Assembly: GCA_029256485.1 (NCBI GenBank)
Contig: JAQSXU010000091.1
Span: 1 to 38,926, forward strand
Length of the DNA: 38,926 nucleotides
Direction of reading: 5' to 3'
DNA from: Clostridiaceae bacterium
GTDB taxonomy: Bacteria > Bacillota_A > Clostridia > Clostridiales > Clostridiaceae
Both the position numbers and the translations under genes were made by a program. Below the pieces are notes generated by a model, which was not told the origin of the DNA, searched no databases, and saw only the letters and a list, made by a program, of their open reading frames with translations. This document shows positions 1-38,926 of the stretch, piece by piece (the first letter of the stretch is position 1; each line of letters opens with the position of its first letter).

Positions 1-98
1 ATATAATGCATTAAAGTTCTTACATTGTGTCTTTGCAAAATATCTAATCTTCAAAGATTTTTGTGAAGTCACAATGTATTAGAACCTTTGCATTATAT
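1..98. repeat. Large imperfect inverted repeat at the window edge
   Basis: Bases 1-29 and 70-98 are near-perfect inverted copies: both arms carry ATATAATGCA at the outer end and TACATTGTG at the inner end, with two small bulges and one mismatch between. The 40-base centre can form a further TCTTTG/CAAAGA stem. No T-tract follows on the plus strand, so it is not an obvious terminator. It may be a MITE-like element or the 3' structure of a gene left of the window. The left arm reaches base 1, so the repeat may extend outside the window. Confidence 0.55.
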
Positions 99-137
99 CT
101 ATTAATTTAATTTTATTTTATTTTTCCTAAATAAGCA

Positions 138-169
138 AAAAGAATTCTTTAATTTATAAAGAATTCTTT
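138..169 (-). terminator. Terminator-like hairpin after the 195-residue gene
   Basis: Two copies of the self-complementary 12-mer AAAGAATTCTTT are separated by eight bases. The hairpin lies 10 bases past the minus-strand stop codon and ends in a run of T on that strand, as an intrinsic terminator would. Confidence 0.6.
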
Positions 170-178
170 CTATTATGA

Positions 179-766
179 TTAATTACCTAATAATAATTTA
201 TTTTGTCTATTAGTTACACTACAGCTCAAGGCATTCTTCAGTGCTTTTTTATATATATTTATGTTACTCTCTTGTTCTTTAATTTTTTTATCGGCCTCAT
301 CTATAGAAAATAAGCATTCCTCGATAAACTCACTTAGTTGTACATCACTTATGGTTACATTAAAATTTTCACCAAACTTAGTACCACTTGTAAGAATTCT
401 AAGGGTAATACTCTCATTAATCATTAAAAGCATTTTCTTTCTCCAAATTCCTTTTTTTATAAATTCAAACTCATCTTCTAGTACATCTATTGATGTTATC
501 TTGTTTCCGATTTTATCTTCCATAAGCTTTATAATAACAGAGTAAAATGCTAAGCTTATTCCCTTATTAAGCTTTATTTTGATTATATCTTTATACTTTG
601 CAATGATAGATTCTAAGCTGCTTTCAGGAATTAATTCTACATCAGCTGACTTTAAAAGTTTTTTCTGTCCATTATTATTTATTAAAACACTATCATAATT
701 CATATTTAAAACTTTAAATTCCATATTAAAAGTATCCAGGTTTCTATTTATAACCTTTATTTTCAT
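179..766 (-). CDS. Hypothetical protein, 195 residues
   Basis: I do not recognise this protein. It has no signal peptide and no membrane segment, and it is rich in Lys, Ile and Asn. The first 75 residues look like a small beta-rich region. The last 50 residues are predicted to be helical (ISDVQLSEFIEECLFSIDEA followed by a charged KKIKEQE stretch) and could form a short coiled coil. The ATG start is supported by AAAGGTGTGAT seven bases upstream and by a strong promoter further up (TTGAAA, 17-base spacer, TATAAT). It stands alone and is divergent from the FAD enzyme at 961. That it is a real gene is well supported by the promoter, ribosome binding site and terminator; its function is unknown. 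Confidence 0.75.
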   Translation of the reverse strand: MKIKVINRNLDTFNMEFKVLNMNYDSVLINNNGQKKLLKSADVELIPESSLESIIAKYKDIIKIKLNKGISLAFYSVIIKLMEDKIGNKITSIDVLEDEFEFIKKGIWRKKMLLMINESITLRILTSGTKFGENFNVTISDVQLSEFIEECLFSIDEADKKIKEQESNINIYKKALKNALSCSVTNRQNKLLLGN

Positions 767-797
767 ATTTCCATCACACCTTTCAAACTATATTGGT

Positions 798-826
798 ATT
801 ATATAATCTAATAAGTTCATTTTCAA
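798..826 (-). promoter_or_regulatory. Sigma-A type promoter of the 195-residue gene
   Basis: On the minus strand, TTGAAA (821-826) and TATAAT (798-803) are separated by exactly 17 bases. The start codon lies about 30 bases downstream. Confidence 0.7.
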
Positions 827-960
827 ATGTAATATAATCCCGGGTTTCTATTAATTGATAGTTGAAAATTTACTATAAATTAATAGAATTATATGTTAAA
901 ATACAATATAATTTAATTTGTAAACTTTTAACCATAAACTAATTAAGGAAGTGTATAAAT

Positions 961-2193
961 TTGTTCCATAAAATTATTGTTATTGGTGGTGGAGCTTCTG
1001 GAATAATGGCAGCAATTACCTGCAGCAATTTTGGTGAAGATGTAGCCATTATAGAGGGACAAAACAGGATTGGCAAAAAGCTTTTAATAACTGGCAATGG
1101 AAGATGTAATATTTCTAATATTAATACCAAGCCATCTAGATATCATAGCCACAACAAAGATTTCTTTATACCCGTTTTAGAGGCTTTTAGCTGTCACGAC
1201 GCAGAGAGATTCTTTGAAGGGTTAGGATTACCTATTACTGTACTTGAAGAAGGTAAGATGTACCCTATGAGCCTACAAGCGTCATCTGTCATTGACATCC
1301 TAAGATTTTCATTAGATGAAAGATCAATTCCTATATATTTAAATACAAATGTAATTGATATAGAAAAATCAAACAGAGGCTTTAATATAATTATAAATTC
1401 TAATGAGGTTTTTACCTGTGATAAAGTTATTTTAGCTTCGGGCGGAGCCTCGGCATCAAATACTGGCTCTAATGGTTCTGGATATAAACTTGCAAAGAAA
1501 TTAGGACATGAAATTATTACTCCGATACCAGCTCTAGTGCAGTTAAAGTTAAATTATGGACATTTGAAAGCTCTGTCAGGAGTTAAATTCAATGGATTTG
1601 TGGAAATGTACATAGATAATAACCTAGAAGGTAAGGACTTTGGAGAAATCCTTTTTACTGACTATGGCATATCAGGTCCCCCTATTCTTCAATTGAGCAG
1701 GATTGCCTCTCTTGGAGTGTTAAGCAAAAGTAATGTGATGATAAAGCTGGATTTAATACCAAATTTATCGGATGATGACTTAAAAAATTATTTATATAAC
1801 CATTGGGGTATATTTAGCTACAGGTCTGTCATTGATTCCTTCATAGGTATAGTAAATAAAAAAATAACTCCAATACTTTTAAAGCAGGCTGGAGTTTCTG
1901 ATATTCATAAGCCTTGTATTGATTTAACATGGCAGGAAAAGTCTAAAATACTTTCTTTGCTTAAGCATTGGGAATTTCAAGTTACAGACACTAATTCCTT
2001 TACTAATGCTCAGGTAACGGCTGGCGGTGTTAATACTGAACAAGTCAACAGCACTACTTTAGAATCTAAAATTGTAAAAAACTTATTTTTTTGCGGCGAA
2101 GTCCTGGATGTTGATGGAGATTGTGGAGGATTTAATCTTCAATGGGCATGGAGCTCCGGATTTATAGCATCAAAATCTGCATGTAATAAATGA
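961..2193 (+). CDS. HI0933/YhiN-family FAD-binding oxidoreductase
   Basis: This is a 410-residue flavoprotein of the HI0933-like (YhiN, 'aminoacetone oxidase family') group, whose physiological substrate is not settled. The dinucleotide-binding motif IVIGGGASGIMAA starts at about residue 6. The family signature ITGNGRCNISN follows near residue 43. Near the C-terminus, FFCGEVLDVDGDCGGFNLQW closes the FAD site, which makes the protein full length. The start is TTG: AAGGAAGTG lies seven bases upstream and no in-frame ATG is better placed. The gene is divergent from the 195-residue gene and convergent with the thioesterase at 2218, so it is probably monocistronic. Confidence 0.92.
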   Translation: MFHKIIVIGGGASGIMAAITCSNFGEDVAIIEGQNRIGKKLLITGNGRCNISNINTKPSRYHSHNKDFFIPVLEAFSCHDAERFFEGLGLPITVLEEGKMYPMSLQASSVIDILRFSLDERSIPIYLNTNVIDIEKSNRGFNIIINSNEVFTCDKVILASGGASASNTGSNGSGYKLAKKLGHEIITPIPALVQLKLNYGHLKALSGVKFNGFVEMYIDNNLEGKDFGEILFTDYGISGPPILQLSRIASLGVLSKSNVMIKLDLIPNLSDDDLKNYLYNHWGIFSYRSVIDSFIGIVNKKITPILLKQAGVSDIHKPCIDLTWQEKSKILSLLKHWEFQVTDTNSFTNAQVTAGGVNTEQVNSTTLESKIVKNLFFCGEVLDVDGDCGGFNLQWAWSSGFIASKSACNK

Positions 2194-2194
2194 C

Positions 2195-2216
2195 ATGGTC
2201 ATAAAATTATGGCCAT
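2195..2216. terminator. Possible hairpin between convergent genes
   Basis: ATGGTCATAA and TTATGGCCAT form a 10-bp stem (one G-U pair) between the stops of two converging genes. Neither strand has a good T-tract, so terminator function is only suggested. Confidence 0.35.
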
Positions 2217-2217
2217 C

Positions 2218-2973
2218 TCATTTATTACGTATCCAATTTGTTTCTATTATAGTTAATTCAGTACCATTATCACTCTCTATTTTATGATTGCATAAAATAT
2301 TTCCATCTTCCTTATCTATAACCTGCGCAATTGACTTTACAGTATCTCCATATGTTGTTTCTTTTTCATAAGTTACTATTATATTGTTTAATGAATAGTT
2401 CAGTACTATGTTCTTTGGTACAGTTTCCAATGCCCATGCAACATAATTAACATTATTTACATGTTTATTTGTATCAATGTCGCTATATCTCACATTAAAT
2501 ATCTTTTCATATTGAGTTTGTTCTGGAGCCTTAATTTTCTTTACTTTTACATCTACATTATCATCCTTTGAAATACCATATGCCAAATACATATCATCTG
2601 AAATTCTAAGAGGTTTTCTTTTTTCAATATCAATTAAAAACCAAACAGAATCAGCAGTTATAATTAAATTCTCATATGAATCATATACTTCATATTTTCT
2701 GTAAGCATAAAACTTATTAAATGAATTTGGAATAGTTTTTATTGTAATTATTTCTCCAAGCAGTGGATACCTTTTTATATTTATGCTCCATTTGTATAAT
2801 ACCCATGTTTTCTTATGTTCTGTCATATAATCAATACCCACATTAAAATCTTCACTTTGATGATTTCCCAAATCCCCAAAAAAACTCATTAAGCTTGTAA
2901 GTAAAAGTTTCTTCTTATAATCAATTTCATAATAATGTATCTCATATTCCTTAGTGGTTGCTTTACCGCTCAT
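2218..2973 (-). CDS. Acyl-ACP thioesterase (FatA/FatB-type)
   Basis: This 251-residue soluble enzyme should hydrolyse acyl-ACP to free fatty acid and ACP in the cytoplasm. It has the tandem hot-dog architecture of bacterial acyl-ACP thioesterases. The second domain carries DTNKHVNNVNYVAWALE (about 167-183), matching the D-x-N-x-H catalytic pattern of the plant FatA/FatB enzymes. The N-terminal half has the expected YEIDYKKKLLLTSLMSFFGD and WFLID segments. Length is normal for the bacterial family. The ATG follows GGGGGATGAT. It appears to be a single-gene unit, and its promoter would lie in the AT-rich gap after the DUF1858 gene. Chain-length preference cannot be read from the sequence. Confidence 0.88.
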   Translation of the reverse strand: MSGKATTKEYEIHYYEIDYKKKLLLTSLMSFFGDLGNHQSEDFNVGIDYMTEHKKTWVLYKWSINIKRYPLLGEIITIKTIPNSFNKFYAYRKYEVYDSYENLIITADSVWFLIDIEKRKPLRISDDMYLAYGISKDDNVDVKVKKIKAPEQTQYEKIFNVRYSDIDTNKHVNNVNYVAWALETVPKNIVLNYSLNNIIVTYEKETTYGDTVKSIAQVIDKEDGNILCNHKIESDNGTELTIIETNWIRNK

Positions 2974-3065
2974 TTTATCATCCCCCTAAATTAACATATA
3001 GTAATATAATACCAAATATACTAAGTAATCTAAATTAAATTAGAATTTGTTTACAAAAAAATAAT

Positions 3066-3094
3066 AAAAACAGAACACTTTATGTTCTGTTTTT
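3066..3094. terminator. Intrinsic terminator of the DUF1858 gene
   Basis: A 12-bp perfect stem (AAAAACAGAACA / TGTTCTGTTTTT) with a five-base loop lies 16 bases past the DUF1858 stop, with T-rich sequence on the minus strand. Confidence 0.85.
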
Positions 3095-3109
3095 ATTTAT
3101 AGTATAAAA

Positions 3110-3295
3110 TTACTTATTTAATTCTTCTAGTAATTTCTCTATGTTCATGCCATGTACCATAGCAGCTTCTTCTAATGTTTCAGCCTGTGCAGATGGACAT
3201 CCTACGCATCCCATTCCAAAGTTCATTAAAATTTCAGCTGAGTTAGGGAAATTTCTTACTATTTCGCCTATTGTCATTTCCTTAGTAATTTTCAT
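3110..3295 (-). CDS. DUF1858 domain protein (redox-disulfide type)
   Basis: This 61-residue protein consists only of a DUF1858 domain. Seen in the sequence: an N-terminal [17 protein letters not shown] helix region, then the paired cysteines [11 protein letters not shown] (Cys30 and Cys33), then a final helix pair. DUF1858 proteins often accompany hybrid-cluster proteins or redox enzymes and are thought to present a redox-active disulfide, but no partner gene sits beside this one. Start ATG with GAGAGGTTGAT upstream. It is monocistronic, with a strong terminator downstream. Confidence 0.88.
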
Positions 3296-3402
3296 ATTAT
3301 CAACCTCTCTTTTATTAACAAAATGAATGTATTATAATTATACATCATCTGCTCATTAATTCAAGTACGCACTTTTTCCATTCTTAGTATCAAAATAGTA
3401 AC

Positions 3403-4692
<1,290 letters not shown>

Positions 4693-4767
4693 TCATTCCT
4701 CACTTTCATTAATTAAACCTTTTTTTCACATTATGCACTAAAATTTTAATAATTATTAACAAAGATA

Positions 4768-4800
4768 TAGATTTAGAATACTTAATGCATTCTAAATCTA
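4768..4800. terminator. Terminator-like hairpin after the COG2509 gene
   Basis: A 12-bp perfect stem (TAGATTTAGAAT / ATTCTAAATCTA) with a nine-base loop begins 14 bases past the stop of the FAD dehydrogenase. The T-run on the minus strand is weak (TATCTTTG). Confidence 0.6.
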
Positions 4801-4813
4801 TTCTGTAAAAACA

Positions 4814-6223
4814 TTAGTTTTCCTTATTACTTATACTTCTAGCTACCACAACACCAGTTACTGATGCCTGCATTAAGCCTCTAGTTATACCAGCACCATC
4901 TCCTATGGTATAAAAATTACTAATTGGTGTTTCAAACTCTTTGTTTGTGTGGAACTTACTAGAATAGAACTTTACTTCTACCCCATACAATAAAGTATTT
5001 TTACTATACAAGCCAGGTGCTATTTTATCAAAAGCCTTTATGGCCTCTACTATAGAAGTCAAATGTCTTTGAGGAAGCACAAAGCTTAAATCTCCAGGCA
5101 CTGCTGACTTTAGTGTAGGTATAGTAGTTGATTTTTTAAGTCTTGCCTCATCTGTTCTTCTACCACTTAATAAATCTCCTAATCTTTGCACCATAATAGG
5201 ACCACCTGTAAGCATATTTCCTAACTTAGCTATATATTTACCGTAATCGATGGGTTGATTAAACGGCTCAGTAAATGTGGTAGAAACCAACATTGCAAAG
5301 TTTGTATTATTAGTTCTTAACTCTTTTTCAGAATAACTATGTCCATTAACAACGGCTATTCCCTCATCATAGTGTTCTTCTGAAACAACTCCACCGGGGT
5401 TCATACAAAATGTCCTTACTTTGTTATCAAATGTATCCGAATAATAAACTAATTTTGCTTCATATAAATCCTTAGTCAAATGGTCCATAATTGAATTTGG
5501 TACTTCCACTCTTACACCAATGTCTACCGCATTGTTGGTGGTTAATAATTTTAACTTTTTTGCCTCATCTGCTAACCATTCTGCTCCACCTCTGCCCGGT
5601 GCTGCAACTACATAATTAGTTTCAATTGTGGTTTCACCCTGTTTATTATTTAAAACTACCCCTTTAATTTTGTTATTTTCCGTTAAAATATCTGTAACCT
5701 CAGTTAATTCGAAAAATTCGGTATTAGTATTTTCAATAAGATGGTGATACATCTTTTTCAAAACTTCATAAGCAAGTTCTGTTCCTAAATGTCTAACAGC
5801 ACATTCAACCAGACGTATATTGTGCTTACTTGATTCATATTTTATTTTATCAACCTTTTCGTTGTTTAATCCATATATAGTTTTATTTGCTCCAAATTGC
5901 AGGTATATATCATCACAATATTTTATTAATTCTTTAGCTTGGTCTTCAGAGTAGTACTCTAGTATCCTTCCGCCTACTTCAGGGCTTAGTGATAATTTGC
6001 CGTCTGAAAATGCTCCTGCTCCAGACCATCCAAATGTAATCCCGCAAGGCTTACAATTTACACATTTACCTGTGGTTCTGGCTGGGCAACTTCTTTTTTC
6101 AATATTTCTTCCTTTATCAACAATTAAAACATTCAGCTGAGGATTTAATTTTGTAACCTCAAGTGCTGTAAAAATACCGGCAGGTCCAGCACCAATTATT
6201 ACTATATCATAATATTTTTTCAA
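4814..6223 (-). CDS. FAD-dependent dehydrogenase, COG2509 type
   Basis: This is a 469-residue cytoplasmic flavoprotein of the uncharacterised COG2509 group. IVIIGAGPAGIFTALE (from about residue 8) is the Rossmann FAD motif. A four-cysteine cluster follows (C46, C54, C57, C60, in CPARTTGKCVNCKPCG), typical of this group. The C-terminal FYTIGDGAGITRGLMQAS completes FAD binding, so the gene is intact. The start is TTG, placed seven bases after AGGAGGG; there is no ATG nearby. It is divergent from pgsA across a 236-base gap and appears monocistronic. The reaction is not known for this family. It is unrelated in subfamily to the HI0933-type enzyme at 961. Confidence 0.9.
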   Translation of the reverse strand: MKKYYDIVIIGAGPAGIFTALEVTKLNPQLNVLIVDKGRNIEKRSCPARTTGKCVNCKPCGITFGWSGAGAFSDGKLSLSPEVGGRILEYYSEDQAKELIKYCDDIYLQFGANKTIYGLNNEKVDKIKYESSKHNIRLVECAVRHLGTELAYEVLKKMYHHLIENTNTEFFELTEVTDILTENNKIKGVVLNNKQGETTIETNYVVAAPGRGGAEWLADEAKKLKLLTTNNAVDIGVRVEVPNSIMDHLTKDLYEAKLVYYSDTFDNKVRTFCMNPGGVVSEEHYDEGIAVVNGHSYSEKELRTNNTNFAMLVSTTFTEPFNQPIDYGKYIAKLGNMLTGGPIMVQRLGDLLSGRRTDEARLKKSTTIPTLKSAVPGDLSFVLPQRHLTSIVEAIKAFDKIAPGLYSKNTLLYGVEVKFYSSKFHTNKEFETPISNFYTIGDGAGITRGLMQASVTGVVVARSISNKEN

Positions 6224-6459
6224 AGCACATCCCTCCTACAATATGTTATCAAAACATAGTTACTAAGTCAACAAAAATCCGAATATTATCATAGTTATCT
6301 ATCATATAATTCGTATATGTTGAGTTTTTAAATTCTTATTGGTAAACTAATATGTAGTAATAATTCACTATTCAAACAATTATATTTTTACACTTTTTTT
6401 GTTAATTTATTTAGTTTAGGCAATACTATAAAAAAACAAAATTTAAAGGGGTGATTTAA

Positions 6460-6981
6460 ATGAATGTACCCAATGGGCTTACACTTTTCAGATTATTTTT
6501 AGTTCCAGTTTTTGTGCTTGTATTTTTTTCAAACATACAAAATAGTTTAATTACGTCTATAATCATATTTTTTTGTGCAGGTTTTACCGATATTTTAGAT
6601 GGCTATATTGCAAGAAAGAACAATTTAATTACAAAATGGGGTATGGTAATTGATCCATTAGCAGACAAATTAATGCTGGTTACTGTATTATCCTGCCTTG
6701 TTATTAAAGGATATATACCACCATGGATTTTAATAATTATTGCAGTTAAGGAATTATTTATGGTTGCTGCAGGAATTATTTTATATAACAGAAATATTGT
6801 TATACCATCAAATGAATTTGGCAAAGTAACAACAATAATGTTTTACATCTCTATTTTTACTTTGACAGTAAATAAAACTTTAGGAAGATATTTAATTTAC
6901 CTTTCAGTACTAGGAGCTTTAATCACATTTATAAATTATCTTTTAATTTATTTAAATGGAACAGCTGGTGAAAGAGTATAG
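6460..6981 (+). CDS. pgsA: CDP-diacylglycerol-glycerol-3-phosphate 3-phosphatidyltransferase
   Basis: PgsA makes phosphatidylglycerol phosphate from CDP-diacylglycerol and glycerol-3-phosphate, the entry to anionic phospholipids. The CDP-alcohol phosphotransferase signature is complete: DILDGYIARKNN, then TKWGMVIDPLADK (about residues 44-70), giving the D-x2-D-G-x2-A-R ... G-x3-D-x3-D pattern. The 173-residue membrane protein has four to six hydrophobic segments and a normal length. AAAGGGGTGAT sits five bases before the ATG. It is followed immediately by a strong terminator, so it is transcribed separately from lepB. Confidence 0.95.
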   Translation: MNVPNGLTLFRLFLVPVFVLVFFSNIQNSLITSIIIFFCAGFTDILDGYIARKNNLITKWGMVIDPLADKLMLVTVLSCLVIKGYIPPWILIIIAVKELFMVAAGIILYNRNIVIPSNEFGKVTTIMFYISIFTLTVNKTLGRYLIYLSVLGALITFINYLLIYLNGTAGERV

Positions 6982-6987
6982 TCATTT

Positions 6988-7015
6988 GCATTTTTATATA
7001 AAAATGCTTTTTTTT
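6988..7015 (+). terminator. Intrinsic terminator of pgsA
   Basis: GCATTTTTATATAAAAATGC forms a tight hairpin followed by eight T, six bases after the pgsA stop codon. Confidence 0.92.
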
Positions 7016-7073
7016 AAATACAAAATATAATATAATAGTTTCATGGTAAATTATTACAAAAAGAAGGTTGTTT

Positions 7074-7607
7074 ATGAAAAATCTAAAGTCATTTTTAATT
7101 CAATTAGGTTGTACATTTTTACTTGCATTTATGATTTCATTAATTATTACCATCCCTAAAGTTGAAGGAACATCAATGAATCCAACGTTAAATGAATCAG
7201 ATGTTTATAATGATAGAATTATAGTGGAAAAGCTAAGCACTATGAGACATGACTTAAAAAGAGGTGAAGTTGTTATTTTTAAGCCATATAGAAATAATAA
7301 TACTTTATATATAAAAAGAATTATTGGACTTCCCAATGACATTATTGAAATTAATAACGGTTTTGTTTATATAAATGGTATTAAACTAAATGAAAGTTAT
7401 TTGCAGTCCAATACTTTAACAGAGCCAAAAATGGAAGTGCATGTACCTGATGACTGTATTTTTGTTTTAGGTGATAACAGAAGTGTTAGTAAAGACAGCA
7501 GACTTTTAGGAAGTATACCCATAGAAAATGTAGTTGGGCATGCAGTGTTTAAATTTAATATAAGAAATCTGCAGTTTGGGAATTTAGATACATATAAAAC
7601 CCCATAA
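7074..7607 (+). CDS. lepB: Signal peptidase I
   Basis: A membrane-anchored serine protease that removes signal peptides from exported proteins. One N-terminal membrane segment (LIQLGCTFLLAFMISLIITI) is followed by the catalytic serine in VEGTSMNPTL. Then come the catalytic lysine in YIKRIIGLPND and the GDNRSVSKDSR box. About 177 residues is normal for the short Gram-positive type. An in-frame TTG at 7068 directly abuts AAGAAGG (7061-7067) and cannot be the start. The ATG at 7074, six bases from that site, is chosen. A TATAAT sits at 7031 between the pgsA terminator and the gene. Confidence 0.93.
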   Translation: MKNLKSFLIQLGCTFLLAFMISLIITIPKVEGTSMNPTLNESDVYNDRIIVEKLSTMRHDLKRGEVVIFKPYRNNNTLYIKRIIGLPNDIIEINNGFVYINGIKLNESYLQSNTLTEPKMEVHVPDDCIFVLGDNRSVSKDSRLLGSIPIENVVGHAVFKFNIRNLQFGNLDTYKTP

Positions 7608-7612
7608 ATAAT

Positions 7613-7649
7613 ATAACCAAACCTCAATATATCAATAAGGTTTGGTTAT
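7613..7649. terminator. Bidirectional terminator between lepB and the histidine kinase
   Basis: A 12-bp perfect stem (ATAACCAAACCT / AGGTTTGGTTAT) with a 13-base loop lies between two converging genes, six bases after each stop codon. Flanking sequence is T-rich on the minus strand. Confidence 0.75.
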
Positions 7650-7655
7650 GAGAAA

Positions 7656-9032
7656 TTAAATCGTAGGTTTATTAAAATAAATTGTAAATATAGTTCCTTT
7701 TCCAAATTCACTTTCCACATCAATGGATGCAGAGTGCATTATTAATATCTTTTTTACAATGGTTAACCCTATTCCATTTCCTTCCACCTCATGTCTGCTT
7801 TTATCACCTCTATAAAGTCTTTCAAAAACATAGGGTATATCATTCTTTTTGATACCAACTCCATTATCCTTTACCTTAACTATAATTTTATCCTTACTTT
7901 CCTCAACGTAGACCCAAATAGTTCCTCCAGGTCTATTAAATTTCAGTGCGTTTGATATCAAATTAATAAAAACTTGTTTTAGCCTGTCTTCATCTCCTTG
8001 CATCTTATATTTTTTAGAGTGAAAATCAAGGTTAATATTTATTTCCATATCCTTTGCAGCTAACATAAAGTCATCGCATACTTCTAATATTATATCGTCT
8101 AAAAATATATCTTTTATATTTAAAATAATATCTTCAGTTTCAAATCTTTTTAATGAATTTAAATTATTCAACAGCTTTCCAAACCTTATTATCTCATCAT
8201 TTAAACTGTTTAATCTTTCTTTTGTAGTAGGTAATATACCATCTATCATAGCTTCAATGTTATTTTGAAGCACATTTAATGGTGTCCTGATCTCATGTGA
8301 TATATCTGATACCAACCGCTTTCTTAGCAAATCTTGACTTTCAAGTTTTTCCCCTAATTTATTTATGCTGTCTATTAAATTATTTATTTCTATTATATTG
8401 CTATTAACATTTGATCTAAAGCTGTAGTTTCCCCTTGAAAGCTCAACAGAAGTATCAGAAACCTTTTTTATTGGTATGGAAAATTGTGATGATATTCTTA
8501 GACTAACAATTACTATAATGAAAATTGTTATAAGAACACTAAGTGCTATTCCTATATTTATTGACTTTTTAAAGTTTATATCCTGATCAGATAAAAGTAA
8601 TGAATAATATTGCCCAATCATTACATACCCTACTGTTTTACCGTTTACATCTATATTAAAGGTTTTTGATGTGTATACTCCCTTACCTAATCCGGATGCC
8701 ATCATTGAATGCATTTGTGGATCCAGCTTTATCAAATTAGCATCCATACCCCACACAACATTTTTCCTTTGATCAAGTAAAGTTAAGCAATAGTTACTCA
8801 TATATGCCTCATGCATCATTTCTTGGCCTGAGCTCTTATTCCATCCATTATCTCTTTTATAAATTTGTTGAAAATATTCTACTATTCTATTATTTCTCTT
8901 ATTTTGTACATCAGCCATATATTTATTAAAGTTTCTTTCCATTGTAATATTCACAAACAATGCAGATAATAACACAGCTGAAACTGTACAAATTATTAAT
9001 ATCAAGCTTAATCTTCTTCTAACACTCTGCAT
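7656..9032 (-). CDS. Sensor histidine kinase (HAMP, HisKA, HATPase)
   Basis: Membrane sensor kinase of about 458 residues, partner of the response regulator just upstream. Order of parts: membrane helix 1 (about 8-28), an external sensor region (30-156), helix 2 (157-179), HAMP (180-232), HisKA with the phosphoacceptor in SDISHEIRTPLN (His246), then the ATPase domain with N box NLISNALKF, G1 DNGVGIKK, and G2 EGNGIGLTIVKK. The chosen ATG at 9032 follows the regulator's TAA by one base, and GGTGGTGAG inside the regulator's last codons is its ribosome site. A longer TTG-started reading to 9062 has no such site. The stimulus is unknown. Confidence 0.93.
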   Translation of the reverse strand: MQSVRRRLSLILIICTVSAVLLSALFVNITMERNFNKYMADVQNKRNNRIVEYFQQIYKRDNGWNKSSGQEMMHEAYMSNYCLTLLDQRKNVVWGMDANLIKLDPQMHSMMASGLGKGVYTSKTFNIDVNGKTVGYVMIGQYYSLLLSDQDINFKKSINIGIALSVLITIFIIVIVSLRISSQFSIPIKKVSDTSVELSRGNYSFRSNVNSNIIEINNLIDSINKLGEKLESQDLLRKRLVSDISHEIRTPLNVLQNNIEAMIDGILPTTKERLNSLNDEIIRFGKLLNNLNSLKRFETEDIILNIKDIFLDDIILEVCDDFMLAAKDMEININLDFHSKKYKMQGDEDRLKQVFINLISNALKFNRPGGTIWVYVEESKDKIIVKVKDNGVGIKKNDIPYVFERLYRGDKSRHEVEGNGIGLTIVKKILIMHSASIDVESEFGKGTIFTIYFNKPTI

Positions 9033-9033
9033 A

Positions 9034-9717
9034 TTAAATCTCACCACCAAATTTATAACCAACTTTAGTCACCGTTAAAATATATTTTGGTGTTCTGCTG
9101 TCTTCCTCAATTTTTTTTCTTAAATTCTTAATATGAACATCTATTGTTCTATCTGAACCATCAAAATCAATTCCGAATATTTTATCTATCAGCTGATCTC
9201 TTGTTAAAACTTTACCATAACTTGATGCAAGAACATATAGTATATCAAATTCATTAGGAGTTAAACTAATTTCTTCACCCTTTAATATTACAATTCTTTT
9301 TTCATTATCAATTTGAAGTGCTCCACTATTGAAATTTAATATATTATGACCTGAACCTCCTACTCTCCTAAATAATGCATTTACCCTAGCTGTTAATTCC
9401 CTAGGACTAAATGGTTTTGACAAATACTCATCTGCTCCTATATTTAATCCTGTAATTCTGTCATTTAAAGACACTTTAGCGGTAAGCATAAATATATAGG
9501 TTTCTGAAATTCTTCTTAGTATTTTGCATACTTCTTCTCCTTCGATATCCGGCAGCATTAAATCTAAAATAACTAGCTTAAAGTCTATTTTATTAAATAG
9601 TTCAATTCCCTCTAAACCTTTTGCTGTGCAATATACGTTATATCCTTCTTTCTCAAGATAAGCTTTTATAACCTCTGATACTCTTTCCTCGTCTTCTATA
9701 ATTAGAATATTATTCAC
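9034..9717 (-). CDS. OmpR/PhoB-family response regulator
   Basis: Cytoplasmic DNA-binding regulator of 227 residues. The receiver domain (1-120) has the acidic pair IIEDEE, phosphoacceptor Asp52 in LVILDLMLPD, the Thr in MLTAK and the Lys in YLSKPF. The C-terminal winged helix (about 125-227) has SLTPNEFDILYVLA and the recognition region DRTIDVHIKNLRKKIE. The start is GTG at 9717, five bases after AGGGGTGAT. It is translationally coupled to the kinase gene, with one base between stop and start. Upstream is a 700-base gap with a minus-strand hairpin at 9855-9884 that may affect its transcription. Confidence 0.93.
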   Translation of the reverse strand: MNNILIIEDEERVSEVIKAYLEKEGYNVYCTAKGLEGIELFNKIDFKLVILDLMLPDIEGEEVCKILRRISETYIFMLTAKVSLNDRITGLNIGADEYLSKPFSPRELTARVNALFRRVGGSGHNILNFNSGALQIDNEKRIVILKGEEISLTPNEFDILYVLASSYGKVLTRDQLIDKIFGIDFDGSDRTIDVHIKNLRKKIEEDSRTPKYILTVTKVGYKFGGEI

Positions 9718-9854
9718 AAATTATCACCCCTGTGATTCTAATTTTAAATTTATAAGGTGTATTTTTCTACTATTATTTTTATTTTCAGCTTTTTATTTTG
9801 ATTATAATTATTTATTGTGAAGATTTTATGTTGAAATTTGAAACATGTACTAAT

Positions 9855-9884
9855 AAAAAAGTGTTACTTATACAAATAACACTT
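9855..9884 (-). terminator. Minus-strand terminator upstream of the response regulator
   Basis: An 8-bp stem AAGTGTTA / TAACACTT with a 10-base loop is followed on the minus strand by TTTTATT. No minus-strand gene ends nearby: the ANTAR gene ends more than 500 bases away and has its own hairpin. It may therefore act as a second-line terminator or as an attenuator in the regulator's leader. Confidence 0.55.
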
Positions 9885-9948
9885 AAAAAGCCTTTTATTA
9901 TATTATAATTTTTTATCGCAAAAATAATTTAATTTTTAGAATATTCAG

Positions 9949-9977
9949 TTGATTTATTTTAATGTGGATGATATAAT
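9949..9977 (+). promoter_or_regulatory. Strong plus-strand promoter in the 9.7-10.4 kb gap
   Basis: TTGATT (9949-9954), a 17-base spacer and a perfect TATAAT (9972-9977). The expected transcription start is near 9984. No large plus-strand gene follows before the terminator at 10386. Confidence 0.7.
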
Positions 9978-10118
9978 ATGGTTAAGAAGAAGTTAATTTT
10001 TCTTCTAGCATATCCTAACCCACAAAGTAATGTTATGAAAAATACCAAAAATTCTTTTAAAAAATATTACAAGCATTTGATGATATTAGACTATAGCTCA
10101 TACTTAGTACAAATATAA
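9978..10118 (+). CDS. Possible small protein, 46 codons
   Basis: An ATG at 9978 opens a frame of 46 codons starting MVKKKLIFLLAYPNP and ending at TAA. The Lys-rich head followed by a short hydrophobic run resembles a small leader or membrane peptide. The only ribosome-site candidate is GGATGA, six bases upstream. The ATG directly follows the likely -10 box, so a transcript from that promoter would start inside the gene. Either the promoter is elsewhere or this frame is not translated. Low confidence. Confidence 0.2.
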   Translation: MVKKKLIFLLAYPNPQSNVMKNTKNSFKKYYKHLMILDYSSYLVQI

Positions 10119-10421
10119 GAATTTGACTAATGTACACTATACTATGATATCTAATACAATGCTAAAGACCAGTTTAAATTAAAATTATTATGCAAGTATT
10201 ATACTATAGGAGATTAGTAGTAAAATATTGTTTGTAAAATTAAATGCCTATAAGAGATATACTTGTAATTCAGTGAGCTGAAGTAAATTTTTATAATACT
10301 TTCAAAGTATTATAAAAGATACTAGAGAAATGGGTGATTAGTATTTCAGTTGAACCAATTTTTTCTGATGAGTTAGGATTTGCTTAACCACCAATTAGTA
10401 ATTTACTAATTGGTGGTTTTA
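9984..10421 (+). ncRNA. Candidate structured RNA, about 440 nt, unknown family
   Basis: This fills most of the 706-base gap between the response regulator and the ANTAR gene. It is bounded by a consensus promoter and a strong terminator. The 5' end folds as AGAAGAA / TTCTTCT (9985-10006), flanked by GGTTA / TAACC. A near-perfect hairpin TTTATAATACTTT / AAAGTATTATAAA lies at about 10291-10317, flanked by CTGAA / TTCAG. GGTTAAG at 9980 can also pair with CTTAACC at 10383, which would close the whole molecule, if transcription starts early enough. I see no tmRNA, RNase P, SRP or riboswitch core. A 46-codon frame starting at 9978 is the alternative reading. Transcription itself is inferred. Confidence 0.45.
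10386..10421. terminator. Strong terminator between candidate RNA and ANTAR gene
   Basis: AACCACCAATTAGTAA pairs with TTTACTAATTGGTGGTT almost without loop, followed by TTTT on the plus strand. It can end the plus-strand candidate RNA and, in the other direction, the nitrogen operon, whose last stop codon is at 10424. Confidence 0.85.
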
Positions 10422-10423
10422 AC

Positions 10424-10993
10424 TTATTCATACTTTTCTATAATCTTAGCTGCCAGTTTATACATTGGAACACAAAAATCCATACTTTTTTTTCTTAAAT
10501 ATTTAAATGCTTCATCTTCTGAAATTTTTAACCTTTTCATGACAATACCTTTTGCTCTATCTATTACTTTTCTATTCTCTATTTCCTTTTCAAGGCTCTT
10601 AATTTTATCTTGAAGTTCCTTAACTTTTATAACATTATTTAAGCTAAATTCTATTGTTTGATATAATTGCTCTGAATTTATTGGCTTAGTTATATATGCA
10701 AAAATATTCATGTTATTCAATTGCTCATAAAATGAAGAGTCAAGTTTATTGGTAATAAATAGGACACTTGAAACTTTGTCTTCTTCTATTATTTTAGCTA
10801 CCTTAAAAGCATTAATTCCTATAAGGTTAATATCAATAATCACTAAATGTGGAAACAAGCTTCTACTTATTCTTAATACTTCTCCACCATTATGTGCCTG
10901 ATAGATCATGTATCCTCTCGCTTTTAATAGTTCACTAATGCGTTGTCTATTTTTATAGTCACTATCAGCAACTACTATTTTATAATTATCCAT
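10424..10993 (-). CDS. nitR: ANTAR-domain antitermination regulator (NitR-like)
   Basis: An RNA-binding response regulator of about 189 residues. The receiver domain (1-120) has VVADSD, phosphoacceptor Asp54 in LVIIDINLIG and Lys103 in ITKPI. A short coiled coil (about 118-135) links to the ANTAR domain (about 133-187; AKGIVMKRLKISEDEAFKYL). ANTAR proteins bind tandem hexaloop hairpins in leaders and block terminator formation, often in nitrogen genes. The chosen ATG at 10993 has GGAGTGAT just upstream; the longer frame to 11020 has no ribosome site. It is the last gene of amtB-glnK-glnA-nitR, 50 bases after glnA. A likely target is the amtB leader at 14116-14176. The symbol follows the glnA-linked clostridial homologue. 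Confidence 0.88.
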   Translation of the reverse strand: MDNYKIVVADSDYKNRQRISELLKARGYMIYQAHNGGEVLRISRSLFPHLVIIDINLIGINAFKVAKIIEEDKVSSVLFITNKLDSSFYEQLNNMNIFAYITKPINSEQLYQTIEFSLNNVIKVKELQDKIKSLEKEIENRKVIDRAKGIVMKRLKISEDEAFKYLRKKSMDFCVPMYKLAAKIIEKYE

Positions 10994-11042
10994 ATTATCA
11001 CTCCGGATGGCACAATTCATTCGACAATTAAAGGCTGTAGGT

Positions 11043-12377
11043 CTAATACTTTCTTAAATATCTATCAATTTCCCACTGAGATATATATTTAGAATACTCA
11101 TTCCATTCATAAGAAGCTGCTTCAATAAACCTTTTATATGCATGTTCACCCAAGGATGACTTTATTACCTCATCTTTAGACAGCTCTTCAAGTGCTTCAT
11201 ATAAATTAATAGGCAACCTTTCTATGCCTCTTTCTTCAGCTTCATGTTCTCCAATTTCATACATATTGCTAGTTACCTGACTAGGCGGCTCTATTTTATT
11301 TTTAATTCCATCTAAACCAGCTTTTAATGTTACTGCTAATGCCAAGTATGGATTGGCACATGGATCAGGATTTCTTAACTCAATCCTTGTACCCACTCCT
11401 CTTTCTGCTGGTATTCTAATTAACGGGCTTCTATTACTTGCAGACCAAGCTATCAGAACTGGTGCTTCATATCCCGGAACTAACCTTTTATATGAATTCA
11501 CTGTTGGATTAGTTATAGCAGTATAAGCTTTAGCATGCTTTAATAGGCCTCCTAAAAAGTTATATGCAATAGTTGAAAGACCTAAATCATTATTTCCATC
11601 ATAAAAAGCATTTTGAGAATCTAACGTTGAAAGTGACATATTAAGGTGCATTCCAGATCCATTAACACCAAATTTAGGTTTTGGCATAAAGGTAGCATGC
11701 AGTCCATGCCTTTGAGCAATAATTCTTACCACCATTTTAAATGTCATAATATTATCTGCAGTAGCCAATGCATCATCATATTCAAAGTCAATTTCATGCT
11801 GCCCGGGTGCTACTTCATGATGAGATGTTTCAATTTTAAAACCCATTTGCTTTAAAAACATTGTCATTTCGTTCCTAGCATTTCCACCTAAATCTATTGG
11901 TGCAAGATCAAAATATTCTGCATTGTCATGTGTTTCAAGAGATGGGTTACCTTTTTCATCTGTATGAAACAAAAAAAACTCACATTCTGGTCCCACCTTC
12001 ATAATATATCCCATTTGCTTTGCTTCATTCAGCATTTTTTTTAATGTATTTCTAGGGCATCCTTCAAAAAGTGTGCCATCAATATTATAAACATCACATA
12101 TTAATCGAGCTTCTTTATGAAAGTTTTCCCATGGAAACACAGTAAACGTTGATAAATCAGGTTTTAAGTACATATCAGATTCTTCAATCCTTACGAATCC
12201 ATCAATTGATGAACCGTCAAACATTATTTTACCATCCAGTGCCTTTTCTAATTGTTGAGCCGTAATTGAAACATTTTTCATTACACCCATAATATCAGTA
12301 AATTGGAGATGTATAAATTCTATATCTAGTTCTTCAACCTTCTTTAAGAGCTCTTGTTTATTAAATTCATATCTCAC
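11043..12377 (-). CDS. glnA: Glutamine synthetase, type I
   Basis: Makes glutamine from glutamate, ammonium and ATP; a dodecameric cytoplasmic enzyme. The 444-residue length matches the GSI-alpha form of low-GC Gram-positives, which is controlled by feedback rather than adenylylation. Landmarks in order: TDIMGVMKN, MFDGSSIDGF (about 52-61), GPECEFFLF, HHEVAPGQHEIDF, NGSGMHLNMS, AWSASNRSPLIRIP, and RIELRNPDPCANPYLALA. The tyrosine used for adenylylation in enteric enzymes has no counterpart. ATG start after GGAAGGGGAAGA. Located between glnK and nitR with only short gaps, so it is part of one transcription unit starting at amtB. Confidence 0.97.
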   Translation of the reverse strand: MRYEFNKQELLKKVEELDIEFIHLQFTDIMGVMKNVSITAQQLEKALDGKIMFDGSSIDGFVRIEESDMYLKPDLSTFTVFPWENFHKEARLICDVYNIDGTLFEGCPRNTLKKMLNEAKQMGYIMKVGPECEFFLFHTDEKGNPSLETHDNAEYFDLAPIDLGGNARNEMTMFLKQMGFKIETSHHEVAPGQHEIDFEYDDALATADNIMTFKMVVRIIAQRHGLHATFMPKPKFGVNGSGMHLNMSLSTLDSQNAFYDGNNDLGLSTIAYNFLGGLLKHAKAYTAITNPTVNSYKRLVPGYEAPVLIAWSASNRSPLIRIPAERGVGTRIELRNPDPCANPYLALAVTLKAGLDGIKNKIEPPSQVTSNMYEIGEHEAEERGIERLPINLYEALEELSKDEVIKSSLGEHAYKRFIEAASYEWNEYSKYISQWEIDRYLRKY

Positions 12378-12409
12378 TCTTCTTCCCCTTCCTTTAATTT
12401 AAAAGTTTA

Positions 12410-12769
12410 CTATTTATATTGTAGAGCATCTCTTCCTTCTGCCCCATTACTTATGCGTATAACATTAGCCACATCATAAATAAATATCTTTCCATCGCCC
12501 ATTTTACCCGTGTATAATACCTTCTTTGCAGTATTTACTACAGTTTCTACAGGTACTTCACAAACAACAACTTCAACCTTTATCTTTTGTAATAAATTAA
12601 TATCTACAGCCGTTCCACGATAATATTCTTTATGTCCCTTTTGTACTCCACAACCTAAAACATTAGAAACAGTCATACCTGTAATTCCAATCTCATTTAA
12701 TGCATCCTTCAAATCTTCAAATTTACTTGGAGATGCAATAATATCAATTTTAGTTATCTTTTCATTCAT
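12410..12769 (-). CDS. glnK: PII-family nitrogen regulatory protein
   Basis: A 119-residue PII protein that probably binds and gates the AmtB channel in response to 2-oxoglutarate and ATP/ADP. Seen: the N-terminal KIDIIASPSKFEDLKDAL, the T-loop region VLGCGVQKGHKEYYRG followed by TAVDINLLQKIKVEVVV, and the B-loop YTGKMGDGKIFIYDV. At the place of the uridylylated Tyr51 in enteric GlnB (AEYMVD) this protein has a Val (TAVDIN), so uridylylation there is not possible. The ATG at 12769 is preferred because the upstream GTG at 12778 is part of the GGGGTGAT ribosome site. It is placed between amtB and glnA, as in most amtB-glnK pairs. Confidence 0.93.
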   Translation of the reverse strand: MNEKITKIDIIASPSKFEDLKDALNEIGITGMTVSNVLGCGVQKGHKEYYRGTAVDINLLQKIKVEVVVCEVPVETVVNTAKKVLYTGKMGDGKIFIYDVANVIRISNGAEGRDALQYK

Positions 12770-12820
12770 ACATATCACCCCTCATGATTTTTCATAATTA
12801 TAACATATTGATACTAATTA

Positions 12821-14056
12821 TTATATATTCAAACCGCCATAAGCCTCTTCTCCATGTAAAGAAACATCTAATCCATCATGCTCTTCTTCATTACTTACCC
12901 TTATTTTAATAAACTTATTTATTAATTTTAATATTACAAATGTCATTAATACTGAAAATATAATGGTAACTAGAATAGCAATTAATTGAATACCTAAAAG
13001 TTTTGGATTACCATATAACAAACCATTTGCTCCAGCTTCATTTATAGTCTTTGTAGAAAATATTCCTGTAGCTATACCTCCCCATATTCCTCCAACTCCA
13101 TGGCAACCAAAAGCATCTAAAGAATCATCATATTTGAATTTCTGTTTAACAACTGTAACTGCAAAGAAGCATACAGCTCCACCAATAGCTCCTATTACTA
13201 GTGATGCTAAAGGGGTAACAAAACCTGCTCCTGGAGTTATAGATACAAGTCCAACCACTATACCACTAGCTATACCCAAGCTTGAAATCTTTCCTCTATG
13301 AATTAATTCACATGCGCTCCAGGATATAGCTCCTGCTGCTGCTGCTGTATTAGTAGTTATAAATGCATTTAAAGCTACTCCATTTACAGCTAGTGCACTT
13401 CCTGCATTAAATCCATACCATCCAAACAAAAGCAATCCTGCCCCTAGAAGAGTCATTGGAATGTTATGTGGAGTAATTGCATCTATTTTGTTTCTTTTTC
13501 CCAGCATTAACGCTGCAACTAATGCTGATACACCTGAACTAATATGGACCACATTGCCTCCTGCAAAATCCAATGCTCCTAGGTTTCTTATGAAACCTCC
13601 AACTCCCCACATCCAATGCGCTATTGGATCATAAACTAAAGTTGACCAAAGTAATATAAATACTGCAAATGCTAAAAAGTTCATTCTTTCTACTACCGCT
13701 CCAGATATTAAAGCAGGTGTTATTATTGCAAACATAAGTTGAAACAGTATAAACATTTGATGAGGAATAGTTGCTGCATAATCAGCATTTGGGGAAAATC
13801 CTACACCATGCAATCCTAGAAATTGAAAATTTCCTATGAATCCACCAATATCTTTACCGAAGCATAAAGTATATCCTATTAATATCCATTGTACTGATAC
13901 TATAGCAATGGCCGAATAACTCTTGGCCATTGTACTTAACACATTTTTCCTTCTAACCATTCCACCATAAAATAAAGCTAATCCAGGAGTCATTAATAAA
14001 ACTAGTACTGTTGATAAAATCATGAAAGTTGTGTCTGCTGCATTAATATTGTTCAT
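12821..14056 (-). CDS. amtB: Ammonium transporter (Amt family)
   Basis: Ammonium channel with about eleven membrane helices and 411 residues. Signature segments: LMTPGLALFYGGMVRRKN near the N-terminus, FILFQLMFAIITPALISGAVVER split around residue 105-125, DFAGGNVVHISSGVSALVAA with the pore-region His, GWYGFNAGSA, and DDSLDAFGCHGVGGIWGG with the second pore His near residue 310. ATG start after GGGGGAAGAT. First gene of the nitrogen operon. Its leader carries an intrinsic terminator with a nested hexaloop hairpin, so entry of polymerase into the operon is probably controlled by antitermination. Confidence 0.96.
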   Translation of the reverse strand: MNNINAADTTFMILSTVLVLLMTPGLALFYGGMVRRKNVLSTMAKSYSAIAIVSVQWILIGYTLCFGKDIGGFIGNFQFLGLHGVGFSPNADYAATIPHQMFILFQLMFAIITPALISGAVVERMNFLAFAVFILLWSTLVYDPIAHWMWGVGGFIRNLGALDFAGGNVVHISSGVSALVAALMLGKRNKIDAITPHNIPMTLLGAGLLLFGWYGFNAGSALAVNGVALNAFITTNTAAAAGAISWSACELIHRGKISSLGIASGIVVGLVSITPGAGFVTPLASLVIGAIGGAVCFFAVTVVKQKFKYDDSLDAFGCHGVGGIWGGIATGIFSTKTINEAGANGLLYGNPKLLGIQLIAILVTIIFSVLMTFVILKLINKFIKIRVSNEEEHDGLDVSLHGEEAYGGLNI

Positions 14057-14115
14057 TTGTATCTTCCCCCATCTTATGTAATATATTTTTTAAATATTAT
14101 AAACAGTAATATAAT

Positions 14116-14167
14116 AAAAAAAGCGTCTGAAAATATGAGAATAAAATATTCCCATTATTTCAGACGC
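14116..14167 (-). terminator. Leader terminator of the amtB operon
   Basis: On the minus strand GCGTCTGAAA (14158-14167) pairs with TTTCAGACGC (14123-14132). A further inner stem lies around ATGGGAAT / ATTCTCAT, and seven T follow (14116-14122). It stands 60 bases before the amtB start and about 180 bases after the previous gene, so it is best read as an attenuator in the amtB leader. Confidence 0.8.
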
Positions 14168-14176
14168 CATTGCCTA
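14161..14176 (-). promoter_or_regulatory. Candidate ANTAR-binding hexaloop hairpin in the amtB leader
   Basis: On the minus strand TAGGC and GTCTG can form a five-bp stem (two G-U pairs) around the hexaloop AATGGC. The loop has A in position 1 and G in position 4, the rule known for ANTAR target hairpins. Its 3' arm GTCTG is also in the 5' arm of the terminator, so the two structures exclude each other. A matching upstream first hairpin was not found with confidence. Confidence 0.5.
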
Positions 14177-14250
14177 TTCTAATATTAAATTTACTATTAT
14201 ATTAATAAAAATTCAATAGTTTTTCAAAAAAATTTAACAGCATTTAACTT

Positions 14251-14279
14251 ATTATCATAATTATAAATTCATAATTCAA
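14251..14279 (-). promoter_or_regulatory. Probable amtB operon promoter
   Basis: On the minus strand TTGAAT (14274-14279), a 17-base spacer and GATAAT (14251-14256). It gives a leader of about 190 nt containing the terminator. A second TATAAT at 14196-14201 lacks a well-spaced -35 element. Confidence 0.45.
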
Positions 14280-14292
14280 TATATAGTATTAG

Positions 14293-14325
14293 TTATCAAC
14301 ATTATCAACAATATGTTGTTGATAA
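14293..14325. repeat. Three TTATCAACA 9-mers (DnaA-box-like) in 33 bases
   Basis: TTATCAACA occurs in direct tandem at 14293-14301 and 14302-14310 and inverted at 14317-14325. Each differs from the DnaA box TTATCCACA by one base. The same bases form a hairpin just after the stop of the permease gene at 14346, so a weak terminator is the alternative. Confidence 0.5.
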
Positions 14326-14345
14326 CTATTTTCAAATAATAATAA

Positions 14346-15488
14346 CTAGATTAGCTTGAAAATGATATATAAATAACTCATAAATGAGAACATAAACAAA
14401 CTTACAAAATTATATAAGTTAAACTTATTTAAATATATTTTATTTTTTTCTTTATGTTCATTCATATATATTTTATATGAAATGAGACTTGCTAATGAAG
14501 CTATAAGAGTACCCATGCCTCCAATATTAACTCCTAAAAGGACCTCTCTCCAATTATCTGTAAATCCAGATACCAGTACGGAACAAGGAACATTGCTCAC
14601 TATCTGACTAAGTAATATAGATGAAAAATAAGGCATGTTAGGCTTTTGTAAAAAATTTCTTAAATATTCCTGTATAAACTCTATATTAGATATATTTCCA
14701 ATAAATACAAAAAAGCATATAAATGTAGCTAATAAAAAATAATCTACTTCTTTTATAAGATACTTGTCCATAAAAACTATATATAACACTGTGACCAAAA
14801 ATGTATATTTATAATCTATGAGCCCAAATACAGAAAACACTATAAGTAAAAAAAGAATAAAATATATAATAGTCCTTTTTTTATCTTTTATATGTACAGC
14901 TTCTAATGAAAGTTTTATTTCTTTCTTTAAAACTCTCTCGTTCAATAATAAAAGCCATATCATACCCAGAACAACAAAAGGCACTGTAACAGAGAAAAAC
15001 TGTAATGCGTTTAAATTGTATTGAGTGAATAAAAATAAATTTTGAGGGTTTCCCATAGGTGTTAGACTACTGCCTATATTAGCTGCTAAAGTTTGAATTA
15101 TTATTGTTTTCATAGAGTCAACCTTTGCCTTTTTAAAAGTAAATATAGATAAAGGAACAAAAGTAAGAAGTGCTACATCATTTGTTATAAGCATAGAAGT
15201 AAAAAAAGTTACTATTACAAATACCAAAGAAACCATTCTGGTATTTTTACACTTTGATAAAATTTCTAAAGCAATCTTATCCATAACTTTTAAATTTTCA
15301 AAAGCAGCAATTATTATCATTAAATTAAAAAGCAGTACTAGAACTTTGAAGTTTATATACGATATTTGTGGTTTTATAAAAAAGCAAGTAGAAATTGCTA
15401 ATAATAAAGATATACTAAACACTTTCTCATTTTTCAGTTTTTCCTTAATAAAATATATCTTATTAATATTGAAAGTTACGCTATTCAT
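14346..15488 (-). CDS. ArsB/NhaD-type anion permease
   Basis: A 380-residue integral membrane protein with about ten hydrophobic segments, of the ArsB/NhaD (ion transporter) superfamily. The two inverted-repeat signatures are visible: ITNDVALLTFVPLS followed by GSSLTPMGNPQNLFLF (about 100-155), and SNVPCSVLVSG followed by GVNIGGMGTLIASLASLISY (about 300-345). Substrate cannot be assigned: arsenite, dicarboxylates, sodium/proton and phosphate are all possible in this superfamily. AGGAGGT lies seven bases before the ATG. An out-of-frame ATG four bases earlier opens a three-codon decoy frame. It is a single gene between the tRNA and amtB. Confidence 0.85.
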   Translation of the reverse strand: MNSVTFNINKIYFIKEKLKNEKVFSISLLLAISTCFFIKPQISYINFKVLVLLFNLMIIIAAFENLKVMDKIALEILSKCKNTRMVSLVFVIVTFFTSMLITNDVALLTFVPLSIFTFKKAKVDSMKTIIIQTLAANIGSSLTPMGNPQNLFLFTQYNLNALQFFSVTVPFVVLGMIWLLLLNERVLKKEIKLSLEAVHIKDKKRTIIYFILFLLIVFSVFGLIDYKYTFLVTVLYIVFMDKYLIKEVDYFLLATFICFFVFIGNISNIEFIQEYLRNFLQKPNMPYFSSILLSQIVSNVPCSVLVSGFTDNWREVLLGVNIGGMGTLIASLASLISYKIYMNEHKEKNKIYLNKFNLYNFVSLFMFSFMSYLYIIFKLI

Positions 15489-15668
15489 TCATTTTACCTC
15501 CTTTGAAAAACAATTTTTGAAAAATATTATATATATTTAAGATCTCTTTATCGGATTCATGAATTTAAACTAATTCCAAAAATTATTTTAATCAATCATT
15601 ATTTACAAATTTACAGAAGTTTATTTTTACATTTCACTTTGCATCTCATTTCCTGTGAAATTATAAAA

Positions 15669-15700
15669 TATAAAGAGTTGTATTTCTACAACTCTTTATA
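15669..15700. terminator. Terminator of tRNA-Thr
   Basis: A 14-bp perfect stem (TATAAAGAGTTGTA / TACAACTCTTTATA) with loop TTTC starts five bases after the tRNA 3' end on the minus strand and is followed by TTTTATAATTT. Confidence 0.85.
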
Positions 15701-15705
15701 TTTTC

Positions 15706-15781
15706 TGGTGCTCCCGGCAGGATTCGAACCTGTGGCCTACTGATTACGAATCAGTTGCGCTACCAGCTGCGCTACGGGAGC
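15706..15781 (-). tRNA. tRNA-Thr (anticodon CGU)
   Basis: A 76-nt tRNA on the minus strand with encoded CCA. The acceptor arms GCTCCCG / CGGGAGC pair fully. The D arm carries AGCTGGTAGC, the anticodon stem is ACTGA / TCAGT around loop TTCGTAA (anticodon CGT, reading ACG), and the T arm has GTTCGAATC. It has its own promoter and terminator and is not in an rRNA or tRNA cluster. Confidence 0.95.
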
Positions 15782-15796
15782 ATACATAATAATTAC

Positions 15797-15825
15797 ATTC
15801 TATTACAATATAAAATTTTTATCAA
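15797..15825 (-). promoter_or_regulatory. Promoter of tRNA-Thr
   Basis: On the minus strand TTGATA (15820-15825), a 17-base spacer and TAGAAT (15797-15802), about 15 bases before the mature tRNA 5' end. Confidence 0.75.
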
Positions 15826-15963
15826 TATATATAACTTAATTTTGTGAAATAATAAAAATCCTCTTTATTTCCAGTTTATTATTAAATAAATTGTTTAAAA
15901 TAATTTATAGTATAGTATCATATTTTATCTTTATTTTTCTTCTAATATCTTCTATTATTAGAC

Positions 15964-15980
15964 TTTGACTTTCTTTGACT
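15964..15980 (+). promoter_or_regulatory. CtsR-type heat-shock operator upstream of hsp18
   Basis: TTTGACTTTCTTTGACT is a tandem heptad with a three-base spacer. It matches the CtsR consensus read from the opposite strand (GGTCAAA repeats, first base A or G). The second TTGACT can serve as a -35 box with TGTAAT at 15999-16004, so repressor bound here would block the promoter. Confidence 0.75.
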
Positions 15981-16071
15981 ATTATATTATTATATAACTG
16001 TAATAAAGATAAAGCAAAACTTAAATAGTCTTTATCAAAATAAAATATATAATTTATGGGAGGTTATATAT

Positions 16072-16524
16072 ATGTTTGATTTGGTTCCTTTTAGGAGAAA
16101 TAACAATTCATTATCAAGAAAAGGTGATTATTTCGATGAGTTTATGAATAACTTTTTTGGCGATGATTTTTTAGCTTCAGTAGATTTTATGGGTATGAGT
16201 AATGGTTTTAGGGTAGATTTAAAAGAAAATGAAAATTCTTATATGGTTGAAGCTGATTTACCTGGGGTAAATAAAGATTCAATAAATGTTGAATATAAGA
16301 ATAATTATTTGGCAATTAGCACAAAACGTGAAGATAATTTCGAAGATAAAAAAGATAATTATCTTAGACGTGAGCGAAGATACGGAGAATTTAAGAGATG
16401 TTTTTATATAGACAATGTTGATGAAGAAAAAATAGAAGCATCATTTAAGGATGGAGTATTAAAAATCAATTTGCCAAAATCTCAGTCAGGTGTCATAAAA
16501 TCTAGAAAAATAAATATTCAATAA
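16072..16524 (+). CDS. hsp18: Small heat shock protein, Hsp20 family
   Basis: A 150-residue ATP-independent holdase of the alpha-crystallin family. The variable N-terminal arm (1-44, FDLVPFRRNNN and DEFMNNFFGDDFL) precedes the alpha-crystallin domain (about 46-138), with FRVDLKENENSYMVEADLPG and ASFKDGVLKINLPK. The C-terminal I-x-I motif is in KINIQ. Length and termini match clostridial Hsp18. TGGGAGG precedes the ATG. It is the only gene of its unit, with a CtsR-type operator over its promoter and a strong terminator shared with dnaB. Confidence 0.95.
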   Translation: MFDLVPFRRNNNSLSRKGDYFDEFMNNFFGDDFLASVDFMGMSNGFRVDLKENENSYMVEADLPGVNKDSINVEYKNNYLAISTKREDNFEDKKDNYLRRERRYGEFKRCFYIDNVDEEKIEASFKDGVLKINLPKSQSGVIKSRKINIQ

Positions 16525-16534
16525 TTATCTTTTC

Positions 16535-16580
16535 AAAAAGCTAAATCCTTGTAAAATATTTTACAAGGATTTAGCTTTTT
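16535..16580. terminator. Bidirectional terminator between hsp18 and dnaB
   Basis: A stem of about 20 bp with AAAAAGCTAAATCCTTGTAA on one side and its exact complement on the other, loop AATA or similar, with T-runs on both strands. Both converging genes end within ten bases of it. Confidence 0.95.
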
Positions 16581-16586
16581 AATAAA

Positions 16587-17921
16587 TTATTCCCTATGAA
16601 TAACATCTAAATTACCAAACTTACTGAATTGACCAAGCCAAGCCATCTTTACCACACCTGTTGGACCGTTTCTTTGCTTTGCAATTATACATTCAGCTAC
16701 ATTCTTTTCTTCTGTTTCCTTGTTATAATATTCATCTCTATATAAGAACATTACTATATCTGCATCCTGCTCTATAGATCCTGATTCTCTTAAATCTGAA
16801 AGCATTGGCCTATGATCAGTTCTTTGCTCCGGAGCACGGGACAGCTGTGAAAGTGCAATTACAGGACAGTTCATTTCCTTAGCCAATCCCTTTATGGATC
16901 TAGAAATTTCCGACACCTCCTGCTGTCTGCTTTCAGAACCTCTTCCCCCTGACATAAGCTGCAAGTAGTCCACTACTATCATATCAATTCCATATTCTAT
17001 TTTTAACCTTCTGCATTTTGACCTCATCTCCATAACAGTTATACCCGGAGTGTCATCAATATATATTTTAGCTCCTCCTAAAGGACCTGAAGCCTTAGCT
17101 ATATTTTCCCAATCCTTATCATCTAAGTCACCTGTTCTTAACTTTAACATATCTACGTTAGCCTCAGCACATAGGAGTTTATAGGCCAATTGTTCCTTTG
17201 ACATTTCCAAAGAAAATACAGCTACACTTTTCCCATCTCTTAGTGCTGCATTTTGTACTAGGTTTAATGCAAAAGTTGTTTTACCCATAGAAGGTCTTGC
17301 TGCAATAAGTATCATATCGGACTTTTGAAAACCAGAAGTTTTGGCATCTAATTCTGTAAAACCTGAAGGAATTCCAGTAGTTTCACCCTTGTTATTAAAC
17401 AGTCTCTCTATTTCCGCAAAACCTCTTTCAAGCACAGCACTCATAGGTTCAAAATCCGAAGTACTCCTATTATCAGCAATATTAAATATTTTTTTTTCTG
17501 CAAAGTCTAATACAGCGGCCACATTATCCTGCTTGGTGTAGCTGTTCTCTATTATTTCCGATGATGATCTTATTAACTTTCTAAGAACTGACTTTTCCTT
17601 GACGATTTTAATGTACTCTTGGACATTTGCAGTTGTTATAACAGATGTATAAAGACCACTTATATATGTAACTCCACCTACTCCTTCCAGCAAATTTTTT
17701 GCTTGAAGGTTTTCAGAAAGTGTAACCATATCAACAGCTATATCTTTTTGATAAAGCTCCATTATTGTGTTAAAAAGTATTTTATGGGCGTCTTTATAAA
17801 AATCCTCAGCAGATAAATTCTCAACTGCTTGAGCTATAGAAGCCTTGTCTGCAATCATTGCCCCTAGCACGCTCTGCTCCGCTTCAATATTATGTGGCAT
17901 ACTTCTAAGCGGTGAATCCAT
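16587..17921 (-). CDS. dnaB: Replicative DNA helicase
   Basis: Hexameric helicase that unwinds DNA ahead of the replication fork. The N-terminal DnaB domain (about 5-110) begins MPHNIEAEQSVLGAMI. The RecA-like C-terminal domain has Walker A ARPSMGKTTFALN (about 205-217), Walker B IDMIVVDYLQLMSG, and SQLSRAPEQRTDHRPMLSDL with the arginine-finger region. The 444-residue length is normal and there is no intein. The ATG at 17921 is preferred, six bases after AGGAGTG; the TTG at 17939 lies upstream of that site. It is downstream of lonC with a hairpin between them. Confidence 0.97.
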   Translation of the reverse strand: MDSPLRSMPHNIEAEQSVLGAMIADKASIAQAVENLSAEDFYKDAHKILFNTIMELYQKDIAVDMVTLSENLQAKNLLEGVGGVTYISGLYTSVITTANVQEYIKIVKEKSVLRKLIRSSSEIIENSYTKQDNVAAVLDFAEKKIFNIADNRSTSDFEPMSAVLERGFAEIERLFNNKGETTGIPSGFTELDAKTSGFQKSDMILIAARPSMGKTTFALNLVQNAALRDGKSVAVFSLEMSKEQLAYKLLCAEANVDMLKLRTGDLDDKDWENIAKASGPLGGAKIYIDDTPGITVMEMRSKCRRLKIEYGIDMIVVDYLQLMSGGRGSESRQQEVSEISRSIKGLAKEMNCPVIALSQLSRAPEQRTDHRPMLSDLRESGSIEQDADIVMFLYRDEYYNKETEEKNVAECIIAKQRNGPTGVVKMAWLGQFSKFGNLDVIHRE

Positions 17922-17943
17922 TTTCAGCACTCCTATCAACTAG

Positions 17944-17983
17944 GAAACTAGTTTTTTAGCAGTGTTTGCTAAAAAACTAGTTT
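17944..17983 (-). terminator. Hairpin overlapping the end of lonC
   Basis: An 18-bp stem (GAAACTAGTTTTTTAGCA / TGCTAAAAAACTAGTTTC) of which one arm contains the last four codons and stop of lonC. There is no T-tract outside the stem, so it may be an mRNA-stabilising or partial-termination structure before dnaB. Confidence 0.55.
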
Positions 17984-19855
17984 CATTAATTCTTCTATAT
18001 TTTCCACACATTTAACTTCAATATCATTAAGTCCATGTGGAATTTCTTTCTCATTATCATTGGGAATAATAACTAACTTTATTCCCTTTCTTCTAGCACC
18101 ATAGATTTTTTCAAAAATCCCACCTACAGGTTTAATATTTCCTCTTAGTGATATTTCTCCTGTAACAGCTATATTCTGCTTTACTGGTTTGTTCAATAGT
18201 GCACTTATAATACATACTGTAATTGCGGCTCCAGCAGATGGTCCATCAATTTTACCGCCGCCTATTATATTTACATGAATATCATAGTCAGTAATGTCTT
18301 TATCTGTTATTTTTCTAATAACTGATGCGGCATTAAAAACTGAATCCTTTGCCATACTCCCAGCAGTGTCATTAAACCTAACTGTTCCTTTTCCCTTTGA
18401 CTTTGCCTCAAAAACTGCAGTTTCAATCTCAATTGTAGAACCAATATAACCACTAACACCTAGACCATATATATGACCTATTTCAAAAGGCTTATCATTA
18501 TTAATATTTTCAAACTGCACTAATCTGCTTATACCTATTACTTTATTTAAATCTTCCATAGTTATATTATTTATCTCGCTGCCATCTTTGCTATTAAGTG
18601 CAAAACCATAAACGTCAGATAGTATATTAACAGCTTTTCTTCCCTCAATGGTATATCTGCTAATAGTTTCTGCAACTCCTGACTCTAATTCAATATTAAG
18701 TTTATCTGCTGCATTCTCTACTATTTTTTCTATATCTTTAGCTGAAAGAGGTTCAAAATAAACTTCCGTACATCTTGACCTTAAAGCTGGATTTATTTCA
18801 TGCGGCTCTCTAGTAGTTGCACCAATCAATATAAAATCTGCAGGAGCCCCATTTTCAAACAAATATTTAATATATTTAGGAGTGTTCTCATCCTCAGGAT
18901 CATAATATGAAGATGAAAATTCAACTCTTTTGTCTTCTAATACTTTTAATAATTTATTTTGAAGAATATCATCTAATTCCCCTATTTCATCAATAAACAA
19001 AACTCCTCCATGTGCTTCAGTAACTAATCCTGGTTTTGGCTCTGGAATGCCCACTTCTGCCAAATCCCTTTTACTTCCCTGATATATGGGATCATGGACT
19101 GAACCTAACAATGGATTAGTAATTTCCCTTGGATCCCATCGAAGAGTAGTCCCATCAACTTCAACAAATTTTGCATTTTTAGAAAAAGGTGTATACTTAA
19201 GTTTTTTTGCTTCTTCTAAAGCTAATCTAGCCGCTGTAGTTTTTCCTACTCCTGGAGGACCATATAAAATTATATGTTGAGGATAGGGTGATGCTATCTT
19301 TGAAATAAGTGCTTTTATAGCTCTTTCTTGTCCAACAATTTCATCAAAACTTTCCGGTCTAAGTAATGTTTGAACATCCCTGGATAGTTTTTTTGAATCA
19401 AGAACTTCTAATTGAGCATACTTTTTCAGGGTTTTTGAGTTTTCAGGACCCTTTTGCTTTTTTATAACACTAAGCCTGATTTCCTCCATATACTTATCTT
19501 GCTTTTCAATTAATAATCTTTCAACTTGAGATTCTATTTTATTTTGTACATATCGTTTTGCTAGAGCCTCTGATATCCATTTATTTGTATCATCAATAGC
19601 TTCGTATAATTCTTTTTTACCTGGAACAATTTCTAGTCCCTTACCGTCACTTATTATTTTATTTAATCCATATATTCTCTGACATACATCATCACTTTTT
19701 ATAAACTTTTGAAGCTTGTATTTTGTTATTCTTGCCTTTAAAGTAGATTCCTTTACTAAATTTTTTATAATTTCATACATAACACTTATTTGTGTATCTA
19801 ATGATACTGTGTCAAGAACATCTTTCTCCGTAAAATCCATATATTGCGATTTCAA
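17969..19855 (-). CDS. lonC: ATP-dependent protease LonC
   Basis: A Lon-family AAA+ serine protease of the clostridial LonC type (628 residues), without the N-terminal domain of classical LonA. A helical, charged head (1-165) precedes the AAA+ module with Walker A GPPGVGKT (199-206), Walker B GGVLFIDEIGEL, and sensor RSRCTEVYF. The C-terminal protease domain has the nucleophile Ser in DGPSAGAA and the catalytic Lys in TGEISLRGNIKPVGG. The start is TTG at 19855 because AAGGAGGAT stands just before it; an internal ATG at residue 6 is less well placed. It lies between rplI and dnaB, the usual clostridial order. Confidence 0.95.
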   Translation of the reverse strand: MKSQYMDFTEKDVLDTVSLDTQISVMYEIIKNLVKESTLKARITKYKLQKFIKSDDVCQRIYGLNKIISDGKGLEIVPGKKELYEAIDDTNKWISEALAKRYVQNKIESQVERLLIEKQDKYMEEIRLSVIKKQKGPENSKTLKKYAQLEVLDSKKLSRDVQTLLRPESFDEIVGQERAIKALISKIASPYPQHIILYGPPGVGKTTAARLALEEAKKLKYTPFSKNAKFVEVDGTTLRWDPREITNPLLGSVHDPIYQGSKRDLAEVGIPEPKPGLVTEAHGGVLFIDEIGELDDILQNKLLKVLEDKRVEFSSSYYDPEDENTPKYIKYLFENGAPADFILIGATTREPHEINPALRSRCTEVYFEPLSAKDIEKIVENAADKLNIELESGVAETISRYTIEGRKAVNILSDVYGFALNSKDGSEINNITMEDLNKVIGISRLVQFENINNDKPFEIGHIYGLGVSGYIGSTIEIETAVFEAKSKGKGTVRFNDTAGSMAKDSVFNAASVIRKITDKDITDYDIHVNIIGGGKIDGPSAGAAITVCIISALLNKPVKQNIAVTGEISLRGNIKPVGGIFEKIYGARRKGIKLVIIPNDNEKEIPHGLNDIEVKCVENIEELMKLVF

Positions 19856-19866
19856 AATTATCCTCC

Positions 19867-20310
19867 TTATAATTCTGCGATAACCACTTTCACTTTGGTA
19901 GAAATCTCAGGATAAAGCTTAATTTCTACATCGTAACTACCAAGTTGTCTTATGGTTTCTACAACAATTTTTTTCTTATCAACATTTAGATTATATTGTT
20001 TATTTAATTCTTCTGAAATATCCTTACCTGTAATTGATCCAAAAAGCCTCCCGTTCTCTCCGCATTTTACTGATAATTTTATTTCTTTACCCTTTATTTT
20101 TTCTGATAATTTTTGGGCTGCTTCAACTTCTGCTAACTTTTTTCTTCTTTCAGCTTCATTTTTATTATTTAATATATGCATATTTACTTCGTTAGCCTCT
20201 TCTGCTAGCTTTTTAGGGAACAAGAAGTTTCTGGCATAGCCATCTGAAGCATTTACAACTTGACCTTTCTTTCCAACATTTTTAACGTCTTTTAATAATA
20301 TAACTTTCAT
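19867..20310 (-). CDS. rplI: 50S ribosomal protein L9
   Basis: A large-subunit protein binding 23S rRNA, 147 residues. It starts [17 protein letters not shown], the conserved L9 head with the GKKG loop, then [16 protein letters not shown], the long central helix, and a C-terminal domain with [12 protein letters not shown]. The ATG at 20310 is chosen over a GTG at 20319 that forms part of the AAGGTGA ribosome site. The gdpP stop TAA and this ATG are one base apart, so translation is probably coupled. Confidence 0.96.
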
Positions 20311-20311
20311 A

Positions 20312-22300
20312 TTATTCACCTTCCCTTAAGTATTTATCTATAGCTTGTTTAAGTAATTCAACAGCCTCTTCAAGCTTCATATTTGACATTTTTGCACCAG
20401 CCATAGTCATGTGCCCTCCACCACCAAGTTCCTCTAGTATTATCTGCACATTAATATCACCAAGGGATCTTCCACTTATATATGTTTCTTCTCCTATTTT
20501 AACAAAAACAAATGATGCTTGAATACCTGTAATATTTAGTAGTTCATCCGCAGCTTGTGCAGCTAATACAGTATCTTCTATTTCTGGTGGACATACTGCA
20601 ATTGCAATATCGTTCTTAACTACAGCTGATTTTATTATATCAGCTCTTTTTAAATATGTGTTAAGATCATCTGAAAAAAGTTTTTTAACATCTATAGTGT
20701 CAGCACCTAACTTTCTTAAAAAGGATGCAGCTTCAAATGTTCTTACACCGGTTTTAAAATAAAAATTCTTTGTATCCACGCATATGCCTGCCAGCATGGC
20801 CTCTGCTTCTACAGGCTTCAACTGTGGCCTTTCCATCATATATTGAATCATCTCTGTAACTAGTTCGCAAGTTGAAGATGCATATGGTTCTATATAACTT
20901 AACAATGCTCCTTCTAAATAGTCAGTTGATTTCCTGTGATGATCTATTATTACCAACTTATTGAATGACTCAACCAACTCTAAATTTTGTACGTATCCTT
21001 TGTTGTGTACATCTGCAACTATAAGTAAACTATTATCATCTTTGGTTTCCATGCACTTTTTACTATCAATAAAGGCAGATTCATAATCAGCTTCACTTTT
21101 TAGCTTATCCATCATTCCCTTTATGCTATTATTAATGCCGTCTAAAACGATATAACACTCTTTATTTAGGGCTTTTATTGTACTATAAAGTCCTACTGCT
21201 GCACCCAAGCAGTCGATGTCTGGATTAATATGACCGTGTATATATACTTTACTGCTTTCATTTATTAAATCAACCAAAGCATGAGCAATGACCCTTGATC
21301 TCACTTTAGTCCTTTTTTCTATTTCTTTTGTCTTCCCTCCGTAAAAATCTAGTTTTTCACCGCTTTTCACTATAGCTTGGTCTCCACCTCTTCCAAGTGC
21401 CAGTTCCTTTGCAGATACTGCATAACTCTCATTATTAAATGGAGTTCCTCCTCCTCTGCCAATGCCAATGCTCAGTGTGACAGTAAATTTATTTCCCATA
21501 CTAATTTCTCTCATGCTATCTAATATCTCAAATCTTTTTTCCATTTCCTTTTCTACATATTTATTCTGCAATGTCAAAACATATTTATTTGAAGAATATT
21601 TTTTCACCATAGCATTTACGCTTTGAGCATAGCTGTTAATTGTTCTCTCAATTTCTGCAATTAATAATGGTTTTTTGTCCTCCTCAGTACTTTTTATAAC
21701 TTCATCTAAATTATCAACCTCAATTAACATAACCGCTTCCTTATTTGCCTCTACACTGTTAATTAAATTAAATACATCTGTAACATCATATAAGTAAAGC
21801 AGTATAATTTTATCATTAAGATTTTTATAATCTCCTAGGTCAATTAAATTTGTATATATATTAAAGTACTTTTCGTTTAATTTAACATATTTAAATACAG
21901 TTTTTTTGCCATCCATTGCTAATTTTAGATTAAAATCTTTCAATACATCGTTTATATTAGATGCAAGTATATCGCTTCCCTCTAGAACTGATGATAAATT
22001 TTGATTGTACCATAATATATTGCCCTTATTGCCTACTATAATTAATGGGAATGGAAGTCTTACTAATGTATTTCTTGTTGCAAGATCAAGCTTTGAAGAA
22101 AAATCTTCTATAAACTTTTTCCACTCGTCCTTTTTCTGTTTTGTGTTTTTTACGTTATATAGCACAAGTAATCCATATAAAGCAATTGCTATCCCACCAA
22201 TATATATATGTCCATATAAAAAAATTACAAATATTAATATAGCTATGGAAACCATATATATTTTGTTCTCAGTTATAAAATAATTGTATTTATTATCCAT
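20312..22300 (-). CDS. gdpP: Cyclic-di-AMP phosphodiesterase GdpP
   Basis: Membrane-bound enzyme that hydrolyses c-di-AMP to pApA (YybT family), 662 residues as expected. Two N-terminal membrane segments (about 12-48) are followed by a PAS-like domain (75-145), a degenerate GGDEF (about 180-305, no GGDEF motif), and the DHH domain. The DHH domain has [22 protein letters not shown] and the hallmark [10 protein letters not shown]. The DHHA1 domain ends with [14 protein letters not shown] follows GGGGGC. It is cotranscribed with the DUF2232 gene upstream and rplI downstream. Through c-di-AMP it would affect potassium, osmotic and cell-wall homeostasis. Confidence 0.95.
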
Positions 22301-22314
22301 TACTAAGCCCCCAG

Positions 22315-23307
22315 CTATTCTAATTTTCCTCGTCTTAAAGGGTCTAATTTTCTGAAATCAATAATAATATCCGCTAGTCCTGCATATATATAAATTATTG
22401 AAAATGGCTGCTGTAAAATTGTAAAAATTATTATTAAAGCTACAATAGCTTTAGAAATATTAAACTTTCTTCTTAGAAAAAAAGTTAGCAGTGAGACGCC
22501 GTCAATCATAAGTGCAATTTGGAGTATTACTTGAGATGTAGTTAATATATATTCATATCCAGATACTTTATATTTAGATAATACTACACCAAGCAATAAA
22601 AAAGCCACTATTGCTACTCCAATTCTACTGTTTAAATATATTTCTGTAAAAGGCTTCATTTCCTTCATATTTAATCTAAGCTTTTTTAATATCATACCAG
22701 TAATCTTATAACTTAAAAATGCTGATACTAAACCGCCTATTATCAAAATTGAAGGTATAAGATTTAATATGAATTCTGGAGTTAATAATTTCATTGCGTC
22801 CTGAAAAGGTTTTATCTGCTCAGCGGTAATTCCAAAATTTTTATAAATTTTAATTGCCGAATCCATTGAATCATTCATTATTTTTATGCTTGCAGTAATA
22901 AAACCCACAAGTCCTCTTTTATCAATAAAGTTTAAATAAACTGCATAATCAGTAATAGTTCCTAATGCTGAAGCTATAGCTAATAAGATAATTGTAATGC
23001 TAACTTTTATATCTTTTTTTATACAGTAGCCTAATGTTAAACCAGTTAATCCAAATATTACTGCAGATGTAAGTCCTCTAATAGGATCATATGTTAATCC
23101 AACTAATATACCGCTGACTAGTACTGCCGACAGGGATACTTTAAAATTATGCCTTAAATATAGCACTGTTACCGGTATTGGAAGTAGAAAAGTACCAAAT
23201 ACCGAGAAACCTGGTATGTAAGCATTTATTAAAGCTAATATAACAATTAGTGCAGAAATTAGTCCTGCTTCTACTACAGACTTAGTTTCAAAACTTCTGT
23301 TCTCCAT
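22315..23307 (-). CDS. DUF2232 (YybS-family) membrane protein
   Basis: A 330-residue integral membrane protein with about eight hydrophobic segments, of the YybS/DUF2232 family. Family features are the N-terminal EAGLISALIVILALINAYIP, the segment GTFLLPIPVTVLYLRH and the glycine-rich GLTSAVIFGLTGLTLGY. The C-terminal half is a second group of helices ending in a basic tail. Its function is not established. It sits just upstream of gdpP with a 14-base gap, as in Bacillus (yybS-yybT), and shows some likeness to ECF-type membrane components. Confidence 0.88.
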   Translation of the reverse strand: MENRSFETKSVVEAGLISALIVILALINAYIPGFSVFGTFLLPIPVTVLYLRHNFKVSLSAVLVSGILVGLTYDPIRGLTSAVIFGLTGLTLGYCIKKDIKVSITIILLAIASALGTITDYAVYLNFIDKRGLVGFITASIKIMNDSMDSAIKIYKNFGITAEQIKPFQDAMKLLTPEFILNLIPSILIIGGLVSAFLSYKITGMILKKLRLNMKEMKPFTEIYLNSRIGVAIVAFLLLGVVLSKYKVSGYEYILTTSQVILQIALMIDGVSLLTFFLRRKFNISKAIVALIIIFTILQQPFSIIYIYAGLADIIIDFRKLDPLRRGKLE

Positions 23308-23318
23308 TATTTCCTCCG

Positions 23319-23636
23319 TTATTCTCTTTCCTTAATGTGAGTGTACAATCTAGTTAAATCCTTGCTTTCTTTTTCAATTTCATCTTGTTCAATTATTCCT
23401 GTCTTTAATTTCTTTTTTATTTGATCATCAACAGCTGTATAGGAATAGCCTAATCTGTCACTTAAAACATACAGTATTATTATTGCCCCGGAAATACATT
23501 CTAAAATAGCATCGTGAGCTACATTGCTTCCCCTTGTTAACAGTTTAAAAAAATCTGCAATTATGCTTAATAATTCTGCCTTCAGATCCTCTATTATTTT
23601 AATATTATACATAATATTCAAATTATCTTTATTCAC
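23319..23636 (-). CDS. MazG-like family protein
   Basis: A 105-residue, mostly helical protein of the MazG-like group found upstream of DUF2232 in clostridia. The segment IEDLKAELLSIIADFFKLLTRG resembles the first MazG helices, but the full EExxE/ExxD metal-binding set of active MazG is not obvious, so pyrophosphatase activity is doubtful. The GTG at 23636 is supported by GGGGATG seven bases upstream. First gene of the unit with DUF2232-gdpP-rplI-lonC-dnaB. Confidence 0.75.
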   Translation of the reverse strand: MNKDNLNIMYNIKIIEDLKAELLSIIADFFKLLTRGSNVAHDAILECISGAIIILYVLSDRLGYSYTAVDDQIKKKLKTGIIEQDEIEKESKDLTRLYTHIKERE

Positions 23637-23875
23637 TATAATACATCCCCTTTTATGCCTATATTTCTATTTTAGTTATTTTTATACATTTATGCAACAA
23701 TACTTGTTCCTTTTTATGTACCATGTATATACTATGTAAATTCTATATCAGATTAAGTGAGTTTTATTTATGTTATAATTATAAGCCGTTATCCTTATTA
23801 TTGCCATACTAATATATTTTTCAAACATATTGGCGTATCTGCTCAGAATTTTAAATTATATAAATTACTTTATCC

Positions 23876-23906
23876 AAAAAAAAGTTCCTACAGAAGTAGG
23901 AACTTT
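23876..23906. terminator. Terminator of the rpsF-ssb-rpsR operon
   Basis: An 11-bp perfect stem AAAGTTCCTAC / GTAGGAACTTT with loop AGAA, followed on the minus strand by eight T, 12 bases after the rpsR stop. Confidence 0.93.
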
Positions 23907-23917
23907 TAATTTCTAAA

Positions 23918-24175
23918 TTATTCTGTTGTAAATGGAAGCAATGCTATATTTCTTGCTCTCTTTACTGCTTCAGTAAGCATTCTCTGATGTTTTGCGCAAT
24001 TTCCAGAAATTCTTCTTGGAAGAATCTTGCCTCTTTCAGTGACATACTTTCTGATTTTGTTTATATCCTTGTAATCTATAGCTTCAGCTTTATCTATGCA
24101 GAATGAACAAACTTTTTTCTTTGCTCTTCTCATTCTTGCTGAACCTTTTTTATTATTTCTTTCTTCCCTAGCCAT
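23918..24175 (-). CDS. rpsR: 30S ribosomal protein S18
   Basis: Small-subunit protein that forms a heterodimer with S6 on 16S rRNA; 85 residues. After a basic N-terminal tail comes [18 protein letters not shown], then [20 protein letters not shown] and [15 protein letters not shown]. Four cysteines in a C-x2-C ... C arrangement suggest the C+ (zinc-capable) form. It has its own ATG and ribosome site 20 bases after ssb. Confidence 0.96.
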
Positions 24176-24195
24176 GTTTTTCCCTCCTTACCAAA

Positions 24196-24645
24196 TTAAA
24201 ATGGTATATCTCCATCATCTACAGGGGTTATATCTTCTCCGCCCATATCTTTAGAAAATCCACCTTGTTGACTTCCATAATTAGAATTACTTCTACTATA
24301 ATCTTGATCCATGCCTTTGTTTCCATTTCCCCATTCAAGGAATTGTACCTCTTCAGCAACTATTTCAGTGACATATCTTTTAGAACCATCTTTAGCGTCA
24401 TAACTTCTAGTCTGAATTCTACCGCTTACACCCATAAGCTTTCCTTTGCTCATGTAATTTGCTGTAGATTCAGCCTGCTTTCCCCATACTACTATGGGAA
24501 TGAAGTCCGCTTCTCTGGTGCCGTCTTTAGAAGGCATTCTTCTATCGACTGCTAATGTTAAGGTGGTAACAGCTGTTCCCGAACCTGGAGTAAACTTCAG
24601 CTCTGGGTCTTTAGTTAATCTTCCAATTAAAACAACTTTATTCAA
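24196..24645 (-). CDS. ssb: Single-stranded DNA-binding protein
   Basis: Tetrameric ssDNA-binding protein, 149 residues. The OB fold (1-105) begins [16 protein letters not shown] and includes [12 protein letters not shown] and [14 protein letters not shown] Gly/Ser/Asn/Gln-rich linker (110-136) leads to the acidic partner-binding tip DGDIPF. The start is TTG at 24645 after AGGTGGTG. That ribosome site contains the ancestral stop codon of rpsF, which shows how tightly the genes were packed. Confidence 0.96.
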
Positions 24646-24686
24646 TTAAAACACCACCTATTTTTCATTTTTTATTATAATATGTC

Positions 24687-24875
24687 TTATAACTGAATCT
24701 GTCCTTCATTTACTTTGTTAATTTCATAAGCAAGCTTTCTCTTACCCCATGAATCAACATTTTCAATTACTCCGCCACCATTTTCTATTACACCCTTAAA
24801 CTTTTCAACGCCAGCTTTAACAGCTTCTTCGTCTAATGATGGATGTAGTATAAATATAGTTTCATATTTTCTCAT
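24687..24875 (-). CDS. rpsF: 30S ribosomal protein S6, truncated by an internal deletion
   Basis: The frame gives 62 residues, from MRKYETIFILHPSLDEEAV to KVNEGQIQL, whereas S6 is normally about 95. The first 58 residues align with S6 throughout. Right after KVNEG the frame is lost, but the expected S6 C-terminus DSVIRHIIIKNEK plus stop is present in another frame at 24658-24699. The missing part is the third strand region and second helix, about 24 codons, and the loss is not a multiple of three. The protein should not fold or pair with S18 normally. The ATG at 24875 is six bases after AGGAGGTG; a GTG at 24884 is inside that site. Either a real lesion or a sequence or assembly error. Confidence 0.9.
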   Translation of the reverse strand: MRKYETIFILHPSLDEEAVKAGVEKFKGVIENGGGVIENVDSWGKRKLAYEINKVNEGQIQL

Positions 24876-24892
24876 TAGATTCACCTCCTCCC

Positions 24893-24934
24893 TATGGACT
24901 AACGGCTGTGAGTTATATTCACAGCAGGGCCATA
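24893..24934 (-). promoter_or_regulatory. S6:S18-type leader motif of rpsF-ssb-rpsR
   Basis: On the minus strand TATGG / CCATA forms an outer stem and CTGTGA / TCACAG an inner stem. The trinucleotide CCG (24903-24905 on the plus strand) lies unpaired just 3' of the inner stem. This is the arrangement by which S6:S18 binds its own mRNA, mimicking 16S helix 22. It lies 18 bases before the rpsF start. Confidence 0.7.
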
Positions 24935-24941
24935 CTAATTT

Positions 24942-24970
24942 AGTTTACTACTACATTTGAATAATTGCAA
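24942..24970 (-). promoter_or_regulatory. Promoter of the rpsF operon
   Basis: On the minus strand TTGCAA (24965-24970), a 17-base spacer and TAAACT (24942-24947), directly after the DUF951 stop. The expected start falls at the 5' edge of the S6:S18 motif. Confidence 0.6.
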
Positions 24971-25177
24971 CTATTTTTCTTCAGCTGGGACATTTTGCTT
25001 AATAAATTTTTTTATACTTTTTTCAAACTTACTCCTTGGAAGCATTATTATTCTTCCGCAACCGCAGCATTTTACTTTTATATCTGCGCCAAGCCTGATT
25101 ATTTCCCATTTATTTTCTCCACAAGGATGTCCTTTTTTCATTTCTACTATATCCCCAAGATATAAATTCTTTGGCAT
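24971..25177 (-). CDS. DUF951 domain protein
   Basis: A 68-residue protein of the DUF951 family (YyzM-like), common in Firmicutes. Seen: LYLGDIVEMKKGHPCGENKW, then IRLGADIKVKCCGCGR with a C-C-x-C cluster, then IIMLPRSKFEKSIKKF. The layout resembles a small beta barrel that might bind nucleic acid and metal, but no function is established. It lies between mscS and rpsF, its usual place, with AAAGGAAG before the ATG. Confidence 0.88.
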   Translation of the reverse strand: MPKNLYLGDIVEMKKGHPCGENKWEIIRLGADIKVKCCGCGRIIMLPRSKFEKSIKKFIKQNVPAEEK

Positions 25178-25199
25178 TTTTATCTTCCTTTCACTAAAA

Positions 25200-26084
25200 T
25201 TATATTTTGGTATTTATTACTTCAACTCTTTTATATGCTATCTTTATCTTTGATTCATCCAGACTATTTTTTATCTCTCTTCTTAACTTCATTTCAGTGT
25301 CCCATTGTGTCATTGATTTAACTTTTGCAAATACTCTTACTGTAATACCATCCTCTGAAATTTTGGACATACCAAGTACCTTAGGACCTTCTACCACATT
25401 ATTGTTTTTGTCTTTAAATTTTTCACATGTATCTGTAATTACATTAATGGCCTTATCAACATTTTCATCATATGAAATATTAATATCTAATAATACCCTC
25501 ATATTTCCTCTAGAATGATTTGTCACCAATTTTATTATCCCATTTGGTATGATGTGTAGATCCCCATTGAAGTCTCTAATTTTTGTTACTCTTAATTCTA
25601 TTCCTTCTACTATACCATCTTTATCCTCTATGCTAACATAATCACCAACTGAAAATTGATCTTCAAACAATATGAAGAATCCATTTATAATATCTTTAAT
25701 TAAATTTTGGGTCCCTAGACCTATTGCTACCCCGCCTAATCCTGCAAATATTGAGCCTATTTTTCCAAAAACTATTTCTATTATAGTGAAAATTCCAAAA
25801 AAGTATACCGAATATTTTAAAATACTCTTCAAAACTTCTCCAACAGTCTTTGCTTTTCTATCATCTAATGAAAATTTCAGTTTTTTCTGCTTATTAATAA
25901 ACCTATTAATAATTCCATTTCCAAATTTTATACTTAGATACATTACAATTAATATTAATATTAATTGTAAACACATCACTAAAGTATTATATATGCTTTC
26001 TTTACTTATGGTGAAATTTGCAATTTTTATACCAGACTCGTTATATGAAATTTCTAATATATTTATTAATACTGATTTATTCAT
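25200..26084 (-). CDS. Mechanosensitive ion channel, MscS family
   Basis: A 294-residue small-conductance mechanosensitive channel that opens under membrane tension after osmotic downshift. Three membrane segments: about 32-52, 88-108, and the pore helix GGVAIGLGTQNLIKDIINGF (about 115-135). The beta domain follows, with FEDQFSVGDYVSIEDKDG and IPNGIIKLVTNHSR, then the alpha/beta C-terminal domain. Length is typical of the YkuT-like branch. AAAGGAGAG precedes the ATG. It is downstream of the DUF3343 gene by 24 bases and upstream of DUF951, probably one transcript. Confidence 0.93.
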   Translation of the reverse strand: MNKSVLINILEISYNESGIKIANFTISKESIYNTLVMCLQLILILIVMYLSIKFGNGIINRFINKQKKLKFSLDDRKAKTVGEVLKSILKYSVYFFGIFTIIEIVFGKIGSIFAGLGGVAIGLGTQNLIKDIINGFFILFEDQFSVGDYVSIEDKDGIVEGIELRVTKIRDFNGDLHIIPNGIIKLVTNHSRGNMRVLLDINISYDENVDKAINVITDTCEKFKDKNNNVVEGPKVLGMSKISEDGITVRVFAKVKSMTQWDTEMKLRREIKNSLDESKIKIAYKRVEVINTKI

Positions 26085-26108
26085 ATACTCTCCTTTACCA
26101 CAAAAAGT

Positions 26109-26357
26109 TTAATTTATTTCAATATAATTATTATTTTCCTTATAATACATTGCTTTTATTTCCAATTCATTGTGCTTAACTAAAGCATTTATTGTATTTT
26201 TTTCATCTTCCTTAAATATAATGCTTATGCCACAACTTCTAGTTATCATGGTGGGAGTTGGCATTATATTGCATTTGATTTGATTTTCCTTTAAAACTCG
26301 TTCTCCCTTCATTGCTTGATGCGTATTTTGAAACGTTATTATATAGTATTTGTCCAT
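26109..26357 (-). CDS. DUF3343 protein, putative sulfur/selenium carrier-like
   Basis: An 82-residue soluble protein of the DUF3343 family. Seen: YYIITFQNTHQAMKGERVL, PTPTMITRSCGISIIF with the single conserved Cys, then a short tail. DUF3343 genes often stand beside TIGR01977-type cysteine desulfurase-like genes in selenium- or sulfur-handling loci. Here such a gene is in the divergent operon at 27182. The ATG at 26357 is used; the upstream GTG at 26366 is part of AAAGGTGAT. Confidence 0.82.
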   Translation of the reverse strand: MDKYYIITFQNTHQAMKGERVLKENQIKCNIMPTPTMITRSCGISIIFKEDEKNTINALVKHNELEIKAMYYKENNNYIEIN

Positions 26358-26512
26358 TAATATCACCTTTCTAATTTTATGTTTACAAATATTGTAATTT
26401 GTTAATTATTACATATACAAGTAGATTATTTTAGATTATAATAAAGTAAGTATTTTATTATATACATATTTCCTTATATATTATATCAAATTATTATTGT
26501 TTGGAGTTAATT

Positions 26513-27169
26513 ATGGATAAGTTTATTGATATTTTAAAGGCTATTCTAACAGGTTGTTTTACAGGTTTTGTTATTTCTATCCCTTTAGGACCAGCTGGTC
26601 TTGAATCTGTAAAAAGAACCATTTCTGATGGCTATAAAGAAGGTTTTTCTGTATCCATTGGCGCACTTAGTGCAGATTTAGCCTATTTATTGCTTATAAA
26701 TGGAGGGCTTTCAAATCTGCTTTCTAAAAATAGAAAGACTGAGGCCTTATTCTGGATATTTTCTGGTTTGATTTTATCTTCAATAGGATATCTTCAAATA
26801 AAAGCAAAGAGTGGTATTGGTGGATTTAAAATTAACTTTTTTTCAAATTCAAAAGCTAAATCTATGCCCTTTTTAGCTGGTTTTTTAATTACTTTCTCCA
26901 ACCCAATGACACCTTCTTTATGGCTGACTCTTAGTGGTACAGTTATCAGAGCATGGTATTATGTTGGACCGGTTTTTTATTATACATTTATAATATCTAT
27001 CATTGCTGGTATGGTTACATGGTTTGCTGTTCTTAACCTTTTAGCTTTAAAAGGATTTAAGATTTTAAATCCTAATGTTTCTAAGAGAACTTCTATTATT
27101 TTACAATTTTCAATTTTTATTATTGGTATAACTTTTGTAATTTTTGGCATAATTAAGTTTATTATTTAG
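26513..27169 (+). CDS. LysE-family exporter
   Basis: A 218-residue membrane protein with six hydrophobic segments, of the LysE/RhtB amino-acid exporter family. The N-terminal signature SIPLGPAGLESVKRTISDGY and GFSVSIGALSADLAYLLL are typical, as is FLITFSNPMTPSLWLTLSG in the middle. The substrate is unknown. Its pairing with a cysteine desulfurase-family gene makes cysteine or a related compound a possibility only. The ATG at 26513 follows TTGGAG by seven bases; an in-frame TTG at 26501 is part of that site. First gene of a three-gene plus-strand operon. Confidence 0.85.
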   Translation: MDKFIDILKAILTGCFTGFVISIPLGPAGLESVKRTISDGYKEGFSVSIGALSADLAYLLLINGGLSNLLSKNRKTEALFWIFSGLILSSIGYLQIKAKSGIGGFKINFFSNSKAKSMPFLAGFLITFSNPMTPSLWLTLSGTVIRAWYYVGPVFYYTFIISIIAGMVTWFAVLNLLALKGFKILNPNVSKRTSIILQFSIFIIGITFVIFGIIKFII

Positions 27170-27181
27170 GAGGTATTCCAA

Positions 27182-28336
27182 TTGAAAATATATTTAGATA
27201 ACGCTGCTACATCCTATCCTAAACCAGATGAAGTTTATAATTCAATCATGAATTATATGATAAATATAGGTGCTAATCCTGGAAGAGGTGCCTCTTCTAA
27301 CGTACTTATTGGAGATAGAACAATATATAAATGCAGAGAAGCTTTAGCTGATTTTTTTAATTTCAATGCTACAGAAAATATTATTTTTACTTCTAATATT
27401 ACAATGTCATTAAATATTCTACTAAAAACAACTATTAAAGAAGGGTGGCATATTATCACTACTTCAATGGAACACAATTCAGTGATAAGGCCTCTTGAAC
27501 ACATGAAATCTTTAATAGATATTGAAGTTGACATAATAAATTGTAATTCAAATGGAGTTGTTGACATTAATTCAATAAAAGACAAAATTAAATCTAATAC
27601 TAAAGTTATTGTTATGTCACATTCCTCAAATATTATTGGCAGCATACAGCCTTTAAAAGAAATTGGCCAATTGTGTAAGAATAATAACATTTACTTTATT
27701 ATAGATTCAGCTCAAAGTGCAGGATGTATACATATTGATTTTTCTGAACTTAATTGTAATGCTATAGCATTTACTGGTCATAAATCATTACTAGGTCCGC
27801 AGGGTGTTGGAGGCTTCATAATTGATGATTTATTAAACTCTGAAGCAACTTCATACATTGAGGGTGGAACCGGCAGCTTATCAGAAAGTATCACCCAGCC
27901 AGACTTTTTACCTGATAAATTTGAAAGCGGAACTTTAAATGCACCTGGTATTGCCGGACTCTTAAGTGGTATAGAATTTATTAATAGAGAGGGATTGGAT
28001 TCTATAAGAGAAAAGGAACAATACTTATCTCAAGAATTTATTAATGGGCTTTTAAATATTGATTCTATAAAATTGTATGGTGATCCTAATGCTAGTAATA
28101 GAACTTCGGCAATTTCAATTAATTCATCCAAAATTAGCAATTCTGAATTCAGCTTTATATTGGATAATGAGTTTGGAATTGTAACTCGTTCAGGGTTACA
28201 CTGTGCTCCGCTTGCTCATAAGACCATCGGCACTTTTCCACAGGGTACTATTCGTTTTAGCTTTGGATGTTTTAATGATATTAAAGATGTTAATTATGCT
28301 CTAAGTTCAATAAATAACATTATTAGGAGGCAATAG
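27182..28336 (+). CDS. Cysteine desulfurase-family aminotransferase (TIGR01977 type)
   Basis: PLP enzyme of class V, 384 residues, related to SufS/CsdA. It would remove sulfur or selenium from cysteine or selenocysteine. Seen: MKIYLDNAATSYPKP at the start, the SMEHNSVIRPLE region with the cofactor-stacking His, DSAQSAG with the cofactor Asp, FTGHKSLLGPQGVGG with the PLP lysine, and RSGLHCAPLAH with the catalytic Cys near residue 340. The start is TTG, seven bases after AGGAGGT, which overlaps the LysE stop. It is translationally close to the YtvI-like gene. Confidence 0.92.
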   Translation: MKIYLDNAATSYPKPDEVYNSIMNYMINIGANPGRGASSNVLIGDRTIYKCREALADFFNFNATENIIFTSNITMSLNILLKTTIKEGWHIITTSMEHNSVIRPLEHMKSLIDIEVDIINCNSNGVVDINSIKDKIKSNTKVIVMSHSSNIIGSIQPLKEIGQLCKNNNIYFIIDSAQSAGCIHIDFSELNCNAIAFTGHKSLLGPQGVGGFIIDDLLNSEATSYIEGGTGSLSESITQPDFLPDKFESGTLNAPGIAGLLSGIEFINREGLDSIREKEQYLSQEFINGLLNIDSIKLYGDPNASNRTSAISINSSKISNSEFSFILDNEFGIVTRSGLHCAPLAHKTIGTFPQGTIRFSFGCFNDIKDVNYALSSINNIIRRQ

Positions 28337-28339
28337 CTT

Positions 28340-29395
28340 ATGGAGAATCTCTTTAACAAATTAGATAAAATAGTAATTTTCTTTATTAGTTATTCCTTAA
28401 TTTTTTTAATTTTTTTCGGTACATTGGATTATACACTTCCTTTTGTTTTGGCTCTTCTTTTTGCTCTTTTTCTTAGGATGCCTACTGAATATTTGATAAA
28501 AAAATTTAAAATAAAGAATTCTTTTGCTAGTTTAATATCTACAATAATTTTTTTTACAGTATTAATTTCTATACTTTCTTTTGGAGTAGTGTCTATTACT
28601 CAAGAAGTCACTCAACTTGGTAAAAGCACTCAAAATTATTTATCTAAAAATTCTTCACAAATTTATGATTCTGTAGAAAATCTAAGAAAGTATTATAGTA
28701 ACTTGGATCCTGCAATATCCAGCACAATTGAGAATAACTTTACTGGAGCTGTATCTAAAATTTCAAATGCGACTGTAGCTGTAACAGGCAAGATTATTTC
28801 TTTGATTATTAGTTTTTTAAGTTATATTCCTTATATTATAATGGTTATTTTATTTACACTCCTTGCCACATATTTCTTTACTAAAGATATGACTTCTGCT
28901 AAAGAAAAGTTTAAGAGTTTGATTCCCGATGATAAGTCAGATAAATTAAATTATATTTTTAATGAATCAAAAAGAATGCTGGGCAACTATCTATTATCGT
29001 ACATGCTTATAATATCAATAACATTTGTTGAAACTATTATTGTATTTTTAATTTTTAGAGTTAAATATGCAATTATTTTAAGTTTAATATGTGCAATAGC
29101 GGATATTTTACCAATTCTTGGGATTGGCACAATTTATATACCGTTAGCTATTATTTACTTTTTTATCATTAAAAATTATTTTACAGCATTTGGAATTTTA
29201 ATTTCCTATATTTTAGTTTCAATTATTCGGCAAATATTAGAACCTAAAATTGTATCATCCTCACTTGGAATTCATCCTGTAGCTGTTCTTGCCGCATTAT
29301 TTATAGGATTAAAAGCCAGTGGCATTTCAGGAATGTTCTTCTGTATATTTTTAGTTGTGTTTTTTAACATATTAAGAAATGTTAAAATTTTATAA
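28340..29395 (+). CDS. AI-2E transporter family protein, YtvI-like
   Basis: A 351-residue membrane protein of the AI-2E/PerM family, closest in style to the sporulation membrane protein YtvI. About seven membrane segments: two near the N-terminus, a soluble charged stretch (about 80-140), then a C-terminal bundle with YFFTKDM, ADILPILGIGTIYIP and the family's ILEPKIVSSSLGIHP. Transport function is unproven for this branch. AGGAGG is inside the end of the previous gene, whose stop is three bases before this ATG. Confidence 0.87.
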   Translation: MENLFNKLDKIVIFFISYSLIFLIFFGTLDYTLPFVLALLFALFLRMPTEYLIKKFKIKNSFASLISTIIFFTVLISILSFGVVSITQEVTQLGKSTQNYLSKNSSQIYDSVENLRKYYSNLDPAISSTIENNFTGAVSKISNATVAVTGKIISLIISFLSYIPYIIMVILFTLLATYFFTKDMTSAKEKFKSLIPDDKSDKLNYIFNESKRMLGNYLLSYMLIISITFVETIIVFLIFRVKYAIILSLICAIADILPILGIGTIYIPLAIIYFFIIKNYFTAFGILISYILVSIIRQILEPKIVSSSLGIHPVAVLAALFIGLKASGISGMFFCIFLVVFFNILRNVKIL

Positions 29396-29400
29396 AATAT

Positions 29401-29430
29401 AAAGTATACATTTTATAAAATGTATACTTT
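29401..29430 (+). terminator. Terminator of the LysE-desulfurase-YtvI operon
   Basis: A perfect 30-base palindrome with half site AAAGTATACATTTTA, five bases after the stop codon and followed by ATATTTTTA. Confidence 0.8.
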
Positions 29431-29491
29431 ATATTTTTATGATTAAGATTTAACTATATTGGTTAAACTTTCTATTAGGATGGTGATTGAT

Positions 29492-30106
29492 ATGAATGAA
29501 AAAGTGATTATTGATTCTAATAGTAAGAATTCCATTAGTTTAGTAAGAGATAATATATATAGTGAGATTTCTCCGGTATTTAAATCAGGCAGGAATATTT
29601 CAATTATCTGTATTGGAAGTGACAGATCTACCGGAGATAGCCTTGGACCATTAGTCGGAGAAAAGCTAAAATTTTTAACTAGAGAACACTTTTCCATTTA
29701 CGGCAATCTTCAATACCCGGTTCATGCTAAAAACTTATTGGAAACATTAGAAACTGTAAACAAAATAAATAATGATCCCTTTATTATTGCGGTAGATGCA
29801 TGTTTAGGAAGCTTGGAACATGTTGGTAACATAATTTTACAAAAAAGTCCATTAATACCTGGTGCTGCAGTAAATAAAGATTTACCACCAGTTGGTAATT
29901 TAAGTATTACTGGCGTAGTAAATATTTCTGGTTCTATGGAATTCATGGTTTTGCAGAACACTAGATTATATAATGTAATGCAGTTAGCTAATTTAATTTC
30001 TGAGGGTATTTATCATAGCATACTAAAAACATTTGGTGGAAGAAAATATTCTTTTCATGGATTGGATTTTTCCAATAGATATAGAAACCAAAATAAAGCC
30101 CAATAA
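29492..30106 (+). CDS. yyaC: Spore protein YyaC (GPR-like fold)
   Basis: A 204-residue member of the YyaC family, related in fold to the germination protease GPR and found in endospore formers. Seen: ICIGSDRSTGDSLGPLVGE with the two Asp (about residues 41-52), YPVHAKNL, AVDACLGSLEHVGN and the Gly/Pro-rich LPPVGNLSITGVVN. The ATG at 29492 follows AGGATGGTGAT; upstream in-frame starts at 29459 and 29480 are less well placed. A yyaC gene near parAB is also found in Bacillus. It implies the host is a spore former. Confidence 0.9.
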   Translation: MNEKVIIDSNSKNSISLVRDNIYSEISPVFKSGRNISIICIGSDRSTGDSLGPLVGEKLKFLTREHFSIYGNLQYPVHAKNLLETLETVNKINNDPFIIAVDACLGSLEHVGNIILQKSPLIPGAAVNKDLPPVGNLSITGVVNISGSMEFMVLQNTRLYNVMQLANLISEGIYHSILKTFGGRKYSFHGLDFSNRYRNQNKAQ

Positions 30107-30113
30107 TATATTT

Positions 30114-30368
30114 TTAGAATAAAGAACTATAAACTCTATTATTTAAAATGTACTCTATTTCATCTATATTTTTACTACCACTATCTATTATAAGGGTACC
30201 ATCAGTTCTTACATTACTTTGCATATTTATATTTTGCAGCCCGCCGTTTTTTATATTGCAAATTATAGCATCACATGGTGAATTACTACTTTCTTCTGTA
30301 ACGGTATATCCTCTTTTTCTTAATTCATTGCTAATATTTTTTAATTCCTTACTAACATATATAATCAT
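30114..30368 (-). CDS. YkuS-like (UPF0180) protein
   Basis: An 84-residue protein resembling the UPF0180/YkuS family: a helix with LKNISNELRKRGYTV, then DAIICNIKNGG, NIN and GTLIIDSGSKNIDEIEYILNNR split over about residues 35-80. Function unknown. The ATG at 30368 has an ideal AAAGGAGGT, but that sequence is the 3' arm of a perfect hairpin (30373-30411), so translation may be low unless the hairpin is opened. A longer frame to 30419 begins inside the hairpin and is not preferred. It is convergent with yyaC, seven bases apart. Confidence 0.75.
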   Translation of the reverse strand: MIIYVSKELKNISNELRKRGYTVTEESSNSPCDAIICNIKNGGLQNINMQSNVRTDGTLIIDSGSKNIDEIEYILNNRVYSSLF

Positions 30369-30372
30369 AGAT

Positions 30373-30411
30373 AAAACCTCCTTTAGGTAATTTTCCCTTA
30401 AAGGAGGTTTT
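30373..30411 (-). promoter_or_regulatory. Hairpin containing the ribosome site of the YkuS-like gene
   Basis: A 13-bp perfect stem (AAAACCTCCTTTA / TAAAGGAGGTTTT) with a 13-base loop lies between the DUF4446 stop and the ATG at 30368. The 3' arm holds the Shine-Dalgarno sequence. The final TTTT on the minus strand could also make it the terminator of the DUF4446 gene. Confidence 0.75.
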
Positions 30412-30428
30412 CTATACAATATTTATTA

Positions 30429-30932
30429 TTAGATTACCTTTGATATTGCATCTTGAAGAACTTGTTTTTCTTCCTGGGATAATTCATATCTTGAGAGTCC
30501 CTTATCTATTGGTTTTGCATAAGTTGTACTTTCATTTCTCCCATATATTCCCGTTAAAATTAATCCGTTATTTTTTGAATCCAACATAGCAACTGAGAAG
30601 CTTAAATCACTTCCTACGTCTTCAAATGCTCTATATCTTATTAATGATACCTTTTGAGTACAGCTTTGTACCCTCAAATTTATACTTTTATATAGTTCCT
30701 TCATGTTTTCTGTATCTTCTTTTACTTTATCTATATTGTCAAAATACTTTAATACTAATTCTTCAATACTCTTACTATCTGTTCCTCTCATGAACTTCTT
30801 ATATTTCTTTTCTAATTTTCCTAATGCATTAAAAAGTATTAATATCATAAATAGCATTATTATTACAATAACTATAAGTCCTAATACTATATATGGTTGA
30901 AAATTATTGAATGTTTTAATTAAATTGTCCAT
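30429..30932 (-). CDS. DUF4446 family protein
   Basis: A 167-residue protein with one N-terminal membrane helix (about 14-36), a coiled-coil-like charged region (40-85) and a small C-terminal domain. That domain carries KVSLIRYRAFEDVGSDLSFS, ALLD-like AMLDSKNNGLILTGIYGR and STTYAKPI. This matches DUF4446, which in clostridia sits directly downstream of parB. Function unknown; the position suggests a link to chromosome segregation or sporulation. Start ATG after AGGAAGGTG. Confidence 0.9.
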   Translation of the reverse strand: MDNLIKTFNNFQPYIVLGLIVIVIIMLFMILILFNALGKLEKKYKKFMRGTDSKSIEELVLKYFDNIDKVKEDTENMKELYKSINLRVQSCTQKVSLIRYRAFEDVGSDLSFSVAMLDSKNNGLILTGIYGRNESTTYAKPIDKGLSRYELSQEEKQVLQDAISKVI

Positions 30933-30953
30933 GTTTCTACACCTTCCTGATAT

Positions 30954-30969
30954 TGTTTCACGTGAAACA
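30954..30969. promoter_or_regulatory. parS site 1
   Basis: TGTTTCACGTGAAACA is an exact 16-bp parS palindrome, placed between parB and the DUF4446 gene. Confidence 0.96.
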
Positions 30970-30977
30970 TATTTATT

Positions 30978-31853
30978 TTATATATTTAACGTATCAATTA
31001 TTCTTTGTAAATCTTCAGTTGAATAATATTCAATTTCGATTCTACCTTTATTATTATTATTCTTTAGTGTAACTTTAGTTCCAAAGTAATTCTCAAGCCT
31101 TCCCCTCAGCTCATTAATAAAAGGATTATTTTCTTTGTTTATATCTCTATTTCTTATTGTATCTTTATTTTCATTTATTTTCTTTACAAGGCTTTCCGTT
31201 TCTCTAACACTTAGTCCTTCATCAATAATCTTCTGTGCTATCTCAAACTGATATTCCCTATTTATTAAACCTAAAATAGTCCTACCATGTCCTTCAGTGA
31301 TTACACCTTCAATTATATAGTTTTGGACTTTTTCATCTAAATTTAATAATCTCATACAATTAGTAATAGCAGTTCTAGATTTTCCTATTTTCATACTTAA
31401 TTCTTCCTGAGTAAAAGAAAAATCTTCGATTAACCTTCTATAAGCTTGTGCCTCTTCAATAGGATTTAAATCTTGTCTTTGTATATTTTCAATTAAGGAA
31501 ATTTCTAAAATTTGTTTTGTACTTATGTCCATTACTACTGCAGGAACTTCCCTTAATTTAGCCTGTTTTGCGGCTCTCCACCTTCTTTCTCCTGCAATAA
31601 TTGTATAGGTATTATTAACCTTTTGTAATATTAAGGGTTGCAATATGCCATATTCCTTAATAGATTGTGAAAGCTGAGCTAATTGAGCTTCATCAAAAAC
31701 TTTTCTAGGTTGTTTCTCATTGGCTCTAATAAGATTTATATCAATTAAGTTTGATGAGACTAGTGTATCATTATATGAATCATTATTATCAATTTGTTCC
31801 GGGATTAAAGCTCCAAGGCCTTTTCCTAGCCCAAATCTTTTATTCGAACTCAC
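30978..31853 (-). CDS. parB: Chromosome-partitioning protein ParB (Spo0J)
   Basis: Binds parS and spreads as a CTP-dependent clamp to organise the origin region; 291 residues. It starts with the ParB head KRFGLGKGLGALIPEQ. The CTPase domain has NEKQPRKVFDEAQLAQLSQS, AGERRWRAAK (GERR motif) and ENIQRQDLNPIEEA. The helix-turn-helix is near FTQEELSMKIGKSRTAITN, and the C-terminal dimerisation tail is NNKGRIEIEYYSTEDLQRI. The GTG at 31853 after GGGGTGAT is chosen; a TTG at 31880 inside parA has no ribosome site. It is coupled to parA. Confidence 0.95.
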   Translation of the reverse strand: MSSNKRFGLGKGLGALIPEQIDNNDSYNDTLVSSNLIDINLIRANEKQPRKVFDEAQLAQLSQSIKEYGILQPLILQKVNNTYTIIAGERRWRAAKQAKLREVPAVVMDISTKQILEISLIENIQRQDLNPIEEAQAYRRLIEDFSFTQEELSMKIGKSRTAITNCMRLLNLDEKVQNYIIEGVITEGHGRTILGLINREYQFEIAQKIIDEGLSVRETESLVKKINENKDTIRNRDINKENNPFINELRGRLENYFGTKVTLKNNNNKGRIEIEYYSTEDLQRIIDTLNI

Positions 31854-31866
31854 TATATCACCCCAT

Positions 31867-32631
31867 TCATTGTCTTTCAATAAATTCCTTAGTTAGGTTT
31901 TCATATGCTAAAGCTCCCCTACACTTATCATCATATAACATAATTGGTAATCCGAAACTTGGAGCTTCAGCCAACCTCACATTTCTTGGTATTGTTGTGT
32001 TATAGACCTTATCCTTAAAGTATTTTTTTACCTCTGAAACAACTTCATTTGATAAATTTGTTCTACTATCATACATGCTCATTATTACACCTTCAACCTG
32101 TAGATTTTTATTTAGTGATTTCTTTACAAGCTGTATAGTATTTACAAGTTGTCCTACTCCTTCTAGTGCATAAAACTCACATTGTATAGGTATTAAAACG
32201 CTATCTGATGCAGTTAACGCGTTTACTGTTAGAAAGCCAAGGGATGGCGGACAATCAATAAATATGTAGTCAAATTTAGTTTCTAGATTTTGGATCTTAT
32301 TCTTAAGTATTGACTCTCTGTTTGATTTGCCAATAAGCTCTACCTCTGCACCAGCTAGTTCCATAGTAGATGGTATAATGAAATAGTTGCTAATTAATTC
32401 ACTTTCCACTACTGCATCATCAATTTTAGTATCTTCATAAGCCATCACATCATAAATAGAAGTTTCAACATTGTTTTTATCAAAACCTAACCCACTAGTT
32501 GTATTACCCTGAGGATCTATGTCAATTGAAAGAATTCTGTAACCTGACATAGCTAAATATGAACATAAATTAATATTGGTAGTTGTTTTTCCAACTCCAC
32601 CTTTTTGATTAAATATTGAAATTACTTTCAA
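31867..32631 (-). CDS. parA: Chromosome-partitioning ATPase ParA (Soj)
   Basis: A deviant-Walker ATPase that binds DNA non-specifically and works with ParB in origin segregation and control of DnaA. At 254 residues it is the standard Soj size. Seen: NQKGGVGKTTTNINL (9-23, signature lysine and Walker A), DIDPQGNTTSGLG (Walker A' region), FIDCPPSLGFLTVNALTA (Walker B) and TTIPRNVRLAEAPSFG near the C-terminus. The start is TTG at 32631, four bases after AAGGTGGTGA. First gene of parA-parB-DUF4446. Confidence 0.96.
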   Translation of the reverse strand: MKVISIFNQKGGVGKTTTNINLCSYLAMSGYRILSIDIDPQGNTTSGLGFDKNNVETSIYDVMAYEDTKIDDAVVESELISNYFIIPSTMELAGAEVELIGKSNRESILKNKIQNLETKFDYIFIDCPPSLGFLTVNALTASDSVLIPIQCEFYALEGVGQLVNTIQLVKKSLNKNLQVEGVIMSMYDSRTNLSNEVVSEVKKYFKDKVYNTTIPRNVRLAEAPSFGLPIMLYDDKCRGALAYENLTKEFIERQ

Positions 32632-32736
32632 GTTTTCACCACCTTACGCATGTAAAATATTTTATCTTAAAGTACAACTATTTTAATTATATATTCTATA
32701 CAAATATAATTAAAGTGTTTTTAGAAATTTAAATAC

Positions 32737-32772
32737 AAAAAAAACTTAACGGGATTAATCCTGTAAAGTTTT
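32737..32772 (-). terminator. Terminator of noc
   Basis: AACTTTAC ... GTTAAGTT with inner GGAT / ATCC forms an imperfect hairpin on the minus strand, followed by eight T. It separates noc from the parAB operon. Confidence 0.75.
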
Positions 32773-32780
32773 TCTGTTTT

Positions 32781-32796
32781 TGTTTCACGTGAAACA
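32781..32796. promoter_or_regulatory. parS site 2
   Basis: A second exact copy of TGTTTCACGTGAAACA, seven bases after the noc stop codon and 1.8 kb from the first. Confidence 0.96.
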
Positions 32797-32803
32797 AAGT
32801 TAA

Positions 32804-33583
32804 TTATTTTTTAGGTATCGTTACAATTATCTGAATGCTATCATTTAAATCTTTAGAAGAATATTGAACTTGCATTCCGTATTTATCAAAAACCTGTTTT
32901 ATAGTATTGATATACACTCTAGGAGAGAAAATACCTTTAATCTTATTTTTATTATCTTTAACGGCTCCAGTTTTTTCCTTAATAAGCTCTTTTTCAATAA
33001 GGCTTTCAGTATTTTTTACGTTTAAGGATTTTTTTATAACTTGATTTAGTACTTTAAACTGTAATTCAGTAGAAGATAATTTTAACAACGCTCTAGCGTG
33101 TCTCTCAGTGAGATTATTATCAAGTATCATTTTTCTTAAATTTTCATCTAACTTTAAAATCCTTAATTTGTTAGCAATTGTAGATTGTTTTTTGCCAATA
33201 GTTTCTGCCAACTTTTCTTGAGTATAGGAGTGCTCCTTAATTAAATTGTTGTAAGCCTCAGCTTCTTCAATGAAATTTAAGTTTTCCCTTTGTAAATTTT
33301 CAAGTAATGCAATTGCTGCAGAATCTTTATCAGTAATATCAATTATAATTGCCGGAACCTCATTTAAACCGATTTTTTTGGCAGCACGCAGCCTTCTTTC
33401 ACCAGCTACTAACTCAAATCTTCCTTCCCCCATTTTTCTTACAGATAATGGCTGAAGAATTCCATATACTTTTATAGATTGAGCTAGTTCATCTATTGCG
33501 TCGTTGTCAAAATATTTTCTGGGTTGATATATATTGGGGTAAATATTCTCTGTAGGTAAATAACTAATATTATTTTGTTGCAT
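32804..33583 (-). CDS. noc: ParB paralogue, probable nucleoid occlusion protein Noc
   Basis: A 259-residue ParB-family protein in the position of noc, between rsmG and parA. Seen: the N-terminal IYPNIYQPRKYFDNDAIDEL, AGERRLRAAKK, LENLQRENLNFIEEAEAY and the helix-turn-helix YTQEKLAETIGKKQSTIANK. Compared with ParB it lacks the FGLGKGLGALIPE head. An N-terminal amphipathic stretch like that of Bacillus Noc is not clear here. Start ATG after AGAGGGATGG. Its call as Noc rests mainly on context; a second ParB is the alternative. Confidence 0.85.
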   Translation of the reverse strand: MQQNNISYLPTENIYPNIYQPRKYFDNDAIDELAQSIKVYGILQPLSVRKMGEGRFELVAGERRLRAAKKIGLNEVPAIIIDITDKDSAAIALLENLQRENLNFIEEAEAYNNLIKEHSYTQEKLAETIGKKQSTIANKLRILKLDENLRKMILDNNLTERHARALLKLSSTELQFKVLNQVIKKSLNVKNTESLIEKELIKEKTGAVKDNKNKIKGIFSPRVYINTIKQVFDKYGMQVQYSSKDLNDSIQIIVTIPKK

Positions 33584-33673
33584 AATAAACCATCCCTCTT
33601 ACGTTTTCCTAATATTAACAATTCTACATTTTTCCAATAATTCCTTCTTTTTTAAAAAATTTTACATAAAGTT

Positions 33674-34393
33674 TTATTTTATAGGTTTTTTAGTGGCCAT
33701 ACCTGCTTTTCTGGGGTATTGTTTAGGAGTCTGTTTAATTTTTCCAATAATAACCAAATTATGTTTAAGATCGCTATCCTCAATATTAACTTCAATAATT
33801 TTCTCTAGATTTCCACCAAGTACACCAATAGCATTTTTAGAATCATTTATTTCCTCAGTAACAGCTGGTCCTTTCATAGCTATAAATTTACCATTTAACT
33901 TCAAAAACGGCAAACAATATTCGCTTAGAGAAGTCAAATTAGCTACAGCTCTAGAAATTGCAAAATCAAAATGCTCCCTATAATTAACATTCTGGCCAAA
34001 ATCCTCAGCTCTTCCATGAACCGCTGTAATATTTTTTAAATTCAATTTATTAATTACCTCATTTAAAAAATTAACCCTCTTATTTAAAGAATCCAGCAGT
34101 ACAATTTTATTTTCACAATTTAAAATATTCATAGGTATACCTGGAAATCCAGCTCCAGTTCCAACATCAATTATACTACACTTATTTTTTAAGTCTTCAT
34201 ATTTAAAAATCTTTATGCAATCAATAAAATGCTTTTTTATTATCACATCATCCTCAGTAATTGCAGTCAAATTTACCTTCTCATTCCACTGCTTTATCAT
34301 ATTCATGTATTCAATAAATTTGTCATATTTTTCATTATCAAAACTCAATCCTATATCTGAACATGCCAAACTTAACATTTCATAATAATTCAT
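33674..34393 (-). CDS. rsmG: 16S rRNA (guanine527-N7)-methyltransferase
   Basis: Methylates G527 of 16S rRNA using S-adenosylmethionine; 239 residues. Seen: KWNEKVNLTA-like QWNEKVNLTAITEDDVIIKK near residue 37, the AdoMet loop IIDVGTGAGFPGIPM (about 73-87), VLLDSLNKRVNFL and the late FIAMKGPAV. C-terminal KQTPKQYPRKAGMATKKPI is the usual rsmG tail. It begins 12 bases after mnmG ends. Confidence 0.96.
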   Translation of the reverse strand: MNYYEMLSLACSDIGLSFDNEKYDKFIEYMNMIKQWNEKVNLTAITEDDVIIKKHFIDCIKIFKYEDLKNKCSIIDVGTGAGFPGIPMNILNCENKIVLLDSLNKRVNFLNEVINKLNLKNITAVHGRAEDFGQNVNYREHFDFAISRAVANLTSLSEYCLPFLKLNGKFIAMKGPAVTEEINDSKNAIGVLGGNLEKIIEVNIEDSDLKHNLVIIGKIKQTPKQYPRKAGMATKKPIK

Positions 34394-34404
34394 ACAAGAT
34401 TCTC

Positions 34405-36297
34405 CTATTTCTCATTTATTCTGTCTTTCCTATACTCATGCTCTAAGTAAATTAATAACACTGATATATCGGCAGGTGAAACTCCAGAGATTCTTGAAGC
34501 CTGACCTATGCTCATAGGTCTAATTTTACCTAATTTTTGAATAGCTTCAATCCTCAATCCCCTTACATTTTCATAGTTTATATCTAAAGGTATTAATTTA
34601 ACCTCGAATTTTTTAAATTGGCTAACTTGTTCAAGCTGTTTTTCTATATAACCTTCGTATTTTGATACAATATTTATTTCCTCAATTACATCATCCGATA
34701 ACTCAGTCCTATGTTTATCTAATGGTGCCACCATTTCATAATTAAGTTCAGGTCTCTTAATTAATTCATATAAACTAATAGGTTTCTTAATCTCTGAAGA
34801 ATTTAATTTTAAAAGAATATCATTGACTTCACTTTTACTTGTAATTTGAAGATTTTTTATTCTTTCTAATTCATTTTGGATTGAAGCTTTTCTATTTAAA
34901 AACCTTTTATATCTTTCTTCAGTTACAAGGCCAACTTTATAACCTAATTCGGTAAGTCTTAGATCTGCATTATCTTGTCTTAATAAAAGTCTGTATTCAG
35001 CTCTAGACGTCATCATTCTATATGGTTCATTGGTCCCTTTTGTTACTAAGTCATCTATTAAAACTCCAATATATCCATCAGATCTTTTTAAAATTAAAGG
35101 TTCCTTTTCCTTACAAAATAGAGCAGAGTTAATTCCTGCAATTATTCCCTGAGCAGCAGCCTCTTCATATCCTGAACTTCCATTGCTTTGACCAGAACTA
35201 AATAAACCACTTATGCTTTTAAATTCCAAGGAAAGTTTCAATTGAAGTGGATCAATACAATCATATTCAATTGCATATCCATACCTTAAAATTTCAGCAT
35301 TTTCTAATCCTGGAACAGATTTATACATTTTCATCTGAACATCTACAGGCAAAGAACTTGACATACCTCCCACATATAATTCCTCTGTGCTTTCGCCTTC
35401 AGGCTCAATGAAAACCTGATGTCTTTCCTTATCGGGAAATCTCATTATTTTGTCTTCAATTGAAGGACAATATCGAGGACCTATTCCAACGATAGTTCCA
35501 CTATACAGCGGAGATCTATGTATATTATCTCTTATTATCTTTGCAGTATCATCACTAGTGTATGTAAGATAGCATGGTATCTGATTTCTTTCTAACTTTC
35601 CAGACATAAATGAAAAAGGAACTATTTTCTCATCACCAGGCTGTTCAATCATCTTTGAAAAGTCAACTGACCTTCTATTTATTCTAGCTGGTGTACCTGT
35701 TTTAAATCTTCTTAATTGAATACCAATCTTCTCCAAACTATTGGATAATTCATTTGCTGGAAACAATCCACTAGGTCCACTGCTATAACTAATATCACCA
35801 ATTATTACTCTTCCTTTTAAATATGTTCCAGTTGCAAGTATTACAGCCTTAGTGGAATAATAAGTTCCAAGATTTGTAGTTACACCTTTTACTTTTCCAT
35901 CCTCAACATCAATGGCCGTGACTTCCACCTGGCGCAAATCTAAATTCTCCTGTGTCTCAATTACGTGCTTCATTCTTTCCGAATATCTTCTTTTATCTGC
36001 TTGAGCTCTAAGAGAATGAACTGCTGGTCCTTTTGATGTATTTAGCATTCTAGATTGTAAAAATGTATTGTCAATATTAACCCCCATCTCACCACCTAAT
36101 GCATCTATCTCCCTAACTAAATGTCCTTTGGCAGTACCCCCAACATTAGGATTACATGGCATAAGACCTATACTATCTAAATTAATAGTACATATCAATG
36201 TTTTACATCCCATCCTTGAAGCTGCCAAAGCAGCCTCACAACCTGAATGACCAGCCCCAATTACAATAACTTCATATTCACCAGATAAATATTTCAT
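34405..36297 (-). CDS. mnmG: tRNA uridine-5-carboxymethylaminomethyl modification enzyme MnmG
   Basis: FAD partner of MnmE (also GidA) that modifies the wobble uridine U34 in several tRNAs; 630 residues, full length. Seen: [19 protein letters not shown] (FAD Rossmann, from residue 10), [20 protein letters not shown] (motif with a catalytic Cys), [23 protein letters not shown] with the second catalytic Cys, and [17 protein letters not shown]. The C-terminal region ends with [18 protein letters not shown], which contacts MnmE. The ATG follows ACTTTCCTAAA-side sequence with AGGTATG; mnmE precedes it. Confidence 0.97.
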
Positions 36298-36315
36298 AGT
36301 GACATACCTACTTTC

Positions 36316-37620
36316 CTAAACAAAATTTCGAAAAAATTTTATCAATAATATTTTCCTCCAAGGTATCACCAGTAATTTCCCCAAGAGAGCACTCATACAA
36401 TTTTCTCTCGCCTTAATTATAGCTTCTTTATGTCTGGCATTAGTAATTAAAATATCCTTTGACTCTATTTTACCATTAAAAAATAAATCTTTAATACTTT
36501 GTTTTAAATTATCTATTCCTTCTCCAGAAAATGCTGATGTCCTAATTATATTTTCACTTTGAAAACCGATAATTTCATCTAAATTTAATTTTTGTTTCAA
36601 GTCTTTTTTATTTAATATAATTATGCTTTTCTTATCACTTATATAATTTATAATTTCTTTATCTTCTTCATCAATTTCTCTACTTAAATCAAGCATAAGT
36701 ATTATTAAATCAGCCTCATTTATTTTTTCTATAGATTTTTCTACTCCTATTTTTTCAACTACATCATTAGATTTTCTTATTCCAGCCGTATCAACAATTT
36801 TAATAGGTATACCATCAATACTAATAAATTCTTCAATTACATCTCTAGTGGTTCCAGGAATATCAGTTACAATAGCTCTATTCTCCATTAATAGAGCATT
36901 TAATAAAGATGATTTACCCACATTAGGCTTTCCTACTATTACAGTATTCAATCCATCTCTAATAATCTTACCCTGTTCTGCATTTTTCAATATATTTTCT
37001 AGTATGTCTATTATTTGTTTTAATTTAATACTTACATTATCAGATGTTGCCTGCTCTAAATCCTCTTCTGGATAATCTACAGTAGCTTCAATATGTGCTA
37101 TTACTTCTAATAACTTTTCTCTAAGATTTATTACTTCCTTAGAAACCTTTCCCTGAGACTGCATTACAGCAGATTTCATGGAAAGATCTGTTTTTGCTCT
37201 AATTATATCAATTACTGCTTCAGCCTCACTCAAATCTATTCTTCCGTTTAAAAATGCTCTTTTAGTAAATTCTCCAGGCTCAGCTATCCTGGCTCCTGAC
37301 TTAATAACTTCCATTAATATCTTATTAGTTGCAGTAACACCACCATGACAATTAATTTCTACAACATCTTCTGCTGTAAAACTTTTTGGCCCCTTCATAT
37401 ATGAAACAATAACTTCATCTAATATTTCATTTGTTTCTCTTTCAATTATATATCCATATCTCATGGTATATGTTTTAATACTATCTAACTCTCTATTATT
37501 TTTACTCTTAAAAATATGACTTACAATTTTCAATGCGTTGCTACCAGAAACTCTTACAATAGCAATACCACCTTCACCTAAACTAGTTGATATAGCTGCA
37601 ATTGTATCAAATTCCTTCAT
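36316..37620 (-). CDS. mnmE: tRNA modification GTPase MnmE, C-terminus lost by internal deletion
   Basis: MnmE works with MnmG on tRNA U34. The first part is normal: formyl-THF-binding domain (about 1-120), helical domain, and G domain with [28 protein letters not shown] and NKKD. After [14 protein letters not shown] [10 protein letters not shown] (about residue 413) the frame continues into [10 protein letters not shown] and stops, giving 434 residues. The proper tail LGEITGD ... KFCLGK, including the catalytic Cys of the conserved C-terminal motif, is readable in another frame at 36308-36385. About 22-24 codons are missing and the loss is not a multiple of three. The encoded protein should lack catalytic function. 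It may be a real lesion or an assembly error. Confidence 0.92.
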
Positions 37621-37655
37621 TCTCTCACCTCATTAAAATTTATAATTTAGTTAAT

Positions 37656-37682
37656 AAATAAAAAGAAAGCCTCTAGGCTTTC
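37656..37682 (-). terminator. Terminator overlapping the jag stop codon
   Basis: GAAAGCC / GGCTTTC forms a seven-bp stem whose loop is TAGA and includes the jag stop codon. TTTTTATTTATT follows on the minus strand. It should reduce read-through from yidC-jag into mnmE. Confidence 0.75.
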
Positions 37683-38299
37683 CTTAAATCAACAACTACT
37701 CTTCTAAAAGGTTCATCACCTTCACTATATGTCTGTACTTTTGAATCCCCCTGCAATGCAGAATGTATAATTCTTCTTTCATATGGATTCATAGGTTCAA
37801 GTTTTACACAGTTTCCAGTTCTATACGCCTTTTCTGCAATTCTTTTAGCTAGTCTCTTTAGTGTTTCTTCTCTTTTAGCCCTATAGTTTTCAGTATCTAA
37901 AATTACTCTTTTGTACTCAAAATCGTGACCCTTATTTATTACAAGACTAACTAAATACTGTAAAGAATCTAAGGTCTCACCCCTATATCCAATAAGTATT
38001 CCCATGTTCGGCCCAGTTAAAGAAATTTTAATAACATCATCATCTTCTTTTATTCTCACTTCAGCTTTAATGTCCATGCTATTTAAAATATCCCTTAAAA
38101 AGCTTTTTCCTTCATATATATAGTCTCTTTTTACTTTAACCTTTACTTTAGCCGGCCTTGTTCCAATTAAATTAAAAAAACCTTTGTTACCCTCATCTAT
38201 AATTTCAATTTCTACCTTGTCTTCCGTAACATTAAGCTCTTTTAATGCATTTTTAACGGCATCTTCAGTTGTCTTTCCAGTAATTTCAATAACTTTCAT
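37673..38299 (-). CDS. jag: RNA-binding protein Jag/KhpB
   Basis: A 208-residue cytoplasmic RNA-binding protein. The Jag-N domain (about 1-50, MKVIEITGKTTEDAVKNAL and GNKGFFNLIGTRPAKV) is followed by a KH domain with NMGILIGYRGETLDSLQYL and an R3H domain with RRIIHSALQ and the Arg-rich tail. The ATG at 38299 is chosen eight bases after AGGGGGTGA; the GTG at 38311 lies inside that site. It is paired with yidC four bases or so upstream, as usual near oriC. Confidence 0.95.
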   Translation of the reverse strand: MKVIEITGKTTEDAVKNALKELNVTEDKVEIEIIDEGNKGFFNLIGTRPAKVKVKVKRDYIYEGKSFLRDILNSMDIKAEVRIKEDDDVIKISLTGPNMGILIGYRGETLDSLQYLVSLVINKGHDFEYKRVILDTENYRAKREETLKRLAKRIAEKAYRTGNCVKLEPMNPYERRIIHSALQGDSKVQTYSEGDEPFRRVVVDLRKA

Positions 38300-38314
38300 A
38301 CCATAAGTCACCCC

Positions 38315-38926
38315 CTATGATTCACTAGCCTTTTTCTTATCCATTTTTTTCATTACTACAGTTTGAGTAATTTGAATTAAATTATTTACAACCCAATATA
38401 AAACTAAAGCTGACTTTAAACTCCAGCTCATTACAGTCATGAAAATAGACATACCAATGTTCATTGTACTAGTTTGTTTAGCCTGAGCACTATCATTATT
38501 AACAGCCATTAAAGTACCTGAAAAATAAGTAGTTAAACCAGAGATTACGGCAAGAACCATATCCCTACTTGCTAAATTTTGAATCCATAAAAAATGAATT
38601 CCATCTATACCCTTTAAATTATTAAAAGCATAGTAAAGAGCAATGAAAATTGGCCACTGAATTAATAATGGCAAACATCCACTTAAAGGACTTGCTCCCT
38701 TTTCTTTATAAAGTTTCATTATTTCTTCTTGAGACTTTTGAGGGTTATTTTTATATTTATCTTGAATCTTCTTTACTTCTGGCTGAATTTCACTCATAGC
38801 TACAGATGATCTAGTTTGCTTTATGTTTAATGGCAATAGAATTATTCTTATTATAACAGTCATAAGAATAATAGCTAAACCATAAGAGTAATTCTTATCT
38901 ACAACAATTGAGCTCACACCTCTGAA
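38315..38926 (-). CDS. yidC: Membrane protein insertase YidC/SpoIIIJ, 5' end outside window
   Basis: Inserts proteins into the membrane with or without Sec. The frame is open to the window edge, so the N-terminus (first membrane segment) is missing; a GTG at 38917 is unlikely to be the start. Seen: YGLAIILMTVIIRIILLPLN with the conserved Arg of the hydrophilic groove, the helical hairpin EIQPEVKKIQDKYKNNPQKS, SPLSGCLPLLIQWPIFIALY, then three further membrane segments and a Lys-rich tail. Forms a unit with jag. Confidence 0.95.
   Translation of the reverse strand, partial: FRGVSSIVVDKNYSYGLAIILMTVIIRIILLPLNIKQTRSSVAMSEIQPEVKKIQDKYKNNPQKSQEEIMKLYKEKGASPLSGCLPLLIQWPIFIALYYAFNNLKGIDGIHFLWIQNLASRDMVLAVISGLTTYFSGTLMAVNNDSAQAKQTSTMNIGMSIFMTVMSWSLKSALVLYWVVNNLIQITQTVVMKKMDKKKASES

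Follow-up and report, generated by a model that had tools for sequence, protein, structure and literature searches.

Out-of-frame deletions in rpsF and mnmE on a Clostridiaceae contig are probably sequencing or assembly artefacts

Introduction

The complex of ribosomal proteins S6 and S18 binds a leader RNA upstream of rpsF, of the kind described below, and represses the gene; in Escherichia coli, repression of rpsF is seen only when S6 and S18 are both overexpressed (PMC4647458 and PMC10931766). The gene is listed among 79 core genes in a study of the Mollicutes, which also reports that, among the species studied, MnmE and MnmG have been lost only in M. suis (PMC4014445). Whether S6 is dispensable is not stated in the sections of PMC10931766 and PMC4014445 considered here.

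The ordinary Clostridiaceae locus is an rpsF-ssb-rpsR operon preceded by an S6:S18 leader, and the locus described here is like it in gene order, in the leader hairpin and in the CC motif. Of S6 it retains the first 58 residues and the C-terminal end, and it differs from an ordinary Clostridiaceae rpsF by an internal gap of 70 nt. The locus lies in the stretch of 38,926 nt analyzed in this work (here called the window), which comes probably from a metagenome. A preliminary description made from the sequence of the window had interpreted the gap as an out-of-frame deletion, either a biological lesion or, equally plausibly, an error, and had proposed a comparison with rpsF of close relatives. 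Here we report that comparison, a second lesion of similar size in mnmE, and the reasons for regarding both as probable artefacts.

Results

The features of the window on which the analysis turns are as follows, all on the minus strand.

24658..24875, minus strand: rpsF (bS6) with an out-of-frame internal deletion, from the ATG to the original stop (ORF, Pfam and alignment with the closest genome, G190)
24687..24875, minus strand: rpsF frame that is still open, with 58 native and 4 foreign codons before a stop (ORF, Pfam and G190 alignment)
24701..24702, minus strand: rpsF deletion junction (placed to within 1 nt), 70 nt absent relative to G190
24658..24702, minus strand: remnant encoding the S6 C terminus in another frame, DNA identical to that of G190
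24196..24645, minus strand: ssb, intact (Pfam and comparison with G190)
23918..24175, minus strand: rpsR (bS18), intact (Pfam and comparison with G190)
24880..24940, minus strand, approximate span: intact rpsF leader, comprising a hairpin, a CCG motif and a CCCT opposite the ribosome-site AGGG
36308..37620, minus strand: mnmE with a second out-of-frame deletion (comparison with G190 and profile search)
36385..36386, minus strand: mnmE deletion junction, 67 nt absent relative to G190

The rpsF lesion. The rpsF frame starts at an ATG at 24875 and runs for 62 codons to a stop at 24687-24689. As the preliminary description had reported, it is true to S6 for 58 residues and then adds four foreign residues before the stop, and the Pfam Ribosomal_S6 match (PF01250) is confined to profile positions 1 to 57 of 90, so that the product would lack the second half of the domain. 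The true C terminus of S6 does survive in another frame, ending in a TAG (24660-24658) that overlaps the ssb ribosome site, again as described. The distance from ATG to TAG is 218 nt, compared with 288 nt for a 95-codon gene, and alignment with G190 likewise places an absence of 70 nt between plus-strand positions 24701 and 24702; both measurements bear out the earlier figure of 70 lost bases. The accompanying estimate of about 24 codons was roughly right in size, the exact loss being 23 codons and one base. Because the blocks flanking the gap share 90% and 85% identity with G190, and because S6 in relatives is uniformly 94 to 96 amino acids long (see below), the gap is not a product of chance. 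The window has the operon context expected of a functional bS6, rpsF-ssb-rpsR, and lacks a full-length S6 domain in a single frame.

Comparison with the closest genome. Among 206 genomes of the C. magnum family, G190 is the closest to the window that was found: the neighboring DUF2232 protein is 84% identical, and the next best genome reaches about 51%. At the DNA level, the window and G190 are 85 to 90% identical over five aligned blocks of more than 900 nt, and G190 has the same gene order with a single, intact S6 of 95 amino acids at the same place. In four aligned stretches we counted 32 indels between the two, after dropping three alignment-end gaps and leaving larger differences between stretches uncounted. 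Five of these fall inside genes, with gene spans chosen by hand and any indel lying 2 nt or less from a gene end treated as external. Three of the five are in frame (3, 3 and 15 nt), and two are out of frame, namely the 70 nt in rpsF and 67 nt in mnmE. Indels of 1 or 2 nt were not found inside genes in the aligned blocks; an artefact here would thus not be ordinary raw long-read noise, which counts against that reading. An ORF-by-ORF comparison with G190 (43 ORFs after nested ones were dropped, 37 of them with a match in the window) revealed one more internal stop, located where the ORF at 2347-3024 is extended upstream, and an antisense ORF over mscS that is split in two. Several other ORFs are short of N-terminal residues only, which we attribute to the choice of start. 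In the window, about 10 kb (mainly 1-2344, 7610-9919, 10429-14241 and 14361-15698) have no counterpart in the compared stretch of G190. Among ten proteins in or overlapping this part, assessed by Pfam only, nine have family domains with no obvious break; the protein at 182-766 has no Pfam match.

A second lesion in mnmE and an intact twin. The mnmE lesion lies 11.7 kb from that in rpsF. The ORF at 36316-37620 encodes 434 amino acids, with a C-terminal remnant in another frame at 36311-36388; relative to the 459-amino-acid MnmE of G190, the window reads through to residue 412 and resumes at residue 434 in the other frame. In line with this, the NCBIfam MnmE profile (TIGR00450) is matched only as far as position 395 of 446. 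When the window MnmE was used as the query, a protein search recovered the window's own 434-amino-acid protein (P0197), assigned to a contig of 38,926 nt, which identifies the window as one whole contig. It also recovered a JGI protein (P0198) from a contig of 14,268 nt that is an intact MnmE of 459 amino acids. P0198 shares with the window MnmE all 412 residues that precede the break and 25 of the 26 in the remnant; the single mismatch is at the junction codon. Among the best 120 of 7998 MnmE proteins, only that of the window has 434 amino acids, and the other 119 have 457 to 468. If P0198 belongs to the same organism, an intact protein identical over 412 residues implies that not all of its members carry the mnmE lesion. 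As far as these sequences go, an organism indistinguishable from that of the window in MnmE appears to have an intact gene, and P0198 could represent another strain. By arithmetic only, the P0198 contig, if it shared the right end of the window, would stop near 24726, inside rpsF.

The rpsF leader. A hairpin followed by a C pair was present upstream of rpsF in 69 of 69 leaders (that of the window and 68 from relatives, extra gene copies included) under a lenient rule applied without a shuffle control, namely 5 of 6 pairs with G-U allowed and CC after the stem. The motif reads CCG in 59 of the 69, and the stem occurs in 13 variants, some of them changed on both sides. An Rfam search of the leader gave nothing at the gathering score, the best match scoring 13.6 bits against the 50 required. 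If S6 were truly lost, repression through the leader would be expected to fail. The disturbed autoregulatory loop put forward in the preliminary description finds no independent support, and the leader RNA is intact.

S6 in relatives. Loci of relatives were fetched via ssb (the best 80 of 111, two genomes contributing two loci each). S6 matches were found in 61 of the 80, and in all 61 the protein is 94 to 96 amino acids long; the comparison proposed earlier thus found S6 to be intact in G190 and of normal length wherever it occurred. At the threshold applied, the remaining 19 loci gave no S6 match, and most of them have ssb without the other operon genes. In the C. magnum family as a whole, S6 is present in 200 of 206 genomes, with E values of 3.3e-31 or lower in 199. 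The only weak match is in G183, in which the halves of the gene lie on two contig ends, and no internal stops were seen among the S6 match rows listed. Six genomes have no S6. Four of these (G050, G077, G080 and G100) also have no S18 match, one (G061) has a trace of S6 in the first bases (2-61) of a contig, and one (G103) has only a partial S18 match. These circumstances point to assembly gaps rather than loss of S6.

Two or three complete copies of rpsF are found in 4 of the 206 genomes (G001, G005, G007 and G017), all in the C. magnum genus, which has seven genomes here; G037 and G044 have second S6 matches below the cut-off. Several copies make loss of one conceivable in that clade, but G190 has only one. 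The extra loci in these four genomes (L009, L012, L088, L089 and L090) each carry the leader, and C. magnum itself has three rpsF copies in all. At L009 and L012, ssb and rpsR are also present, together with none of the other old neighbors searched for. A plasmid search returned 23 records, all at 60 to 80% identity; among the 20 listed, the annotated ones concern mainly ssb or rpsR. Among the best 120 of 993 protein matches there was neither an intact S6 identical to the 58 residues of the window nor the truncated S6 of the window itself, a negative that is uninformative because the database is clustered at 90% and can hide an identical entry.

Selection and junctions. In comparison with G190, the 58 native rpsF codons give a dN/dS of 0.033 (a rough value, resting on 7 synonymous changes and 1 nonsynonymous change), and codons 1 to 412 of mnmE give 0.086. 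Both fall inside the range of 18 neighboring genes (0.008 to 0.142). By this measure, and by the identity of the rpsF remnant to the DNA of G190, we found no decay in rpsF or mnmE beyond the deletions themselves. The genes accordingly do not look like pseudogenes: there is no added decay or relaxed selection, and the lesions are not common to near relatives. Either the loss of bases is very recent or it exists only in the data. Replication slippage is expected to involve longer direct repeats. Slippage between direct repeats was rejected as the origin of the gaps, the homology at both junctions being about 1 nt as judged by eye against G190, in what is a weak test because the bases of G190 stand in for those lost from the window.

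Discussion

We consider it likely that both deletions, in rpsF and in mnmE, are artefacts of sequencing or assembly. This reading is favored because two frame-breaking deletions of similar size strike conserved translation genes, no other lesion was seen, and MnmE has an intact twin; we infer that the rpsF gap is of the same origin as the mnmE gap. On this interpretation, the window would be a whole contig of a Clostridium relative in which the assembly passes over about 70 nt of the real sequence at two places, whether in sequencing, library preparation or assembly. The living organism would have an intact S6 of 95 amino acids that partners S18 normally and would repress its own operon through the leader RNA. 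That an error might be responsible was a sound caveat in the preliminary description, but the mnmE lesion and the intact MnmE elsewhere tip what was presented as parity toward an artefact. Local deletion artefacts are a general notion for assembled contigs, and the window resembles them in its isolated frame-breaking deletions without decay and in that another contig carries, for mnmE though not for rpsF, an unbroken allele.

A rare real variant keeps some weight because the searches turned up no intact rpsF from the window's own organism. Deletions that arose recently in one strain or subpopulation, with S6 lost, S18 left without its partner, repression through the leader gone and MnmE inactivated, would agree with the otherwise clean state of the compared sequence, since decay need not show yet after a recent event, and E. 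coli tolerates the loss of either S6 or MnmE. They would, however, require two null mutations of nearly equal size in translation genes within 12 kb and no other lesion, and an organism that matches the window in 412 residues of MnmE carries that gene unbroken. Nor does the family offer a precedent, the one weak match among the 200 genomes with S6 being a gene split by contig ends and the genomes without S6 suggesting assembly gaps instead. We therefore regard real deletions as unlikely, and it is improbable that there is a natural Clostridium population with a strain that lacks both S6 and MnmE through clean deletions of about 70 nt and carries a leader without its repressor. Such a strain, if real, would be a natural S6-less bacterium, showing how S18 and operon autoregulation fare without S6.

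A real loss might instead be buffered by a second rpsF-ssb-rpsR operon elsewhere while the copy at the old locus decays, and the multiple complete rpsF genes in four of the seven C. magnum-genus genomes, two of the extra loci (L009 and L012) with ssb and rpsR, give this idea some basis. We nonetheless judge it very improbable: the closest genome has a single copy, ssb and rpsR beside the broken rpsF are intact, and mnmE would be left unexplained. A programmed -1 frameshift that fused the two frames to give a shorter but functional S6 would account for a C-terminal frame that is open to the ssb ribosome site. This mechanism is scarcely credible and was rejected, because 23 residues would still be missing; moreover, a short S6 occurs at none of the 61 S6-holding loci of relatives, inspection by eye found no slippery run at the junction, and mnmE shows the same pattern.

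Taken as artefacts, the two gaps caution that an otherwise clean contig can contain frame-breaking gaps, tens of bases long, that mimic loss of core genes, and a gene-by-gene comparison of the contig with a sister genome is what reveals them. Truncated S6 entries in public data include two, P0057 (65 amino acids) and P0082 (76 amino acids), that like the window combine a normal N-terminal S6 with a foreign tail; their break points differ from that of the window rpsF, and the tail of P0082 resembles what we take to be a translated sequencing adapter. Between rpsR and the next gene, where the window has no additional DNA, G190 carries a 417-amino-acid ORF (L097, 15009-16262), and Clostridium sp. 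OS1-26 has about 5 kb of extra sequence (L034, about 10739-16107).
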